Assembly: GCF_017983445.1 (NCBI RefSeq)
Contig: NZ_JAGOBJ010000005.1
Span: 280,585-344,584, forward strand
Source: Halomonas sp.
Lineage (GTDB): Bacteria; Pseudomonadota; Gammaproteobacteria; Pseudomonadales; Halomonadaceae
Length of the DNA: 64,000 nt
Reading direction: 5' to 3'
The position numbers and the translations under genes were made by a program. The notes under the pieces were generated by a model. That model had not been told where the DNA came from. It searched no databases and worked only from the letters and a program-made list of their open reading frames with translations. Shown here one piece after another: positions 1 to 64,000 of the stretch (within the stretch, counting starts at the first letter, position 1; each line of letters starts with the position of its first letter).

Positions 1-813
1 ACACAGCGTCGGCGTCAAATAAGCGTCATGTTCGAGGAAGAGACGGCAGCTCTCTTCGTCCATAAGGTTACCGTGCTCGATGGTTTTCACACCGCGAGGC
101 AGCAGGCGATTAATGGCGCGCGCAGTATAAGCATGTGCCATGGTATGAATATTGGCAGCCGTCGCCTCTTCTACAATGGCGTCAATCTCTTCAAGCGAAA
201 ACTGTGTGCTATCAATACGATCTGTGGGTGACGACACGCCACCAGACGCCATGATCTTAATTTGAGTAGCCCCCTTGCGAATTTCATCACGTGCGGCCTG
301 ACGTACTTCACTGACGCCGTCACATACACGGCCAAGGCCTGCACAGCAGAAGCAGCCTTCAAAGGTTTGCTGGCCTGGCCCACGCATATCACCATGGCCA
401 CCCGTTTGCGAAAGTGCCCGCCCGGCGTACATGATACGTGGCCCGGCAAGCGTCCCTTCATCTACCGCTTTGGCAAGGCCGTAATCAGCCCCACCGGCAT
501 CGCGTACCGTGGTGAACCCACGCATCAGCATAGCTTCGAGCAGCTCGCTGGATTTGGCGCCCACATAAAATGGCGAGAGCGTGCCCAGCAGCGCAAAGTT
601 GGGCGTGATGGCGGTGACGTGTACGTGGGAATCCACCAGGCCAGGCATCAGGTAGTGGCCTTTTACATCGATGACCTGATCGCCGTCACCTTCAAGCGGC
701 GTTGCACTTACCGCTTCGATGCGGCCATCTTTAATGCGCACCTCATGATTAGGAAGCACTTTACCGTTGCGTGAATCGATAACGTTGGCGTTAATAAAAC
801 GAGTGGTAGTCAT
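1..813 (-). CDS. Amidohydrolase family metal-dependent hydrolase (partial, C-terminus beyond window)
   Basis: The frame is open from an ATG at 813 to the window edge (271 codons), so the 3' end is missing. The protein starts MTTTRFINANVID and shows the amidohydrolase layout: the HxH metal motif in GLVDSHVHV near residue 60, a lysine in QIKIMASGG near 185 where the family carbamylates its bridging lysine, and histidines in MAHAYT and IEHGN near 225-245. This resembles the imidazolonepropionase/prolidase-like branch (cyclic amide, dipeptide or similar C-N bond hydrolysis). It starts 23 nt after dctM and is probably the last visible gene of the TRAP operon. The imported substrate is therefore probably its substrate or a precursor (inference). 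The exact substrate cannot be read from sequence. Confidence 0.85.
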   Translation of the reverse strand, partial: MTTTRFINANVIDSRNGKVLPNHEVRIKDGRIEAVSATPLEGDGDQVIDVKGHYLMPGLVDSHVHVTAITPNFALLGTLSPFYVGAKSSELLEAMLMRGFTTVRDAGGADYGLAKAVDEGTLAGPRIMYAGRALSQTGGHGDMRGPGQQTFEGCFCCAGLGRVCDGVSEVRQAARDEIRKGATQIKIMASGGVSSPTDRIDSTQFSLEEIDAIVEEATAANIHTMAHAYTARAINRLLPRGVKTIEHGNLMDEESCRLFLEHDAYLTPTLC

Positions 814-836
814 GAGTGTTCCTTATTGTATAAGCG

Positions 837-2144
837 TCAGAACATTTTCTGCGGAAGATAGAGCGAAAGCGCGGGAATCAGCACGATGAGCAGCAGCGCG
901 ACGATGTCCATCACGATGAACCAGCTCACGCCCCTGAAGACCTCGCTTAAGGTAACGCTGTTGCCGAGTGCGCCTTTGATGACATAGACGTTAAGCCCGA
1001 TAGGTGGCGTAACCAGACCAATTTCCAGCAGTTTGACCACAATAATGCCAAACCAAATCAAATTGAGATCTGCGCCTTCGACCAGAGGTAGTATTAGCGG
1101 CAATGTCAGTAACAGCAGCCCAATGGAGTCGATGAACATGCCCAAAACAAGGTAGATAAGTGCAACCGCTAGAATGATCCACCATGTCTCAGTGCTCACG
1201 CCCAGGATTAACTCTGAAAAAGCAGCGGGTACACCGCTCATGGCTAAGAAGCGGGTGAAGAACAGCGAGCCGATCAAGATAATAAAAATACTGGCCGTGC
1301 TTACCGCCGTTTGGACGACCGCTTCACGAATGGCAGCGATAGTTAGAGTACGGCGTGCCAAGGCGATTAATGCTGCAATGGTAGTGCCTACTGCGCCCGC
1401 TTCGGTGGGTGAAAAGACACCCAGAAAAATCCCGCCAAGCACAGAGCCGATCAGTAATGGCAGCGGCCAGATATGCTTGAATGCATCCCACTTTTCCTGC
1501 CAGGTAGAGCGTATATTGGTATCCCCGGCCAGGCTTGGGTTCAGCTTGGTGCGCACCATGATCATGACAATGTATAACAGGGCAGAAATGACGCCCGGGA
1601 TGAATCCTGCCATAAATAACTGGCCCACTGATACTTGGGCATAAACACCATAAAGAACCAATAAAACGCTTGGCGGAATCAACGAGCCTAGCGTGCCTGA
1701 TGCAGCAACCGTGCCCGTTGCCAGTCCCTTATCATAATTATGCTTGAGCATCTCGGGCACTGCGATGCGTGACATGGCTGCAGATGTTGCAACGCTTGAC
1801 CCCGATGCGGCGGCAAAAAAAGCCGACGCCATCACGCTGGAAACCGCAAGCCCGCCAGGAAGTCTCGCCAGATAGAGACGCATGGCCTGGAATAGGCCTT
1901 GCGTCATGTTAGTGGTGGTACATAAGTAGCCCATGAAAAGAAACATAGGCGCGGCAGTTAACTCCCAGGTGCCCGCAAAATCGAACGGAGTGGCAGAAAT
2001 CATTCCCCATGCCACTCGCATGCTGGTCATTTCGCCAATGCCGATAATCGACACTAATCCCAAGGCAATACCGATTGGCACGCGCAGGGCGATAAGGGCC
2101 AAGGCAATGGCGATACCCGCCACACCTATCTCGATGTTAGTCAT
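837..2144 (-). CDS. dctM: TRAP transporter large permease, DctM family
   Basis: This 435-aa protein is very hydrophobic, with roughly a dozen membrane helices, and has the usual DctM length. Family-typical stretches include the GSSVATSAAMSRIAVPEM segment near residues 115-135, GSLIPPSVLLVLYG near 152, and FSPTEAGAVG near 250. In TRAP systems the large subunit forms the ion-coupled translocation channel and works with DctQ and the periplasmic protein DctP. It begins 10 nt after dctQ and is followed at 23 nt by the amidohydrolase gene. Driving ion and substrate cannot be deduced. Confidence 0.93.
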   Translation of the reverse strand: MTNIEIGVAGIAIALALIALRVPIGIALGLVSIIGIGEMTSMRVAWGMISATPFDFAGTWELTAAPMFLFMGYLCTTTNMTQGLFQAMRLYLARLPGGLAVSSVMASAFFAAASGSSVATSAAMSRIAVPEMLKHNYDKGLATGTVAASGTLGSLIPPSVLLVLYGVYAQVSVGQLFMAGFIPGVISALLYIVMIMVRTKLNPSLAGDTNIRSTWQEKWDAFKHIWPLPLLIGSVLGGIFLGVFSPTEAGAVGTTIAALIALARRTLTIAAIREAVVQTAVSTASIFIILIGSLFFTRFLAMSGVPAAFSELILGVSTETWWIILAVALIYLVLGMFIDSIGLLLLTLPLILPLVEGADLNLIWFGIIVVKLLEIGLVTPPIGLNVYVIKGALGNSVTLSEVFRGVSWFIVMDIVALLLIVLIPALSLYLPQKMF

Positions 2145-2154
2145 TGATTAGCTC

Positions 2155-2655
2155 CTACAGTGCTTGGCGTTGATGCACTGCCTTGATCATGTTGGCGAGA
2201 ATGGCCAGGCACATGGCGGCAAAGCCGACCGGTAATGCCCAGCGGCTGGGCCATAAATAGAAGGTGAAATTGGCCATGGCGGTTTCTTGGCGCATCGTGG
2301 CACGAACGGCATCAAGATAGCTCTGGTAACAGAGCATGCCGAAGTACACCAGGCCAAGCGTACCGGCAAACAGGTAAAACGCCAGCTGCACAAGGGGCGA
2401 AAACCTGCCTACAAAAACATCAACACTGATGTGTTCTCGCTGGAGCTCTACATAGGCAATGGGCAGAAACACTACCGCGACCATGTAGTAGAAGGAGACG
2501 AATTCCAGCGTGCCGGTAAACGATTTACCAAAGAAATAACGTAGCCCTACATCAAGCGTGACATGCAGCGCCATCAGGATAAGAAACAGCGCCGCCAACA
2601 CTAGCGCGCTCTTGGCAACCCATTGGCTTAATGATTCAACAATGCGCGTGATCAT
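2155..2655 (-). CDS. dctQ: TRAP transporter small permease, DctQ family
   Basis: This 166-aa protein has four predicted membrane helices, the standard DctQ size and topology, with the family-like segments ALHVTLDVGLRYFFGKSFTG and LPIAYVELQREHISVDVF. The small subunit supports the DctM channel and docking of the substrate-loaded DctP. Its ATG overlaps the stop codon of the tetR gene by an ATGA junction (2652-2655), so the regulator and permease should be translationally coupled. The position directly before dctM is normal; the regulator inserted between dctP and dctQ is less usual. Confidence 0.9.
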   Translation of the reverse strand: MITRIVESLSQWVAKSALVLAALFLILMALHVTLDVGLRYFFGKSFTGTLEFVSFYYMVAVVFLPIAYVELQREHISVDVFVGRFSPLVQLAFYLFAGTLGLVYFGMLCYQSYLDAVRATMRQETAMANFTFYLWPSRWALPVGFAAMCLAILANMIKAVHQRQAL

Positions 2656-3281
2656 ACATACTCTCTTGTCTTCGCTTGCGAAGATGCAAAGCCAAGCTCG
2701 ATAAGAGCATCTTTCCAGAACAGCAGCATGTCGCGGTAAAGCTCAGGGTCGTCACGCCATATGCTCTGCGCGCCCATGCCACGCATCATGCAGAGCGTGG
2801 CGTTCAGAGCGACGCGATTTTGTCGTGACGTGTGCCTGGAGCTTGCCACAAGCTGCTCCCAGATTGTCTCTAAAGAACTATTGAACCTGGCCGCAAGGGG
2901 GATAAGCACTTTCATGATGTCGGGGTCGGTACGGGCAGTGGTCAAATACTCCAACGTCACCATGTACAGATCCCCTTTGAAGTGCTCGTGCAATACTCTC
3001 AACAGGCTATCGAAATCAAAATTACCCTCTTGCACGCTGACTGCCAGTTGGCGAACGCTCTCAACCTCTTGGTTAAGCAGATCCTCCAGAGCTGACTGCA
3101 TCAAAAGCGTTTTGGACGGATAGTGATGAACCAAAGCCCCACGAGACACACCGGCCTGACGAGCGACATCAACTGTTGAAGTGGCACGAATTCCCTTGGC
3201 AAGAACGCATTCGATCGTTGCCTGCATCACGCGAGCTTGAGTGTTGCGTGAGCGCTCTTCCTGATTTTGTCGCTTCGTCAT
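2652..3281 (-). CDS. TetR/AcrR family transcriptional regulator
   Basis: This 209-aa protein carries an N-terminal TetR helix-turn-helix at about residues 15-60 (ECVLAKGIRATSTVDVARQAG then VSRGALVHHYPSKTLL). The rest is an all-helical ligand-binding and dimerisation domain, as usual for the family. It sits inside the TRAP operon, 62 nt after dctP and overlapping dctQ by 4 nt. A local role as ligand-responsive repressor of transporter and amidohydrolase is the natural inference. The perfect inverted repeat at 4599-4632 upstream of dctP is a candidate operator. The ligand is unknown. Confidence 0.9.
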   Translation of the reverse strand: MTKRQNQEERSRNTQARVMQATIECVLAKGIRATSTVDVARQAGVSRGALVHHYPSKTLLMQSALEDLLNQEVESVRQLAVSVQEGNFDFDSLLRVLHEHFKGDLYMVTLEYLTTARTDPDIMKVLIPLAARFNSSLETIWEQLVASSRHTSRQNRVALNATLCMMRGMGAQSIWRDDPELYRDMLLFWKDALIELGFASSQAKTREYV

Positions 3282-3343
3282 ACCGGTCCCTATTTTTATT
3301 GCATTAACGTTGGCTGCCTAGCAGGCATACAGAGTACGTTAAA

Positions 3344-4480
3344 TTAATAAATGCCGTAATCAGCGGGAAGTTTGCTGTAAATTTCATCCATCGCTAACTG
3401 AGCCAAGGCCTCTTCGTCACTGCGATCAACGCCTTCAAGCAGCGCTTGCCACTTCTCATAGGTGCTTAGGAAGTCATCAATCAAGGCTTCGGGGTCTTCC
3501 ACACCATACTCATCGCGCGCTTTGTCGTAGATGTTGGCAAGTGCTTGCTCGCGGAACGCGACCACTGATTCCATGAGGTCGGTTTCCGGCTCATAAACGT
3601 TGTTACCGAGCTCTTTGGCCTCTTCGATAGCAGACTTTGAAGCGCTAATGAATTGCACAATCATGCGCGTCATGGCTTGGGCCGTAGCTTGCTTGAAAAC
3701 ATCACGCTGCGCGTCATCAAGGCCTGACCAAAACTCTTCGTTAAAGCCCCACTGAGGGCCAGACCAGTACATGCCTGTAGGCAGAAGCGTTGTGTGTTTG
3801 GCCACTTCCCAGAGAGAGCGATCAATAAGATCGTTAGCCGCGTTGGTGGCACAATCCAGTGATCCGCGGTCAAGGCCGCTATACATTTCGCTAGAAGGAA
3901 CATTCACGGGGGTACCGCCCGCTTGTTCTACCCAGGCAGATACCGTTGAACCTGCGGTGCGGATACGCTTGCCGCGCAGTTCTTCAAGATTACGCACCGG
4001 CTCCCGACAAAACATCATGTACGGCGGGGTGCTATAAGCGCCAAGATAAACGATATTCAAGTCTTCCCATTCGGCTAGCTGAATAGGATTGTTCAGACTA
4101 AAGTCGGTAACAGCTAGTATGCTGGCTAAAGGGTCATCATAGTTAAACCCCAGCTCCTGAACCGCATTAGCAACCGGCATCTCAGAAGGTGTGTAAATAG
4201 CAGCATGGTGTGCTACCTGCACAATATTATCCTGAATACCCTGCAAATTAGCGCGCGGCGCTAGTAGTACAGTACCCGTATAAACCTCAGGCTGTAGCTC
4301 CCCATCAGAAAGCTCTTTAACCATCTCAGCCCATTCGATATAGCCATAACGAGAGTGAGGGTGCTGTTGGTCGTAAAACGAATTCGCAATAAAAGAAGTT
4401 GCCGCTTGAGCGGAAGTAGCAAACGCAGGTAACGCAAGAGAAGCGACAGCCAGAGTGAGTGCATTGCGGTTGAAGTTCAT
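3344..4480 (-). CDS. dctP: TRAP transporter periplasmic substrate-binding protein, DctP family
   Basis: This 378-aa protein begins with a Sec signal peptide (MNFNRNALTLAVASLALPAF, cleavage probably after ATSAQA near residue 26). Family features include KRIRTAGSTVSAWVEQAGGTPV near 170-190, where DctP proteins bind the ligand carboxylate through an arginine, and the following SEMYSGLDRGSLDCATN segment. It is the first gene of the minus-strand cluster, and the divergent spacer to azlC holds its promoter region. The sequence is closer to the broad C4-dicarboxylate/other-acid TRAP group than to a defined ectoine or sialate binder, so the substrate is left open. Confidence 0.92.
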   Translation of the reverse strand: MNFNRNALTLAVASLALPAFATSAQAATSFIANSFYDQQHPHSRYGYIEWAEMVKELSDGELQPEVYTGTVLLAPRANLQGIQDNIVQVAHHAAIYTPSEMPVANAVQELGFNYDDPLASILAVTDFSLNNPIQLAEWEDLNIVYLGAYSTPPYMMFCREPVRNLEELRGKRIRTAGSTVSAWVEQAGGTPVNVPSSEMYSGLDRGSLDCATNAANDLIDRSLWEVAKHTTLLPTGMYWSGPQWGFNEEFWSGLDDAQRDVFKQATAQAMTRMIVQFISASKSAIEEAKELGNNVYEPETDLMESVVAFREQALANIYDKARDEYGVEDPEALIDDFLSTYEKWQALLEGVDRSDEEALAQLAMDEIYSKLPADYGIY

Positions 4481-4598
4481 ATTGTATTATCCCCGAACCG
4501 AATAAATCGGCAGTTTTTTAGTGTTATGTTATTTCATTTAATCGTGGCGGCATACTCTCTTCTAGCGTATGCACACTATTCAATTTAAACTTCAAAAA

Positions 4599-4632
4599 AT
4601 ATAAAAACAAGCAGGTCTGTTTGTTTTTATAT
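4599..4632. promoter_or_regulatory. Perfect 12-bp inverted repeat in the dctP/azlC divergent spacer
   Basis: ATATAAAAACAA at 4599-4610 is matched exactly by its reverse complement at 4621-4632, around a 10-base centre. It lies 119 bases before the dctP start and 30 bases before the chosen azlC start. It could be a dimer-bound operator, for example for the TetR encoded in the dct operon, or an RNA hairpin in the azlC leader, since the right arm is U-rich. The arms are seen directly; the function is inferred. Confidence 0.5.
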
Positions 4633-4661
4633 GAAGCGTACAGAAGATGGTGAGTAACCTT

Positions 4662-5384
4662 ATGAAAGAAGATAAGAATAAAATAAAATTGGACATGGCT
4701 GGCACATGGAGAGGAATTCTCATGATGCTCCCCTTGGCGGCCTTCACTACCGCATTTGGTTTAGCCTTTGGTGTAGCTGCTTCACATGAGGGTGTCACTC
4801 ATTGGGAAGCGATGTTAATGAGTGTGCTTGTCTTTGCTGCTCCGTCGCAATTTGCAGCGCTTGAGCTATGGCAGACGCCACTACCCATGCTGGCACTAGC
4901 GGCGACTACCCTCACGATCCATACCCGACATGTCTTAATGAGCGCGTCCTTATACCCTTGGCTCAAGGCATTACCTTTGCGTCAACAATTCGCCGTTATA
5001 TTCATGCTGACAGATTCAAATTGGGCGATGGCGTTAGGTGAATATCATCGCGGCGAGCGTAATATCGGCATTCTTTTAGGTGGGGGTATTGCGCTATGGG
5101 CCGCCTGGGTAGTGGGGACTGGCTTAGGGTTAGCATTTGGGGGTGGGATTAATCAACCTGAGCGCTTCGGCCTTGACGTGATTATGTTATGTTTTCTACT
5201 GGTCATCGTAATAGGGGGAAACCCGAAGGTGATGATGGTGCTTCCATGGCTGGCAGCCGCCATCAGTGCCTTGTTGGCGTATTGGTGGCTGCCTCCCTAT
5301 CTGCATGTAATGGTAGGTGCCTTAACGGGAGGAACAGTCGCCATCTTATTACCCAAACGCTGGTATAAGACAGGGGCATCATGA
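4662..5384 (+). CDS. azlC: AzlC family branched-chain amino-acid export permease, large subunit
   Basis: AzlC-type protein with several hydrophobic helices; LPLAAFTTAFGLAFGVAASHEG near the N-terminus, FAAPSQFAALELW and TRHVLMSASLYPWL are typical of the family. With AzlD it forms an exporter of branched-chain amino acids or analogues. An ATG at 4647 is also in frame, but the ATG at 4662 has a better-placed ribosome site (GGTGAG, 7 nt spacing), giving 240 aa. It overlaps azlD by ATGA at 5381-5384 and is divergent from dctP. The substrate is inferred from the family only. Confidence 0.85.
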   Translation: MKEDKNKIKLDMAGTWRGILMMLPLAAFTTAFGLAFGVAASHEGVTHWEAMLMSVLVFAAPSQFAALELWQTPLPMLALAATTLTIHTRHVLMSASLYPWLKALPLRQQFAVIFMLTDSNWAMALGEYHRGERNIGILLGGGIALWAAWVVGTGLGLAFGGGINQPERFGLDVIMLCFLLVIVIGGNPKVMMVLPWLAAAISALLAYWWLPPYLHVMVGALTGGTVAILLPKRWYKTGAS

Positions 5385-5695
5385 GTTCAATCCCAGTGTG
5401 GCAGTCGTTATCAGCCATTATGTTAATGGCAGTAATCAGCTATGGATCTCGCGTGCTGGGGCTGCTAATTATGGCGCGTGTACCATTAAGTCCTAACGTT
5501 CAGCTTTTTATTAATGCCATGTCTAGCTCAGTACTTATTGCGATTATAACGCCAATCATTGTGCATGGTGACGGCGGCACTCGCCTCGCCGCTATCATGG
5601 CAGGCATGGTGGCGATTATCCTAAAAAGTCCATTAGCATCAATTGCAATAGGCATCATATGCGCAGCAGGCTGGCGTTGGTGGTTTGTTTCATGA
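5381..5695 (+). CDS. azlD: AzlD family branched-chain amino-acid export protein, small subunit
   Basis: This 104-aa membrane protein has about four helices; SYGSRVLGLLIMARVPLSP and the following AMSSSVLIAIITPIIV stretch are typical of AzlD. It is the obligate small partner of AzlC. The two genes overlap by four bases, so coupled translation in a two-gene operon is expected. A weak hairpin at 5844-5859 is the only terminator-like element downstream. Confidence 0.87.
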   Translation: MSSIPVWQSLSAIMLMAVISYGSRVLGLLIMARVPLSPNVQLFINAMSSSVLIAIITPIIVHGDGGTRLAAIMAGMVAIILKSPLASIAIGIICAAGWRWWFVS

Positions 5696-5906
5696 AAACA
5701 TTTAAAATAAAACAGCCATTAATTTTTCTTAAAATTATATTAGAAAAATAATATTTTATTTAAACTATTGAAGTTTTATATAGATGCATCAAAAAAAGAC
5801 TAATCAAAATTATGAAAAATATAACAAAATACAACATCTGCCCTGATAATTGCTTATCAAGGCGATGAAGACATACCGTTATACTAAGAGTTATTATATC
5901 GATTGA
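5696..5906. other. AT-rich intergenic region between convergent azlD and a small secreted-protein gene
   Basis: No ORF with a ribosome site was found. The left half is strongly AT-rich. TGATAA, a 4-base loop and TTATCA (5844-5859) form a short perfect hairpin that might terminate transcription from either side, but it lacks a long U-tract. Confidence 0.5.
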
Positions 5907-6377
5907 TTAACGATCACGAATGACAATCGGCCCAATGGGCGCAACATTAGGCATAAACAGCATGACTTCATTAACGTCGTGCATAGGAGCGACGAAATCG
6001 GCTTTCCAGGTGCCCACACGTGGGTTCTTTTCTGGCTCGTAGTTAAAGCTAAGATGCAGGCTATCGGGTGCGACCACGCCACCATTTTCACGTAACAGCG
6101 AGAACGATTGATCGCCGAATTCGGCGTAGATCTGTCCATCAATGCGCTCTAGCGGAATGTCTTCGTAAATAAGTTCGCCGGAATAACCGGGGTAGTCGGT
6201 CACAAAGCGCACCTCAATATGCAAAACGCCATCCTTGCGCACGGCCTTGTACGGCTCTGCATAGGCGTGACCACTGGCAGTGGGCGCCTGCTCAGCGTTG
6301 AGGGCAAGGGCCGGGCTGATAGCCGCTGCCGCAAGCGTTAGAAAAGAAAGGCTTAAAAAAGTGGTTCGAAGCTTCAT
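5907..6377 (-). CDS. Hypothetical secreted protein downstream of alkaline phosphatase
   Basis: This 156-aa protein starts with a clear Sec signal peptide (MKLRTTFLSLSFLTLAAAAI, with cleavage probably after SPALA near residue 25). The mature part is acidic and soluble-looking, with no cysteine pair and no lipobox, so a periplasmic or extracellular location is expected. I do not recognise the family. It lies 87 nt downstream of the alkaline phosphatase gene on the same strand. A strong UUCG hairpin in between suggests that it is transcribed only by read-through or from its own promoter. Confidence 0.75.
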   Translation of the reverse strand: MKLRTTFLSLSFLTLAAAAISPALALNAEQAPTASGHAYAEPYKAVRKDGVLHIEVRFVTDYPGYSGELIYEDIPLERIDGQIYAEFGDQSFSLLRENGGVVAPDSLHLSFNYEPEKNPRVGTWKADFVAPMHDVNEVMLFMPNVAPIGPIVIRDR

Positions 6378-6418
6378 AACTGGCTCTATTCAAAAGTTTC
6401 GTAAGTGTCTAACGGAAT

Positions 6419-6440
6419 AGAGCCGCCCGAAGGCGGCTCT
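6419..6440 (-). terminator. UUCG-tetraloop hairpin after alkaline phosphatase gene
   Basis: AGAGCCGCC, TTCG, GGCGGCTCT on the minus strand is a perfect 9-bp stem closed by a C(UUCG)G tetraloop, 25 nt after the phosphatase stop. The following U-tract is poor, so termination may be partial. Confidence 0.7.
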
Positions 6441-6464
6441 TGGATAATTGCAGTACGTGAGTAT

Positions 6465-7910
6465 TTACTCGGCGTCGATACCAAAGGCATTCATGCCCGC
6501 GCGGAATACGTCGGTGTTGTCGATCCAGTAGTGGCTGTCTTCATCCACTTCGTAGCGGGAGAGGCCGTCTTCTTGCTGAGCGATGTCATAAAAGAACTCG
6601 GCACCTGCACCATGAGCATACAGCGGCACCAGCTCACGCGTGTGGGTATCGGAATGCCAACGTACCAGGGGTAGCGCACCGGCCCCCTGATTAACGATCG
6701 GGCTGTAGGCATTCACGTCAGAGTCAGGGCCTTGCAGCAGGCCGTTGCCGTGATCGGTGGTAACAATGATCAACGTATCGTCCCAGGAGCTGTTGTTTTC
6801 TACCCACTCAACAGCCGCTTCAACGGCTTCGTTGAAGTCGATCTGCTCTTCGACAATACGCGGCAGGTTGTTGGCGTGAGCGGCCCAGTCGACGGCGCCA
6901 CCCTCCACCATCAAGAAGAAGCCGTTGTCGTTACCGTTTTCACTGGCGTTCAGCACATTCAAAGCAGCGCCTGTTAACGTGGCAAGGCTCGGTGATGTAT
7001 CAAGTAGATTGCCGCCCGTCACGCCGGGACGACTGTATTGCAGGGTCTGAATATTCTGCACCAGGCCCAATACTTTGCCTTTGGGTAGATCCAGCTCACC
7101 GGCCGCCAATGCTTCAAAGTCTTCCTTGCTTTCGATAAAAGCGTAATCCGTTTCGCCGCTCATCAAGCGTTGGTAGTACTCTTCGCCACCAATGAAACGG
7201 AAATTACTCTCACCGGGGTTATCGACACGCTCGCCTGCCGCATCGTAATAAGGGTGGCCTGTACCGATAGCCACAGTGGCAAGGCCCGAATCAACGATTT
7301 CGCGACCAATCGCGCTATAGTCGTTGCGGCTTACGTTATGGGCCAGGAAACCGGCCGGGGTGGCATGAGAAATCTGCACTGAAGAGACAACGCCTAATGC
7401 CCGGCCGCTCTCGACGGTGTATTCACCGATGTGCTTGAGCGACTCATCGTCGTTGGACCAGTTGATAGCGTTATTGTAGGACTTCTGACCAGAGGCCAGC
7501 GCGGTTGCTGCCGCGGCGCTGTCGGTGTAATCAGCACGGGCGTAGTCGTAACCGGCAAAGTAGCCCTTGTAGTTACCCAGGCTACCTTCGTAAACGGTGT
7601 CCACTGCCTCGTTGTTCCAAAGCTTTGCTGGCTCAAACGTGACCGTACCGTCGTCGCTCTTGGTGGGCGTGTTGGAAGTATTCAGCGGATGAGTGGCCAT
7701 GAATAGCTGTACATCAAACTCATCATAAACTTCGTGGCCCAGTGCACCGTGGCGGAAGTAGCTTGCCGCGCGGAACGTCTCGATACCGGTACCGTCGGTG
7801 ATCATTAAAATAACGTTTTTAGCTGTATCTTCCTGCGCTAATGCTGGCGTGATCATTACCGATGCCAGTGCTAACGTGAGTGCATTTCGCTTAAAATTCT
7901 TCATTTTCAT
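6465..7910 (-). CDS. phoA: Secreted alkaline phosphatase (PhoA superfamily)
   Basis: This 481-aa protein has a signal peptide (MKMKNFKRNALTLALASVMI, then TPALA) and the PhoA fold signatures. NVILMITDGTG near residue 30 supplies the first metal-binding Asp. DYTDSAAAATALASGQK near 130 holds the catalytic Ser. IIVTTDHGNG and the later WHSDTHTRELVPLYAHG supply Asp/His metal ligands. It releases phosphate from organic esters in the periplasm or outside the cell. The usual GDGMG is TDGTG here, which places it away from the E. coli enzyme. The symbol is by family, not proven orthology. Regulation by PhoB is likely for the family, but no convincing Pho box was found upstream. Confidence 0.9.
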   Translation of the reverse strand: MKMKNFKRNALTLALASVMITPALAQEDTAKNVILMITDGTGIETFRAASYFRHGALGHEVYDEFDVQLFMATHPLNTSNTPTKSDDGTVTFEPAKLWNNEAVDTVYEGSLGNYKGYFAGYDYARADYTDSAAAATALASGQKSYNNAINWSNDDESLKHIGEYTVESGRALGVVSSVQISHATPAGFLAHNVSRNDYSAIGREIVDSGLATVAIGTGHPYYDAAGERVDNPGESNFRFIGGEEYYQRLMSGETDYAFIESKEDFEALAAGELDLPKGKVLGLVQNIQTLQYSRPGVTGGNLLDTSPSLATLTGAALNVLNASENGNDNGFFLMVEGGAVDWAAHANNLPRIVEEQIDFNEAVEAAVEWVENNSSWDDTLIIVTTDHGNGLLQGPDSDVNAYSPIVNQGAGALPLVRWHSDTHTRELVPLYAHGAGAEFFYDIAQQEDGLSRYEVDEDSHYWIDNTDVFRAGMNAFGIDAE

Positions 7911-7913
7911 CCC

Positions 7914-7931
7914 TTGGCTAAATTTAGCTAA
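7914..7931. promoter_or_regulatory. Near-palindrome next to the alkaline phosphatase ribosome site
   Basis: On the minus strand TTAGCTAAATTTAGCCAA sits directly before the AGGGA ribosome site; 16 of 18 positions are self-complementary and the central 12 are perfect. It could be an operator or a small hairpin modulating initiation. Confidence 0.35.
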
Positions 7932-8162
7932 CTCGTTATTCGGCTAAGCCTAACGTTTGAAAATGTCATTTCCGTGAATCTGAAAAAATAAAATTAATTT
8001 TTGCTAATAAATAATTGGCTACTTTCTCCTTACTTAGTAACGAGTCATTCAATAACGCCCCGCATTAGCCATAACTTCTTTAATAAATCGCCCAAGGCTT
8101 GCACGTTAAGCCACACTGAATATACTGTACATATAAACATGTTAAAAAATAGAGGCAGGCGT

Positions 8163-9248
8163 ATGGCGTTTCTCGATAAACCACCAACGCAAACCACTCT
8201 TCATAAAGGGCGTGGGGCAACTTATGATCCGCACAACCGCTTTGCGCCAACCCACAGTGTGGCGGAGGACGATGGCTGGTGGCGAGAAGAAGCCTCCACT
8301 ACGCTGGTCACGGAAGTACGCGAAGAAACCAGTAAAAGCGCGCTCTCATGGAATAAATCGCCCGATCTTCCTTTTGACCGCTCACTGAACCCTTACCGTG
8401 GCTGTGAGCACGGCTGTGTTTACTGTTACGCCCGGCCCTCCCATGCCTACTGGGATCTATCGCCGGGGCTTGATTTTGAAACCAAGTTGATTGCTCGAAA
8501 CGGTTTGGTGGAGCGTTTGAGCGAAGAGTTTTGCAAGCCGGGCTATGTCTGCCGCCCTATCAACCTCTCGGGCAATACCGATTGCTACCAACCGTTGGAA
8601 GCCAAGCGCCAGTTAACGCGTCAACTGCTTGAGCTTTTGTTGGCATGCCGCCACCCGGTCACTATCGTGACCAAAAGCACCCTGGTACTGCGAGATATTG
8701 ATCTGCTGGCTGAAATGGCGGAACACCGATTGGTGCGTGTGTTTGTTAGCCTGACCAGCCTGGATGCCAATATGAAGCGCACCCTGGAACCCCGAGCGGC
8801 CTCTCCTCAGGCACGCTTAAAAGTCATCCGCGAGCTTAATACCGCAGGCATTCCTGTGGGCACACTGGTTAGCCCCATTATTCCAGGGCTTACTGACCAT
8901 GAAATAGAGCGCATTCTGGAAGCTGCCAGCCGCGCAGGCGCACGAACGGCCACCTGGATGTTGCTACGCCTACCCCATGAGGTAGCGCCGCTTTTTGAAG
9001 CATGGCTTGAAGCTCACTACCCTGAGCGAGCAGCGAAAGTGATGAGCCTGATGCGCCAATGCCGAGGCGGGAAGGCCTATGATGCCCAGTTTGGCAAACG
9101 CTTTCGCGGTGAAGGAATTTTTGCCGATATGATCGCCCAGCGCTTTAATCGCGCCAGCCGTCAGTGGAATTTCCAGGCACGCACCGAGCAGGGGCTGAAT
9201 ACCCGAGACTTTCGACCACCCCATGCCCAAGGGGATCTCTTTTATTAG
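8163..9248 (+). CDS. Radical SAM protein, SplB-like (PA0069 family)
   Basis: The radical-SAM cluster motif CEHGCVYCYA (CxxxCxxC) is at about residues 80-88. It is followed by ARPSHAYWDLSPGLDFETK, which is typical of the PA0069/Rv2578c group related to spore photoproduct lyase. These proteins bind a 4Fe-4S cluster and SAM; the substrate is not established in general. An in-frame ATG lies upstream at 8001, but the ATG at 8163 follows a GAGGCAG ribosome site and gives a family-like 361-aa protein that starts MAFLDKPPTQTTLHKGRG, so I chose it. It is monocistronic and convergent with the next gene. Confidence 0.88.
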   Translation: MAFLDKPPTQTTLHKGRGATYDPHNRFAPTHSVAEDDGWWREEASTTLVTEVREETSKSALSWNKSPDLPFDRSLNPYRGCEHGCVYCYARPSHAYWDLSPGLDFETKLIARNGLVERLSEEFCKPGYVCRPINLSGNTDCYQPLEAKRQLTRQLLELLLACRHPVTIVTKSTLVLRDIDLLAEMAEHRLVRVFVSLTSLDANMKRTLEPRAASPQARLKVIRELNTAGIPVGTLVSPIIPGLTDHEIERILEAASRAGARTATWMLLRLPHEVAPLFEAWLEAHYPERAAKVMSLMRQCRGGKAYDAQFGKRFRGEGIFADMIAQRFNRASRQWNFQARTEQGLNTRDFRPPHAQGDLFY

Positions 9249-9343
9249 TGGCTATAGAAAAGCATCTGCCAAGTCTTCCCAGGAGAGAAAGTACTCAGCA
9301 AATGCTTAAAGAGTGATGGTTAACAGCTTGCTTTATGCAAATA

Positions 9344-9574
9344 CTATTTGCGCCGGTCGCGTAGCTCGTTAAGTACCAGTGCGAAAAAACCTCGAATCTC
9401 GTCTAACTTCGGGCGCGCCTCTTCAATTAGCGTATCGAAAGGCTCTAGCTCACGCTCCTGGGCTTCTCTTTCAGCCAGCTCATCTCTTATTTCTTCAATA
9501 AGCTCAGCTGAATCATCCAGCATAGACTTAAGCTCAGCGGTCGATGTCGAAACGATCTTGTGTTGAGTGGTCAT
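9344..9574 (-). CDS. Small acidic coiled-coil protein downstream of Na/Pi symporter
   Basis: This 76-aa, highly charged protein is predicted to be almost wholly helical (for example ELIEEIRDELAEREAQERE). It has no signal peptide and no membrane segment, so it should be cytoplasmic. It begins 10 nt after the stop of the Na/Pi symporter gene, so the two are probably one operon. Many symporters of this family carry a fused C-terminal PhoU-like helical domain that this one lacks, so a helical accessory role is possible (inference). I do not recognise the family. Confidence 0.65.
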   Translation of the reverse strand: MTTQHKIVSTSTAELKSMLDDSAELIEEIRDELAEREAQERELEPFDTLIEEARPKLDEIRGFFALVLNELRDRRK

Positions 9575-9584
9575 GGGTTTTACC

Positions 9585-10772
9585 TCAAAGCAGCGTAGTG
9601 AACGCGATCAGGATGGCCGGTATTAATATAAATACACCTAATACCCAAGCGGCCGCCAAGGCCTTTCTCTCCGAAGCCACACGGCCTAACCATTCAGCGC
9701 CTTTAACAGGTAGCGGGCGAAGAAACGGCAGCCCAAAGATCACCAGCACCGCGAAGCAGTTAAACATCAAGTGAACCAGCGCAATCTCGAGGGCAAGTAT
9801 GGCCGTTGCTCCGGTAATCGCGGTGGCGGCAAGCAGCGCTGTAAACGTTGTGCCGATGTTCGTGCCCAATGTAAATGGATAAATCTGGCGTAACGAGAAT
9901 GCACCTGAACCCGCCAACGGCACCATCAAACTTGTAGTAGTGGAAGAAGATTGGACTAAAAACGTAACCATGGCGCCGGAGGCAATCCCGGTGACGGGGC
10001 CGCGTCCAATGGCATTATGCATAATGTTTTTTGCCCGCCCGACCATCAGTGTTCTAAGCAGCGTTCCAATGTAGCGAATCGCTAAAAAGATGACGACGAT
10101 GCCAAAAATAATCATGGCCACTCCACCGGCCATAGTTGGCAGGTTCATGGCCACACTTTCAACCGAAGAAGTAATCGGTTTTGTTGCCATACCGACAATA
10201 TTGATACTCCCCATGGAAAGATCGGCGTCGCCGTAAAACAGAAATGCCGTAGCATGCGCTAGCTTTTCCAGGGGATGAAAGATAAGTTCGATAGGCAGGA
10301 AAATAGCGACCGCCAGCAAATTAAAAAAGTCATGTACCGTTGCTGCGGAAAACGCGCGCCGAAACTCGGCTTTATCGCGCACATGACCAAGGCTTACCAG
10401 CGTATTGGTGACCGTTGTGCCGATATTCGCGCCCATGATCATGGGCACCGCGGTGGCAACCGGCAGCCCACCGGCTACGAACGCTACAATAACTGAAGTA
10501 ACGGTAGAAGAAGACTGAATCAATGCCGTGGCGACAATCCCGATCATAAGTCCAACAAAAGGATTGGTCGCAAACTCAAACAGCTGCTGGGCGTGATCAC
10601 CGGCGGCAATTTTAAACCCATTGCCAATAATCGATACTGCACAAATCAGGAAATACACCAGCAAGGCAAGCGTAAGCCACTGCCTTAGCGTGCCTTTGCG
10701 GTTTACCTTTACCCTCCCCCTCTGGCTACTAGGTAACACCTCTTGCACAGCACTATTAATAGGTTCGGCCAT
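9585..10772 (-). CDS. Na/Pi cotransporter family protein
   Basis: This 395-aa membrane protein has the two inverted repeats of the NptA/Na-Pi cotransporter family, each with a QSSS motif: ALIQSSSTVTSVIVAFVAGG near residue 90 and FLVQSSSTTTSLMVPLAGSG near 270. Both are followed by NIGTT (GANIGTTVTN and GTNIGTTFTA). It should import phosphate with sodium across the inner membrane. There is no PhoU-type C-terminal domain. It lies near the secreted phosphatase gene at 6.5-7.9 kb, but a plus-strand gene separates them. Confidence 0.92.
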   Translation of the reverse strand: MAEPINSAVQEVLPSSQRGRVKVNRKGTLRQWLTLALLVYFLICAVSIIGNGFKIAAGDHAQQLFEFATNPFVGLMIGIVATALIQSSSTVTSVIVAFVAGGLPVATAVPMIMGANIGTTVTNTLVSLGHVRDKAEFRRAFSAATVHDFFNLLAVAIFLPIELIFHPLEKLAHATAFLFYGDADLSMGSINIVGMATKPITSSVESVAMNLPTMAGGVAMIIFGIVVIFLAIRYIGTLLRTLMVGRAKNIMHNAIGRGPVTGIASGAMVTFLVQSSSTTTSLMVPLAGSGAFSLRQIYPFTLGTNIGTTFTALLAATAITGATAILALEIALVHLMFNCFAVLVIFGLPFLRPLPVKGAEWLGRVASERKALAAAWVLGVFILIPAILIAFTTLL

Positions 10773-10905
10773 TTTGTCACACCCTCTTGGAAGGAAGAAC
10801 GCCCTGATGCCAAGCTACTCCTTCAAAGAATGGCGGTTATAGGTGACACAGGCGTGACAGCTGCGTGGCACTATGGTGTTAGGACGAATAATGGCGGCTA
10901 AGCGA

Positions 10906-10934
10906 GAATGCCGCTCATTCCTGAAGCGGCATTC
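10906..10934 (-). terminator. Hairpin after tyrS
   Basis: GAATGCCGCT (10906-10915) pairs exactly with AGCGGCATTC (10925-10934) around a 9-base loop, 10 bases past the tyrS stop. There is no long U-tract, so strength is uncertain. Confidence 0.55.
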
Positions 10935-10943
10935 CACATATAG

Positions 10944-12209
10944 CTACCCGCGCTTGAACAGACGAAAGTGCTTTTTACCTTTTTGCACGATCCAGTATTG
11001 ATCGAAAAGCGCAAACGCCTGGCTAAGCGGTCCTTGCTCGGCGCGTTCGCCATTAATGCGCACGGCGTTCTGGTCAATCAATTCACGGGCCTGGCGCTTG
11101 GATGAGGCGAGCTCGCTTGCCACCATGGCCTCTTCCAGGGTCTGCTCAAACGCTACGTCCTGGCAGCGCAGCCCATCGAGTTCAAGCTGCTGTAGCTCGC
11201 TGCGAGAGAGAGCAGCCACTTCACCACTGAACAGCGCTTGGGAAATGCGCTGGGCGGCCGCCAGCCCCTCCTCGCCATGCACAAAGCGGGTAATGGTTTC
11301 GGCAAGCACGCGTTGCGCCTGAGGCTTGCCAGAGGCCTGCTTGTCTGCTGCTTCAATTGCGTCGATTTCATCGCAATCGATAAACGTGTAGTAGCGTAAA
11401 AAGCGGTAAACATCGGCATCATCTGTATTCAGCCAGAACTGATAAAACTGATAGGACGAGGTCTGTTCTGGGTCGAGCCATACCGTACCGCTTTCCGTTT
11501 TACCAAACTTGGTACCGTTGGATTTAGTAATTAACGGCAGCGTCATGCCGAATACCTGCTCGCCGTTCAGGCGGCGAGTGAGGTCGATACCACTAACGAT
11601 ATTGCCCCACTGGTCGTTGCCACCCACTTGTAGCCGGCAGCCCAACGTCTTGTTGAGGTGGGCAAAATCATAGGATTGCAGCAGCGCATAGCTAAATTCA
11701 GTAAATGACATGCCTTGGTCAGGCCGCTCAAGGCGCTGACGAACGGATTCCCGGTTAATCATGGCGTTCATTGAGAAGTGTTTGCCCACATCGCGAAAGA
11801 AGTCGATCACGTTGATCTGGCCGATCCACTCTGCGTTATTAACGGCTTTCAAAGGCGCGTCGAGGTGAGGAGCCATCAACCAATAAATCTGTTCTCTTAG
11901 GGCGTTAACCCAGCCCTCAACCGTTTCGGGTGAGTTAAGCAAACGCTCAGTCGCTTTGAAACTAGGATCGCCAATCATGCCGGTGGCGCCGCCTACCAGT
12001 GCCACACCATGATGCCCCGCATCCTGAAAGCGTTTGAGCATCAATAAGGGCACCAAATGGCCGATATGCAGGCTACCCGCCGTGGGGTCGAAACCGCAGT
12101 AAACGGTCTGCGGTGACTCAAGCAGAGCCTGAAGTTCATCCAGGTGAGTTGTCTGCGCAATCAAGCCACGCCGTTCAAGGTCGTGAAGCAATGCCTGTGC
12201 GGTCATCAT
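10944..12209 (-). CDS. tyrS: Tyrosyl-tRNA synthetase
   Basis: Class I aminoacyl-tRNA synthetase that charges tRNA-Tyr. The HIGH signature is in [10 protein letters not shown] near residue 46, the KMSKS-type loop is KFGKTESG near 236, [12 protein letters not shown] and GGNDQWGNI are tyrosine-site segments, and an S4 RNA-binding domain closes the C-terminus ([18 protein letters not shown]). A longer start at 12227 exists, but only the ATG at 12209 has a ribosome site (AAGG, 5 nt spacing), giving 421 aa and the typical [15 protein letters not shown] beginning. It appears to be a single-gene unit with a terminator hairpin. Confidence 0.96.
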
Positions 12210-12272
12210 GTTCGCCTTTATAGCCATTAGAAAAGATGGCCATAGGCTAAAAGTTAGCGGCGCAATCAGCGA

Positions 12273-12288
12273 TATCCCTAAAGGGATA
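12273..12288. terminator. Short hairpin between the LuxR-type gene and tyrS
   Basis: TATCCC, TAAA, GGGATA is a perfect 6-bp hairpin just after the LuxR-type gene (minus strand). There is no U-tract, so this is a weak terminator candidate. Confidence 0.3.
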
Positions 12289-12292
12289 GAAA

Positions 12293-13105
12293 TCAGGATT
12301 GGGTAACGGGCGGTGCGGTAATGGCATGATTGATAAACAGGCCAAAGAGCTCGCTTAACGACGCCACACCCAGCTGGGCGTAAATTCGTTTGCGGTGATT
12401 TTTGACCGTACCTTGGGTGATCTGCAGGCGCTCGGCAATCTCTTCGGAATCCAGGCCCTGCACCATCAAGGCAGCCACCTGCTGTTCACGGCGGGTTAAA
12501 TGCACCTGTCCAAAGCTGCCAATGGCCTGGCGAATGTGCTGGCTAATCGGCTGATTGAGCTGCAAAGGCTCAGAAAGATGCAGCGGATTATTGCCCCACT
12601 GTTTGCGGCACAGCGCGGCCAGCAATTCAATATACGGCTCAAGGGAGTGGGCATCGGAGGAAGAGAACCCGTCACTATCCGCTAGCAACCCCAGATAAAT
12701 AACAATCCAGCGGGCATCATCCAGACGAATGGCGAGACAAAGTTCATCCTGCCAGCCGGTTCGCTGATAGAAGTCGCTGGCGTATTCGTTATACCCGGCA
12801 GGCGGTACCACATCGGCCATACGCAGCACACCCTGGCGCGGTGCTTGGTCAAGCGCTACCAGAAAAGGGTCCTGCTGGTAGTCCTGCAGCAAGTAGCGCT
12901 GAAAAAGCAGCTCACGGCGATCGGGAATGGAATCGAACAGGTAGATAGGGTGTTTGTTAGGCCGGTACCCAATGACCACCGCACAGTCAAAGGGGATAAT
13001 GGTTTTGAGCAGCGCCGTTAGCCGTGAGGTGAAACTCACCGTGTGCAGCGCATCAATCGTCTGCGTTAACGCATGCGGCATGGCGTCTTTAAAGAGAGTA
13101 GGCAT
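12293..13105 (-). CDS. LuxR family transcriptional regulator
   Basis: This 270-aa protein has a C-terminal LuxR/GerE helix-turn-helix at about residues 200-260, beginning [20 protein letters not shown] and continuing [19 protein letters not shown]. There is no phospho-acceptor receiver domain. The N-terminal 190 residues look like a GAF/autoinducer-type sensory domain ([20 protein letters not shown]), but I cannot name the signal. It is divergent from the small winged-helix gene at 13190, and the 84-bp spacer must hold both promoters. Confidence 0.88.
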
Positions 13106-13189
13106 ACGTATTAAACGGTGGCTGTGGCAGAGGACGTTCAGTATGCTTTAGTCCGCGCTCATTTATAAGGCAATCACGCGGTAGATTTT

Positions 13190-13501
13190 ATGACCGATTC
13201 TCTCAGCAAGACAAAATCCAGCTTCTATCGCCGTCTTTACGTGGCTTATCTGATCGACCACGGCGTATCGAGCGTTCCTGCGCTCGTGAGCACCTGCGGC
13301 ATGCCGCGTCGTACCGCTCAGGATACCATCGCATCCCTTGCCGAGCTGGATATTGAATGCCAGTTTCAACCCACCCAGGGTGAGCGCCATAACAGCGGTG
13401 AATACCAGATTATTAGCTGGGGCCCTATTGATCCTGTCTGGGTCAAGAAGCAAGCAAAACTACTCGCAGAGGCGCTTGACTACCCCGTACTCCCTTCTTG
13501 A
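13190..13501 (+). CDS. Small winged-helix DNA-binding protein
   Basis: The 103-aa protein looks like a single winged-helix domain: VAYLIDHGVSSVPALVSTCG then MPRRTAQDTIASLAELDIEC forms a helix-turn-helix, followed by a strand-rich wing. It matches small winged-helix proteins found in Halomonas and Pseudomonas relatives. Targets are unknown. The ribosome site is weak. It converges with the P-type ATPase gene, with only 22 bp between the stop codons and no terminator seen. Confidence 0.7.
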   Translation: MTDSLSKTKSSFYRRLYVAYLIDHGVSSVPALVSTCGMPRRTAQDTIASLAELDIECQFQPTQGERHNSGEYQIISWGPIDPVWVKKQAKLLAEALDYPVLPS

Positions 13502-13523
13502 TTTGGCCGGTTGACTCGGCAGA

Positions 13524-15710
13524 TCAGTCGCGCCAGGCAAGCCGTGCGGCATTCAGCGTAACGCTTAATGAACTGGCTACCATGGCCAATACCGCCACCA
13601 ACGGCGGAATGGCCATGATGATGACAAGCCCCAGTGCCAGCGTGTTATACACCGCTGAAAGGGTCAAGTTCTGAACCATTACGCGGCGGGTAGCGCGCGC
13701 GGTGACAAGGCCCGTCACCAAACTTGCAATGCCAGGTTTTAACAGGTGCGCGGCGGCGCCTTCTCGGGCAGCGTTACTGGCGTTAAAGGGCGCCATGCCG
13801 ACATCGGCGGCGGCCAGGCTTAAAGTATCATTGACCCCATCGCCGACAAACAGTGTGGGAGCAGGCAACCCTTGCACCAAGCGTGCTTTTGCTTCTGGCG
13901 AGCGCTCGGCATAGCAGGCTTCAACGGGCAACCCCAGCTGCTCGGCAGCGGCATACACCGCGCTAGGCCGGTCGCCGCTGAGCATGACCACCCAATAGTT
14001 AGCCTGCAAGGCGTGAACGCTCTGCGCCATATCTTCCAAAAGGGCATCCTCTAGATAGAAGCTGCCTAACCAGCCTTCTGTATCCGCGAGCAGCACTTCT
14101 GACGCGGATGGTCTTGAAGCACTGGCTGCCTGAAGCGGTAGCTCGATGCGCTGGCTTTCAAAAAAACGTTGGCTACCCAGCCAAATATCGCCTTTTCCAG
14201 GCAAGCGAAGATGTACACCCTGACCCGGCATATCCTGTATCACGTTGGCATTTATAGCCTTGGATTCCTCTGAGCGCGCCCAGCGCGTCAATGCCTGAGC
14301 CAGCGGGTGCTGGCTATTAGAGGCGGCTTGGTACAGCGTGGTTTTAAGTGCTGGCTCTGACACTCCCTCTCGGCTTGTCCAATCCACGAGTGAAGGCTCG
14401 CCCTGGGTAAGCGTGCCGGTTTTATCCAGCGCAATCGCCTGAATTTTAGCCAGCGTTTCAAGCGCTGCCGGGTCGCGTAATGCAATGCCCTGCTGAATCA
14501 GTTGCCCACTCCCCGCCAAGCTTGCCAAAGGGACGGCAAGCCCAACGGCGCACGGGCACGCAACTACCAGTACTGATAGTGCGCGCACAGCGGCTTCTTC
14601 AATACCCAGTCCTAGCAACAAACCCGCTGGAAAGGCGGCAACCCCGAGCAACAAAGCCACAGGGCTTAACCAGGCGGCAAAGCGGTCGGCGAGTTTTTGA
14701 AGCTCACCCTTCTGGGCCTGGTAATGGCGCATCTGTTCGCGCAGGCGGTCCAGGCGGCGCTGGCCTAACGCCTGGGTCACGGTAATGACGACTTCGTCGC
14801 TACCGAGTAATCGACACCCGGCGTAGACTAGTTCCCCTCTGGAAAAATGCCGGGGCACACTTTCCCCCGTGAGCGATGCGGTATCCACCCAGGCAGCGCT
14901 TTCCAAAATGCCATCCAGTGCAATAAGCGTTTGAGGCGCAAGTTTTATCCGTACCCCTGGCTCAATCTCGGCTAATGGAACTACCCGCCACTGATCACAC
15001 TGCCATACCGCGGCTTCATTATTGGGTTGGGGCAAGGCATCGAGCGCCTTTAACCCCCGGTGGCGGCATAAGGTTTCGACCAGGCGCCCGCCAAGCAGCA
15101 GCACAATCAGCATCACGGCAGTGTCAAAATATACTTCTGCCGAACCGCGCCACAAAAGCCCGATGGAGACCACTACGGCGGCAAGCACTCCCAGGGTTAC
15201 CAGAACATCCATGCCCGGGCGCTTGGCGCGTAGCGTACGCAGGCCTGCCCGATAAAACGGCCAGCCAGCAAAGGTCACAACCGGAATAGAAAACGCTCCC
15301 GACACCCAGGCGACCACCCACTCAATTGTTGGGTTAGGCAACGCACCAGCATAAATCAGGATAGAGGCGAGCATTGTCCACATGCCAAATACCGAACCCA
15401 CCAGCAGGCGCAGGCTCAAATAGCGGCTTTCCTGCTCCAGACGCGCGTGCGCATCCGCATTGGGCTCAAGCTCGGTTAAGTGATAGCCCAGGCGCTTTAC
15501 TTTAGGGGCCAGGGCATCGAGTGCGATAGCCTCACTGCCCCCCTTTATCCAGAGCGTGGCGGTGGGGTAATGCACGCTGATATTCTCAACGCCTTTACGG
15601 TGGCTAAGCACTCCCTCTACGGCAAGCGCACAGCTTGTGCACCACATACCGTTTAGCGTGTAGAGCGCCTCGTTAACGCCGGGTTCGCCCGGTGCCGCTT
15701 GAGCTTCCAC
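13524..15710 (-). CDS. Heavy-metal (copper-type) P1B ATPase, probable cytochrome oxidase copper loader
   Basis: This 728-aa P-type ATPase has an N-terminal metal-binding domain (GMWCTSCALAVEGVL, CxxC), the membrane CPC ion-site motif in VVACPCAVGLAVPL, the phosphorylated Asp in ALDKTGTLTQGE, and the hinge VGDGVNDTLSLAAADVG. Copper-type CPC pumps move Cu(I) out of the cytoplasm; the FixI/CtpA/CopA2 subgroup supplies copper to haem-copper oxidases. The gene lies at the end of the ctaC-ctaD cluster, 9 nt after a small membrane-protein gene, which supports the oxidase-assembly role over general copper resistance (inference from context). Confidence 0.88.
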   Translation of the reverse strand: MEAQAAPGEPGVNEALYTLNGMWCTSCALAVEGVLSHRKGVENISVHYPTATLWIKGGSEAIALDALAPKVKRLGYHLTELEPNADAHARLEQESRYLSLRLLVGSVFGMWTMLASILIYAGALPNPTIEWVVAWVSGAFSIPVVTFAGWPFYRAGLRTLRAKRPGMDVLVTLGVLAAVVVSIGLLWRGSAEVYFDTAVMLIVLLLGGRLVETLCRHRGLKALDALPQPNNEAAVWQCDQWRVVPLAEIEPGVRIKLAPQTLIALDGILESAAWVDTASLTGESVPRHFSRGELVYAGCRLLGSDEVVITVTQALGQRRLDRLREQMRHYQAQKGELQKLADRFAAWLSPVALLLGVAAFPAGLLLGLGIEEAAVRALSVLVVACPCAVGLAVPLASLAGSGQLIQQGIALRDPAALETLAKIQAIALDKTGTLTQGEPSLVDWTSREGVSEPALKTTLYQAASNSQHPLAQALTRWARSEESKAINANVIQDMPGQGVHLRLPGKGDIWLGSQRFFESQRIELPLQAASASRPSASEVLLADTEGWLGSFYLEDALLEDMAQSVHALQANYWVVMLSGDRPSAVYAAAEQLGLPVEACYAERSPEAKARLVQGLPAPTLFVGDGVNDTLSLAAADVGMAPFNASNAAREGAAAHLLKPGIASLVTGLVTARATRRVMVQNLTLSAVYNTLALGLVIIMAIPPLVAVLAMVASSLSVTLNAARLAWRD

Positions 15711-15719
15711 GCTAACCCC

Positions 15720-16076
15720 TCATAAACAAGGCGGCAGACCCACCATTGGCCCGGCAACAAACATCACCCCTACTGCAGAAAACACATAAAGCCAGGCAGA
15801 AACGAACGCATTGAAGTGCTGCCGTCCTTTATGGTGCTTAGCCTCTTGAAAGCATCCCCAGGCAAGCCCTGCGAGCAGCAAAGCGGTCAGCAGACTCAAC
15901 AATAACAAGCTGATATTGATGGAAGTGAGTGCACCCTGCGCAGGGTCGGGCGGCGCTACGGCGCAGGCGACCGAAAGGCCGCCATATATCGCGATAAACC
16001 AGATACTCCAAAGCGTTAGCCCGCCGACAAAATGGCCCGGATGGGTGAGATGCAGACGCTGAATAATAGCTCTCAT
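15720..16076 (-). CDS. Small membrane protein of the cytochrome oxidase cluster
   Basis: This 118-aa protein has three strongly hydrophobic segments (about residues 18-40, 52-75 and 90-112), no signal peptide cleavage site and few charged residues. It lies 3 nt after ctaD and 9 nt before the copper ATPase gene, so it is clearly co-transcribed with the oxidase. The size and position suggest an oxidase small subunit (subunit IV-like) or assembly factor; the sequence itself does not prove either. I do not recognise a named family. Confidence 0.7.
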   Translation of the reverse strand: MRAIIQRLHLTHPGHFVGGLTLWSIWFIAIYGGLSVACAVAPPDPAQGALTSINISLLLLSLLTALLLAGLAWGCFQEAKHHKGRQHFNAFVSAWLYVFSAVGVMFVAGPMVGLPPCL

Positions 16077-16079
16077 GCT

Positions 16080-18608
16080 TTAGCTCCCAACCACTCTAGG
16101 TAACACGGCCAGCGCAACAATCAGTATACAGAACACCACTGCGTTATAACGCCAGAAATAGGCCACCACCACGGGCTCAAACGGCGCATGAACGCCTACA
16201 TAGCGATAGCCAACACGCATGCCTTGCATCAAGGACAACACTGCTCCTAAAGCACTATGCAGGAGGGCATAGCACAGACCTACCATCAAGATGGCATCGT
16301 GAGAAGTTTCTGTTACGGCCAGGTTGGCGTTCCACATCACCCATAAAATCAACCCAAACTGTAAGCCACCTAAAAGCGCTGACCCATAAAGGCGTATCGC
16401 CAAGCCGTTGTCCTGCTGCTTGCGTAGCCTGCTTATGCTGCTCTCCATCAGCGCCGTGCCTCCTAATAAGGCAACCCCGGCGACGGATAACGCTACCAAT
16501 GAAAGCGGTGAGGCATCAGGCATCCGCCATTCTGGCGATACGGTCCATAAATAGAACCAGCCAAAAAGGTAGGATAAGAAAAAAGATCCATTTGCGATCA
16601 TTGCCGTAGTCATGGTCCATAAACCGGGGCCATCCATGGTACGCGAATGAAGCGGCGGGTCCCCGGGCATAGTTTGAGCATCAGGCGCTGCTCTGGGATG
16701 GGCGCCGTTTTCCCACGACCAGCGCAGTAGAAAACCGATGGCAATCAACACGCCAATACCAGCCAGCGGGTACCAGCGCAGCAGCAGGCTGATACACACC
16801 ACGGCCAGCGCCATGGCCGCAAACAGTGGCCACCAAGAGTTACCGGGTAGATGAATGATTTCCCGCACTTTGCCTGTCAAGGGATCAGTGCCCCATAGCT
16901 CACGGCGCCCGTGGTCGGCTACCGCCAAGCCATGCTTGCCTTCCTGCATCTGCTGCGGAAGCTCTGGGTGCTCCCAAAGTGGGTGACGCGTTTCGATAGG
17001 CGGCAGGCTGACAAAGTTATAAGGGCTAGGCGGCATTTGGTTAGCCCACTCCAGCGTATCGGCGTTCCAAGGATTGGTTTTGGCCGGCTTGCCGTAGCGA
17101 AAGTGCAAAGCGATATCGATCAGCACCATGGCAAACCCAGCAGACATTACAAAGCTACCGATAGAAGACAGCAGATTAAAAATATCCCAGCCAAAGCCGG
17201 TATCGTAGGTATACACCCGGCGAGGCATTCCCAAAAGTCCTGTCCAGTGCATAATCAGGAACGTGGCGTTAAAGCCAATAAAGACCAGCCAAAATCCCCA
17301 TTTACCAATGGTTTCGGAGGGCATGCGGCCTGAAAAAAGCGGCAGCCAGTAATAAAGCCCTGCCATCAATGGGAACAACATACCGCCCACTAGTACATAG
17401 TGCATATGCGCCACGACAAAGTGGGTGTCATGCACCTGCCAATTGAATGGCACCAGCGCCAGCATGACCCCGGTTAGCCCGCCGCACACGAAAATGACCA
17501 AAAAACCAACAATCCATAGCATGGGTAGTTTCAGCTTGGGTTTTCCCAGCCAAAGTGTAGCGAGCCAAGCAAATATCTGGATGGCCGTTGGAATCGCCAC
17601 AAGCATACTGGCTGCCGAGAAAAAAGCCTGGGCCAGTTGAGGGATACCCACGGTAAACATGTGGTGTACCCACAAACCAAAACTGATAAACCCCATGACG
17701 GTAATCGCAAAGACGACCCATCCATACCCTACGATAGGGCGTCCGGCGAATACGGGAATGATCGTTGACACAATGCCCGCCGCCGGCAAAAAGATGATAT
17801 AGACCTCAGGGTGACCAAATAGCCAGAACAGGTGTTGCCAAAGTACAGGGTCCCCGCCGCCCGCAACTTCAAAAAACGGCATACCCACGGCACGTTCAAG
17901 CTCGAGCAAAATACTGCCCAAAATCAACGGTGGAAAACCCACCACGATCATTAGCGCCATGGCGAGGATATACCAGGCAAACAGCGGCATTTTATGTAGC
18001 GCCATACCCTGCGTACGGGTACGCAGAATGGAAACTACCAGCTCTACACCCGCAGACAGCGCGGATATCTCAACAAAGGTGATACCTAATAGCCAGAAGT
18101 CGGACCCGAGGCCTGGCGAGTATTCGCTGCTGCTCAGCGGCGTATACATGAACCAGCCACTGTCCGGGGCCATTTCCAATACCATGCTGAAAGATAAGAT
18201 GATGCCGCCAAACAGATAGCACCAGTAGCCTAGGGCGGATAGCCGTGGGCACACCAGATCTCGGGCTCCAATCATTTTGGGTATCATATAGATCGCCAAG
18301 CCTTCCAGAATGGGAATGGCGAACAGGAACATCATCACCGTGCCGTGCATGGTGGTCACTTGGCTATAGATATCCGGGGTCAAAAAGTTCTGATCGGGTG
18401 TCGCAATTTGCGTGCGAATCAGCATCGCCAATATGCCGCCGATCAGGAAAAACGCCATCCCGGTGACCATAAACCGCAGGCCAAGCGTTGTGTGGTTAAC
18501 GATGGTTAATGCTTTTAACCCGCGTGGGTTTCCCCATACCTCAGAAAGATCATCGTGCAGCCTTTGCAGATCCTCTGGACCGGCTGCTTCTGGGTTAGTC
18601 GTAGTCAT
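16080..18608 (-). CDS. ctaD: Cytochrome c oxidase fused subunits I+III (caa3/aa3 type)
   Basis: 842 aa from the ATG at 18608, which overlaps the ctaC stop by ATGA; an ATG 21 nt upstream would overlap more and is less likely. Residues about 40-560 are subunit I: haem a ligand in TMHGTVMMFLF (~87), CuB His with the cross-linked Tyr in HPEVY (~264), the His pair in VHHMFTVG (~314), and haem a3/a ligands in HFVVAHMHYVLVGG (~400). Residues about 640-842 are a subunit III-like helix bundle, so two subunits are fused. It reduces oxygen to water in the inner membrane and pumps protons. Confidence 0.94.
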   Translation of the reverse strand: MTTTNPEAAGPEDLQRLHDDLSEVWGNPRGLKALTIVNHTTLGLRFMVTGMAFFLIGGILAMLIRTQIATPDQNFLTPDIYSQVTTMHGTVMMFLFAIPILEGLAIYMIPKMIGARDLVCPRLSALGYWCYLFGGIILSFSMVLEMAPDSGWFMYTPLSSSEYSPGLGSDFWLLGITFVEISALSAGVELVVSILRTRTQGMALHKMPLFAWYILAMALMIVVGFPPLILGSILLELERAVGMPFFEVAGGGDPVLWQHLFWLFGHPEVYIIFLPAAGIVSTIIPVFAGRPIVGYGWVVFAITVMGFISFGLWVHHMFTVGIPQLAQAFFSAASMLVAIPTAIQIFAWLATLWLGKPKLKLPMLWIVGFLVIFVCGGLTGVMLALVPFNWQVHDTHFVVAHMHYVLVGGMLFPLMAGLYYWLPLFSGRMPSETIGKWGFWLVFIGFNATFLIMHWTGLLGMPRRVYTYDTGFGWDIFNLLSSIGSFVMSAGFAMVLIDIALHFRYGKPAKTNPWNADTLEWANQMPPSPYNFVSLPPIETRHPLWEHPELPQQMQEGKHGLAVADHGRRELWGTDPLTGKVREIIHLPGNSWWPLFAAMALAVVCISLLLRWYPLAGIGVLIAIGFLLRWSWENGAHPRAAPDAQTMPGDPPLHSRTMDGPGLWTMTTAMIANGSFFLSYLFGWFYLWTVSPEWRMPDASPLSLVALSVAGVALLGGTALMESSISRLRKQQDNGLAIRLYGSALLGGLQFGLILWVMWNANLAVTETSHDAILMVGLCYALLHSALGAVLSLMQGMRVGYRYVGVHAPFEPVVVAYFWRYNAVVFCILIVALAVLPRVVGS

Positions 18609-19672
18609 GGTGTCAGGGTCTCCAGCCAAGCACCCAGGGACTCCAAGGTGGCAGTATCCATATAATCGTGCGGCGGCATTTTGTTACTCGGTTTAAGCGT
18701 TTGATGATTTTCCAACCAGTAATGGATGGCGCCCTCCTCCATGGGCAGTACGCCAGCGCCCAAGGTATAGCGCGCGCCTATATCGGAAAGATCGGGTCCA
18801 ATGTTGGATGAAGAAAGCCCGGCCACGCTATGACAAGCAGCGCAGGTGGAGGCGAAGGTTTCACGTGCCTGGATAAAGTTATCGTTGGCAACGGCCAGCT
18901 CGGCCAGCCGCTCTTCCTGCCGTTCAGCCAGCCACGCCTCATACTCCTCACGCTCGACGGCCTCTACGTAAAGGTTCATATGGGCATGTTGCGCGCCACA
19001 GAACTCGGCACATTGAGCGCCAAAAATACCCGGTTCGTCAGCCTCAAGACGAATAACGTTAACTCGGCCAGGCAACATATCAATCTTGCCACCTAACCGT
19101 GGCACCCAAAATGCGTGGATCACATCAGCGGAGGTAACGTGAAAGTCTACGGGCTCACCGGCAGGCATAATCAGTTGGTTCGACGTCACGACTTCGCCAC
19201 CCTCGGCGCCTGGGTAGCGTACTTCCCACCACCACTGGTGGCCGATAACTTCTATGACGTCCGGTGGCTCGCTTAACGGCAGCGGCAGCATACGCTTGCC
19301 GGTCGGCACACCAAAAATGAGAAGCGCGCTGACACTGAACACGGGCAATAAAATCCCGCCGCCCACAATCCAGCGGCGGGCAATTCTACGCTCTTGCTGA
19401 GGAGTCCGTTCATGGTGCTTGCGCTTAAACGCATAAAGCCACAGCGAGATGACCCCGATAAACACAACCGTGGCAAAAGTCAGCATGACCCACCAAATTA
19501 GCACCACATCGCGTGCAGCTTGCCCAGCGGGGTCTAGAATAGACTTATCACCGGCACACCCCGTGAGCCCAAGCAGCACTGCCAGCGAAACGTACGTTAA
19601 CCGGTTGACCCGCCGTGCAACAGCACGTTGAATACATAACGAGGCGACGTGATATAAGTAGCGCTCCCTCAT
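18605..19672 (-). CDS. ctaC: Cytochrome c oxidase subunit II with fused cytochrome c domain
   Basis: 355 aa. The start at 19672 follows an AGGGA ribosome site; a GTG 24 nt upstream is also open but poorer. The N-terminus ends in a lipobox-like LLGLTGC, so a lipid-anchored form is likely. Two transmembrane helices follow. The CuA domain carries CAEFCGAQHAHM near residue 230, and the C-terminal extension has a c-type haem motif FASTCAACHSV near 270, with a likely axial Met in NKMPPHDYM. This is the electron-entry subunit of a caa3-type oxidase. Its stop overlaps the ctaD start. Confidence 0.94.
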   Translation of the reverse strand: MRERYLYHVASLCIQRAVARRVNRLTYVSLAVLLGLTGCAGDKSILDPAGQAARDVVLIWWVMLTFATVVFIGVISLWLYAFKRKHHERTPQQERRIARRWIVGGGILLPVFSVSALLIFGVPTGKRMLPLPLSEPPDVIEVIGHQWWWEVRYPGAEGGEVVTSNQLIMPAGEPVDFHVTSADVIHAFWVPRLGGKIDMLPGRVNVIRLEADEPGIFGAQCAEFCGAQHAHMNLYVEAVEREEYEAWLAERQEERLAELAVANDNFIQARETFASTCAACHSVAGLSSSNIGPDLSDIGARYTLGAGVLPMEEGAIHYWLENHQTLKPSNKMPPHDYMDTATLESLGAWLETLTP

Positions 19673-19707
19673 GTTTTTATCCCTATTTCTGCCCACAGGA
19701 AGTGATT

Positions 19708-20169
19708 ATGGCAAACCCTAACAGGCGCACAATTAAAAGCCGCGCCGCGATTGCTGGCCACCCGTTGCACCCGCTGATGGTGCATTTCCCCGTCGCTGCA
19801 CTTATGACCCTGGTGGCCTGCGATTTGGGCTACTGGTATACCGCCGACCCTTTCTGGCTGCGCGTAGGACTTTGGCTGGCGGGCATTGGCGCGCTTGGTG
19901 GATGGCTTGCGAGCATTGCAGGCACGATTGATTTGATCAGCGTAGGGCAGATTCGCCGTTTGATCACAGGTTGGAGCCACGCCATTGTGGCCGTCGTCAT
20001 GCTTTCGCTTGCATCGTTTAACTGGCTGATACGCTTTAACCAGCCCGAAATGGTGCTGCCGTGGGGCATTGCGATTTCCGTGATCACCGCCGGTTTGGTG
20101 GCCTTGGCAGGCTGGCTGGGCGGTCAGCTGGTGTATGAACACGCGGTGGGTGTTGAAGTCGAGGAGTAG
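19708..20169 (+). CDS. DUF2231 family membrane protein
   Basis: 153 aa from the ATG at 19708, which follows AGGAAG at good spacing; the longer frame upstream overlaps the divergent ctaC region. AGHPLHPLMVHFPVAALMTL near the N-terminus is the hallmark of the DUF2231 group, and four membrane helices follow. The histidines in the first helix could bind a metal or haem, but the function is unknown. It is divergent from ctaC with a 35-bp gap between starts, so the promoters must overlap the coding ends. Confidence 0.83.
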   Translation: MANPNRRTIKSRAAIAGHPLHPLMVHFPVAALMTLVACDLGYWYTADPFWLRVGLWLAGIGALGGWLASIAGTIDLISVGQIRRLITGWSHAIVAVVMLSLASFNWLIRFNQPEMVLPWGIAISVITAGLVALAGWLGGQLVYEHAVGVEVEE

Positions 20170-20190
20170 CTCGATACGTATCATGGCGGG

Positions 20191-20616
20191 TTAACTCCAG
20201 TCCAAGGGTTTAGCCAATACAAACCCCAATACGCTGAGAATACCCGCCAAAGCCAGCAATAACGCTAAAATCGAGGCTGTTTTCACACCTTTATAAATGC
20301 CCATTTCCAGACGCAGAATCAGCCAGCCGCAGCCGCCGTGCGCTGCTACCATGGCCACCACCGCGGCGAGCTTAAAAGCCAACCAGCCCCCCATTAAACC
20401 ATGCAATAGAAATAAGGCGGTGCCTGAGAATATGGCGACCAGGGCTGCCGGTGTTGCCACGGAAATATAAAAAAACCGCGGCATGGGAGGCGAACCCTGA
20501 GCAAAACCCGCATCTTTACGCAGCTGAAGCGAGTAGTTCAGTAATGCAGGCAAGTATAAAAGTGAGCCGCACCAGATAACGAGCGAGGCTATATGCAAAA
20601 GTTTTAGCCAAGGCAT
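20191..20616 (-). CDS. HemJ/CopD-like four-helix membrane protein
   Basis: This 141-aa protein has four membrane helices. It starts MPWLKLLHIASLVIWCGSLL, close to the HemJ pattern (WLKALHI...W..GL.YLPRL) in which the His binds haem. HemJ is a protoporphyrinogen IX oxidase; other members are grouped as CopD family. Lying beside a haem-copper oxidase cluster fits a haem-related role, but the usual later HemJ motifs are not all evident, so this is a family-level call. It converges with the DUF2231 gene. Confidence 0.7.
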   Translation of the reverse strand: MPWLKLLHIASLVIWCGSLLYLPALLNYSLQLRKDAGFAQGSPPMPRFFYISVATPAALVAIFSGTALFLLHGLMGGWLAFKLAAVVAMVAAHGGCGWLILRLEMGIYKGVKTASILALLLALAGILSVLGFVLAKPLDWS

Positions 20617-20699
20617 TGTGGCTTCCTTGCGTTGCGTTAGGCTTGGATGAATTGCGCTCCCTATACCTTAGCCAACACTCGCCACTCTAGCTAGCCGAT

Positions 20700-21545
20700 T
20701 TACGTGAGGCTAATTTCGTAACCTGTGAATTTTCGGAGATTAATTACGCCCGTATCCAATATAAGGTACTGGCCTTTAATGCCTTGCAGCACTCCTTCTA
20801 CACGCGGTTGCTTGTCGAAATTATGCGATACCACCTTGCGTGGAAACACCTCAACCGGGTAATCAAAGGCATGCGGTGCCTCATCAAGCGTACGGATGGC
20901 ATCTTGCCCGTGCAGATCGCGCAGCTGACCCAATCCCTCACTCAACACATCCAGCAGGCGATCTCGCTCAGCGTTTAAGTCAAGCGGCTCGACTTCCCCT
21001 TTCAACATGGCGCGCCAGTTAGTGCGGTCGCTTACCTCACCTTTAAAGAGCATCTCGACAAACCCTGACTGCTGGCGGGTATCGACTTCAAGTATGGGCA
21101 GCGCCTGAATAGCGCCCTGATCCAGCCAGCGAGTGGGCATCTGTGTTTTTCGGGTAATGCCCACTTTCAGGCCTGACGAATTAGCCAGGTAAACAATATG
21201 CGGCTGAAAGCAGTGTTTTTCGCCCCACTCCGGCTCGCGGCAGGTGCCGAGAAAAAAGTGGCAGGTTTCAGGCTTCATGATGCAGGTATCGCACTGCGCC
21301 AAGCGCTTGAAACAGGGGTAGCAATGACCTTGGGCAAAGCTTTTCTTGGTTGCCCGCCCGCAGTGCGTGCAGGCAATGGCGCCACTCCACTCAAGCGTCA
21401 ACGGCATTCCAATTCGCGAGTTGAGGGGAATTTCTCGATCTCCTGCCCGCAGGTGATAGACCACCTTGCCGCCGGGCTGGGCGGGCAACGAGGCGGACAT
21501 CTTGCGTAAACATCCTTGCACTACCTGTTCAGTCACGCGTTGCAT
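20700..21545 (-). CDS. DUF2797 family zinc-finger-like protein
   Basis: 281 aa from the ATG at 21545 (MQRVTEQVVQGCLRKM), the start that matches the usual DUF2797 N-terminus. The longer frame would overlap yeaC by 119 nt; the chosen start overlaps it by 17 nt. Cysteine pairs are seen in ACTHCGRATKK, GHCYPCFKRL and QCDTCIMKPETC, so one or two zinc sites are likely near residues 60-100. KHCFQPHIVYLANSSGLKVG resembles a GIY-YIG-like beta hairpin (YLANS...KVGIT). The biological role is unknown. Confidence 0.82.
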   Translation of the reverse strand: MQRVTEQVVQGCLRKMSASLPAQPGGKVVYHLRAGDREIPLNSRIGMPLTLEWSGAIACTHCGRATKKSFAQGHCYPCFKRLAQCDTCIMKPETCHFFLGTCREPEWGEKHCFQPHIVYLANSSGLKVGITRKTQMPTRWLDQGAIQALPILEVDTRQQSGFVEMLFKGEVSDRTNWRAMLKGEVEPLDLNAERDRLLDVLSEGLGQLRDLHGQDAIRTLDEAPHAFDYPVEVFPRKVVSHNFDKQPRVEGVLQGIKGQYLILDTGVINLRKFTGYEISLT

Positions 21546-21813
21546 CTCGGCCCAGCCCTGCCATTTCCGGCGTAACGCCAGCACCCGATGATGCGGCACC
21601 ACAGGTACGCTGCTCCAGATAGCCCACCCGATTTTCTTCAGCAACATTGTTTTCGGCTTCGTAACGCATTACCGCTTCCAGACACAGCTCCGTTTGCTCG
21701 GCGGTCAAGAACCGGCCGTCAGGCCATTTACGTAGCGACACGGCCTGTTTAAGGCTTTCATAAATCGCCGGGGTCATCTGGTTGATCATTTTATCAAACG
21801 TCATATCGCTCAT
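21529..21813 (-). CDS. yeaC: YeaC family protein (DUF1315)
   Basis: This 94-aa cytoplasmic protein starts MSDMTFDKMINQMTPAIYES, followed by WPDGRFLTAEQTELCLEAVM, the DUF1315 pattern. Function is unknown in the family. It is between the rhomboid gene (10 nt upstream) and the DUF2797 gene (17-nt overlap), so the three are probably one operon. Confidence 0.85.
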   Translation of the reverse strand: MSDMTFDKMINQMTPAIYESLKQAVSLRKWPDGRFLTAEQTELCLEAVMRYEAENNVAEENRVGYLEQRTCGAASSGAGVTPEMAGLGRDATRD

Positions 21814-21823
21814 TGCGGGCCTC

Positions 21824-22675
21824 TTAATCTGTTTTCAAACGGCGTGAAGAATAATACCAGCCTGTGACAAGCCCCACGAGAAGCCCACCTAAATGTGCTT
21901 CATTGGCGACATTGCCAAACCCTACTGAACCGGCCAGATCCGTCATGGTGAATACCATCCAACCCAACATGAACACGACCAGCATTTGCGGAACGAAAAA
22001 ACCGCTATGCGGCACGCGGCGAGACATCAGCCAGACATGGCCCAGCAAGGCGTATACCACGCCCGACATTCCGCCAAACAGCACCGTGCCGGTGACGTAC
22101 TGGGCAAGGTTGGCGCCAATACCGGCAACTAACAGGAGAAGCAGCATGGTACGACTGCCCTGTAACGCCTCGATTTGGCGCCCAAAGTACCATAGCCACA
22201 TTAGATTGAAGATAAGGTGCATCAAGCCGAAATGCAGAAACGCCGGAGAAAGTAAGCGCCACACCTGACCAGACGTCAGTGCTTGCGCTAAATTTCCGTA
22301 TACCAGCTGATTGCCCTCGATGCCTATCGGCACAATGGTCAACGCCATGACGATAGCGTCACCAAACAGTTCAGTTAAGGCAAATATTGCAAGGCATATC
22401 CCAATAGAGAGCGCGGTTACCGGCACACGACGCAGCATCGTCAGCATATTGCCTGCGCTACGCTGGCGCGTGGACGGCTGATCCAGAATTAATGGCTCGC
22501 CACGCTCCCAGCGCTCTACCAGTATTTTTAATTCTTCATGCTGGCGCGGGTCGGCCACCCATAACAACGGGCCATCGGCTTCATCAGTGATACGGTGGCC
22601 GATTCGGTAGTGCCATAGCGCTTTACGCAATTCTTGTGTATCGACGCCATTTGGTAAACGTATAACGGGGTGCAT
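21824..22675 (-). CDS. Rhomboid family intramembrane serine protease
   Basis: 283 aa from the ATG at 22675, which follows AGGGAG; a longer frame upstream lacks this. An N-terminal soluble domain of about 90 residues resembles the GlpG cytoplasmic domain. Six membrane helices follow. The catalytic Ser is in GGMSGVVYALLG and the catalytic His in NEAHLGGLLVGLVTGW. NLMWLWYFGRQIEALQG matches the rhomboid loop. It cleaves membrane protein substrates within the inner membrane; substrates are unknown. Confidence 0.93.
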   Translation of the reverse strand: MHPVIRLPNGVDTQELRKALWHYRIGHRITDEADGPLLWVADPRQHEELKILVERWERGEPLILDQPSTRQRSAGNMLTMLRRVPVTALSIGICLAIFALTELFGDAIVMALTIVPIGIEGNQLVYGNLAQALTSGQVWRLLSPAFLHFGLMHLIFNLMWLWYFGRQIEALQGSRTMLLLLLVAGIGANLAQYVTGTVLFGGMSGVVYALLGHVWLMSRRVPHSGFFVPQMLVVFMLGWMVFTMTDLAGSVGFGNVANEAHLGGLLVGLVTGWYYSSRRLKTD

Positions 22676-22743
22676 AGCCTCTCCCTGTTGAAGGCCTTGA
22701 AACTTAACCACCGCCCTATAGATCAAGCCACTAATCTATAGAC

Positions 22744-22772
22744 AAAAAAAATCCGGCGGAGGGGCCGCCGGA
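22744..22772 (-). terminator. Rho-independent terminator
   Basis: TCCGGCGG, a 5-base loop and CCGCCGGA (22752-22772) form an 8-bp GC-rich stem. Reading the minus strand it is followed by eight U residues (22751-22744). It ends the nadK-metallophosphoesterase transcript and/or candidate RNA A. Confidence 0.85.
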
Positions 22773-22860
22773 AAAAAGCAAGGGATCATTCAAGGGAACA
22801 CTTACTCTGATAGCCGACCGCACAGTTAGTTCAGCAGTTTCATAAAAAAAATGTAACCAG
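22744..22860 (-). ncRNA. Candidate small RNA or 3'UTR RNA A
   Basis: The minus strand from about 22860 to 22744 has no ORF and ends in a strong terminator. It shares the 12-nt box GATCCCTTGCTT (22787-22776) with candidate B near 27.19 kb, in the same place before the hairpin. Weaker likeness continues upstream (AGTGTT before the box). It lies 3' of the metallophosphoesterase gene, so it could be an independent Hfq-type sRNA or a processed 3'UTR. The 5' end is not known. Confidence 0.45.
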
Positions 22861-22918
22861 TTGTATCCATGGCTAATGCAGGTTAATAAAAATATTTCTC
22901 GTTTAATGAAAAATGCTT

Positions 22919-23869
22919 TTAACCTTCATTAACCACCTGAACCCAAACAAAATTATCCGAACTTAGCTGCTTTTCTCCACTCCATCGATAGGCTACCAGG
23001 CGGCCATATTTAACCGCGCTATAATCCAGACAGGCGATATTTTGAGTAGGCAATGCGGGTATCCCTTCACACCAGTAATGGCCTATGAAAAGTGGTGGCT
23101 CTTCCGGGCCGTAATAACTCAGGCGCTGGTGTTCACTCTCGGAGAGCACACGTTCTTCCAGGTTGCCCGGCAGGTTATCCGGTTGAAAAACCACATCGCC
23201 CCACTGTTCAGGGCGAGCGGACCAGAAATGCGCCCGGAAGCTCTTGCGGGTATAGCCATCGCCGGATTGAATGGCCATACCGTGGGGCAAAGGGATATTT
23301 GCCCCGCGGGTCAACCGGTCGATAATACGATAAGCCTCGGTGGAGGTATCAGCGGACTCAATTAAAAACTGATCATCCATACGACCATCAGGCAGGCGCT
23401 GCTTTAAATGCCCGATCAGCGCATCATCCCAGCAGGCATGCACTATGCGGATGCCGTCTATTTCCAGAAAAAGCGGCAGCGTTTTAAACCAGGCAAGCGT
23501 GTCTTCCCACTCGCTTGGGTAATCCTGATACTGGGCCAGAGTAGCTTCAATAATACGGTTATGTCGCGGTGTGTGCTCACACAACCAGCGTTTACGACTG
23601 TCTGACGGCGCCGGGTGAGTATACGCCAGGGCATTGTGCTCATGATTGCCCATGACGATATGCGCCTCGCCCGCCTCCACCATGCGGCGTGCAATCGTGA
23701 CAGCCAGACGAATACGCGGGCCACGATCAATTAAATCGCCTAGAAAAATAACTTTTCGATGGGGATGCTGATAGACGCCCCCACCGTCGCGATAACCCAG
23801 CTTCTCCAACAGGGCAATCAGCGTTGCACCGCAACCATGAACATCCCCAATCAGATCGTAACCTTCCAT
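22919..23869 (-). CDS. Calcineurin-type metallophosphoesterase (PrpE/ApaH-like)
   Basis: 316 aa from the ATG at 23869, two bases after the nadK stop. The metallophosphoesterase motifs are clear: GDVHGC near residue 9, LGDLIDRGPR near 45, and MGNHEHNAL near 76, with further His residues in IRIVHACWD and IGHYW. The dinuclear metal site hydrolyses phosphate esters. The likely subclass is serine/threonine-phosphatase-like or diadenosine polyphosphatase-like; sequence alone does not choose. It is co-transcribed with nadK. Confidence 0.88.
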   Translation of the reverse strand: MEGYDLIGDVHGCGATLIALLEKLGYRDGGGVYQHPHRKVIFLGDLIDRGPRIRLAVTIARRMVEAGEAHIVMGNHEHNALAYTHPAPSDSRKRWLCEHTPRHNRIIEATLAQYQDYPSEWEDTLAWFKTLPLFLEIDGIRIVHACWDDALIGHLKQRLPDGRMDDQFLIESADTSTEAYRIIDRLTRGANIPLPHGMAIQSGDGYTRKSFRAHFWSARPEQWGDVVFQPDNLPGNLEERVLSESEHQRLSYYGPEEPPLFIGHYWCEGIPALPTQNIACLDYSAVKYGRLVAYRWSGEKQLSSDNFVWVQVVNEG

Positions 23870-23871
23870 GC

Positions 23872-24804
23872 TTAATCCCCCAGCCGGTGGCTCCAACCTA
23901 GCTTACTGCGCAGCACCTCATAAAAGTTATGCCCAATGGGGTGTACAAGCTTGACGCGCTCTGGCTTGCGCTTAATGACCAGTATATCGTCCGGCTTGGC
24001 CACAGCCCTTGTTTGCCCATCACAGCTTATATGTGGGTAGGCCTGATTGGTTTCACCAATATGAATACGAATTTCACTGGCCGCATCAATCACGATGGGC
24101 CGGCTGGAAAGCGTATGCGGAAACATGGGTACCAGGGTCACTACATCAAGCTTTGGGTGCATAATAGGGCCGCCGCCAGAAAGCGCATAGGCTGTCGAGC
24201 CGGTGGGCGTGGCGACAATCAAGCCATCGCTGCGCTGGCTATAAACAAACTGCCCATCAATAAACAGCTCAAACTCGATCATGCGCACCGCTTTACCAGG
24301 GTGTACGACCACTTCATTTAACGCATCACCATTGCCTACAGCGACACCGTTACGATAAAGCACTGCATCGAGTAAAAAGCGCTCTTCGATTTCAAACTCG
24401 CCGGCCAGCACCTCGCCCACCCGGCTTTCCAGTTCGTCGGGCGAGATATCGGTAAGAAATCCTAACCGCCCACGGTTCACGCCCAACATTAAGGTGCCGC
24501 TGCGGCAAAGCGTGCGTGCCGCGCCTAGCAGGCTGCCATCACCGCCAATTACAATCACCAGGTCGCATAGCTCGCCCAACATTCTTCGGCTGGTCTCAGG
24601 CTGGCCGTGATTTGGGATTACGGTGGCCGTGCGATCTTCAATCAACACGCTATAACCGTGCGCTACCAGATAGCTGATCAGCCGTTGCAGTGAATCGACG
24701 ACTTTATCGCTGCCCAAACGACCAATCAAACCAATCGTTTTAAAAGGCCGTGTACTCCTTTCGCCGGATGACGGCGCGGAAGATGGCGGTGGAGTGTTAA
24801 GCAT
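23872..24804 (-). CDS. nadK: NAD kinase
   Basis: 310 aa. The GGDGS nucleotide motif is in VIVIGGDGSLLGAARTL near residue 88 and the second signature TPTGSTAYALSGGGPI near 203. It phosphorylates NAD to NADP in the cytoplasm. The N-terminal 20 residues are low-complexity (PPPSSAPSS), and the conserved part begins IGLIGRLGSDK. Directly followed by the metallophosphoesterase gene. Confidence 0.96.
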   Translation of the reverse strand: MLNTPPPSSAPSSGERSTRPFKTIGLIGRLGSDKVVDSLQRLISYLVAHGYSVLIEDRTATVIPNHGQPETSRRMLGELCDLVIVIGGDGSLLGAARTLCRSGTLMLGVNRGRLGFLTDISPDELESRVGEVLAGEFEIEERFLLDAVLYRNGVAVGNGDALNEVVVHPGKAVRMIEFELFIDGQFVYSQRSDGLIVATPTGSTAYALSGGGPIMHPKLDVVTLVPMFPHTLSSRPIVIDAASEIRIHIGETNQAYPHISCDGQTRAVAKPDDILVIKRKPERVKLVHPIGHNFYEVLRSKLGWSHRLGD

Positions 24805-24889
24805 GGGCGGCTCTCGCTGGCATCAGCCTCACATTATGGCGATACCGGGAGTATCGGGCAAATAAGCTTAACGAAACCAAGGCAATAAC

Positions 24890-25759
24890 TCAGGCTACGC
24901 TTGCCCTTCGACGTGTCAGCCACCAATGATTCAACCATAGAGAGCCCACCATGATGAGCGCGCCTAATAATAGCCGCACGATATCCGCATCACGGTTCCA
25001 GATCAGTAGGTTAACCAGTAAACCGGCCGGGATAAGAGCGTTGTTCATAATTGCCAGTGTGCCCGCATCCACCTTGGTTGCGCCTTGGTTCCAGGCAAAG
25101 TAACCCACGCCTGAAGCCACTAACCCCAGCCAGGCCAACACTCCCCACTGCAGCGGTGTGCTGGGCAGCGCCGTATTATTGCCAAACAGAAGGTAAGCGG
25201 GCAGCGCAACCACCATAGCGCCAATAAAAAACCAGCCAAACACGTTATGCCAGGCAAGCGTTGGCGGTAAGTCGGCCGCTAGGCGGCGATAACCAACCTG
25301 ACCAAGCGCAAAACAAAGGTTGGCGCCCTGAACCACAAAGAAGCCTAACCAAAAGCCGCTATCGACTCCATCGTAGCGAATAACGGCAGCCCCTATTACG
25401 GCCAATAGCGCGGTAAACAGATACATGGGCGTAAAACGGCCAAATATCAGGTCGTCCAGCAGAGCGATATACACCGGCGTAAAAATGGTAAACAGCAGTA
25501 CTTCAGGCACTGAAAGCAATAGAAATGACTGGTACAAGAAAGTGTACATCACCCCAAGCTGTATCGCGCCAAGGGCCATCAGGGCAAGGCGCTGCTTACC
25601 GCGTAGCAGGCTTGGACGTAAAAAGGGTAGAAACACTAGCATTGCCAGCGTCACCCGAACCAGCACCGCAAAATAGCCATCAACCTGACCCGCCAGATAG
25701 ACGCCTATCAACGAAAAGGAAAACGCCCATAGCGCCGTTACACTAACTAGATAGCCCAC
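24890..25759 (-). CDS. EamA/DMT family transporter
   Basis: This 289-aa protein has ten membrane helices in two EamA repeats (first begins VTALWAFSFSLIGVYLAGQV; second around QGANLCFALGQVGYRRL). It resembles the YedA/CarBOM-type DMT exporters for amino acids or metabolites. It is an inner membrane protein with no evident partner; substrate cannot be predicted. There is an 85-bp gap to nadK. Confidence 0.88.
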   Translation of the reverse strand: MGYLVSVTALWAFSFSLIGVYLAGQVDGYFAVLVRVTLAMLVFLPFLRPSLLRGKQRLALMALGAIQLGVMYTFLYQSFLLLSVPEVLLFTIFTPVYIALLDDLIFGRFTPMYLFTALLAVIGAAVIRYDGVDSGFWLGFFVVQGANLCFALGQVGYRRLAADLPPTLAWHNVFGWFFIGAMVVALPAYLLFGNNTALPSTPLQWGVLAWLGLVASGVGYFAWNQGATKVDAGTLAIMNNALIPAGLLVNLLIWNRDADIVRLLLGALIMVGSLWLNHWWLTRRRASVA

Positions 25760-25859
25760 TGGTAAACCTCGTTTATTAAAATGGTTTACGCAGATTATAC
25801 GGACTTATCTTTGCCTGCCAACCGGTAAACCCATATAAAAATTATAGTTAACGAAGTTT

Positions 25860-26453
25860 TTATAAACGCTTCACCCACAACAGGGCATAAATCACTCCTG
25901 GCAGCCAGCCAAGCAGAGTAAGCATCACGCCAATAAGAATACGGGTGGCACCGGCACCGGTTAATCCCAATGCTAACGGCGGCAGTAAAACAGCCAACGC
26001 CATATAAGCAGCCTTTAGCGCTTTAGGCTCGGGGGCAGGTGAAGCAGCGTCAGGCTTTTCAGGTTTAGTCTTATGAGATGCAACCTCATCAGTCTTCGTC
26101 TCCAAGTGGGCGTTGCCTGACTTGACATGGGAAGGCGATGGCTTGGGTTGGTGAGGCGATACCGGCGGCGTAAAATGCTCCACTACCGGTTGGGCAGGCT
26201 GAGTACCGACCTGCTCACGGGCTTCTTTGCGGTGAGCCTGCTTATTGATTTTTTGCTCTAACTCGATGGCGCCTTGGGTGAGATCATCGTGATAGCGCTC
26301 CCAATCTTCCCAATCATGCGGCGTGCCCGACTTGGGCCGCTGCTGCCCTGCCCCACGGGCGCGTTCCCAGGATTTTTCCTCAAGGGTATTCGGGCGATCG
26401 GGCTCCCGCTCAACGCCCACACCTTTACGATTAAGGTACTCGCGTGCATCCAT
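25860..26453 (-). CDS. YqaE/Pmp3 family membrane protein with long charged N-terminus
   Basis: The last 50 residues are a Pmp3/YqaE domain: two helices around MALAVLLPPLALGLTGAG and LTLLGWLPGVIYALLW. Pmp3 proteins are usually only 50-60 aa; here about 145 charged residues rich in Glu, Lys, Pro and His precede the domain (197 aa in total). The ribosome site AAGGAG is well placed before the ATG at 26453. Yeast Pmp3 affects membrane potential and salt tolerance; a similar role in a halophile is plausible but not shown. The extension may be a disordered cytoplasmic arm. Confidence 0.8.
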   Translation of the reverse strand: MDAREYLNRKGVGVEREPDRPNTLEEKSWERARGAGQQRPKSGTPHDWEDWERYHDDLTQGAIELEQKINKQAHRKEAREQVGTQPAQPVVEHFTPPVSPHQPKPSPSHVKSGNAHLETKTDEVASHKTKPEKPDAASPAPEPKALKAAYMALAVLLPPLALGLTGAGATRILIGVMLTLLGWLPGVIYALLWVKRL

Positions 26454-26715
26454 GTGAAGCTCCTTAAGTAAGCGATACGCAAAGCGTTGAATGTAAATAG
26501 TGCCTGTTCATACCAAGCATGGCTAAATCATCTACATTGGTAAAAGCGTTCAAGCTATAAAACGTTTAAGCCGTGAGAACGTTGAAGAAGCTACCTAACC
26601 ATAGAGTCCAAGTATTATCGAATAACCTAGCCCGCGTTGCACTTAGCTATCACGCTTTATGATCTCGCTGCACACAAGGTGATTCATACAAGAAGGTGTG
26701 CATAAGGAGTGACCT
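26454..26715. other. Divergent promoter spacer, no gene seen
   Basis: These 262 bases separate the Pmp3-type gene (minus) from the CBS gene (plus). No ORF with a ribosome site, tRNA or strong hairpin was found; it should carry both promoters. Confidence 0.45.
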
Positions 26716-27123
26716 ATGAACCAGCAAGCCCCGCACACCATTCGCGATATTATGTCCAGAGACTGCTACCGCGTTTCACCTTCAACATCCATCACCAATC
26801 TGGCCCAAGGTTTAGCACTCCATCGATTACCGGGCGCCCCTGTTGTTGATGCATCAGACCGATTAATTGGCTTTATTTCTGAACAGGACGTACTAGGCCG
26901 CGTGCTCGACTGTCTATATCATGACCATGAGACGCCCCTGGTCGGCGAGATGATGCGTCATGAGGTGCTGACGACCACACCCAATAAAAGCATCACCGAC
27001 CTTGCCCAGGAAATGCTCGGCAAAAAGCCCAAGGTCTACCCGGTCGTTGAACAGCTTCGCTTGGTGGGTATCGTTACCCGGCGTGATATTCTGATAGCGC
27101 TGCTCAAGATTCGCTGCCATTGA
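26716..27123 (+). CDS. Two-CBS-domain protein
   Basis: 135 aa made almost only of two CBS motifs: IRDIMSRDCYRVSPSTSITN onward and VGEMMRHEVLTTTPNKSITD onward, ending GIVTRRDILIALL. A tandem CBS pair (Bateman module) binds adenosine nucleotides and usually regulates a partner. No fused catalytic domain is present. The gene looks monocistronic, with ribosome site AAGGAG before the ATG. Confidence 0.92.
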   Translation: MNQQAPHTIRDIMSRDCYRVSPSTSITNLAQGLALHRLPGAPVVDASDRLIGFISEQDVLGRVLDCLYHDHETPLVGEMMRHEVLTTTPNKSITDLAQEMLGKKPKVYPVVEQLRLVGIVTRRDILIALLKIRCH

Positions 27124-27156
27124 GCGATAATGACAAGCTGACACTAAGCCATGATC

Positions 27157-27186
27157 AAAAAAAACCGCTGCTTTAAAAAGCAGCGG
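27157..27186 (-). terminator. Rho-independent terminator facing left
   Basis: CCGCTGCTT (27165-27173) pairs with AAGCAGCGG (27178-27186), and on the minus strand eight U residues follow (27164-27157). On the plus strand there is no U-tract, so it is oriented against the CBS gene. Confidence 0.8.
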
Positions 27187-27330
27187 AAGCAAGGGATCGA
27201 AAACAATAGCTAGGACAACACTATTAGCGACTGCTATCGCTACGTTGCCTGTACTAACTCAGACACCCTCTAATCAAAAAGTTCGCTAACCCGTAAAATT
27301 TTCGTCTCCAAAGGGGTGCGCGTATACTAA
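27157..27330 (-). ncRNA. Candidate small RNA B
   Basis: No minus-strand gene lies upstream of the strong minus-strand terminator at 27157-27186, so that terminator should belong to an unannotated transcript starting within about 170 nt. The RNA would end with GATCCCTTGCTT (27198-27187) directly against the hairpin, the same box as candidate A. The terminal helix followed by eight U residues is the Hfq-sRNA pattern. The start is a guess. A relation to gammaproteobacterial RgsA/P16-type RNAs is possible but untested. Confidence 0.5.
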
Positions 27331-27367
27331 AGCCTACATATACGCGAAAGTGGCTAGGAGTGAATGC

Positions 27368-27727
27368 ATGGCACTTTACCTACTGGTGCTCGGGGTTTGC
27401 CTGTTGGTGATCGGTGCCGTTTTACTGGTATTGATGACGGCGGGGACACCCCGATACCGCACCGAGCCAAAAGATTTACTGGCCCTTTTTGACAAGGCGT
27501 TAAGCAGCCAGGTGAGTGAAACCGAGTGGAATGCAATTATCGGGTATCCGATACGTCACAATGAGTACTTGGATGGCATTCGCCGCCGCGCAGCACATCT
27601 GATGGAGCTACATGGTCGGCGCTGGCTGATCGCTCAAGGAAAACCGCTTTTAAATCATGAAGGGCAAGCAGAACTGCAAGCGTTACGCGACCATCTGGCG
27701 GCCCATACGGCGCTACATCAAAAGTAG
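27368..27727 (+). CDS. Hypothetical membrane-anchored protein
   Basis: 119 aa from the ATG at 27368, preceded by AGGAG with 7-nt spacing; a GTG 18 nt upstream is also open. One N-terminal membrane helix (MALYLLVLGVCLLVIGAVLL) is followed by a cytoplasmic or periplasmic helical part of about 90 residues. A TATACT -10-like box is upstream near 27321. I do not recognise the family. It lies 32 nt before the AraC-type gene and may share its transcript. Confidence 0.7.
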   Translation: MALYLLVLGVCLLVIGAVLLVLMTAGTPRYRTEPKDLLALFDKALSSQVSETEWNAIIGYPIRHNEYLDGIRRRAAHLMELHGRRWLIAQGKPLLNHEGQAELQALRDHLAAHTALHQK

Positions 27728-27759
27728 ATGTGGCTGAAGGCGCCGAGGAGATAATAGCC

Positions 27760-28599
27760 ATGCCGAGCACCATCCGCAGAATCCCACTGGATAGCGCCAC
27801 GCACCATCACGCGCATGATTTTCATCAAATCGTGATAACCCTGTGCGGCTCATCGGAATTTGAAATTGAGGGGTTGGGTGGTCGTGTGAATGCCTTTTCA
27901 GGCTGCATCGTGCCGGCAAACCATGAGCACTACTACTCAGGCCAGGGCCATAATCGGCAGCTCATTCTGGACCTTCCTGAAGATGCGCCAGCGCTTACCG
28001 GCGAACATCGTGAGCTGGTCGCCCTGTTTGACGCCCCGCGCTTTTTTGCTCTGGATAACCCGTTACGCCATTATCTGGCATTTATGGAGAGCGAACTCGC
28101 CCAAGGGTTTGACACCTCAGGCGCCTCCTTTCAACAGGATCGTTTAGCCGCCACCCTACTCGGCTCGCTAAAAGCCCGGCTTGGCAAACCCGATCCAGCA
28201 TGTCAGCGGCGGATCGACCTTAATCAGATTGATCGTTTTATCAATCGCCGCCTGGCCGATACGCTGCGTGTGGCCGATTTAGCCAAGCTCGCCTGTCTGA
28301 GTGAGGCGCACTTTTCGGAGCGTTTTCGAGGCCAAACCGGGCTTTCACCCTGGCAATACGTCAAACGCCAGCGCTTGCATGCCGCCCGTCAGCTTATTCT
28401 GCAAAGCCGACTACCCTTAACCGATATTGCCATTCAAACCGGCTTTGCCAATCAAAGTGCGCTTTCTCATGCGTTCAGGCGCAGCTACGGTGTATCGCCT
28501 CGTATGCTGCGCCAGGCGACATCGGCACCGCTGGCTAAAGCGCCACCCGTCGGAGGTAAAAATCCGTTGGCAGCACAAAAACATGCCACTAAAGTCTAA
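27760..28599 (+). CDS. AraC family transcriptional regulator, likely regulator of putA
   Basis: 279 aa from the ATG at 27760, which has GAGGAG upstream; a GTG at 27730 is less supported. An N-terminal cupin-type sensory domain (HHHAHDFHQIVITLCGSSEF...CIVPANHEHYYSG) is followed by the AraC double helix-turn-helix at about residues 180-270 (VADLAKLACLSEAHFSERFR then DIAIQTGFANQSALSHAFRR). It lies 143 nt upstream of putA on the same strand. In Pseudomonas an AraC-type activator (PruR) next to the proline genes controls putA. The PutA here lacks its own DNA-binding domain, so a PruR-like role is likely (inference). Confidence 0.88.
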   Translation: MPSTIRRIPLDSATHHHAHDFHQIVITLCGSSEFEIEGLGGRVNAFSGCIVPANHEHYYSGQGHNRQLILDLPEDAPALTGEHRELVALFDAPRFFALDNPLRHYLAFMESELAQGFDTSGASFQQDRLAATLLGSLKARLGKPDPACQRRIDLNQIDRFINRRLADTLRVADLAKLACLSEAHFSERFRGQTGLSPWQYVKRQRLHAARQLILQSRLPLTDIAIQTGFANQSALSHAFRRSYGVSPRMLRQATSAPLAKAPPVGGKNPLAAQKHATKV

Positions 28600-28742
28600 A
28601 AAGCGCGACGCTTGCCACGAAATTGACATGTTTTTCCGAGGAAACGACATACACCGAACCGGATAGCACTCTACATTCGAGCGCTGCTTGGGCGAAAAGC
28701 CCTACCACCTATTCGTCTTTATCTAGATTTTCGGGGGCCTCA

Positions 28743-31700
28743 ATGCTCAACGCTAAAAAAATGCGTGATTCTGCCACCTGGCAAACTGACCTTGATACGC
28801 TGATGGCCCAGGTGAGCGACCACTACCTGGTGGACGAAGAAACTTACGTTAGCGAACTTATCAAACTGCTGGACACGGATCGCGAAGATTTTGCCCGTAT
28901 TGAGGCCAACACGGCAGCGCTGATACGCGACGTGCGTGCCATGGACACGGCCGTCGACACCATTGATGAGCTTTTGCAGCAGTACAGTCTGGATACCCAT
29001 GAAGGGTTGATGCTGATGTGCCTGGCCGAAGCCATGCTGCGCATTCCCGATAAGGTGACCGCCGATGCTCTGATTGAAGACAAGCTTGGCCCTGCCGATT
29101 GGCAGTCCTATGCAGGTAAAAGCGAGTCGTGGATGGTCAATGCTTCCACGTGGGGTCTATTGATGACCGGCCGCGTATTAAAGCTCGATCACCCGCGGGA
29201 TGGCCAGCCGGCCACCTTTATTAACCGCATGGTTAATCGTATGGGCGAGCCAGTGATTCGTCGCGCGATGGTTGAAGCGATGAAAATCATGGGCAAGCAG
29301 TTCGTATTGGGCCGCGACATCAACGAAGCCCTGAAACGCTCCAAACCGCTATTCAACAAAGGCTACACCTACTCTTACGACATGCTAGGTGAAGCCGCGC
29401 GTACGCGTGATGACGCCAAGCGCTACTTTGATGATTATGCCCGTGCCATTGAACAGGTGGGTAAAACGTCTAAAACGCTGAGCGACAAGACGCCCGCGCC
29501 GTCTGTTTCCATCAAGCTTTCCGCGCTTCATCCGCGCTATGAATTCGGCCGTCGCGAGCAGGTACTCGCAGAGCTGGTCGATACCGTTATCAAGCTGGTC
29601 ACTAAAGCCCGCGAGCTGGATGTTGCCGTCACGATTGATGCCGAAGAAGTCGATCGCCTGGAGCTTTCACTGGAAGTTTTCCGTGCTGTTTACTCAAGCG
29701 ATGCGGTAAAAGGCTGGGGCCATTTTGGTCTGGTAGTACAGGCGTACTCCAAGCGCGCCCTACCGGTACTTCACTACATCAACCGCTTAGCGGATGAGCA
29801 AGGCGATGAGATTCCGCTTCGCTTGGTGAAAGGCGCTTACTGGGATAGCGAAATCAAAGAGTCGCAGCAGCTAGGCGTTGATGGCTACCCGGTTTATACC
29901 CGAAAAGCATGTACCGATGTTGCTTACCTCGCGTGTGCCCAGCTCCTGCTTTCTAACGATACCGTCGGGCGCATTTTTCCGCAGTTCGCCACACATAACG
30001 CCCATACGGTCACTAATATTCTGGAGTTTGCCAACCACAACAGCCGCCCGTTTGAGTTCCAACGCCTGCATGGTATGGGTGAGGCGCTTTACGATGCAGC
30101 CCTGGAACGCGCGCCTGAAGGCACGTACTGCCGCATCTACGCTCCTGTAGGCGCGCATAAGGACTTGTTACCCTACCTTGTGCGTCGCCTGCTGGAAAAC
30201 GGTGCTAACTCGTCGTTCGTTCACCAACTGGTCGATCCAGAAGTCCCGGTCGAGTGGCTTTGCCAGCACCCGATAGAGACTCTGCGCCAGCAGAAATCGT
30301 TGACCAATACGCGGATTCCGCTACCCAAGGACATTTACGGGCCCAAGCGTCGCAACTCACGAGGCGTTAACCTGAATATCCGCAGCCACTTTTATCCGCT
30401 GATGGATAAGATGGCCACCTTCATGGATAAGCAGTACCTGGCCAAACCGCTGTTGGCGTTCGATGTGGCAGACGATGCCGCCAATACCCACAGCGTGACC
30501 TGCCCATTTGATCGACGTCAAAGCGTAGGCAGCGTTCAGTGGACGACAAAAGAGCAGGCAACCAAGGCACTGGATGCGGCATGGAATGCCTTCCCTCACT
30601 GGGAAGCCACACCGGTTGCCGAGCGCGCGGCCGTATTGCGCCGCCTGGCCGACCTGATGGAAGACAACATGCCGGAGCTTATGACCCTTTGCTCACGCGA
30701 AGGCGGCAAGCTCTTGACGGATGGTGTGGACGAAATCAAGGAAGCCGTCGACTTCTGCCGCTACTACGCCATGCGCGCTGAAGAGTCGTTTGGCGAGCCA
30801 ACGGAACTGCCGGGGCCGACCGGTGAATCCAACCGGCTGATCATGGGCGGTAAAGGCGTGTTTGCCGCGATAAGCCCGTGGAACTTCCCGGTGGCGATCT
30901 TCTGCGGCCAGATCGTTGCCGCAGCCGTTGCGGGTAATACCGTGCTGGCCAAACCTGCCGAGCAAACGTCGATTGTCGCCCACCGGGTGATAGAACTGCT
31001 TTACGAAGCTGGCCTGCCGCGTGATGTGGTTCAGCTACTGCCGGGCGATGGCCCGACCGTGGGCAGCGTGCTGACGTCCGACCCGCGTATCACAGGCGTG
31101 GTATTTACCGGCGGCACTGACACGGCGCAGATCATCAACCGCGCTTTGGCTGCACGTGAGAACGCGCCACTGCCTACGCTGATCGCTGAAACCGGCGGCA
31201 TGAACGCCATGATCGTCGACTCCACCGCCCTGCCCGAGCAGGTCGTGGTCGATGTGATTCAGTCTGCGTTTCAAAGTGCTGGTCAGCGCTGCTCGGCATT
31301 GCGGGTTCTTTACCTGCAAGACGACGTTGCTGATCGTGTCATCACGATTCTTAAAGGTGCAATGAACGAGCTGCGTATCGGTGACCCGCGCGATTTAGGT
31401 ACCGACGTTGGCCCGGTAATTGACGAAGAAGCGCGCAAAGGTTTGCTCGAGCATATCGAAAAGCTTAAAGGCGAAAACCGTCTGGTCGCCGAAACGCCGA
31501 TGGCTGCCGAACATACCCAAGATGGCACGTTCGTGGCGCCGGTTGCCTTTGTCATTGATAGCATCAACTCCCTGAACCGCGAGCAGTTCGGGCCCGTGCT
31601 GCACATTGTTCGCTACAAGGCCCGCGAGCTTGATAAGGCAATCAATGATATCAATGGCCGTGGCTATGGACTGACCTTTGGGGTGCATAGCCGCAATGAA

Positions 31701-31934
31701 TCCTTTGCCGCTGAAATTGCGCAGAAAATTCGTGCGGGCAATGTGTACATCAATCGTAATATCATTGGCGCCGTGGTGGGCGTACAACCCTTTGGTGGCC
31801 AAGGACTTTCAGGTACAGGCCCTAAAGCGGGCGGGCCAAATTACCTGCAGCGTTTCATTACCGAAAAAACCGTTACCAATAACACCGCCGCTTTAGGTGG
31901 TAACGCGTCTTTGCTGGCGCTAGGCGATGAGTAA
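28743..31934 (+). CDS. putA: Bifunctional proline dehydrogenase / P5C dehydrogenase PutA (type A)
   Basis: 1,063 aa from the ATG at 28743; the frame is open further upstream but the conserved protein starts here. There is no ribbon-helix-helix DNA-binding domain at the N-terminus. The FAD-dependent proline dehydrogenase domain (about 100-460) has GHFGLVVQAYSKRALP and RLVKGAYWDSEIK. The P5C dehydrogenase domain (about 560-1030) has SPWNFPVAIFCGQ, ETGGMNAMIVDS near 816 and the nucleophilic Cys in SAGQRCSALR near 849. It oxidises proline to glutamate, feeding electrons to quinone and NAD. Followed by putP after a 289-nt structured spacer. Confidence 0.96.
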   Translation: MLNAKKMRDSATWQTDLDTLMAQVSDHYLVDEETYVSELIKLLDTDREDFARIEANTAALIRDVRAMDTAVDTIDELLQQYSLDTHEGLMLMCLAEAMLRIPDKVTADALIEDKLGPADWQSYAGKSESWMVNASTWGLLMTGRVLKLDHPRDGQPATFINRMVNRMGEPVIRRAMVEAMKIMGKQFVLGRDINEALKRSKPLFNKGYTYSYDMLGEAARTRDDAKRYFDDYARAIEQVGKTSKTLSDKTPAPSVSIKLSALHPRYEFGRREQVLAELVDTVIKLVTKARELDVAVTIDAEEVDRLELSLEVFRAVYSSDAVKGWGHFGLVVQAYSKRALPVLHYINRLADEQGDEIPLRLVKGAYWDSEIKESQQLGVDGYPVYTRKACTDVAYLACAQLLLSNDTVGRIFPQFATHNAHTVTNILEFANHNSRPFEFQRLHGMGEALYDAALERAPEGTYCRIYAPVGAHKDLLPYLVRRLLENGANSSFVHQLVDPEVPVEWLCQHPIETLRQQKSLTNTRIPLPKDIYGPKRRNSRGVNLNIRSHFYPLMDKMATFMDKQYLAKPLLAFDVADDAANTHSVTCPFDRRQSVGSVQWTTKEQATKALDAAWNAFPHWEATPVAERAAVLRRLADLMEDNMPELMTLCSREGGKLLTDGVDEIKEAVDFCRYYAMRAEESFGEPTELPGPTGESNRLIMGGKGVFAAISPWNFPVAIFCGQIVAAAVAGNTVLAKPAEQTSIVAHRVIELLYEAGLPRDVVQLLPGDGPTVGSVLTSDPRITGVVFTGGTDTAQIINRALAARENAPLPTLIAETGGMNAMIVDSTALPEQVVVDVIQSAFQSAGQRCSALRVLYLQDDVADRVITILKGAMNELRIGDPRDLGTDVGPVIDEEARKGLLEHIEKLKGENRLVAETPMAAEHTQDGTFVAPVAFVIDSINSLNREQFGPVLHIVRYKARELDKAINDINGRGYGLTFGVHSRNESFAAEIAQKIRAGNVYINRNIIGAVVGVQPFGGQGLSGTGPKAGGPNYLQRFITEKTVTNNTAALGGNASLLALGDE

Positions 31935-31981
31935 ATAGCTCATCATAACAACGAACCTGAACTCCTCAAAAAGGATCTCTC

Positions 31982-32122
31982 ATGGTTAAAAATAATAGCG
32001 CAACGGCGTTTACGTGCCCCTTCTACAGGAGGGGGGCATCAGGTATAGGGAACGTTATGCATCAACGTTCGCGATCTGATTCTGAAGCAGCCTTCGGCGA
32101 ACGCCCGAAGGTTGTCACGTGA
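31982..32122 (+). CDS. Possible 46-aa leader ORF between putA and putP
   Basis: An ATG with AAAAGGA eight bases upstream opens a 46-codon frame that starts MVKNNSATAFTCPFYRRGAS and ends at TGA 32120-32122. The frame runs through three hairpins (see the structured spacer). It has no proline or arginine run like a classical leader peptide, and may be chance. Protein-level support is absent. Confidence 0.3.
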   Translation: MVKNNSATAFTCPFYRRGASGIGNVMHQRSRSDSEAAFGERPKVVT

Positions 32123-32203
32123 AGAAACAGGGTTAACAACAATAAATCCGTGCGATTACCTAGCGTTGTTCGGTAAGCGCACTTACCGGTCGGTGTTACC
32201 GAC
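32015..32203 (+). promoter_or_regulatory. Structured putA-putP intergenic leader with five hairpins
   Basis: Successive inverted repeats on the plus strand: TGCCCC/GGGGGGCA (32015-32038), GAACGTT/AACGTTC (32050-32070), CCTTCGG/CCGAAGG (32091-32111, extendable to 10 bp), CGGTAAG/CTTACCG with a CGCA loop (32171-32188), and GTCGGT/ACCGAC (32189-32203). The fourth and fifth share CGGT(AA)/TTACCG segments and could pair alternatively. The last hairpin ends nine bases before the putP ribosome site. This may be a regulatory leader or a processing/termination region; no known riboswitch class is recognised. Confidence 0.45.
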
Positions 32204-32223
32204 TTGATAAACGGGAGAATTTC

Positions 32224-33714
32224 ATGGCTATTGGCGTTTGGATCAGCCTTTTCGCTTACTTTGCGCTTATGATCGGCATTGGCCTTTATGCCATGCGCAC
32301 ATCGACGTCGACCTCTGAAGATTATGTGCTGGGTGGTCGAACCTTGAGCCCCAAAGTAGCGGCCCTGTCAGCGGGTGCGTCAGACATGAGCGGCTGGTTG
32401 CTGCTGGGGTTGCCCGGTGCAATGTTCGTATCCGGCCTGGGCTCGGCCTGGATCGGTATTGGCCTGTTCGTGGGCGCCTTCTTCAACTGGCTACTGGTCG
32501 CACCGCGCCTGCGAGAGCAGACGGTTCACTATGGGAATGCGATTACCATTCCGGCCTTTCTGGCCAATCGCTTCCCGACGCGGGCAATGTCGCTGAGAAC
32601 GGTATCTGCGATCGTTATCGTTATCTTCTTCGCGGTTTACACCGCCTCTGGCCTGGTGGCTGGCGGCAAGCTTTTTGAAAGTGCGTTTGCCGGCGTTCTC
32701 AACATTGGCGGCCTGAGCGATTACGGTACAGGCATTATCATCACACTAGGCGTGGTACTTGCCTACACCGTTGTCGGCGGTTTTCTGGCCGTAAGTCTGA
32801 CGGACTTCGTGCAAGGCTGCATCATGATGCTGGCGTTGATCATAATGCCAGCGGTCGTGCTCTTTGGTGAAGGTGGTGGCGGTTTCTCTCAAGCATCGCA
32901 GACGCTTAATGAAGTCGATCCTACGCTGCTCTCATGGACAGACGGCCTGACCTTTATCGGCTGGCTTTCTGCCGTTACCTGGGGCCTAGGTTATTTCGGA
33001 CAGCCGCACATCATCGTGCGCTTCATGGCCATTCGACACCTCAAAGATGTGCCTACTGCGCGTAACATCGGTATGGGCTGGATGGCTATTTCCCTGATCG
33101 GTGCGGTTTCGCTCGGCATCTTTGGCCGGGCCTACGCGATCCGTAACGGCATGGAAATTCAGGATCCCGAAACGATCTTTATCATTTTAGCGGAGCTACT
33201 GTTCCATCCGCTGATTACCGGCTTCCTGTATGCGGCACTGCTTGCGGCGGTCATGAGCACCATTTCCAGCCAGCTGCTGGTGGCCTCTTCCTCTCTCACC
33301 GAGGACTTCTATCGCCTGTTTTTGAACAAGCAGGCGTCAGAAAAGCAGACCGTTACTGTTGGCCGTTTGAGTGTGGTACTGGTGGGTTTGGTAGCCGCCT
33401 TTATCGCCTCGGATCCCAATTCTCAAGTGCTCGGCCTTGTCAGTAACGCCTGGGCAGGCTTTGGTGCAGCGTTCGGTCCGCTGATTATCCTTTCGCTGAT
33501 GTGGTCGCGCACCAACGGCGCTGGTGCCATTGCAGGCATGGTTGTCGGTGCCGTTACCGTAATGCTCTGGATTGCACTGGGCTGGAATGGCGAATTCATG
33601 GGTGGCCCCGGCGTCTATGAAATCATTCCTGGCTTCATTGCTTCCTTCATTGCCATTATAGTGGTGAGCAGCATGACGGCCGATGCGGGCGAATATCAGC
33701 ATATCGAGCGGTAG
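32224..33714 (+). CDS. putP: Sodium/proline symporter PutP
   Basis: This 496-aa member of the solute:sodium symporter family has 12-13 membrane helices. TSTSEDYVLGGRTLSPKVAA and LSAGASDMSGWLLLGLPGA near the N-terminus are the PutP signature, and ISSQLLVASSSLTEDFYR near 345-365 is a second conserved segment that contributes to the Na site. It imports proline with sodium, as a nutrient for PutA and as an osmolyte. The ribosome site GGGAG is eight bases upstream. It ends at a UUCG terminator. Confidence 0.96.
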   Translation: MAIGVWISLFAYFALMIGIGLYAMRTSTSTSEDYVLGGRTLSPKVAALSAGASDMSGWLLLGLPGAMFVSGLGSAWIGIGLFVGAFFNWLLVAPRLREQTVHYGNAITIPAFLANRFPTRAMSLRTVSAIVIVIFFAVYTASGLVAGGKLFESAFAGVLNIGGLSDYGTGIIITLGVVLAYTVVGGFLAVSLTDFVQGCIMMLALIIMPAVVLFGEGGGGFSQASQTLNEVDPTLLSWTDGLTFIGWLSAVTWGLGYFGQPHIIVRFMAIRHLKDVPTARNIGMGWMAISLIGAVSLGIFGRAYAIRNGMEIQDPETIFIILAELLFHPLITGFLYAALLAAVMSTISSQLLVASSSLTEDFYRLFLNKQASEKQTVTVGRLSVVLVGLVAAFIASDPNSQVLGLVSNAWAGFGAAFGPLIILSLMWSRTNGAGAIAGMVVGAVTVMLWIALGWNGEFMGGPGVYEIIPGFIASFIAIIVVSSMTADAGEYQHIER

Positions 33715-33738
33715 ACGAAGAGTCTGGTGTCATCTTTC

Positions 33739-33763
33739 AAGGCCACCTTCGGGTGGCCTTTTT
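33739..33763 (+). terminator. UUCG-type terminator after putP
   Basis: AAGGCCACC, TTCG, GGTGGCCTT is a perfect 9-bp stem with UUCG loop, running into five U residues, 25 nt after the putP stop. Confidence 0.93.
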
Positions 33764-33833
33764 CATGCGTTCTCTATCTTCTTCTATATCTTCTTCTATC
33801 GGGCCTGCCATTGTGCAGACCTTGGCCTAGCCG

Positions 33834-34166
33834 CTAATTATCCGTGACTAGCTGGTCGACCTTCTCAAACGCCCGCACCACCAGAAACTGGTCGCTGGGA
33901 CGCACCTTTTCCTGCATGAGATAAGCAGCGATCGCCGGGGCTACTTCACATTTGGCAGGCAGCGGCGCGCTGGCATCAATAAGCGCATTGAGCCGGGCGA
34001 CAAACACAAAGCGCACCCACTGGGGTAACGACATGGTATCGATACAGAAAGGCTCCTGGCTTGCGAAGGCGCTTATCTGGGGAGTTTCGACGCGCCATAA
34101 GTTGGCGGCCTTCATGGCGGCTTCAAGCTCAAGAAGCGCAGTTTGAAGCTGTTGATGGACGCTCAT
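33834..34166 (-). CDS. yqcC: YqcC family protein
   Basis: 110 aa from the ATG at 34166 (AAGG ribosome site); an alternative GTG lies 6 nt upstream. It shows the YqcC (DUF446) pattern with AANLWRVETPQISAFASQEP and FCIDTMSLPQWVRFVFVARL. It is a small helical cytoplasmic protein of unknown function, often found near truC in other gammaproteobacteria; no truC is seen here. Confidence 0.82.
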   Translation of the reverse strand: MSVHQQLQTALLELEAAMKAANLWRVETPQISAFASQEPFCIDTMSLPQWVRFVFVARLNALIDASAPLPAKCEVAPAIAAYLMQEKVRPSDQFLVVRAFEKVDQLVTDN

Positions 34167-34453
34167 AAACACCTTAATTAATCAGTAACGGTTCACCTTT
34201 ATTATCCCAACTCTATGCCTGACTTGCCACTTATACCCAGTAATTAACAGTTACCCACCGATTCACAGAAAACCTGCAAGAGCCTGTGGATAAACTATGG
34301 AAAGGTGTCGCAATCGCTACTCTCAGAAGGCTTACAGGAAATTGTTCATTTTTTGATCACTCATTAAAAGAAAGCAGCGATTCAGATACCGTTTCGGCTG
34401 ACACTGTGCGGCGGGCAAGGTAGAGTGCAAGCTTGAAATGCGGGAAGGACATC
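34167..34453. other. Divergent spacer with one perfect DnaA box
   Basis: This holds the promoters of yqcC and the DUF3549 gene. TGTGGATAA at 34285-34293 is the exact reverse complement of the DnaA box TTATCCACA; no cluster of further exact boxes is seen. No ORF or strong hairpin. Confidence 0.4.
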
Positions 34454-35488
34454 ATGCAACCGATTAAGACCATTGATGAATTTTTTATACGCAGCGGCGC
34501 CGAGGTTTCGCTCTATCACATGGGCCGACGCGTTACCGCCTGCGCGCGCGACACGCTGGCAAGCTTTGAGCAGGGTCAAATCGCCTGGCCCGAGCCATGG
34601 CAAAGCCAGGCGCGAATAGCGGCGGTTTTTCGCCTTGGGGATATGCCCGAGCCTGCGATCTGGTTTTTAGCGCTGCCATTAGATGAACAGGGATTACTCT
34701 CCCCTGCCCAGCGCGACGGCTTTCTAAATCGGCTGATAGAAACGCTGGGAAAAAATGTTGCTCAAGTGGGGCAAAACATTAAAGACGCGGATCATCTAAT
34801 GAAGGATAATCCGCTCGCTTTCACACCGAGTGTCACCTTTCAGGCGATGCTTAATGCCTACGCTACTCTGGAGCGAGGATTGCCCGCCAGCCAGCATTTT
34901 GAGCCGGTTGAGGCCTATTTGAGCGGTCAGCTGGACATCGACTGGCAAGCGCTGGGGCTTCAAGGTATCGCTGATTACACGGTCAGACTGGACGATACCC
35001 AGGCGGAGGTTCTTAGCTCTCGGCTTGCGACACTGCCTACTAGCGTTGTGCACTCACTCTGCTACTGTTTAGAACACCAGCTCCTGCCAGAGTCAATGGC
35101 AGTGGCGCTGCGCGAAACTGGCGAGCAAGCAGCGAGCAAGGGCGATATGGAAACGTTGTGTGCCTGTATTCGTGCGGTAGGCAGTACTTCCCACCCGGTT
35201 GTTGGCGACTGGTACTCAAGCCTTTTGGAAGATACATATGCCTGCGGGCCGGATGTACTCGCAGCGATTGCCGGGCGCGGCTGGCTTTTATTGGAAGACG
35301 CGTACCGTTTACCGCTTTTCCTCGATCGCCTGGCTGAAGATGAACGAACTAATTTTGCCGCTGTCGTGCGGGATATTGCGCTCATCGCCCGCTTGCGATT
35401 ACCCGTCATGATGGCGCTTCGGGACGCACCGACAGGCTCAGCGGTACAGCGCCGGCTGGCAATCATGACACAGGCAGCCAACCGTTAA
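34454..35488 (+). CDS. DUF3549 family protein
   Basis: 344 aa from the ATG at 34454, which follows AAGGA at good spacing. QPIKTIDEFFIRSGAEVSLY and the IWFLALPLDEQGLLSPAQRD segment match the DUF3549 family of gammaproteobacteria. It looks like a soluble, helix-rich protein without signal peptide or known catalytic motif. It is 36 nt upstream of the zinc-protease gene on the same strand and may be co-transcribed. Function is unknown. Confidence 0.8.
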   Translation: MQPIKTIDEFFIRSGAEVSLYHMGRRVTACARDTLASFEQGQIAWPEPWQSQARIAAVFRLGDMPEPAIWFLALPLDEQGLLSPAQRDGFLNRLIETLGKNVAQVGQNIKDADHLMKDNPLAFTPSVTFQAMLNAYATLERGLPASQHFEPVEAYLSGQLDIDWQALGLQGIADYTVRLDDTQAEVLSSRLATLPTSVVHSLCYCLEHQLLPESMAVALRETGEQAASKGDMETLCACIRAVGSTSHPVVGDWYSSLLEDTYACGPDVLAAIAGRGWLLLEDAYRLPLFLDRLAEDERTNFAAVVRDIALIARLRLPVMMALRDAPTGSAVQRRLAIMTQAANR

Positions 35489-35524
35489 ACAATAGTGCTA
35501 TCTATGCATTTCAAGGAGTAAGCC

Positions 35525-35965
35525 GTGAAGGAATTACCCTATCAGGCTAAAGCGGTTATTGGCCGCCGCGAGATGGTAACGTTGCCTGAACTGGGCCTTC
35601 ATCTATGCTGTAAAGCAGATACGGGTGCGCGCACCTCAGCACTGCATGCTGAACAAATTGAGACCCGTGAAGATGAAGATGGCCAGCTGTGGGTAAGTTT
35701 TGTTACGCATAGCGGGGGTCCTGATACCCCGGTACACCGTATTAGCGTGCATCTGCATGACCGACGCCGAGTCACTAGCTCAAATGGACATAGTGAATGG
35801 CGCTATGTGATTCGCACCCCCATGCAGATGGGCCAACTAAATTTTCCTGTCGAGCTGACGCTGACAGATCGCATCAACATGCGTCACCCTATGCTGCTTG
35901 GACGCCGCGCCATGCGTCGCCTGCTGGTTGCCCCCGGCGCTGCATTTTTACATGGCGAGCCCTGA
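35525..35965 (+). CDS. RimB-like ATP-dependent zinc protease family protein
   Basis: This 146-aa protein has the aspartic/zinc-protease-like family pattern: VIGRREMVTLPELGLHLCCK and ADTGARTSALHAEQIE near residues 10-45, with a retroviral-protease-like DTGA motif, then HPMLLGRRAMRRLL. In Pseudomonas a homologue (RimB) is encoded next to rimK and modulates RimK glutamylation of ribosomal protein S6. Here rimK follows after 40 nt, which supports the same pairing. Confidence 0.85.
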   Translation: MKELPYQAKAVIGRREMVTLPELGLHLCCKADTGARTSALHAEQIETREDEDGQLWVSFVTHSGGPDTPVHRISVHLHDRRRVTSSNGHSEWRYVIRTPMQMGQLNFPVELTLTDRINMRHPMLLGRRAMRRLLVAPGAAFLHGEP

Positions 35966-36005
35966 ACTAACGATGACTAGTCCTTTTTTTGGCCCGGAGT
36001 CCTGA

Positions 36006-36914
36006 ATGCACATCGCTCTACTTTCACGTAATCGCAACTTGTACTCTACCCGCCGCCTTATCGAGGCCGCGGAGGTTCGGGGCCATACGGCGCGCGTGGT
36101 GGATACGCTGCGCTGCTATATGAGCATCGCCTCGCATCACCCGTCTATTCACTATAAGGGTCAGGAGATCGAGCCGTTTGATGCGGTTATTCCACGGATT
36201 GGCGCATCGGTCACCTTTTACGGCTGCGCGGTGCTGCGTCAGTTTGAAATGATGGGTACCTATGTCATCAATGATTCCGTGGCGATTGCCCGCTCGCGAG
36301 ATAAGCTGCGTTCGCTGCAGCTTTTGTCCCGCAAGGGGCTGGGGTTACCGATTACCGGTTTTGCCCACTCACCGGATGATATCCCCGATCTGATTACCAT
36401 GGTCAAGGGCGCGCCGCTGGTCATAAAACTGCTGGAAGGCACTCAGGGGATCGGCGTGGTACTCGCCGAAACCAATCAGGCGGCCGAGTCGGTTATCCAA
36501 GCCTTTATGGGCATGAAGACCAATATCATGGTGCAGGAATACATCAAGGAAGCGCGCGGCGCAGATATTCGCTGCTTCGTGATCGGCGATAAAGTGGTTG
36601 CTTCGATGAAGCGTCAGGCGGCAGAGGGTGAGTTTCGCTCCAACCTGCACCGCGGCGGCACTGCCAGCGTTATTCGCATTACGCCTGAAGAACGCTCTAC
36701 GGCGATTCGCGCGGCAAAAGCCATGGGGCTTCGTGTGGCGGGTGTTGACCTTTTACGCTCTAACCACGGGCCGGTCATCATGGAGGTTAACTCCTCGCCT
36801 GGTTTGCAGGGCATTGAAAACGCCACTGGTAAAGATATTGCGGGCATGATTATCGAGCATATCGAAAAAAATGCCTCTCCGGTTCTTAAAGCGCCTCCCA
36901 AGCCTAAAGGCTAA
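36006..36914 (+). CDS. rimK: Ribosomal protein S6 glutamate ligase RimK
   Basis: 302 aa; [20 protein letters not shown] is a typical RimK start, and [19 protein letters not shown] precedes the ATP-grasp domain at about residues 100-290 ([36 protein letters not shown]; magnesium ligands in [15 protein letters not shown]). RimK adds glutamates to the C-terminus of ribosomal protein S6. The upstream protease-family gene is its usual genomic neighbour. Confidence 0.95.
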
Positions 36915-36941
36915 GGGGAAAAACCAAAATAATCCGCATTA

Positions 36942-36968
36942 GGGGTGGCAAATAGTCTCTGCCACCCC
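36942..36968 (+). terminator. Hairpin after rimK
   Basis: GGGGTGGCA (36942-36950) pairs exactly with TGCCACCCC (36960-36968), loop 9. There is no U-tract on the plus strand, so it may be a stabilising or weak terminating hairpin before the next gene. Confidence 0.4.
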
Positions 36969-37001
36969 CACAATCTGCGTCACCGAAGGAGGTAGACGCT
37001 C

Positions 37002-37448
37002 ATGTTTCTCGACAATCGCCAAGTGGCGATGGACAGCGTTCTGGAAGCGCTGGCCGATAGCATTGATTATTTCCAGGATAATATCGAACGCCTGCGTCCC
37101 TCGCTGCGTGATGCACTGAAACCGCACTACACAGCGCGGTTAAAGCAGATGCGTAAACTGCAGGAACTGGCACGCGCGCATTTAAAAATGCTGCCGCGCG
37201 ATGCTGACGTTGAACGCGATGATTTTTTATGGCTCTGGAGCCGTCTTAAAAGCTTCGTGGGCAACGATAGCCAAGTCTTGATCAATGAACTGTTAGAGCA
37301 AGAACGTGTGCTGATGCAGGCGTTATCCACCCTATTTACCCATCCGCTACCCGACCCTATCGAACCGATCGTTGATGAATGTATGCAGGGGTGTCGTAAG
37401 CTGATTCGTGAGCTTTACGGACTACAAAAACGTAAAGTGCACCGTTAG
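37002..37448 (+). CDS. Hypothetical helical protein downstream of rimK
   Basis: 148 aa, no signal peptide or membrane helix, predicted all-helical (MDSVLEALADSIDYFQDN; LKQMRKLQELARAHLKM), possibly a four-helix bundle. The ribosome site GGAGG is strong. I do not recognise the family. It is 87 nt after rimK, so it could be part of the same transcript; its stop lies 8 bp from the stop of the convergent SanA-like gene. Confidence 0.75.
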   Translation: MFLDNRQVAMDSVLEALADSIDYFQDNIERLRPSLRDALKPHYTARLKQMRKLQELARAHLKMLPRDADVERDDFLWLWSRLKSFVGNDSQVLINELLEQERVLMQALSTLFTHPLPDPIEPIVDECMQGCRKLIRELYGLQKRKVHR

Positions 37449-37456
37449 GTTAGCGT

Positions 37457-38179
37457 CTATTCGCTTGATTGTGGTTCGAATATATAAAGCGTCGGCGTAA
37501 TGACAGGCTCGACGCTTCGCAGCTCAATGGGCTCGGCGGGTCCTAGAAAGTAAGGCTGTCTGTCCCACACGTAAATATCCCCAAGCGTGGCTACGCGTGC
37601 CGCCCACTCACGCACTCTCAAACGCCACTCGTCAGCGGTTGGCTTTTCTTCGGCCACACAACCGGTTACATCCATACCCAGCGCCCGACCAATAAATATT
37701 GCCCGCGGCAAATGCCAGCTTTGGGTTACCAATAGCGCACGCTCAAGCTGAAAGACATCCTTAGCCCGCGCCAGCGTGTCATAGGTGCTAAAGCCGGCAA
37801 AATCCATGGTGAGCTGGTCAGCAGGAACGCCCCGCCGATGCAGGTCACGCCACATGGCACGCGGCTCGTTATAGGCCTGAGTACGATTATCGCCAGATAA
37901 CAGCAGATGTAATACTCGCTGCTCGGCAATCAAAGTGGCGGAGGTGCGCATACGGGCATGAAAGTGAGGGTTGCGTAACCCGCTACGTGTCCAATGAGAA
38001 GTGCCAAAGACGATGGCTACATCCGCCGGGCGGCACTCAAGTACCTGTCTATCGATATAGCGCGCGGTACTCCCCAGCACGTATAGGTTGCCTAACACAA
38101 ACGACAATGCCGCCAGCAGCAACAAGGCTCCTAGCGACATAAGCAGGCGCTTTGCCCACCTTAACAACACGCTGTACAT
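37457..38179 (-). CDS. SanA/YdcF-like DUF218 membrane-anchored protein
   Basis: 240 aa with one N-terminal membrane helix (about residues 10-32) and a DUF218 domain outside the cytoplasm. DVAIVFGTSHWTRSGLRNPH, LLLSGDNRTQAYNEPRAM and RALLVTQSWHLPRAIFIGRA match SanA, which in E. coli supports envelope barrier function (vancomycin exclusion). It is 18 nt after sufT on the same strand, so it probably rides on the suf transcript. Confidence 0.82.
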   Translation of the reverse strand: MYSVLLRWAKRLLMSLGALLLLAALSFVLGNLYVLGSTARYIDRQVLECRPADVAIVFGTSHWTRSGLRNPHFHARMRTSATLIAEQRVLHLLLSGDNRTQAYNEPRAMWRDLHRRGVPADQLTMDFAGFSTYDTLARAKDVFQLERALLVTQSWHLPRAIFIGRALGMDVTGCVAEEKPTADEWRLRVREWAARVATLGDIYVWDRQPYFLGPAEPIELRSVEPVITPTLYIFEPQSSE

Positions 38180-38197
38180 CTAGCGATCCAGAGACGT

Positions 38198-38767
38198 TTA
38201 AAACATGCCGAGCTCAAGCTTAGCCTCGTCGCTCATCATGTCACGGCTCCAGGGGGGGCTGAAGACAATCTCGGTGTGCACTTTGTTAATTTGCGGCGCC
38301 CCTAAAATTTTATTACGCGCATCCGCAGCGATAACGTCGCCCATGCCACAACCTGGGGCCGTCAGCGTCATGCGAATCGTTACTACCCGCTCGCCGGTAA
38401 TCAGCCGCTCAATACGGCAGCCGTATACCAGTCCCAGATCTACAATATTGACGGGGATTTCCGGATCAAAACAGGTACGCAGCTGTTCCCATACAAACTG
38501 CTCGATCTCATCTTCACTAGCACTTTCAGCCAAGGTTGGGCGCGGCAGCGACTCAAGCCCCAAGGCATCCAGGTTTCGTCCTTCAATAAGATAAAGGCGC
38601 CCTTCAAAACCAACGCTGACCGAGCTACCTTTCGCCTGCATGACGCTGACGATGCTGTCTTCCGCCAAGGTTTCCGTTTTGCCAAACGGAATCGCAATAG
38701 CCTCTACATCACGCTGAAGCGGCAGTTTCTGACCTCGATCAAGGCTAGCGATTTGCTCGATATCCAT
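38198..38767 (-). CDS. sufT: SufT family Fe-S assembly protein (DUF59/MIP18)
   Basis: 189 aa. The C-terminal two thirds is a DUF59 domain (DPEIPVNIVDLGLVYGCRIE; MTLTAPGCGMGDVIAADARN), preceded by a 75-residue SufT-type region. SufT proteins help mature Fe-S proteins. It starts 8 nt after sufS and is the last suf gene of the operon. Confidence 0.9.
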   Translation of the reverse strand: MDIEQIASLDRGQKLPLQRDVEAIAIPFGKTETLAEDSIVSVMQAKGSSVSVGFEGRLYLIEGRNLDALGLESLPRPTLAESASEDEIEQFVWEQLRTCFDPEIPVNIVDLGLVYGCRIERLITGERVVTIRMTLTAPGCGMGDVIAADARNKILGAPQINKVHTEIVFSPPWSRDMMSDEAKLELGMF

Positions 38768-38775
38768 AGGGTTCC

Positions 38776-40041
38776 TTAGCGCACCATACCAATAACACGA
38801 TCAAGCGCTGCGACAAACGCATCCACTTCATCGAGGGTATTATACGCAGCAAACGAAGCACGGCACGTAGCATCCACGCCAAAATGGTGCAGCAGCGGCT
38901 GTGCACAGTGGTGCCCGGTACGAATGGCCACGCCTAACTGATCAATTAACAGACCGATATCCTGAGAGTGCGCGCCGTCAACCACGAACGACAGCACGCC
39001 CGCCTTGTCAGGCGCAGTTCCCAGGATACGCAGCCCATCAATGCTCTGCACGGCCTGAGTAGCATGTTCAAGAAGCATGCCCTCCCATTGACCAATCGCG
39101 GTGATACCCACGCTTTCAACCCACTCAAGCGCACGTCCCAATGCGATAACTTCCGCAATGGCTGGCGTGCCTGCCTCAAATTTATGCGGAATACTTGCAA
39201 AGGTGGTGCCCGTGTCGAAAGAGACGGTTTTAATCATCTCACCACCACCCTGCCAGGGCGGCATGGCCTCCAGCAGTGCTTTTTTACCATACAGCACGCC
39301 AACGCCTGTGGGACCATAAACCTTATGACCGGAGAAGGCGTAAAAGTCCGCATCAATCGCCTGTACGTCGATTGTTTGATGCGGTGCTGCCTGCGCGCCA
39401 TCGACAAAAATCAGCGCGCCGTGCTGGTGAGCAAGCGCCGCCATGTCTTTGATCGGGTTAATCGTGCCCAGCGCATTAGACACATGATTAACGGCGACCA
39501 GCTTGGTGCGCTCACTCAATAGCGCGCGGTAAGCAGCCATATCCAGCGCACCCGTGTCATCAACCGGAATAACCTTGATGGTAAAACCATGCTCAGCGGC
39601 CAGCAATTGCCAGGGCACAATATTGGAGTGATGCTCAAGCAGCGATATCAAAACTTCATCACCCGAGGTGAGGTTAACGCGCCCCCAGGTTTGAGCTACC
39701 AGGTTGATCGCTTCCGTCGTTCCACGAGTAAAGATAATCTGACGAGCATCTTCGGCATTGAGAAATGCTTTTACGCGCTCACGCGTGCCTTCAAACGCCG
39801 CCGTCGCTTCATCGGCCAGCGTATGCAGGCCGCGGTGGATATTGGCGTTATAGCGCGAGTAGTAATCGCTAAACACGTCAATGACCTGCTGCGGCGTTTG
39901 GCTGGTCGCGGCGTTGTCTAGATAGATGAGCGGCTTACCGTGCACTTCCCGACACAGAATCGGAAAGTCTTCACGCACCGCCAGTACATCATAGGGCGCC
40001 TGACCACTCGCTGTGGCTTTCTCAAGAACCGTTGACGACAT
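38776..40041 (-). CDS. sufS: Cysteine desulfurase SufS
   Basis: 421 aa, class V aminotransferase fold. PLP Lys is in FSGHKVYGPTGVGVLYGK near residue 235, the PLP Asp/Gln pair in FVDGAQAAPHQ, and the active-site Cys in RTGHHCAQPLLHHF near 375. It takes sulfur from cysteine for the SufBCD scaffold. No sufE or sufU partner is encoded in the operon, so the acceptor must be elsewhere. Confidence 0.95.
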   Translation of the reverse strand: MSSTVLEKATASGQAPYDVLAVREDFPILCREVHGKPLIYLDNAATSQTPQQVIDVFSDYYSRYNANIHRGLHTLADEATAAFEGTRERVKAFLNAEDARQIIFTRGTTEAINLVAQTWGRVNLTSGDEVLISLLEHHSNIVPWQLLAAEHGFTIKVIPVDDTGALDMAAYRALLSERTKLVAVNHVSNALGTINPIKDMAALAHQHGALIFVDGAQAAPHQTIDVQAIDADFYAFSGHKVYGPTGVGVLYGKKALLEAMPPWQGGGEMIKTVSFDTGTTFASIPHKFEAGTPAIAEVIALGRALEWVESVGITAIGQWEGMLLEHATQAVQSIDGLRILGTAPDKAGVLSFVVDGAHSQDIGLLIDQLGVAIRTGHHCAQPLLHHFGVDATCRASFAAYNTLDEVDAFVAALDRVIGMVR

Positions 40042-40093
40042 TCATCACTCCTCATGTAAGCGTTGAGCTTAGTCGTTAAGATAGCCGTTAAGA

Positions 40094-41437
40094 CTAGTCG
40101 TTGAGCGCGACGGCGGTTTCTACCAGGCCTGCCAGATTGAAACGCTCAGGCAACTTACCAGCAACCGCCAGTTCTACGCGCTCAGCAATTTCATCCAGCG
40201 CGACTTTATCCAGCACCTCGCCCGCAAATGCCAGGGTCAGAAGCCCACGCGCGGTTGCTTCATCAATACCGCGAGTACGCAGGGCGTAAATCGCCTCTTC
40301 ATCCAGCTGACCGGTCGTGGTGCCGTGAGAACACTTCACGTCATCGGCGTAGATTTCAAGCTCAGGCTTGGCATCAATCTGGGCACGGTCAGACAGCAGC
40401 AGGTTCTGATTGCTCTGGAAACCTTCGATCTTTTGGCTGTCACGCTTGACGTAGACCTTACCGTTAAACACACCGTGAGCACGGTCATCCAAAATGCCTT
40501 TATAGTTCTCGTTGGAGAACGTCAAGGGCGCGTTGTGATTGACCTTGGTGTGGTTGTCCACATGCTGACGACCCTGACCGAAGAACAAACCGTAAAAGTG
40601 CGTTTCAGCGCCTTCACCGTTCAAGTCGCTGATCAGATCATTACGTACCAGCCCACCGCCCAGGTTCAGGTTGTACGAGGTGTAGCGGCTATCGCGACTC
40701 TGCTCAACATGCATGCTGGCAATATGCATGTCGCCCAGCGGCGCTTCCTGCAGCTTGTAATGATTGAAAATGGCGCCGCGGTCAAGCATGAACTCGCCCA
40801 CCACGTTGGTAAAGTTAGCGGCATCCTGATCACCGCAGTAGTGCTCGATCAACGTAGCTTCACTGCGTGCACCGGCCTCTACCAGAATACGCGGGTGGCT
40901 CATCACTGGCGTAATGCCAGCCTTGGAGAGGAACTGCAGTACGATGGGTTTATCCACCACCGTACCGGGCGCGATACGTACCACAGCGCCCTCTTCCATA
41001 AACGCGGTATTCAGCGCAGCAAACGAAGAGAAATCCACACCGGTCAGACGACCAAGCGGGCCGCCCACCGCTTCATGGTTTTCGCTAAGCGCTTTGGAAA
41101 GCGGCAGCACATGAACGCTTTGGGGAAGTGCGTCCAGGTCTGAAAGCGCCGGTGCAAACACGCCGTCGACGAATGTGAGGCGATAGCCCACGATAGGCAG
41201 CGTGACGGTTGCCGCCTGCGCCGGCGAAAAGTTAGCGTCATCGGCCAGCGCAAAGTTGCCCTGGGCGATGGCGCGAACGTCGGTGTATTTCCATTCTTCA
41301 TCACGGCGTGTGGGGAAGCCCAGCGCTTCAAAGCGTGCAGCGCCCGCCTGACGGCGCGCGGCAATCCACGTCGGTTCCGCCCCGCGTTGCTGGCTACGCG
41401 TTTTCAGCGTGTCCAGAAAGGTTTGCGTATCGCTCAT
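40094..41437 (-). CDS. sufD: Fe-S scaffold subunit SufD
   Basis: 447 aa of the SufBD beta-helix family. The beginning of the core is seen in RRDEEWKYTDVRAIAQGNFA, and SHGTTTGQLDEEAIYALRTR with GIDEATARGLLTLAFAGEVL is the conserved C-terminus, including the cluster-linked His. It pairs with SufB and SufC as the scaffold complex. Its ATG overlaps the sufC stop by ATGA (41434-41437). Confidence 0.95.
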   Translation of the reverse strand: MSDTQTFLDTLKTRSQQRGAEPTWIAARRQAGAARFEALGFPTRRDEEWKYTDVRAIAQGNFALADDANFSPAQAATVTLPIVGYRLTFVDGVFAPALSDLDALPQSVHVLPLSKALSENHEAVGGPLGRLTGVDFSSFAALNTAFMEEGAVVRIAPGTVVDKPIVLQFLSKAGITPVMSHPRILVEAGARSEATLIEHYCGDQDAANFTNVVGEFMLDRGAIFNHYKLQEAPLGDMHIASMHVEQSRDSRYTSYNLNLGGGLVRNDLISDLNGEGAETHFYGLFFGQGRQHVDNHTKVNHNAPLTFSNENYKGILDDRAHGVFNGKVYVKRDSQKIEGFQSNQNLLLSDRAQIDAKPELEIYADDVKCSHGTTTGQLDEEAIYALRTRGIDEATARGLLTLAFAGEVLDKVALDEIAERVELAVAGKLPERFNLAGLVETAVALND

Positions 41438-42183
41438 GCCGCGGACTCCTCAATACCTTCGTAACCATTGGCCTCAAGCTGCTTGGCAAGCTCGGCATCG
41501 CCGGTTTTGACGATTCGACCATCCACCAGAACGTGGACTTTATCGGGAACGATGTAGTCAAGCAGGCGCTGGTAGTGGGTAACCAGCAGGATCGCACGCT
41601 CTTCGGCACGCAGGCTGTTGACACCGTCGGCCACCACTTTCATGGCATCGATATCCAAGCCTGAGTCGATTTCATCCAGCATGGCAAGCTTGGGCTGAAG
41701 CACCAACATCTGGAGAATTTCGTTGCGCTTCTTCTCGCCGCCGGAGAAGCCTTCGTTAACCGCGCGCTGAAGGAAGCTTGCGTCCATTTTCATAAAGCCA
41801 AGCTTTTCTTTAACAAGCTTCATGAATTCAGGCGCCGGCAAGTCCTCAAGACCACGAGCTTTACGCTGGGCATTAAGCGCGGATTTCAGCAGATAGATAT
41901 TCTTGACTCCCGGAATCTCGACCGGGTACTGGAAACCTAACAGCAGGCCCGCCTGGGCGCGCTCTTCGATTTCCATTTCGAGCACGTCTTTACCTTCAAA
42001 GGTGATGCTACCCTGGGTGACTTCATAGCCATCTTTACCGGCAATCACCGCTGACAGGGTTGATTTACCCGCGCCGTTAGGACCCATGATGGCATGCACT
42101 TCGCCTGCATTGATGGTCAGGGTCAGGCCCTTGAGGATTTCTTTATCTTCAACGGTGACGTGTAAGTCAGTAACTTGCAGCAT
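41434..42183 (-). CDS. sufC: Fe-S assembly ATPase SufC
   Basis: 249-aa ABC-type ATPase: Walker A GPNGAGKSTL near residue 35, signature FSGGEKKRNEILQM near 145, Walker B LAMLDEIDSGLDID, and a His switch in LLVTHYQRLL. It drives the conformational change in SufBD. It is preceded by a 79-nt gap after sufB and overlaps sufD by four bases. Confidence 0.96.
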   Translation of the reverse strand: MLQVTDLHVTVEDKEILKGLTLTINAGEVHAIMGPNGAGKSTLSAVIAGKDGYEVTQGSITFEGKDVLEMEIEERAQAGLLLGFQYPVEIPGVKNIYLLKSALNAQRKARGLEDLPAPEFMKLVKEKLGFMKMDASFLQRAVNEGFSGGEKKRNEILQMLVLQPKLAMLDEIDSGLDIDAMKVVADGVNSLRAEERAILLVTHYQRLLDYIVPDKVHVLVDGRIVKTGDAELAKQLEANGYEGIEESAA

Positions 42184-42262
42184 AATCTTAAACCTTCTAA
42201 TTCTGGCGAGTCGCTGGCGCGACGCGTATCAAAGTAATTTGTACGGCAAACCGGCTAAACGA

Positions 42263-43705
42263 TTAGCCTACCGCGCCTTCCAACGTCACGTTCAAGAGCG
42301 CTTCCGCTTCTACCGCAAACTCCATCGGCAGCTCCTGGAATACATCCTTACAAAAACCATTCACGATCATGCTGACCGCGTCTTCTTCGGAAATACCCCG
42401 GCTACGGCAGTAGAACAGCTGATCTTCACCAATTTTTGAGGTGGTGGCTTCGTGCTCAATCGTGGCCGTGCTGTTGCCAATTTCCTGGTAAGGGAAAGTA
42501 TGCGCGCCACACTTGTCACCAATCAGCAGCGAATCACACTGGGTGAAGTTACGTGCGCCTTTGGCACGCGGGCCAATTTTTACCAGGCCGCGATAGGATT
42601 GATCACTTTTACCTGCCGAGATACCTTTGGCCACGATATAAGAACGCGTGCCTTCACCGATGTGAATCATCTTGGTGCCGGTGTCTGCCTGTTGGCGGCC
42701 GTTGGTGACGGCAACAGAGTAGAATTCACCGATGCTGTCTTTACCGCGCAGCACGCAGGACGGGTATTTCCAGGTAATGGCCGAGCCGGTTTCAACCTGC
42801 GTCCAGCTGATACGCGAGCGCGCACCGCGGCAGTCGCCACGCTTGGTCACGAAGTTGTAGATACCGCCCTTGCCGTCTTCATCACCGGGGTACCAGTTCT
42901 GTACGGTGGAGTACTTGATGTACGCATCATCTAAGGCAACGAGCTCGACCACGGCTGCGTGCAGCTGGTTCTCATCACGCATTGGCGCGGTACAGCCTTC
43001 CAGATAAGACACCTGAGCACGGTTTTCGCAGATAATCAGCGTGCGCTCAAACTGCCCGGTATTGGCGGCGTTGATACGGAAGTAAGTGGATAGCTCCATC
43101 GGGCAGGTAACGCCTTCCGGTACAAACACGAACGAACCGTCGGTAAATACCGCCGAGTTAAGCGCCGCAAAATAGTTATCTGCTACCGGCACCACGGTGC
43201 CCAGATACTGCTTGATCAGCTCAGGGTAGTCGCGAATCGCCTCGGAAATGGAGCAGAAGATAACCCCGGCTTCGGACAACTCTTTCTTGAACGTGGTGGT
43301 AACCGATACCGAGTCGAACACGGCATCAACGGCCACACCGGCAAGCGCTGCGCGCTCATGCAGCGGGATCCCCAGCTTCTCATAGGTTTCCAGCAGCTTG
43401 GGATCGACCTCATCCAGGCTTTGCGGACCATCTTCCGGGCGCTTGGGAGCGCTGAAATAGGAAATAGCCTGATAATCGATCGGCGGGTAATCCAGGTGCG
43501 CCCAGGAGGGTTCCTTCATGTTCAGCCACTGCCGATAGGCGTCAAGACGCCACTCAAGCATCCACTCTGGCTCGCCTTTCTTCTTGGAGATAAAGGCAAT
43601 AGTGTCTTCATCCAGGCCAGGGGGAAGCGTGTCACTTTCGATATCGGTTACAAAGCCATCTTTGTATTCGCGACGAACCAACTGTTCCATTTCTTCAGTT
43701 GCCAT
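42263..43705 (-). CDS. sufB: Fe-S scaffold subunit SufB
   Basis: 480 aa, close to full family length. [34 protein letters not shown] and the C-terminal block with [20 protein letters not shown], then [17 protein letters not shown], are SufB hallmarks; the Cys in SCVLRG is in the core region of the family. Ribosome site GGAGGG is strong. It lies 74 nt after the regulator gene. Confidence 0.96.
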
Positions 43706-43779
43706 GGTGTTACCCTCCGGGCAGTTGGTGGCGAGGTCTCCTCGCCGTCAATAAGGATAAATTGCCTATAAAATCGGGT

Positions 43780-44244
43780 TTATGCAGAAACCGCCGATAG
43801 GCTGATACTTTGAATCGGTAATTGCACGGGCAGCTTGAGAGGCGTCGACGCTGCCAAGTGGGCCAGCGTCACGCTTTCCAGTAGCGTACGAATCGCGAGC
43901 GACACACGTTGCCAGTTATCAGCCACACCACATGTGGCGGCCAGCTCACACTCGCCTTGGGCCTGACTGCACTCGGTCATCGCAACGGGCCCTTCAATAG
44001 CCGAAATAATATCCGCTGCAGTGATTTGCGACGCAGGCCTGGCAAGCCGATAGCCGCCCTGAGCGCCACGCTGGGACGCCAAGAGCCCTGCTTTAACCAG
44101 CATTTTAAGCGTCTTGCTAACCGTGGGGTGTGGCAATTGCACGGCTTCAGCGAGATCAGCCGCGGCATGCGAAGCCTGCGGATGACGGGCAATCTGCGCC
44201 ATGACCACAGCGGCGTAATCTGTCAGCCGAGAAAGCTTTAGCAT
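43780..44244 (-). CDS. Rrf2/IscR-type SUF operon regulator
   Basis: 154 aa from the ATG at 44244 (GGGAG, 5 nt spacing), giving the family start MLKLSRLTDYAAVVMAQIAR. An Rrf2 winged helix (residues 1-85) precedes three cysteines in TECSQAQGECELAATCG, spaced C-x6-C-x5-C as in cluster-binding IscR-type proteins. It is the first gene of the suf operon and likely senses Fe-S status to control its own promoter. Confidence 0.92.
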   Translation of the reverse strand: MLKLSRLTDYAAVVMAQIARHPQASHAAADLAEAVQLPHPTVSKTLKMLVKAGLLASQRGAQGGYRLARPASQITAADIISAIEGPVAMTECSQAQGECELAATCGVADNWQRVSLAIRTLLESVTLAHLAASTPLKLPVQLPIQSISLSAVSA

Positions 44245-44288
44245 GTCGACTCCCATTGATTAGTCAGTCATCAAGCTGGCTGCGTATT

Positions 44289-44328
44289 AATTGGGTACCA
44301 TTTTAGTCCTGTATAAAATTGATGTGAA
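44289..44328 (-). promoter_or_regulatory. suf promoter with IscR type-1-like operator
   Basis: On the minus strand TTCACA (44328-44323) and TAAAAT (44305-44300) are spaced by 17 bases. The -10 lies within GGACTAAAATGGTACC, which is near-palindromic and close to the type-1 core GACTAAAATAGTC of IscR-controlled promoters. Binding of holo-regulator here would block transcription. The leader to the chosen regulator start is about 45-50 nt. Confidence 0.6.
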
Positions 44329-44442
44329 GCCCTAACGCACAATCATTGGCAAATTAGCCTAATTCTTGGCACGTTCGGCGCAGATGGCATCAAAAACGCC
44401 AATCATTATCATTTAAAAATTTTATTTGTCTTCCGATATAAA

Positions 44443-44471
44443 AAAACCTACCGCGTAAAGGGGTAGGTTTT
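44443..44471 (-). terminator. Terminator after yjdM (bidirectional shape)
   Basis: AAAACCTACC (44443-44452) pairs exactly with GGTAGGTTTT (44462-44471), loop 9; U-rich on both sides (AAAAAA to the left as read on the minus strand). It ends the yjdM transcript and insulates the suf promoter. Confidence 0.88.
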
Positions 44472-44487
44472 GTTGTTAATCAAGCGA

Positions 44488-44829
44488 TCAGGCTTTTTTA
44501 ACAAACTCTGATTTGAGCTTCATAGGGCCAATGCCATCAACTTTACAGTCGATATCGTGGTCACCCTCGACGATACGAATACTCTTGACCTTCGTGCCTA
44601 CCTTAACCACCAGCGAGCTGCCTTTGACCTTCAGATCCTTGATAACGGTGACGCTGTCGCCGTCAAACAGCGGATTGCCGTTAGCATCACGTACGCTCGG
44701 GGCGTCATCCGCCGCTTCGGCATTTGTCGTTTTCGACCATTCATGACCACATTCGGGGCACACGTACTGCAGACCGTCATCGTACGTAAAAGTCGAGGCG
44801 CAGGAAGGACAATTAGGCAGTTCGTTCAT
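44488..44829 (-). CDS. yjdM: Zinc-ribbon YjdM/PhnA family protein
   Basis: 113 aa from the ATG at 44829 (GGAG upstream). An N-terminal zinc ribbon ([20 protein letters not shown], then CGHEW) is followed by the YjdM domain with [20 protein letters not shown]. It was once linked to phosphonoacetate hydrolysis, but YjdM function is not that; the role is unknown. Small cytoplasmic protein. Confidence 0.92.
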
Positions 44830-44906
44830 GGACGGCTCCATCGCGGGCAATAAGAAAGCGATGGAGCCTACACCGAATAGGCAAGATGCTCCAGCCTGAG
44901 AGGCTA

Positions 44907-45383
44907 TCAGCCCCGCTGGTAAGTGCCCACCAGGCGGTCAATGCCTAATAGATGCGGTTCAACTTCTTTTAAAAGCTCGGCCATGCTGAGGCCTTCCGGC
45001 AGCGCCGTTTGATGATCCAGCGCCAACACCATGAAGTAGTAAAGGTGCTTGCCATGCCCCTCGGGTGGCATTGGGCCGCCGTAACCTCGTTTATCGAAGT
45101 CGTTGCTGCCGGACGTACCGATCGGGGTATTTTCCTCAAGACCGGTGATATCGCCCGGCAGATTATAAAGACTCCAGTGGATAAACCCGTAGCTTCCATC
45201 TTTAACAAGCGGTGCGTCGGGATCATGGCAGAACACCGCAAACCCTTTGGTGCCTTCAGGCACGTTATGCCAGGCAAGCGGTGGAGACACATCGTCACCT
45301 TCGCCGGTATAACGCGCAGGAATCGCCTGATGCTGCTCAAAAGCCGTACTGGTAACTTGCATGGATGATAGTGCAAATGCCAT
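44907..45383 (-). CDS. YbhB/YbcL family PEBP-like protein
   Basis: 158 aa, phosphatidylethanolamine-binding-protein fold: [40 protein letters not shown] and [20 protein letters not shown] are the family motifs lining the anion-binding pocket. No signal peptide, so it should be cytoplasmic. Physiological role unknown. Confidence 0.93.
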
Positions 45384-45444
45384 TTGTCTCTCCTTGGGTT
45401 AGCCAATAACGCTTATTACAGGGTGGCTGGAAATAGTGACGCTA

Positions 45445-45996
45445 TCAAGGCCGGTTCAGTAAACCTGAGTTTTGTTGCCACCACTGCCGAGCGATCACGG
45501 CATTTTCTGCATTACCGGCAGGATTCAGCACGGTGGGCAGCTGAACGTAGCTTCCACCTGTGTTCACCATCAAGAGCGGATCTTGCGTTGCTAGCTGTAG
45601 CGCATACAGCACCAGCATTTGCTCATAATCATCGCGTGTATCCAAACGTGAAAACAGCAGAGGCACGGCGGGCAAGCCGATTTCGCCTAACCGTTCTGCC
45701 GCGATATACCACACCCTTGGATTGTCACGATCACCGTACGCGGAAACAAATCGTCGGTCGGAAAGTCGGCTCACATAGTAAGATGCCTCTTCTTCAGGGC
45801 TTACAAATAGTGGCGGCACCCAGTCGGTCGCCGAAGCCGTATTGGCGTAGGTGATTGGCGCTGCCGTGGGTGGTGTTTGAGAAACCGGAACGTCAACCGG
45901 GCGCGGATTTTCGGGCGCGGCTGTACGCTGATTGCCCGCACACCCGGCTAGAAATACGCTTCCCAGCAGTAAGACATACAACACTTTTTGCTGCAT
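45445..45996 (-). CDS. Hypothetical outer-membrane lipoprotein
   Basis: 183 aa from the ATG at 45996 (MQQKVLYVLLLGSVFLAGC), chosen because GGGAG lies 7 nt upstream. A signal sequence ends in a lipobox (FLAGC) near residue 19. The mature protein is soluble with a low-complexity start (Pro, Ala). No family was recognised. It is monocistronic-looking. Confidence 0.75.
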   Translation of the reverse strand: MQQKVLYVLLLGSVFLAGCAGNQRTAAPENPRPVDVPVSQTPPTAAPITYANTASATDWVPPLFVSPEEEASYYVSRLSDRRFVSAYGDRDNPRVWYIAAERLGEIGLPAVPLLFSRLDTRDDYEQMLVLYALQLATQDPLLMVNTGGSYVQLPTVLNPAGNAENAVIARQWWQQNSGLLNRP

Positions 45997-46051
45997 TTTC
46001 ATGCTCCCTGTGCACTCCCTCACAATAGGCCTGACATATCCATGACCAGCA

Positions 46052-46423
46052 TCATGACCAGCGCCCCTGGCGTTTTAAACGTCTTTTGACCCAGCTATCA
46101 TACAGCTTGCGTAGCCCAGGTTTAATAAGCGGCAAGCCAATAACCCAGGCGACTGGGCGCAACAATGCAACGCGCGTCATTAATAGCCGATAGGCATCAA
46201 TCCCCTCAACGATGCGCCCGTCGGTTTGCTCAACATGCAATGACCTCAAGGCCGCCTCCGGGGCTATCCCTTTATCTCGCAACGCCTGTTGATATTCGCT
46301 CACATCACACCAGCGAATATCGCTTGCATCTGCACCGGCCCAACTCTCATAGCGCTGCCTGTCTTTACGGCAGCTGGGGCAAACCGCATCGTAATAGACA
46401 TTAATGACGTGGTTATTAGGCAT
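46052..46423 (-). CDS. DCC family thiol-disulfide-like protein (DUF393)
   Basis: 123 aa with the DCC signature YYDAVCPSCRKD near residue 10 (D-x-V-C-x-x-C), which resembles a thioredoxin-like redox site. LPLIKPGLRKLYDSWVKRRL is the usual C-terminal region. Role unknown; probably cytoplasmic. Confidence 0.87.
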   Translation of the reverse strand: MPNNHVINVYYDAVCPSCRKDRQRYESWAGADASDIRWCDVSEYQQALRDKGIAPEAALRSLHVEQTDGRIVEGIDAYRLLMTRVALLRPVAWVIGLPLIKPGLRKLYDSWVKRRLKRQGRWS

Positions 46424-46539
46424 AGTCAGCTCTAGGTAACGTTTTACCGATTAAGTGTGGCACTTACCAGAACAGAGACAACCCCCAATGCAGCGCAATA
46501 CGGAAAGCGTCCGCTGTTAACCGCCAAACGACAATAAAA

Positions 46540-46577
46540 AAAGCCTGCGATGCCAAATGAACGGCCTCGCAGGCTTT
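46540..46577 (-). terminator. Terminator of the giant gene
   Basis: AAAGCCTGCGA and TCGCAGGCTTT form an 11-bp perfect stem with a 16-base loop. Reading the minus strand it runs into a U-tract, about 100 nt past the stop of the giant gene. Confidence 0.85.
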
Positions 46578-46588
46578 ATTAACACCTT

Positions 46589-46648
46589 TTATATCTTCAG
46601 TACTTATATCCTCAGTACTTATGTCATCAGTACCTATGCAATTAGCAC
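46589..46648. repeat. Four tandem 15-bp repeats in the 3'UTR of the giant gene
   Basis: Plus-strand units TTATATCTTCAGTAC, TTATATCCTCAGTAC, TTATGTCATCAGTAC and a degenerate CTATGCAATTAGCAC lie head-to-tail between the stop codon and the terminator. The first two differ by one base. They could be a slippage-prone tract or protein-binding array. Confidence 0.75.
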
Positions 46649-46680
46649 CACGGAAGCGCTAGAGAAGTAACATACGCAAG

Positions 46681-49600
46681 TTACATCAATGCGCCCTGAG
46701 CATCTTCCTGTACCCCGCTGATGCTGACATCGTCGCTGAGTGCCGCTACCTCCTCATCAAGGTAAGAAGCATCATTCGCTTCAGAGGCCATGGCCATCAT
46801 CAGACCCACGCTCGAAGCGCTGGCCGCTTCTGTGCCAGCATCGCGAGTGATCTGGAAAGATGCCAGATCCATGGAGCCGCCGTTGAAGGTAATGCGCAGA
46901 ACCTGAACGCCCTCTTCCAAGTCCAGCGTCAGCGAGGGGCCATCGACATACACACCCCAGTCGCCGGAGTTAGGTACCGAGCCGCTGGCCTGCGCATAGA
47001 AGCCTCCGTTCTGCTCAACCGCCGCGGTGATGGTACGCCCATCGTCGGGGCTTGAGGTAACGAACGATAGGGTATGACTTCCCGCCTGCTCGACGTTAAT
47101 GGTGTACTCTAGCCACTCGCCTTCATCCACCCAGCCGACGGCCTCTCCTTCACCGACGATATCCACACCGTCGCCGGGGCGAACTTCTGTGCCGATCTGG
47201 TAGGCATCCGCGTCATTGTAGGCAACTCCCTGGCCACCCTCATCGTAATTCACCGCATCGAGTGTCAGCCCTTCGTTGGCATCCACTAGCCATGGCGTTC
47301 CCTCGGCATTGAACGCCTGCTGTCCATCGCGCGACAGAGTGAACGAGGCCAAGTCCATCGATCCACCGTTGAACGTAAGCCGCAGCACCTGCTCGCCTGC
47401 TTCAAGCGCGACCTGAGAAGCATCGGTGGGCTGGAAGTTACCCCAGCCGCCGGTTGGTGATACCACTACCGGGCCGCTTGATGCGTAGGACATACCGTCT
47501 CCCTGGGTAAAGGTGGCCGTGATGCTGCGCTGAGAGCCGCCAGCGTCGCCGAGTGCTGACAGGAAGGACAGGTCATAAACACCGGCCTGCTGAATGTTGA
47601 GCGTGTACTCTACCCATTCACCTTCATCCACCCAGCCAATAGCATCGCCATTGCCTACGATATCCACGCCATCACCGGGACGCATCTCGGTGCCGATCTG
47701 GTAGTCATCGGCATCGTTGTAGGCGACACCCTGGCCTCCCTCGTCATAGTTCGCGGCCTTGAGGCTGAAGTTGCCGCCTACTAGCCATGCCTCGCCATTG
47801 GGGGTGAAGGCACGCTGACCGTCGTCTACGGGAGCTTCGTCTACTGCCAGCGTAAAGCCTGTCTGAACGCTGGCCTGGCCATCAGAGGCCGTAACGATAA
47901 TGTCGAAGCTTCCCGCTGCAGTAGCCGTCCCGGAGAACACGCCGTCCGAGGACATGGATATTCCGCTGGGCAGACCACTGGCGGTATACGTCAAGCTATC
48001 ACCATCGGCGTCGATAAACGCATCGGCAGGCAGGCTGAAGCTGATTGCCTCGCCTTCCACCAAGGCGACGTCGTCAATGCCTGCTTCTACCACCGGCGCC
48101 TGGTTTGCGGGCGTCTGATCGACGGGCGCCAAGTTGAACGAGGCCAGATCCATCGACCCACCGTTGAAGGTAAGCCGTAGCACTTGCTCGCCAGCCTCAA
48201 GCGCTACCTGCGTGGTAGCGGTCGGGGTGAAAGTCGTCCAACTGCCGGTGGGTGACACCCCTACCGGCGAAGCCGTGACATAAGGCATATCCCCCTTGGC
48301 AAAGCTTGCGGTAATCGAACGGGCAGCCGAATTGGTCGACGCCATGGAGGTCAGGAAGCCGAGGTCGTAAACACCGTCTTCCGCTACGTTGATGGTGTAT
48401 TCCACCCACTCACCGTTCTCTATGAAGCCGATTGCCTGTGAGGGAGTGGAGATATCCACCCCTTCGTCGGAGCGGAAGGAGCTGCCTTGGTGGGCGGCAT
48501 CCGAGTCGTTATAGGCAACGCCCTGACCGCCGTTATCATAGAAGCGTGCTTCCAGAGTCAGCCCATCGGCACCCACTTCCCAGGCCGTCTGGGTATCGTT
48601 GTAAGCACTCTGGCCATCGTCGGCAGGCGCTACAAAGTCGAGGTTGAACGAGGCCAGATCCAACTGGCCGCCGTTGAAGGTCAGCCGCAGTACTTGCTCT
48701 CCTTCCTCCAGCTCGAAGGTCAGCGGACCCACGGTCTGGAAGCTGGTGAAGCTGCCGGTATTGGGAAGGTTTTGTACCTGTGCCGGGGTGTAGAAGCCAC
48801 CATCCTGCTCGAACGCGGCCGTAATGGTCTTGCCGCCGCTAGTCGCCGAGGTTGAGAAGCTCAGCGTATAGGTACCCGCCGTTTCCACGTTCAGAGTGTA
48901 CTCGACCCATTCACCGTCAGCGATGTAACCCAGCGCCTCGGTGCCGATCGATATGTCCACCGCCTCGTCGGAGCGGAACGACGCCCCCTGATGGCCTGGC
49001 GTGGTGTCGTTATACGCTACGCCCTGGCCACCGTTGTCATACAGTTTCGCTTGTAGCGCCAAACCTTCGCTGCCCACCACCCAGGCAGTCTCACTCGCAT
49101 TAAAGGCGGTTTGACCGGTTGGTTCAGGGTTATCGAGGAAGTTCGGAATGCCGTCGTTGTTATCGTCGTCGTACAGATCCACTCGGCCATTGCCATCAGC
49201 ATCTTCCGCCCCTGCCGGGTCATAGGGAGTAACGTTCTCCACCAGGAAGATGTTGTCGTTGTAGTCGTAGTTCACCCCGGCATAGTCCTGAATCACGATA
49301 TAGGTGTCCGGAATGACGTTGCCCGCAGCGTCCTTGGCGATATACACGCGAATCAAATGGCCGTCATTGGCGTCCCAGTTAAGGTTGGTGCCCGGGTTAC
49401 CAATGGCATCAACGGTGTCCTCGTAGAGGTTGGCATCCGGGTCGGACCAGGAAATGTAGCCCTGACGACCCGATATCTCAGCGAAGAAACCAAACGGCGC
49501 ATCGCGATCCAGGGTGGTGGTGGTCAATTGATTGCCGTTGTTGAGCGTGCGCGGCAATAGCGTCTGACCATCCGCCTCGTCGTGGGCCAGAATTTCATCA

Positions 49601-52600
49601 CGGTTGCGGCTATCCACATCGTGGATGAACAGTCGGGCCACGTCACCTTGAGTGTGATAGGCCGCCAGCTGGGTGATCTTGATCGGCGAGCTGCCCTCAG
49701 CACGCTGGAAGTACGGTGCCAGAATTTCATCGCCGTTGGCTTCCACCAGACCACCCTTGTTCATCTGTCCTTCGGCCACATTGGTGGTATAGCCGAAGGC
49801 GTTGATAATTTCCTGGACCAGAGGTTCCTGGCCGCTTTCAGACTGGTTCTGAGCCAAGCCCGCAAGCTGGATGACCTTCTCGCCCTCGTCGGCATCGCTT
49901 GAAGTGATGATAAGGCTCGCCTCATAGAGGCTTGCATCGTTGGGGTCATTGGCGATAAAGCGCACCGTCACATCAATGGCCTCACCCGGCTCCAGCGTTA
50001 CCGCTGAGAAGGCCTGGGTAAGTTCGAACAGCGTCGTATCACTGACCTCAATGCCATTGATATCCAGGGCCTCGAAACCATCGTTTCTGAGCGTGATGGT
50101 CACTTCGTCGTGCACCACCTGCGCGGCGTTGGCCGGGTTTTCGATACGCGACATCACCAGGCGATCATTGGACGGCACGCCGTCGTTATTGATCACTGTA
50201 AGCTCACCACCGGTTACCGGCGTCACGCCCTCAATGAGGAACATGTTGTCGTTGTAGTCGTAGTTGATACCGGTGTAATCCATGATGCCCAGATAGGTAT
50301 TGGGAATCACGTTACCGTTGGCATCCAGCGCCCGGAACATGCGCACGGTGTAGCCGCGCTCGATACCCTCGGCATCGGCCGGTGGCGTACCGCCCCCTTG
50401 AGGGTTCAGCGATGGGTCGGTGGACAGGTTGGCCACCTCAATACCAAACACGCCCTGGCCGGCCCAGCTGCCGGGAATATCGGCAAGCGAGAAGCTCGCA
50501 GTGGAGAACTGCCCATCGCTTTTCACCGGTAGCAGGGACTGGTTGTTATCCCCCGCATGGTTGCTGAAGATGATGTCCTGGTTTTTATTACCCGGATTAT
50601 GGATACCCAACGTCGCACCGCCATCGCCATGGTAGGCCGCCAGTTGAGTAATCTTGGCCTCCCCGGCACCGTCCGCCAATGCCCAGTAACGCGACATGAC
50701 TTCATCATCGTTGACGGGACGATACAGATCGAAATCGTTGAGCACCGAGTTCTCGCCGCCGCCCACCGTGGTTAGGCCATCAATACGGTTACCAAAGCCG
50801 AACACTTCCCATACTTCATTGACGTTGGGTTCCCAGCCGCCTTCATCACGCGCCTGCCAGAAGCCTGCCATATGAATTTCGGCAACCGGCGAATCAGCAT
50901 CGTTTGTGACCAGACGAATACGGCCTTCGAATACACCGTCACCCGCGTCGTTGGTAGGCGCCGTGTAGCTGGCACGGTCAAACAGCACCGTTACTTCGAG
51001 CGACTGTCCGGCGGCAAGCGTCAAGCCTTCAAAAACGCTGGGATCTTCCAGCACGAATGGGCCTTCGATATCGGCATCGAGTATCTGCAGGACATCACTG
51101 CCGGTGTTGGAAATGGTGACCGTAGCGCTTTCCTTGAAGTCGCGATTGGTGTTCGAGGCGCTGTTATTCTCCAGATAGCTGAAGTGCAGCCGATCAGAGA
51201 AATAGGCAGCATCGCCGCTTTGTACTGCGATATCGGCGTTGTCGTTGCCAGCGACCGGCGTTACGTCCAAATAGTCCAGATCATCGGCACCATCGGCCGT
51301 AGAAACTGCACGCAGGTTGTACTCCACACCTGCTTTGAGTTCGACATAAGCGCCCTCTTCGCCAGCCTCTCCCACGCCCGGGTAGGCCAGTACTTTAACC
51401 GCCTGCCCGTTGAGGGTTAGGGTCAGCCCCTGACCATCGTCGCCCCCGGCATTCGCCGCCAAGTCAAGGCGATAGAGACCGTCGGCATCGACCGTGAAGT
51501 AGAAGTCGGCGGTCAGCTCATTGATGGTGCGGGCACTGTCGCCGCTCTCAAGCTCGATACGTGACCCATCCGAAACGTCGGCATACACCGGAACAAAGTT
51601 ATCGGTCGGCGCATTCGGCACCTTCAGCAGGTCGATATTGGGGCCCACGGCGTTTGGCGCGGTCAAGGTGATGGTATTGCTGCCCGCCTGCAGGGTGACC
51701 AACGCGTTCTGGAAGAACCAGTTATCCTCGGCGGCGTTGCTTTGGCCTTCAAAGTTCAACTGCCCCAGATCGACGCCGTTGATAGTCAGGCCCAGCGGGC
51801 GGTCGGCCTTGGCCGCGCCCAGAGCGTAGCGGAAGCCGATGTCATAGCTGCCCGCCTCGCTGACATCAATGGTCCAGGTAATCGTCTGGTCGCCCGTTCC
51901 ATCAAAGTCGACGAAGCCGTCACCGGAGGCGTTGCGGTCATCGTTGCTGGCCAGTACTACCACCGCGCCATCAAGCGTCGCGCCTTCGGCTTCATACTGG
52001 GTCACGTCCGGCGTGGTATCCGGCTCACCCCGCAAGATCTCCAACTGATCGATATTGGGGCCGGTATTGGCGGTGGCTTGCAGGCGCACCGTGTTCTGAC
52101 CACTGACCAGCGTGGCTGCCACATCTTCAGTCAGCCATTCGGCCCAGGCCGCATCACCGGTTAGCCCTGGCGGTGGGCTGAAGTCGAATACACCGACACT
52201 GACGTTATTGACGAACACCTCAAGCGGACGGTTGGCATCGCCGCCATTGGCGTAGCGCAGCCTCAACACCGATTCGCCAGCCTGAGCGGCGCTCAGGTCG
52301 AACGTAAAGGTGAGGAAGTCGACGTTGGTGGAACCGAAGTCGGCATAGCCACCCAGAACACCGTCGTTATCGTTGGTATTGCCATCCACACCGAAGGATC
52401 CTGGGCGCAGGCCGTTGGGCAGGCCCTCGGTGGTTTCGCGGTTATCGACATCGCGGATCTGGATCTGGGCGCCTGCTCCCGTCGCAATCGTCACTGCGGT
52501 GCCATCATCCGGCGTCTTATCTTCAGCCTGAATGATCAGCAGCGATTCCAAATCACCTGGTTCGGGATCAACTGGATCCACCACCCCACCCGGCGCCGGG

Positions 52601-55600
52601 TCTAAGCGAATGATCTGGCTCTGGCCATTACCACGGTTCAGCGTCAGCAAATAGAGCTGACCGGTAACCGGGTTCTCGATAATATCCAGCGGGTCAACGT
52701 AACTGATTACGTTGCCGTTGGGGTCGCGCAGCACGTCATCACCAATCACATTGCCGTTAGCATCCAGCGTGATTGAGCGAATGTCGTCACCTCCCGAGTA
52801 CTCGGTGAACAGCACATTACCTTGCAGGTTGCCGCCGAACACACCACTGGTGTACTCCACCGCGCCGTTGGGTGAACGGTTCTCGCCAAGCGAATAAACA
52901 CCAGAGATATCGTAGGTGCCCTCTGGGTTAGTGCCTACCGGATAGCGGTCAACCTGGTTGGGGTCGCTGCCGCCCGTCGGATTACCCCCATTCATGATGT
53001 ACTCATCGCGCAGCGGATTGGGATGACCGTAGTAGCCCCCTTCAACGATCTTGAACAGATAGTCGTCTTGTTTCTCGACGTTGGTGTAACGCTCGTTTTC
53101 AGGCGTCGAGGGATCGTCCGGCACGTTGCCGCCCGCCGCCGATCCGTTTGTCGGCACATAGAGGAAGCCATTGGAGTGCCATACCAGGTCATAAGCGTTC
53201 CGTGCCCCGGTGGCAAAGATCGTCAGCACCGCGTCTTCGGCGTAGGGGTCGTAGAAACTCTGAAGCACGTTACCGTCAGCATCCTGCACCGTGGCGACAC
53301 CACGCTCGTCAAACACCAGGAATTCACCGTTGCCCATGGGGATCGGATCATCCTTGGGATGGCCGTCGGGGTCATCGTAGCGCGTGTTCTGGCCGTTATT
53401 GGGTACCGGTTCGGTGGAGACATCAAAGCCCCCAGGAGGCGCGTCGCGCGTCGGATCGATTTCCATCACGGCGGCGTTCAGCAAACGCTCGGGTCGGTTG
53501 CCCCAGGCGCTATCCGGTTCGCCCATGGCCGAGTTGGAGCCTTGAATCAGATACAGCAGATGCGTCGGCACGTCGGGGTTGGTGGCCGCGTCATAGTCTG
53601 GGTTGGCGCGGAACTCGAGGCTATTGGTCACGTGATCGCCGTTGGAGCGCGGCAGACCGGTAATGTAGGGTTCAGCGACACCCGAGAAGTCACTACCGCC
53701 ATCCAGAGTGATCTTGGTGACGCGACCGCTGAACTCCGGCACGCCGTTATCGCGCCCGTTGAGCGGGATCGGATAGTTGTCGGTGATCCACAGCACGTTC
53801 GAATCGGTGGGATCGACCGTCAAGCCAATAATACCCCGCCGGTCGTTACCGCTTTCAACGCCGGCTTCGAAGAAGTAATCGCTTGGCAACGAAAGTTCTT
53901 GGCGGTTAACCAGCGAGCCGTCGCTGGGGTCGATATCAAAGCGCAGGATCTGCCCACCAATGGTCGCCACGTACATGGTCGAGCCGTCGGAGGTAATCTC
54001 AAGCGACGTGAATCCAAAGGCGTTGTCTGCGGCGCCGTTGAGTTCAACTACATCGTTGAAAGCTACATCGCGGGGAACCACCTCCGGCGCCTCACCGGTC
54101 ACGAAGGTGTTGGTGTACTTCTGGAACTCACGGGTCGGCGCCGAAGCGTCATCGTTGGGGCCACGGTCCTGGAAGCCGTCAATCACCAGGGTATAGCTGG
54201 TGAACGGTTTGAGCATGCCGCTGGGCGAAATCGTCAACGAGTCAAAACCGCCGGTCGTATTGACGTTGAAGGAAACTTCCTCGCCGGTGACCGTTTCAAA
54301 CAGCTTCACAGAGCCGTCGTTAAGGCTCTCAAGCAAGGCGCCGCCACGCCCGTCGACCACCGAAATACCCACGAAAATATCCGAGGTTGGATCAACGCCG
54401 GTAGGGATAGCACCATCTTCAGGGTCAAGATCAACCTCGACCTCGTTTTGCCCGACACCGGCAATGGCCCGCGCGTCGGTAAAGAAGGCGTAGTCCTCAG
54501 GAGCTGCACGGCCATCATTAGGGGTTAGGTCCGGCAGCGACTGAATCTCGATATACTGGATCTCGGTGTTCTCGTTATCCAGCCCCATGGAGTCCAGCGT
54601 CAAGCGGCCGTCGGTAACCTGTACGATACGAGTCACCAGGTCGGAGCGTGCGCCTTCAGTGTCGTCGCCCGGGTTGTTATCCACCGGGAAGTCATCTGGC
54701 CGGAAAGGCGTGAAGGGGTCGTTGAACAGTTCGCCCTCTGCATTGATCACATTGCGGCTGTCGTAAGGGCCTGAGGTATCACCAATCGAAATGGTGACCT
54801 CGTAATAGCCATCTTCAAGCTCGATCTCCCAACCGGCACGCACATAGTTACTTCCAGGCTGGTCAAAATGGGCATAGGTGCCCTGGCGTGGGTCGAGACC
54901 GGCAATATCTCCGGTACGGTCATTGACCGCCACGTTGGTCAGCTCGCTAATATCCAGCGGCGTCGTGCCGGGCTCATCGTCATAGATCGACGCTTCCGTT
55001 ACCCAGCCGTATTGATACGTCTGGCCGTCAATCGTCACCGACTGGGTGCCGAACGCCTTGCCGTTATCGGCAATATAGCCCTCGGGTACCGCGACACCCT
55101 CAGGCTGGAAGTTGATCTTGACCGAGAAACGGTCAATGGGCTCGACCACCGGTGGCGGCTCAAAACCCTCGCGCGTCACGCTGAGGCTATCGATGTTGGG
55201 GCCTGAGTTACCAACGTTCTCCAAACGAATGGTGTTGCTGCCTGCCTCAAGCTCAACCTCTATCGTGGCGTCCGTCCAGTTCTGCCATCCAGCGGCATCA
55301 ACACCGGTCGCGGCAAAGGCAATGCTTCCCTGGGACACACCACCAATCAATATATCCATGGGCCGGTCGGCACCATTTCCGCCTGCGTTGGCATAGCGAA
55401 CCGTCAGAGTGTAAGTACCAGCTTCCTCAACCGCGACGTCGAAGAAGGCCGCATCACCGGCTTCATTACCCATATCGAGATAACCGGTACCGGTATAGCC
55501 ATCCCATAGCCCATCAGGGCCCGCCTCTGCGTTGGTTTCAGGGTTGCTAGCGTCACGAACGACTGTATCAGGGGTCGGCTCATCATCATCGATAGTCAGC

Positions 55601-58600
55601 GCCTCGCCCTGAATCTCGAAGGCAAACGGTGCAGGAGGCGTTTCGCCATCGTTGAAGTCGAATACGATCTGGTCAATGTTGGGGCCATTAGCCACACCAC
55701 CGTTGGCCGCCGTGGGGATCGTCAGCGTTAACGTATTGGCGCCCTCTTCGAGCGTGACCTGTATTTCCTGCTCAAGCCACGCATCCCAAGGGTCGTTGAC
55801 GCCATCGTTAGGTGCATTGGCAAAGGCAACCTGGGGCTGGCCTGCGCCATTAACCGCCAGATCCAATGGCCGAGGCGCGGTTCCACCGTTGGCATAGCGG
55901 ATGGTGGCGGTGTAGGTGCCAGCGGAAGGCGCATCAATGTTAAATGTGACCTGGTCGCCCGCATCGGTGCCGAAATCCATATAGGCACCGCCTACCGCAC
56001 CTTCCCGATAGTTACCGAAATCATCAGGATTGTTCGCATCCACCGCACGTGTCACGGCCCCCTGGGCGGTGCCACCCACGTCGGTCACGATCGCGTCCTC
56101 CCCTTGCAGAGTAAACGACTCGATCACGTCGTTGGTGTCGTCTTCACTTACGCTGCCGGTAGCCGTGGCCGCAGCGCTATCGATCACAAAGCCTTCACCC
56201 GTGGCGCCGGTAAGCGTCACTGCGACCGTTTCAGTGCCGTTGTCCTCGTCATCGTTGGCCACATCGACCGCTAGCGTCGCGACACCATCGGTAAAAGTAA
56301 CCGTGCGAGTTTCGGTAACGCCGTCAATGTCGAGCGCAAGTTCTACATCGCCGCTGAAAGCATCCGAGGCACTCAAAGCGAAGTTCAGCGTGGTGACACC
56401 CGTGTCACCATTTTCAACCATCGAGTCGGCATCGGTAATTCCTAGCAGAATGGTGGGCTCAGGATCGACGCTGCCAGTAGGCACAAACTCGAAGTAGTCG
56501 ATACGCGCGTACTCAAGCGCGGTCGAATTGGCGCTGAGTGAAAGTGTGGCGCCATCACCTACGGTCACATCCGTGAAGGTGACGGTACGGAAGTTTTGGA
56601 TCTGAGTACCGTTACCGCTTTCGGCGTCGTCATCGAATACCCAGCTGCCGCTGAAGCTTTCGCCTTCGGCGTTGCCGATGCTCAGCTGGGCGGTACTTTC
56701 ACCATCATTTTCGTCGATATAGCCGACGATCACGGTGTAGGTGCCCGCGGGCACCTTGCCATCCAGCGAATAGCTTGCGGTGCCTTCACGGCTGCCGGGC
56801 ATGCGAATCGCCTGACCACCGTCGGCGGCTGCAATATTCTCAACGGTGAAGGTGGTTGCGCTGTCAAAATCTTCCGCCTGCAGGCGGATGGGTTCGCCAG
56901 GTGTCGCACCACCATCGTCTTCACTGATGCTACCGGTAGCCGTCGCCGCGGTGCTATCGATCGCGAAGCCCTCGCCCGTAACGCCGGTCAGGGTCACTTC
57001 GATCGTGTCGGTACCGTTGTTCTCGTCATCGTTGGCTACATCGACGGCTAATGTGGCGACACCGTCGGTAAAGGTGACCGTACGGGTCTCGGCGGCGCCA
57101 TCAATGTCGAGGGCCAGTTCCACATCGCCACTGAAAGCATCCGAGGCACTCAAGGCGAAGTTCAGCGTGGTGACACCCGTGTCACCATTTTCAACTATCG
57201 GATCGGCATCGGAGATGCTTAACAGAATATTAGGGTCAGGGTCGACGCTGCCGGTAAGCACAAACTCGAAGTAGTCGATACGCGCGTACTCAAGCGCGGT
57301 CGAATTGGCGCTCAGTGACAAAGTGGCGCCCTCGCCTACGGTTACGTTGGTAAAGCTGACGGTGCGGAAGTTTTGGATCTGAGTGCCGTTACCGCTATTG
57401 GCGTCATCATCGAATACCCAGCTGCCGCTGAAGCTTTCACCTTCTGCGTTGCCGATGCTCAACTGGGCGGTGCTTTCGCCGTCATTTTCGTCAATATAGC
57501 CGACGATAATGGTATAGGTGCCCGCGGGCACCTTGCCATCCAGCGAGTAGCTCGCGGTGCCTTCGCGGTTCCCAGGCATGCGAATCGCCTGACCACCGTC
57601 GGCGGCGGCAATATTCTCAACGGTGAAGGTGGTTGCGCCATCGAAATCTTCTGCCTGTAAGCGGATTGGGTCGGCGGGAACGACAAGTTCTTCATCATCT
57701 TCGCTGACGCTGCCGGTAGCCGTGGCTGCAGCGCTGTCGATAGCGAAGCCATCACCCGTGGCGCCGGTAAGCGTGACGGCGACCGTCTCTGTGCCATTGT
57801 CTTCAGCATCGTTGGCGACATCGACCGTGAGCGTCGCGACGCCGTCGGTAAAGGTAACCGTGCGGGTTTCGGCGACGCCGTCAATGTCGAGCGCAAGTTC
57901 TACATCGCCGCTGAAATCATCCGATGCGCTTAAGGCGAAGTTCAGCGTGGTCACGCCTTCGTCACCGCTCTCTATAATTGGATCGGCATCCGCGACACTT
58001 AGCAGAACGGTAGCGGCTGGCGGCGCCGCTTCCAGTAACGCTACCTCGATCTTATCGATATTGGGGCCATTGGTACCGCCGCCCAGGCGCAGGGTGTTGC
58101 TGCCTGCGTCAAGCGTGATCTCAATGGTTTCGGTGGACCAGCCTTCCCATTCGGTCTGGCGGGTCGGATTGCCGCTAGTGGGTGCTGCAGGCTGGTTGGC
58201 CGTAGGTACATCGCTAACGTCATCCGGGTAGTAACCGGGCTCCGCCGTTGCGGCAAAGTTAAACGTACCTAATGGTGTGGTCGTATCACTGTCGACCAAG
58301 GAAAGATCCAATGGGCGCCCAGAGCTGCTTGCATAGGTCACCGTCACGCTGTAAGTACCGGCGGTCGCGACCTCCAGCGAGAACTCACCATATGCATTAG
58401 CATTGTTTAACGCCCAATCGAGATAGCTTGCGCCCTCGGCGCCTACCCGGAAGGTCTCGCTACCGTTCGTAAAATCGGCAATGTTGTCAACGGTCACTAC
58501 CCGATTGGTTGCGCTATTGTCGTTATCAACCGTTGGAGAAAGCACCAGGTCTTCTCCCTGAATCACATAGACGTCAGGATTTGGCGCGCGCACTTCCAGA

Positions 58601-59487
58601 TAGTCGACGTTGGGTCCGCTGGCGCCGTTTGACGTAAAGGTGACGGTGTTCTCACCGGCCTCAAGCTGCACACGAATGGTACGCTCGCCAAATTCGCTGA
58701 AATCAGTGGGAGTAGCATTCAGCGTGGTGCTGGGAAGATCGAACATACGATCCACCAGCTCGCCGTTAACGTCCAGGCGCAGGGGGCGGTTTCGATCAGA
58801 GCCGTCATCATTCTGACTAAGCGCATAGCCCAGCCCTAACTCGTACTCTCCCGCTTCAGCAACGCTGAATGTGAACGTCAGCGTTTCGCCGCCGTTGATA
58901 CCATCGCCATAGTCTACATAAGCCTGACCATCGGCATTGACGGCATTGGGCTGCAGAACGGGGTCGCTAACCACGTTAATGCCAGGGCCCGAAATAACCC
59001 CCCAGGCGCCATCACTCGCATCGGCATCCTCGGCCTGTATGCGCAGTGGAGAGAAGGAGTCGGGCGTTACGGCCAAAGCGGCCATCGGGCTTTCATCCAC
59101 CTGTAATAACACTGTTTCAGCGGCTGGTTGCTCAATGGGGTCACTCTCTGCCGCCACAACAAGCTGAATGTCCATATCCGAGCCGGGTAATACCTGACCA
59201 GACGCATCCAGCGCTTCAAGGCGAAGCCTTAACATTCCCAAGGCAGGCGTGGGTAAATCATCAAAAACAAATGGATGCTCAAAGCTCTCAAATGTTGAGA
59301 TCTCGTTGCGGCCATCTTCCCAGACCATCCTTAGTGAATGGATAGACGACTCCCAAGCAGAGGCATATGGCGTCACGTGTAGTTGGTTGTCATGGAAGGC
59401 ATCCGTGCCAAAGCGATCTCCTTCATTAATACTAATGAAACCCTGCAGAGTGTTCGCTTGGCCGGCAAAAAATGACATTGAATACAT
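46681..59487 (-). CDS. Giant (4,268-aa) multi-domain type I-secreted carbohydrate-binding protein
   Basis: This uninterrupted gene makes a very acidic protein with no Sec signal. Approximate domains: N-terminal cap 1-145; two CBM-like sandwiches 146-485; three Calx-beta plus CBM pairs 490-1283 (Calx-beta strand LNFALSASDAFSGDVELALD); CBM 1290-1446; malectin-like 1452-1653; Ig-like 1656-1800; glucose/sorbosone dehydrogenase-like propeller 1820-2303; two CBMs 2315-2630; two anchor modules ending in YDYNDN 2756-3423; Ca-binding DADGNGRVDLYDDDNNDG near 3430; two CBM6, one Ig, two CBM6 3460-4213; acidic tail. GPNID at CBM ends recurs. The divergent ABC transporter and fusion protein point to type I secretion, but RTX repeats are not seen. 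Probably an exopolysaccharide-binding surface or matrix protein. Confidence 0.9.
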   Translation of the reverse strand: MYSMSFFAGQANTLQGFISINEGDRFGTDAFHDNQLHVTPYASAWESSIHSLRMVWEDGRNEISTFESFEHPFVFDDLPTPALGMLRLRLEALDASGQVLPGSDMDIQLVVAAESDPIEQPAAETVLLQVDESPMAALAVTPDSFSPLRIQAEDADASDGAWGVISGPGINVVSDPVLQPNAVNADGQAYVDYGDGINGGETLTFTFSVAEAGEYELGLGYALSQNDDGSDRNRPLRLDVNGELVDRMFDLPSTTLNATPTDFSEFGERTIRVQLEAGENTVTFTSNGASGPNVDYLEVRAPNPDVYVIQGEDLVLSPTVDNDNSATNRVVTVDNIADFTNGSETFRVGAEGASYLDWALNNANAYGEFSLEVATAGTYSVTVTYASSSGRPLDLSLVDSDTTTPLGTFNFAATAEPGYYPDDVSDVPTANQPAAPTSGNPTRQTEWEGWSTETIEITLDAGSNTLRLGGGTNGPNIDKIEVALLEAAPPAATVLLSVADADPIIESGDEGVTTLNFALSASDDFSGDVELALDIDGVAETRTVTFTDGVATLTVDVANDAEDNGTETVAVTLTGATGDGFAIDSAAATATGSVSEDDEELVVPADPIRLQAEDFDGATTFTVENIAAADGGQAIRMPGNREGTASYSLDGKVPAGTYTIIVGYIDENDGESTAQLSIGNAEGESFSGSWVFDDDANSGNGTQIQNFRTVSFTNVTVGEGATLSLSANSTALEYARIDYFEFVLTGSVDPDPNILLSISDADPIVENGDTGVTTLNFALSASDAFSGDVELALDIDGAAETRTVTFTDGVATLAVDVANDDENNGTDTIEVTLTGVTGEGFAIDSTAATATGSISEDDGGATPGEPIRLQAEDFDSATTFTVENIAAADGGQAIRMPGSREGTASYSLDGKVPAGTYTVIVGYIDENDGESTAQLSIGNAEGESFSGSWVFDDDAESGNGTQIQNFRTVTFTDVTVGDGATLSLSANSTALEYARIDYFEFVPTGSVDPEPTILLGITDADSMVENGDTGVTTLNFALSASDAFSGDVELALDIDGVTETRTVTFTDGVATLAVDVANDDEDNGTETVAVTLTGATGEGFVIDSAAATATGSVSEDDTNDVIESFTLQGEDAIVTDVGGTAQGAVTRAVDANNPDDFGNYREGAVGGAYMDFGTDAGDQVTFNIDAPSAGTYTATIRYANGGTAPRPLDLAVNGAGQPQVAFANAPNDGVNDPWDAWLEQEIQVTLEEGANTLTLTIPTAANGGVANGPNIDQIVFDFNDGETPPAPFAFEIQGEALTIDDDEPTPDTVVRDASNPETNAEAGPDGLWDGYTGTGYLDMGNEAGDAAFFDVAVEEAGTYTLTVRYANAGGNGADRPMDILIGGVSQGSIAFAATGVDAAGWQNWTDATIEVELEAGSNTIRLENVGNSGPNIDSLSVTREGFEPPPVVEPIDRFSVKINFQPEGVAVPEGYIADNGKAFGTQSVTIDGQTYQYGWVTEASIYDDEPGTTPLDISELTNVAVNDRTGDIAGLDPRQGTYAHFDQPGSNYVRAGWEIELEDGYYEVTISIGDTSGPYDSRNVINAEGELFNDPFTPFRPDDFPVDNNPGDDTEGARSDLVTRIVQVTDGRLTLDSMGLDNENTEIQYIEIQSLPDLTPNDGRAAPEDYAFFTDARAIAGVGQNEVEVDLDPEDGAIPTGVDPTSDIFVGISVVDGRGGALLESLNDGSVKLFETVTGEEVSFNVNTTGGFDSLTISPSGMLKPFTSYTLVIDGFQDRGPNDDASAPTREFQKYTNTFVTGEAPEVVPRDVAFNDVVELNGAADNAFGFTSLEITSDGSTMYVATIGGQILRFDIDPSDGSLVNRQELSLPSDYFFEAGVESGNDRRGIIGLTVDPTDSNVLWITDNYPIPLNGRDNGVPEFSGRVTKITLDGGSDFSGVAEPYITGLPRSNGDHVTNSLEFRANPDYDAATNPDVPTHLLYLIQGSNSAMGEPDSAWGNRPERLLNAAVMEIDPTRDAPPGGFDVSTEPVPNNGQNTRYDDPDGHPKDDPIPMGNGEFLVFDERGVATVQDADGNVLQSFYDPYAEDAVLTIFATGARNAYDLVWHSNGFLYVPTNGSAAGGNVPDDPSTPENERYTNVEKQDDYLFKIVEGGYYGHPNPLRDEYIMNGGNPTGGSDPNQVDRYPVGTNPEGTYDISGVYSLGENRSPNGAVEYTSGVFGGNLQGNVLFTEYSGGDDIRSITLDANGNVIGDDVLRDPNGNVISYVDPLDIIENPVTGQLYLLTLNRGNGQSQIIRLDPAPGGVVDPVDPEPGDLESLLIIQAEDKTPDDGTAVTIATGAGAQIQIRDVDNRETTEGLPNGLRPGSFGVDGNTNDNDGVLGGYADFGSTNVDFLTFTFDLSAAQAGESVLRLRYANGGDANRPLEVFVNNVSVGVFDFSPPPGLTGDAAWAEWLTEDVAATLVSGQNTVRLQATANTGPNIDQLEILRGEPDTTPDVTQYEAEGATLDGAVVVLASNDDRNASGDGFVDFDGTGDQTITWTIDVSEAGSYDIGFRYALGAAKADRPLGLTINGVDLGQLNFEGQSNAAEDNWFFQNALVTLQAGSNTITLTAPNAVGPNIDLLKVPNAPTDNFVPVYADVSDGSRIELESGDSARTINELTADFYFTVDADGLYRLDLAANAGGDDGQGLTLTLNGQAVKVLAYPGVGEAGEEGAYVELKAGVEYNLRAVSTADGADDLDYLDVTPVAGNDNADIAVQSGDAAYFSDRLHFSYLENNSASNTNRDFKESATVTISNTGSDVLQILDADIEGPFVLEDPSVFEGLTLAAGQSLEVTVLFDRASYTAPTNDAGDGVFEGRIRLVTNDADSPVAEIHMAGFWQARDEGGWEPNVNEVWEVFGFGNRIDGLTTVGGGENSVLNDFDLYRPVNDDEVMSRYWALADGAGEAKITQLAAYHGDGGATLGIHNPGNKNQDIIFSNHAGDNNQSLLPVKSDGQFSTASFSLADIPGSWAGQGVFGIEVANLSTDPSLNPQGGGTPPADAEGIERGYTVRMFRALDANGNVIPNTYLGIMDYTGINYDYNDNMFLIEGVTPVTGGELTVINNDGVPSNDRLVMSRIENPANAAQVVHDEVTITLRNDGFEALDINGIEVSDTTLFELTQAFSAVTLEPGEAIDVTVRFIANDPNDASLYEASLIITSSDADEGEKVIQLAGLAQNQSESGQEPLVQEIINAFGYTTNVAEGQMNKGGLVEANGDEILAPYFQRAEGSSPIKITQLAAYHTQGDVARLFIHDVDSRNRDEILAHDEADGQTLLPRTLNNGNQLTTTTLDRDAPFGFFAEISGRQGYISWSDPDANLYEDTVDAIGNPGTNLNWDANDGHLIRVYIAKDAAGNVIPDTYIVIQDYAGVNYDYNDNIFLVENVTPYDPAGAEDADGNGRVDLYDDDNNDGIPNFLDNPEPTGQTAFNASETAWVVGSEGLALQAKLYDNGGQGVAYNDTTPGHQGASFRSDEAVDISIGTEALGYIADGEWVEYTLNVETAGTYTLSFSTSATSGGKTITAAFEQDGGFYTPAQVQNLPNTGSFTSFQTVGPLTFELEEGEQVLRLTFNGGQLDLASFNLDFVAPADDGQSAYNDTQTAWEVGADGLTLEARFYDNGGQGVAYNDSDAAHQGSSFRSDEGVDISTPSQAIGFIENGEWVEYTINVAEDGVYDLGFLTSMASTNSAARSITASFAKGDMPYVTASPVGVSPTGSWTTFTPTATTQVALEAGEQVLRLTFNGGSMDLASFNLAPVDQTPANQAPVVEAGIDDVALVEGEAISFSLPADAFIDADGDSLTYTASGLPSGISMSSDGVFSGTATAAGSFDIIVTASDGQASVQTGFTLAVDEAPVDDGQRAFTPNGEAWLVGGNFSLKAANYDEGGQGVAYNDADDYQIGTEMRPGDGVDIVGNGDAIGWVDEGEWVEYTLNIQQAGVYDLSFLSALGDAGGSQRSITATFTQGDGMSYASSGPVVVSPTGGWGNFQPTDASQVALEAGEQVLRLTFNGGSMDLASFTLSRDGQQAFNAEGTPWLVDANEGLTLDAVNYDEGGQGVAYNDADAYQIGTEVRPGDGVDIVGEGEAVGWVDEGEWLEYTINVEQAGSHTLSFVTSSPDDGRTITAAVEQNGGFYAQASGSVPNSGDWGVYVDGPSLTLDLEEGVQVLRITFNGGSMDLASFQITRDAGTEAASASSVGLMMAMASEANDASYLDEEVAALSDDVSISGVQEDAQGALM
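56400..57970 (-). repeat. Near-identical 777/780-bp in-frame tandem repeats
   Basis: Anchor points recur with an offset of 777 bases (56465 and 57242; 56405 and 57182), and the next Calx-beta motif follows at 780 (57962). Each unit encodes a Calx-beta plus one CBM-like domain (259-260 aa). The two complete CBM copies are almost the same in DNA, so recent duplication or gene conversion is likely. Outer limits are approximate. Confidence 0.8.
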
Positions 59488-60119
59488 GGTCTACCCCTTG
59501 GATTTAATTATTTTTATAAGCGCACTCGATATGCGCTTATGAGCACCCATTAACCGTTTCTTTGCTCAGCAATCTTGTGAGGGTAAAGCGCGCGTTTAGT
59601 ATTAGCGGTACTGAGGAAAGAGCTGGCTATTCGAGAGTCTAACCGGGCTTTCTAGAGTGACAAGCTGGGGCGTTTAACATACTTATTTACTAAAAAGGCA
59701 CTTAAAAATAAGCAAATATGATTTTCTGCAGCATTTAAAATCAATGAATTAAGAAAAATAAATAATTAAACCTAACGCCATCAGAATGAAGCATTAAATA
59801 AAAAATAAGCGGTTATAATTACCAAAACAGTCTTATCGGCTCGTAAAAAATATTGCAGGATAAAAAAATAAACCATTAGTATTCAAAACAAATAAAACTA
59901 AAAAATTGGTCACTTGATTTCAAAACAAACCTGATACGCTGACTAACAACTCAATAATAAAAATATTTAAAACCTGACACACAAAATCTCTTGGTAAATT
60001 TAGCCAACAGGCGATGAACGTCTCATGCCAACCCCGCTCATAGATACTCAAGTTTAACCTTGGTGCTGTCGTTAAACGGGGCCGCAAGAGCAATTACAAC
60101 AATGCCCTGGAGCTAGGCC
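59488..60119. other. AT-rich divergent spacer between giant gene and secretion genes
   Basis: These 632 bases contain no credible ORF. The section from about 59690 to 60000 is far richer in A and T than its surroundings. TTCAAAACAAA occurs twice (59882-59892 and 59919-59929). The composition suits a nucleoid-protein-silenced (H-NS/MvaT-like) regulatory region for both transcripts, but no clear promoter boxes are assigned. Confidence 0.5.
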
Positions 60120-61889
60120 ATGTCGAAGCCATCCAAAGATTCAGATCTCAAGAAGGTGCTGAATACCTGCAGGCAGAGCTTTATCTACGTTGGGCTGTTC
60201 AGTTTGTTTATCAACTTACTGATGCTGGTTCCACCGCTTTATATGCTGCAGGTGTATGACCGGGTTATTACCACGCGCAGCCAGGAAACCCTGCTGATGC
60301 TGACTCTGGTCGTGGTGTTCCTGTTTGTAGTGATGGGTGGGCTTGAGTTAATGCGCTCTCGAATCCTGGTGCGGGTTGGCAACCGGCTTGATGTGCTGAT
60401 TAGCCAGCGGCTTTATTCCGCGATGTTCAAACGCACTCTGATGATGCCCGGCAAGCCTTCGGCTCAGCCGTTGAATGATCTTACAACGCTGCGTCAGTTT
60501 CTTTCCGGCAACGGTCTGTTCGCGTTTTTTGATGCGCCTTGGGTGCCTATTTATATCGCCGTTCTGGCGATGTTTCATCCATGGTTCGGGTTGTTCGCTC
60601 TGGGGGCCGGCCTTATCCTGGCGACATTGGCCATCATCAACGAGGTTATTACCAAATCGCTATTAAACGATGCCAATAGCCAGCATGTGCTCGCCCAAGA
60701 CTTAGCCAACAGCAACCTTAGAAACGCCGAAGTACTTCACGCCATGGGGATGCTGCCCGGCATCATGGGGCGCTGGAGCGCGCGGCATCGCGAATACCTG
60801 GTTCTACAATCCAAAGCCAGTGACCGTGCCGGTGTGATAACCAACACTTCTAAAGTGCTCAGGCTGATGTTCCAGTCGTTGATTCTAGGCCTGGGCGCTT
60901 ACCTGGTACTGGCCGGCGATTTGACACCGGGCATGATGATTGCCGGGTCTATCCTGATGGGACGCGCGTTGGCGCCTATCGATCAGATGATCAATGGTTG
61001 GAAGGGCTACTCCGGCGCCCGCACCGCAAGAGCCCGCCTTGAAGAGTTGTTGAATACCATTCCGGCGGAAGAACCGCGGATGCCGCTTCCCAAGCCTAAA
61101 GGGCGCCTCGTGCTGGAAGGCGTTACGGCAGCACCTCCCGGGCAGAAGCTCGCAACGCTGCGCGATATCAATCTGGTGCTGGCCAAAGGCGAGCACCTGG
61201 CCGTCGTTGGCCCCAGCGCGTCAGGCAAGACGACGCTTGCCCGCGTAGTACTGGGCATCTGGCCAAGCCAGTTTGGGTGTGTGCGCCTCGATGGCGCCGA
61301 TATCACCCAGTGGAACCGCGCAGCGTTAGGCACCCATATTGGTTACCTGCCTCAGGATATCGAACTGTTCGATGGCACCATCTCCGAGAATATCGCCCGC
61401 TTTGAAGAGGTAGATCCTCAAGCGGTGGTGCTCGCGGCCCAGCGAGCCGGGGTGCATGAAATGATTCTGGAGCAACCCAGCGGGTATGACACCTGGCTTG
61501 CCCATGGCGGCAACGCGCTATCGGCAGGTCAGCGCCAGCGCATCGGCCTGGCACGAGCGCTATATGGCCAGCCCGTACTGATAGTGCTGGATGAACCGGA
61601 TGCCAACCTGGATGAAGCGGGCGAGCAATCGCTCGCCAACTGTTTGATCCGCCTTCGCCAGGAGGGCACTACGGCCCTGATCATTACCCATCGTTCCCGC
61701 CTGCTCAATAACGTCGATAAGGTTCTGGTACTCAGAGACGGCCAGATATCCTCACTCAAACCACCTACCCAAATGGCGCCCGTGACGAGGATGACGGCCG
61801 ATGGAAGTCGCCCCGTGCCACCCCAGCGCGTGGCCGCGTTAAAGCCTAGCGCACGCGGTCGTAATAGCAGCGAGGACACCTCATCATGA
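60120..61889 (+). CDS. Type I secretion ABC transporter permease/ATPase (PrtD type)
   Basis: 589 aa. The membrane domain (about 20-310) begins LNTCRQSFIYVGLFSLFINL, typical of PrtD/RsaD/LapB-like exporters without a C39 peptidase domain. The ATPase domain has Walker A GPSASGKTTLAR near 365, Q-loop GYLPQDIELFDGT, signature LSAGQRQRIGLARALYG near 468 and Walker B VLIVLDEPDANLD. It should export the giant protein with the fusion protein encoded next (ATGA overlap). No TolC-type gene is in the window. Confidence 0.94.
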   Translation: MSKPSKDSDLKKVLNTCRQSFIYVGLFSLFINLLMLVPPLYMLQVYDRVITTRSQETLLMLTLVVVFLFVVMGGLELMRSRILVRVGNRLDVLISQRLYSAMFKRTLMMPGKPSAQPLNDLTTLRQFLSGNGLFAFFDAPWVPIYIAVLAMFHPWFGLFALGAGLILATLAIINEVITKSLLNDANSQHVLAQDLANSNLRNAEVLHAMGMLPGIMGRWSARHREYLVLQSKASDRAGVITNTSKVLRLMFQSLILGLGAYLVLAGDLTPGMMIAGSILMGRALAPIDQMINGWKGYSGARTARARLEELLNTIPAEEPRMPLPKPKGRLVLEGVTAAPPGQKLATLRDINLVLAKGEHLAVVGPSASGKTTLARVVLGIWPSQFGCVRLDGADITQWNRAALGTHIGYLPQDIELFDGTISENIARFEEVDPQAVVLAAQRAGVHEMILEQPSGYDTWLAHGGNALSAGQRQRIGLARALYGQPVLIVLDEPDANLDEAGEQSLANCLIRLRQEGTTALIITHRSRLLNNVDKVLVLRDGQISSLKPPTQMAPVTRMTADGSRPVPPQRVAALKPSARGRNSSEDTSS

Positions 61890-63226
61890 ATATGCCCAAG
61901 CCCCCCGGTCTTAACATGCCGTCAGCGGCAAACGATGAACTACCGCTTGAAGATAAGCGCTACCGACGGCTAGGTATCGTTATCCTCATCATTGCCGTGG
62001 GCGGTTTTGGCAGCTGGTCGGTATTCGCCAACCTGGCCGTCTCGGTGGTTGCGCCAGGCTCTGTCTCGGTCGAGAGCTTTACCAAGACGGTGCAGCATTT
62101 GGAAGGCGGCATCGTCGAGCGCATCCTGGTTGAGGACGGTGACCACGTTGAAGCGGGCGATGTCTTGATGGTGCTTGACGATACCCAGGCGCGCTCTCAG
62201 CTGCAGGTCACTCGTTCTAACTATCTGATTAGCCGGGCGACCGAAGTGCGCCTTCTGGCTGAGTTAAGCGACGCCGAGACGCTTAATTTTCCTGAGGATC
62301 TGACCGCATCCGACAACCCACGGGTTCAAGAAGTAATGGATGTCCAACGCCGTTTATTTGACTCCCGCCGCGAATCTTTATCCAGCACCCTGGCCTCGCT
62401 AGATGAGCAGATTGTGCAGATGAACGAGCAGATAGAAGGCTTGACCAATACTCAGAACATCAACCAGCGGCGCATAAGTTCACTCGAAGGTGACGCGGCC
62501 AGCCACCGCCAACTGTTTCAAAGGGGCATGATCAGCAGTCAGAGAATGCGTGAACTGGAACGTGAGAGTCTGGAGTACCAGAGCTTCAACGCTCAACATG
62601 CATCTGAAGTTGCCCGCCTGCACTCTCAGATTAGTGAAAACGCGCTGCAAAGGCAGGTCCGACTGCAGGAGTTTCAGCAACAGGTAGGCGAGGCGCTGCG
62701 CCAGACCCAGACCGAAGTTGCCGATGCTGAAGAGCGTCTGAGTGCGCTTCTGGATAAGGTAAACCGCACCCAGGTACTGGCGCCGGTTTCCGGCACGGTG
62801 GTAGGCCTGATGGTGCATACGCTGGGAGGCGTTATCCGCTCTGGCGACCCGCTGCTTGATATTGTGCCGACTAATGTCGGCTTCATTATTGAGGCCAAAG
62901 TGGCTGACCATGATGTCGATCACCTTTACATAGGTCAGCCGGCGGAAATTCGCTTCAGCGCTTTCAACCAGCGTTTATCCAATGTCATCGACGGCGAAGT
63001 TATCCACGTAAGCGCCAACAGCTTCGAGGATGAGGCTACCCGGGCACGTTATTACAAGGTCCGCTTGCGTGTGACCAGCGCCGGTGAAGAAAACATGACC
63101 GAGTCCATGAAGCTACTCGCCGGTATGCCTGCTGAGGTGATGCTACGAACGGGGGAAAGAAGTTTTTCCAGCTACATCGCAAAACCTTTGACCGACATGC
63201 TGGCCCGTGCCATTCGTGAAGATTAA
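61886..63226 (+). CDS. Type I secretion membrane-fusion protein (HlyD/PrtE family)
   Basis: 446 aa with one N-terminal membrane helix (about 30-52), a lipoyl-type beta segment VQHLEGGIVERILVEDGDHV near 75-95, long coiled coils at about 145-290 (SLDEQIVQMNEQIEGL; LRQTQTEVADAEERLSAL), then the second lipoyl half and beta-barrel (APVSGTVVGLMVHTLGG). It bridges the ABC transporter to an outer membrane TolC. The start overlaps the transporter stop by four bases. Confidence 0.94.
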   Translation: MNMPKPPGLNMPSAANDELPLEDKRYRRLGIVILIIAVGGFGSWSVFANLAVSVVAPGSVSVESFTKTVQHLEGGIVERILVEDGDHVEAGDVLMVLDDTQARSQLQVTRSNYLISRATEVRLLAELSDAETLNFPEDLTASDNPRVQEVMDVQRRLFDSRRESLSSTLASLDEQIVQMNEQIEGLTNTQNINQRRISSLEGDAASHRQLFQRGMISSQRMRELERESLEYQSFNAQHASEVARLHSQISENALQRQVRLQEFQQQVGEALRQTQTEVADAEERLSALLDKVNRTQVLAPVSGTVVGLMVHTLGGVIRSGDPLLDIVPTNVGFIIEAKVADHDVDHLYIGQPAEIRFSAFNQRLSNVIDGEVIHVSANSFEDEATRARYYKVRLRVTSAGEENMTESMKLLAGMPAEVMLRTGERSFSSYIAKPLTDMLARAIRED

Positions 63227-63234
63227 GCGATAAC

Positions 63235-63304
63235 CCAGCCGAGGCGGCATATCTAGAAGCGCACTTCCGCCTCGCGCTTATATTGCGCCTCTGGCTGGCT
63301 TTTT
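63235..63304 (+). terminator. Nested hairpin terminator after the fusion-protein gene
   Basis: Outer arms CCAGCC (63235-63240) and GGCTGG (63293-63298) enclose an inner perfect stem GAGGCGG/CCGCCTC (63241-63273). The sequence then runs into CTTTTT. Placed directly after the stop, it is a plausible terminator. Confidence 0.5.
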
Positions 63305-63370
63305 CGGCAGTGGCTGTTCTCTACCGTTTGCGATACGGTCTATCATATTATCCGCTGCGTAGAGACCACT

Positions 63371-63841
63371 ATGGCTGAAAGCAAGAAACTGCTGATCATT
63401 GCCCACGCGCCCTCTGAGAACACTCAAAAGATGTTGGAGGCCGTGATTAATGGCGCATCTAATCCCGACGTAGAAAACGTGGAAGTACGCTCTCTTACCC
63501 CGCTTGAAACACAGCCTGACGACATCAATGCCGCTAGCGCCATTATCCTGGGCACGACTGAAAACCTAGGCTATATGGCGGGTTTGATGAAAGATGTGTT
63601 TGATCGGTGCTACTACCCGTGCCTGGATAAAACCGAGGGCTTGCCGTTCGCGTTTTACGTTCGGGCTGGTCATGATGGCACCGGCACCCAGCGGGCCATT
63701 GAAAGCATTACCAAAGGATTGCGCTGGAGGCTGGTGCAAGACCCGCTTATTTGTCGGGGAGACTTTCAAGCAGGATTCATTGACCAGTGCGAGGAGCTGG
63801 GACTGGCAATGGCGGCCAGCCTGGAAGCAGGTATTATCTGA
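63371..63841 (+). CDS. Flavodoxin-like / NAD(P)H-dependent FMN reductase-type protein
   Basis: 156 aa with a flavodoxin fold: KKLLIIAHAPSENTQKMLEA at the N-terminus (phosphate loop APSENTQ), then AIILGTTENLGYMAGLMKDV and AFYVRAGHDGTGTQRAIESI, which would line the FMN. Likely a small cytoplasmic flavoprotein; partner unknown. No operon neighbour on this strand follows. Confidence 0.83.
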   Translation: MAESKKLLIIAHAPSENTQKMLEAVINGASNPDVENVEVRSLTPLETQPDDINAASAIILGTTENLGYMAGLMKDVFDRCYYPCLDKTEGLPFAFYVRAGHDGTGTQRAIESITKGLRWRLVQDPLICRGDFQAGFIDQCEELGLAMAASLEAGII

Positions 63842-63879
63842 GCGCCTTATTCACAAAAAACGGCGCCCTAAGGCGTAAT

Positions 63880-63909
63880 GCCAGTCAGTTAAGCCTGACT
63901 GGCTTTTTT
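63880..63909 (+). terminator. Rho-independent terminator after the flavodoxin-like gene
   Basis: GCCAGTCAG, a 6-base loop and CTGACTGGC are followed by six U residues. The 9-bp stem overlaps the 3' end of the minus-strand transposase fragment. Confidence 0.93.
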
Positions 63910-64000
63910 CTGACCGTATATTTTTGTGGGCGTGCCCGAACAACACGCGGGTACGACCTTTCTCGTCTATCGGGTAGTAAGAACGAAGGCGCCATCTCCA
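63885..64000 (-). mobile_element. 3' end of probable IS4-type transposase (partial)
   Basis: A minus-strand frame entering from the right edge ends at a TGA (63887-63885). Its last residues, DRRERSYPRVVRARPQKY followed by TVRKK, resemble the basic C-terminus of IS4-family DDE transposases. Only 37 residues are visible. One extra A in the run of six would change the last residues to KKASQA, so the end might be slightly frame-shifted. The rest is outside the window. Confidence 0.5.

Follow-up and report, generated by a model that had tools for sequence, protein, structure and literature searches.

A giant CBM6/CBM35-rich protein of Halomonas beside a divergent PrtD-type exporter: a probable exported, polysaccharide-binding matrix or surface protein

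What is the function of a bacterial gene of 12.8 kb whose product lacks cysteine, and by which route might this product leave the cell? The window (the whole stretch of 64,000 nucleotides of Halomonas sp. DNA analysed here) contains one continuous frame on the minus strand (46681..59487), and its reading in the initial annotation as a single protein of 4,268 aa was confirmed. The product (449 kDa, pI 4.05) has 0 Cys (∼41 expected at the Cys frequency of the remaining frames of the window, a background that includes chance frames), 0.7% lysine, and 697 Asp and Glu versus 161 Lys and Arg residues. Judged by sequence comparison it is no chance frame, since giants exist in other Halomonadaceae and core homologues in alphaproteobacteria. 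Lengths of the 22 fully read Halomonadaceae giants, that of the window included, span 2,489 to 5,263 aa, and one homologue carries the label 'carbohydrate-binding protein' at NCBI.

Module borders were taken from internal repeats of the protein and from Pfam profile matches. The N-terminal domain is followed by two modules ending in GPN[IV]D, three accessory repeats interspersed with two RLQAED modules, two further GPN modules and the core; after the core come two GPN modules, a stretch without match, two units of Ig plus DYNDN domain, four CBM6 modules of which the second and third are separated by a He_PIG domain, and the tail. The features, from the N-terminus, are:

59098..59487 (-), N-terminal domain, aa 1-130; kept in Halomonadaceae with M[YF] at its start; no family match
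58576..59070 (-), CBM35/CBM6-type module 1, aa 140-304; ends GPNVD; alone below Pfam cut-offs
58030..58578 (-), CBM35/CBM6-type module 2, aa 304-486; CBM_6 29.1 bits, cut-off 28.9
57700..58014 (-), accessory repeat 1, aa 492-596; previously called Calx-beta, not confirmed
57253..57672 (-), RLQAED module 1, aa 606-745; lectin-like by eye, no Pfam family above cut-off
56920..57234 (-), accessory repeat 2, aa 752-856; internal repeat
56476..56895 (-), RLQAED module 2, aa 865-1004; lectin-like by eye
56143..56457 (-), accessory repeat 3, aa 1011-1115; internal repeat
55648..56136 (-), CBM35/CBM6-type module 3, aa 1118-1280; CBM_6 43.9 bits
55153..55650 (-), CBM35/CBM6-type module 4, aa 1280-1445; CBM_6 41.4 bits, CBM_35 37.6 bits
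54652..55125 (-), core domain 1, aa 1455-1612; no Pfam match, malectin-like only by eye
54223..54654 (-), core domain 2, Ig-like, aa 1612-1755; Big_5 in relatives, no match in the window itself
52513..54105 (-), beta-propeller with predicted GSDH (glucose/sorbosone dehydrogenase) fold, aa 1795-2325; conserved core
52027..52485 (-), CBM35/CBM6-type module 5, aa 2335-2487; alone below Pfam cut-offs
51607..52029 (-), CBM35/CBM6-type module 6, aa 2487-2627; CBM_35 36.1 bits
51268..51609 (-), segment without family over the cut-off, aa 2627-2740
50215..51270 (-), unit 1, HYDIN/ASH-type Ig plus DYNDN domain, aa 2740-3091; model pLDDT 84
49213..50211 (-), unit 2, laid out as unit 1 (Ig plus DYNDN), aa 3093-3425; by internal likeness
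48640..49152 (-), CBM6 module 1, aa 3446-3616; CBM_6 52.3 bits
48127..48642 (-), CBM6 module 2, aa 3616-3787; best CBM_6 stretch of the giant
47848..48120 (-), He_PIG Ig-like domain, aa 3790-3880; 67.2 bits, cut-off 24
47332..47850 (-), CBM6 module 3, aa 3880-4052; by likeness to the other three CBM6 modules
46846..47334 (-), CBM6 module 4, aa 4052-4214; CBM_6 47.3 bits
46684..46845 (-), C-terminal tail of 54 aa; candidate uncleaved type I signal

Over the whole giant, Pfam CBM_6 scored 231 bits in 8 stretches (cut-off 28.9) and CBM_35 scored 84 bits in 3 stretches (cut-off 28). About eleven beta-sandwich repeats with GPNID ends had been described; GPN[IV]D was found six times, and the lectin-like modules total ∼12 (6 + 2 + 4). 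Among solved chains, 2vzp (exo-beta-D-glucosaminidase) matched the GPN pair at aa 1118-1445 best, module 4 giving an E-value of 7.7e-18. A Trp and a base Asn are binding signatures common to the families, with an Arg patch in CBM35, in the cited part of PMC9843283. With positions equated by eye, the putative binding residues Asn and Arg are present in 6/6 GPN modules and Trp in 5/6. All four CBM6 modules apparently carry Asp at the place of the base Asn of CBM6 (by eye), which counts against a polysaccharide-binding role. The above-threshold CBM6 and CBM35 scores, together with the binding-type residues kept in the GPN modules, nevertheless support the earlier proposal of a sugar-binding surface or matrix protein, and the domain reading by HMM search stood for the CBM6 and CBM35 modules.

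It did not stand for Calx-beta. The three 105-aa repeats are genuine (the second is 81% and the third 85% identical to the first), but 0 of the 12 members of the repeat family matched Pfam Calx-beta at E<=5. Accessory repeats were found in 6 of the 29 proteins compared; with no Calx-beta match, and with the repeats missing from the other 23 proteins, Calx-beta is lost as an argument for type I export. From their sequences, the three repeats are accessories within the family. Residues 641-800 recur at aa 900-1059 with 91% identity (57253-57672 and 56476-56895 in the window), a likeness that is likely due to a recent tandem duplication of an RLQAED module plus repeat.

The route out of the cell was approached from the signals of the giant and from its neighbours. 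Within its first 70 residues the maximum 15-residue mean hydropathy is 0.8, and a hydrophobic N-terminal stretch is absent; the sequence thus gives no sign of a Sec signal, in agreement with the previous reading. The ABC transporter and fusion protein reported at 60120-63226 were verified by family profiles, and both genes are divergent from the giant gene:

60120..61889 (+), type I secretion ABC transporter of the PrtD type, 589 aa; TIGR01842 748 bits, cut-off 510
61886..63226 (+), HlyD-type adaptor, 446 aa; TIGR01843 382 bits, cut-off 209

The transporter aligns end to end with 5l22 (7e-161), starting at residue 4, and with the PrtD model from residue 15; a C39-like domain is absent from its 589 aa. 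The PrtD-type class is known mainly for the export of moderately sized cargo such as proteases and lipases. An N-terminal C39-like domain is tied to many RTX exporters and missing from HasD and PrtD, as described in the cited part of PMC8277102. We found 0 matches to the RTX pattern GG.G[NDS]D.[LIVFY] in the giant, a single GG.G.D, and no Pfam RTX match at E<=1. The pattern of the C-terminal tail is present in 21 of the 22 giants. At the giant locus no TolC-type gene was found; three TolC-type proteins over the cut-off are encoded at other places of the genome, two next to further type I systems, and the TolC-type gene at C6:28579 is followed by an RND-like efflux pair (by eye).

We then examined how constantly giant and exporter occur together. 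The near-genome set (n = 58) comprised 37 genomes of the genus (own included) and 21 others of the order. The giant core was present in 9/37 and 0/21 of these genomes, respectively, and in 2/369 genomes of a class-wide sample (own included). An exporter orthologue (at least 82% identity) lies beside the giant, in divergent orientation, in seven of the nine giant-bearing genomes of the genus, and was found in one of the 28 giant-less ones (G032), on a 5.7-kb contig whose end cuts the gene, with no giant found. The two remaining giant-bearing genomes (G002 and G008, the latter being locus L103) have a giant without linked exporter, and an exporter of 66-67% identity elsewhere in the genome. In one contig scan, whose genomes overlap with the genus set (L073 and G022, for example), a PrtD homologue lies beside the giant in 22/31 loci. 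No exporter was seen beside the giant in L086 and L103; L095 and L099 lie at a contig edge, where pairing is not judgeable; and in the Rhodobacteraceae loci L096-L098, L100 and L101 no exporter of at least 38% identity was found in the stretch available, which contig ends cut in L096-L098. Thirteen plasmid records matched the core; seven annotated neighbourhoods were viewed, and two further records had no usable annotation. On three alphaproteobacterial plasmids, one of Salipiger and two of Rhizobium, the homologue has type I genes next to it, in arrangements and directions unlike that of the window; none are annotated near the homologue in Yoonia, Deinococcus, Hymenobacter and Halobellus (L107, L118, L120 and L121; 4/7 neighbourhoods). 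On the SUF side, G022 and G036 have the same neighbours as the window and G005, G033, G011 and G013 have different ones, so within the genus the cassette is found in several genomic settings.

Export by the adjacent type I system, as proposed in the initial annotation, is strongly supported by the family assignment and the conserved pairing, which as sequence evidence stop short of proof. Because of this pairing, the cargo features and the tail, we suggest that the giant leaves the cytoplasm via the divergent PrtD/HlyD-type system and a TolC encoded elsewhere, guided by a C-terminal signal. Outside, the many CBM35/CBM6-type modules would bind polysaccharide at many points simultaneously, multiple lectin contacts along the chain being expected from the modules and their residues, and the giant might cross-link or coat an exopolysaccharide matrix or a polysaccharide surface. 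To this explanation as a whole, that of a matrix or surface protein with multivalent polysaccharide binding, PrtD/HlyD export and a reused propeller, we assign a probability of roughly two in three. The giants without linked exporter (L086, G002 and G008/L103) count against it, as do the Rhodobacteraceae and plasmid loci at which no exporter was seen, the exporter of G032 with no giant found, and the locus itself, beside which no exopolysaccharide gene was recognised in an unsystematic look.

By analogy, the Rap lectins and glycanases exported via PrsDE in Rhizobium leguminosarum appear to be the nearest working analogue, PrsD belonging to the PrtD class. The likeness lies in type I export and lectin character. 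The lectin RapA2 binds the acidic exopolysaccharide of its own cell in a calcium-dependent manner and has a role in shaping the matrix (cited part of PMC5061743). PrsD-dependent proteins include cadherin-like ones of 61 and 95 kDa, and the predicted cargo of PrsDE comprises at least 13 proteins unlike one another (cited part of PMC2275737); in Halomonas a single exporter is paired with a single CBM6/CBM35 giant of 449 kDa.

The giant adhesins LapA and BapA are also giant repetitive type I cargo beside their own exporter, and LapA-type giants act as tethered adhesins. The Halomonas giant could likewise be an adhesin for polysaccharide surfaces, kept at the outer membrane through an N-terminal anchor not recognised as such, and the conservation of the N-terminal domain and a LapG-family protease encoded in the same genome (C1:312592) speak for this. 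The exporter differs, however, being of the PrtD type without C39-like domain, and no TolC-type gene lies at the locus. The N-terminal domain gave no NCBIfam or Pfam match, including to the LapA/BapA retention module, a model of which is presumably contained in the scanned profile library, and it is variable (42% mean column identity). Compared with the adhesin-like protein of the same genome described below, its best match was 10 residues (E 1.6). BLAST also found no such domain in five alphaproteobacterial giants, a weaker argument, as BLAST missed it as well in Salinicola, where alignment finds it. We consider a tethered adhesin rather unlikely. Since RTX repeats are absent, the giant was not filed as an RTX protein, nor as a LapA/BapA protein, since its transporter differs and a retention module was not detected; its mismatch with the LapA and RTX layouts had been remarked on before and holds. 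As a separate observation, the same genome encodes at C7:112000-131000 (L115) a Cys-free, adhesin-like (by eye) protein of 2,598 aa with its own type I exporter and TolC.

BapP of Pseudoalteromonas tunicata combines a propeller with cadherin-like and BIg domains and has neighbouring type I-like genes (PMC12153261). It resembles the giant in propeller, Ig-type domains and type I-like neighbours, and no LapA retention module was found in it; it differs in length (1,600 aa), in its N-terminal propeller and in a predicted Sec signal, and the cited part of PMC12153261 does not mention a CBM array. Among the literature matches listed, the combination of a giant CBM array, a GSDH-fold core and a PrtD-type exporter without RTX was absent. 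The parts and the principle of export are already known, and the combination seems new among those matches.

The dehydrogenase-like propeller claimed earlier is supported by the predicted structure: the core propeller was assigned a GSDH fold, with AA12 entries among the structure matches, in a comparison that used the untrimmed model, which is poor (mean pLDDT 57.7, and <50 over much of propeller residues 648-822). The propeller of the window gave no Pfam GSDH match at E<=0.05, and the best relative (L117) reached 23.2 bits (cut-off 25); Big_5 scored above cut-off for the Ig-like domain of the core in L117, L118 and L119. The propeller motifs Gly-Asp-His, Arg-Asn and Gly-His-Pro are invariant across 22 core sequences, and six distant relatives all have the His, while Arg-Asn is present in all five whose sequence extends over that site. 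This would fit an extracellular sugar-oxidising enzyme, in which an active GSDH/AA12-like propeller is anchored on the polysaccharide it oxidises by the lectin modules. Against such an enzyme, the RIRDV stretch of GSDH enzymes, whose Arg pair we take to hold PQQ, aligns to a stretch of the giant that ends in YVDPLDI and lacks the Arg; its Asp-Pro-Leu-Asp is invariant (22/22 core sequences). The PQQ synthesis gene pqqC was found in 0 of the nine giant-bearing genomes searched and PqqE gave no match over cut-off in the own genome, although scavenged PQQ or another cofactor is conceivable. Lack of pqqC is no distinguishing mark of the giant-bearing genomes within the genus (6/28 giant-less congeners have the gene).

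An oxidising enzyme is thus unlikely. As pqqC is absent from all nine giant-bearing genomes searched, the propeller, lacking RIRDV and embedded in a lectin-like chain, probably binds a ligand and does not act as an oxidase, its site being reused from a sugar dehydrogenase. The giant is like the GSDH/AA12 PQQ sugar dehydrogenases and HHIP in its propeller fold and in the His and Arg-Asn motifs; HHIP is a non-enzymatic user of the GSDH-type fold, and HHIP entries among the structure matches have titles naming complexes with hedgehog proteins and heparin. The Persicobacter plasmid frame L117 contains two GSDH-like propeller copies within one chain.

A hydrated protective coat, as proposed for halomucin-like giants, with sugar binding secondary, would suit a very acidic, Cys-free and Lys-poor chain and hosts of which many are halophiles, but is very improbable given binding-type residues kept in 5-6 of the 6 GPN modules and a core also present in Rhizobium from soil.

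If the polysaccharide-binding reading is true, the cargo of PrtD-type exporters extends to RTX-free chains of ∼2,500 to 5,300 residues, a point of relevance to the way in which very long chains are pulled through type I systems; a candidate matrix glue is named for Halomonas and its kin; and the natural gains and losses of modules could be used for tests of lectin specificity. More tentatively, RTX-free giant lectins with their own C39-less PrtD-type exporter might form a distinct class, a three-gene cassette passed between Halomonadaceae and alphaproteobacterial plasmids, with the former PQQ propeller as an obligatory polysaccharide-reading or chain-joining centre; this wider proposal is possible but doubtful.

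Among the seven nearest relatives, identity of the propeller is 85-99%, while the accessory modules vary in presence. In L073 the core is 98% identical, yet there is no RLQAED module and one accessory repeat. The L083 transporter is 89% like that of L073 and 69% like that of L085, and its core is 81% like L085 and 79% like L073; from the sequences, these mixed affinities look like recombination. In Halomonas litopenaei a second PrtD/HlyD pair lies behind the giant (L078, 17956-22660; L079, 18934-22106; PrtD 56 and 62% identical), in L078 accompanied by the beginning of another core homologue (52% over 217 aa); these are perhaps two giant-exporter units in tandem. Two related giant frames adjoin near one exporter in Salinicola halophyticus (L093, 8123-19224), and in Halomonas olivaria TYRC17 (L094) the giant gene is fragmented into numerous frames and that of the transporter is shortened, due to sequencing error or decay. 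Many congeners carry a second PrtD/HlyD system of ∼65% identity (L050-L056), near sugar-nucleotide genes (by eye). Close to some of these exporters there are frames of 779-793 aa and 1,520-1,583 aa with 0 or 1 Cys, which are possibly another cargo set.
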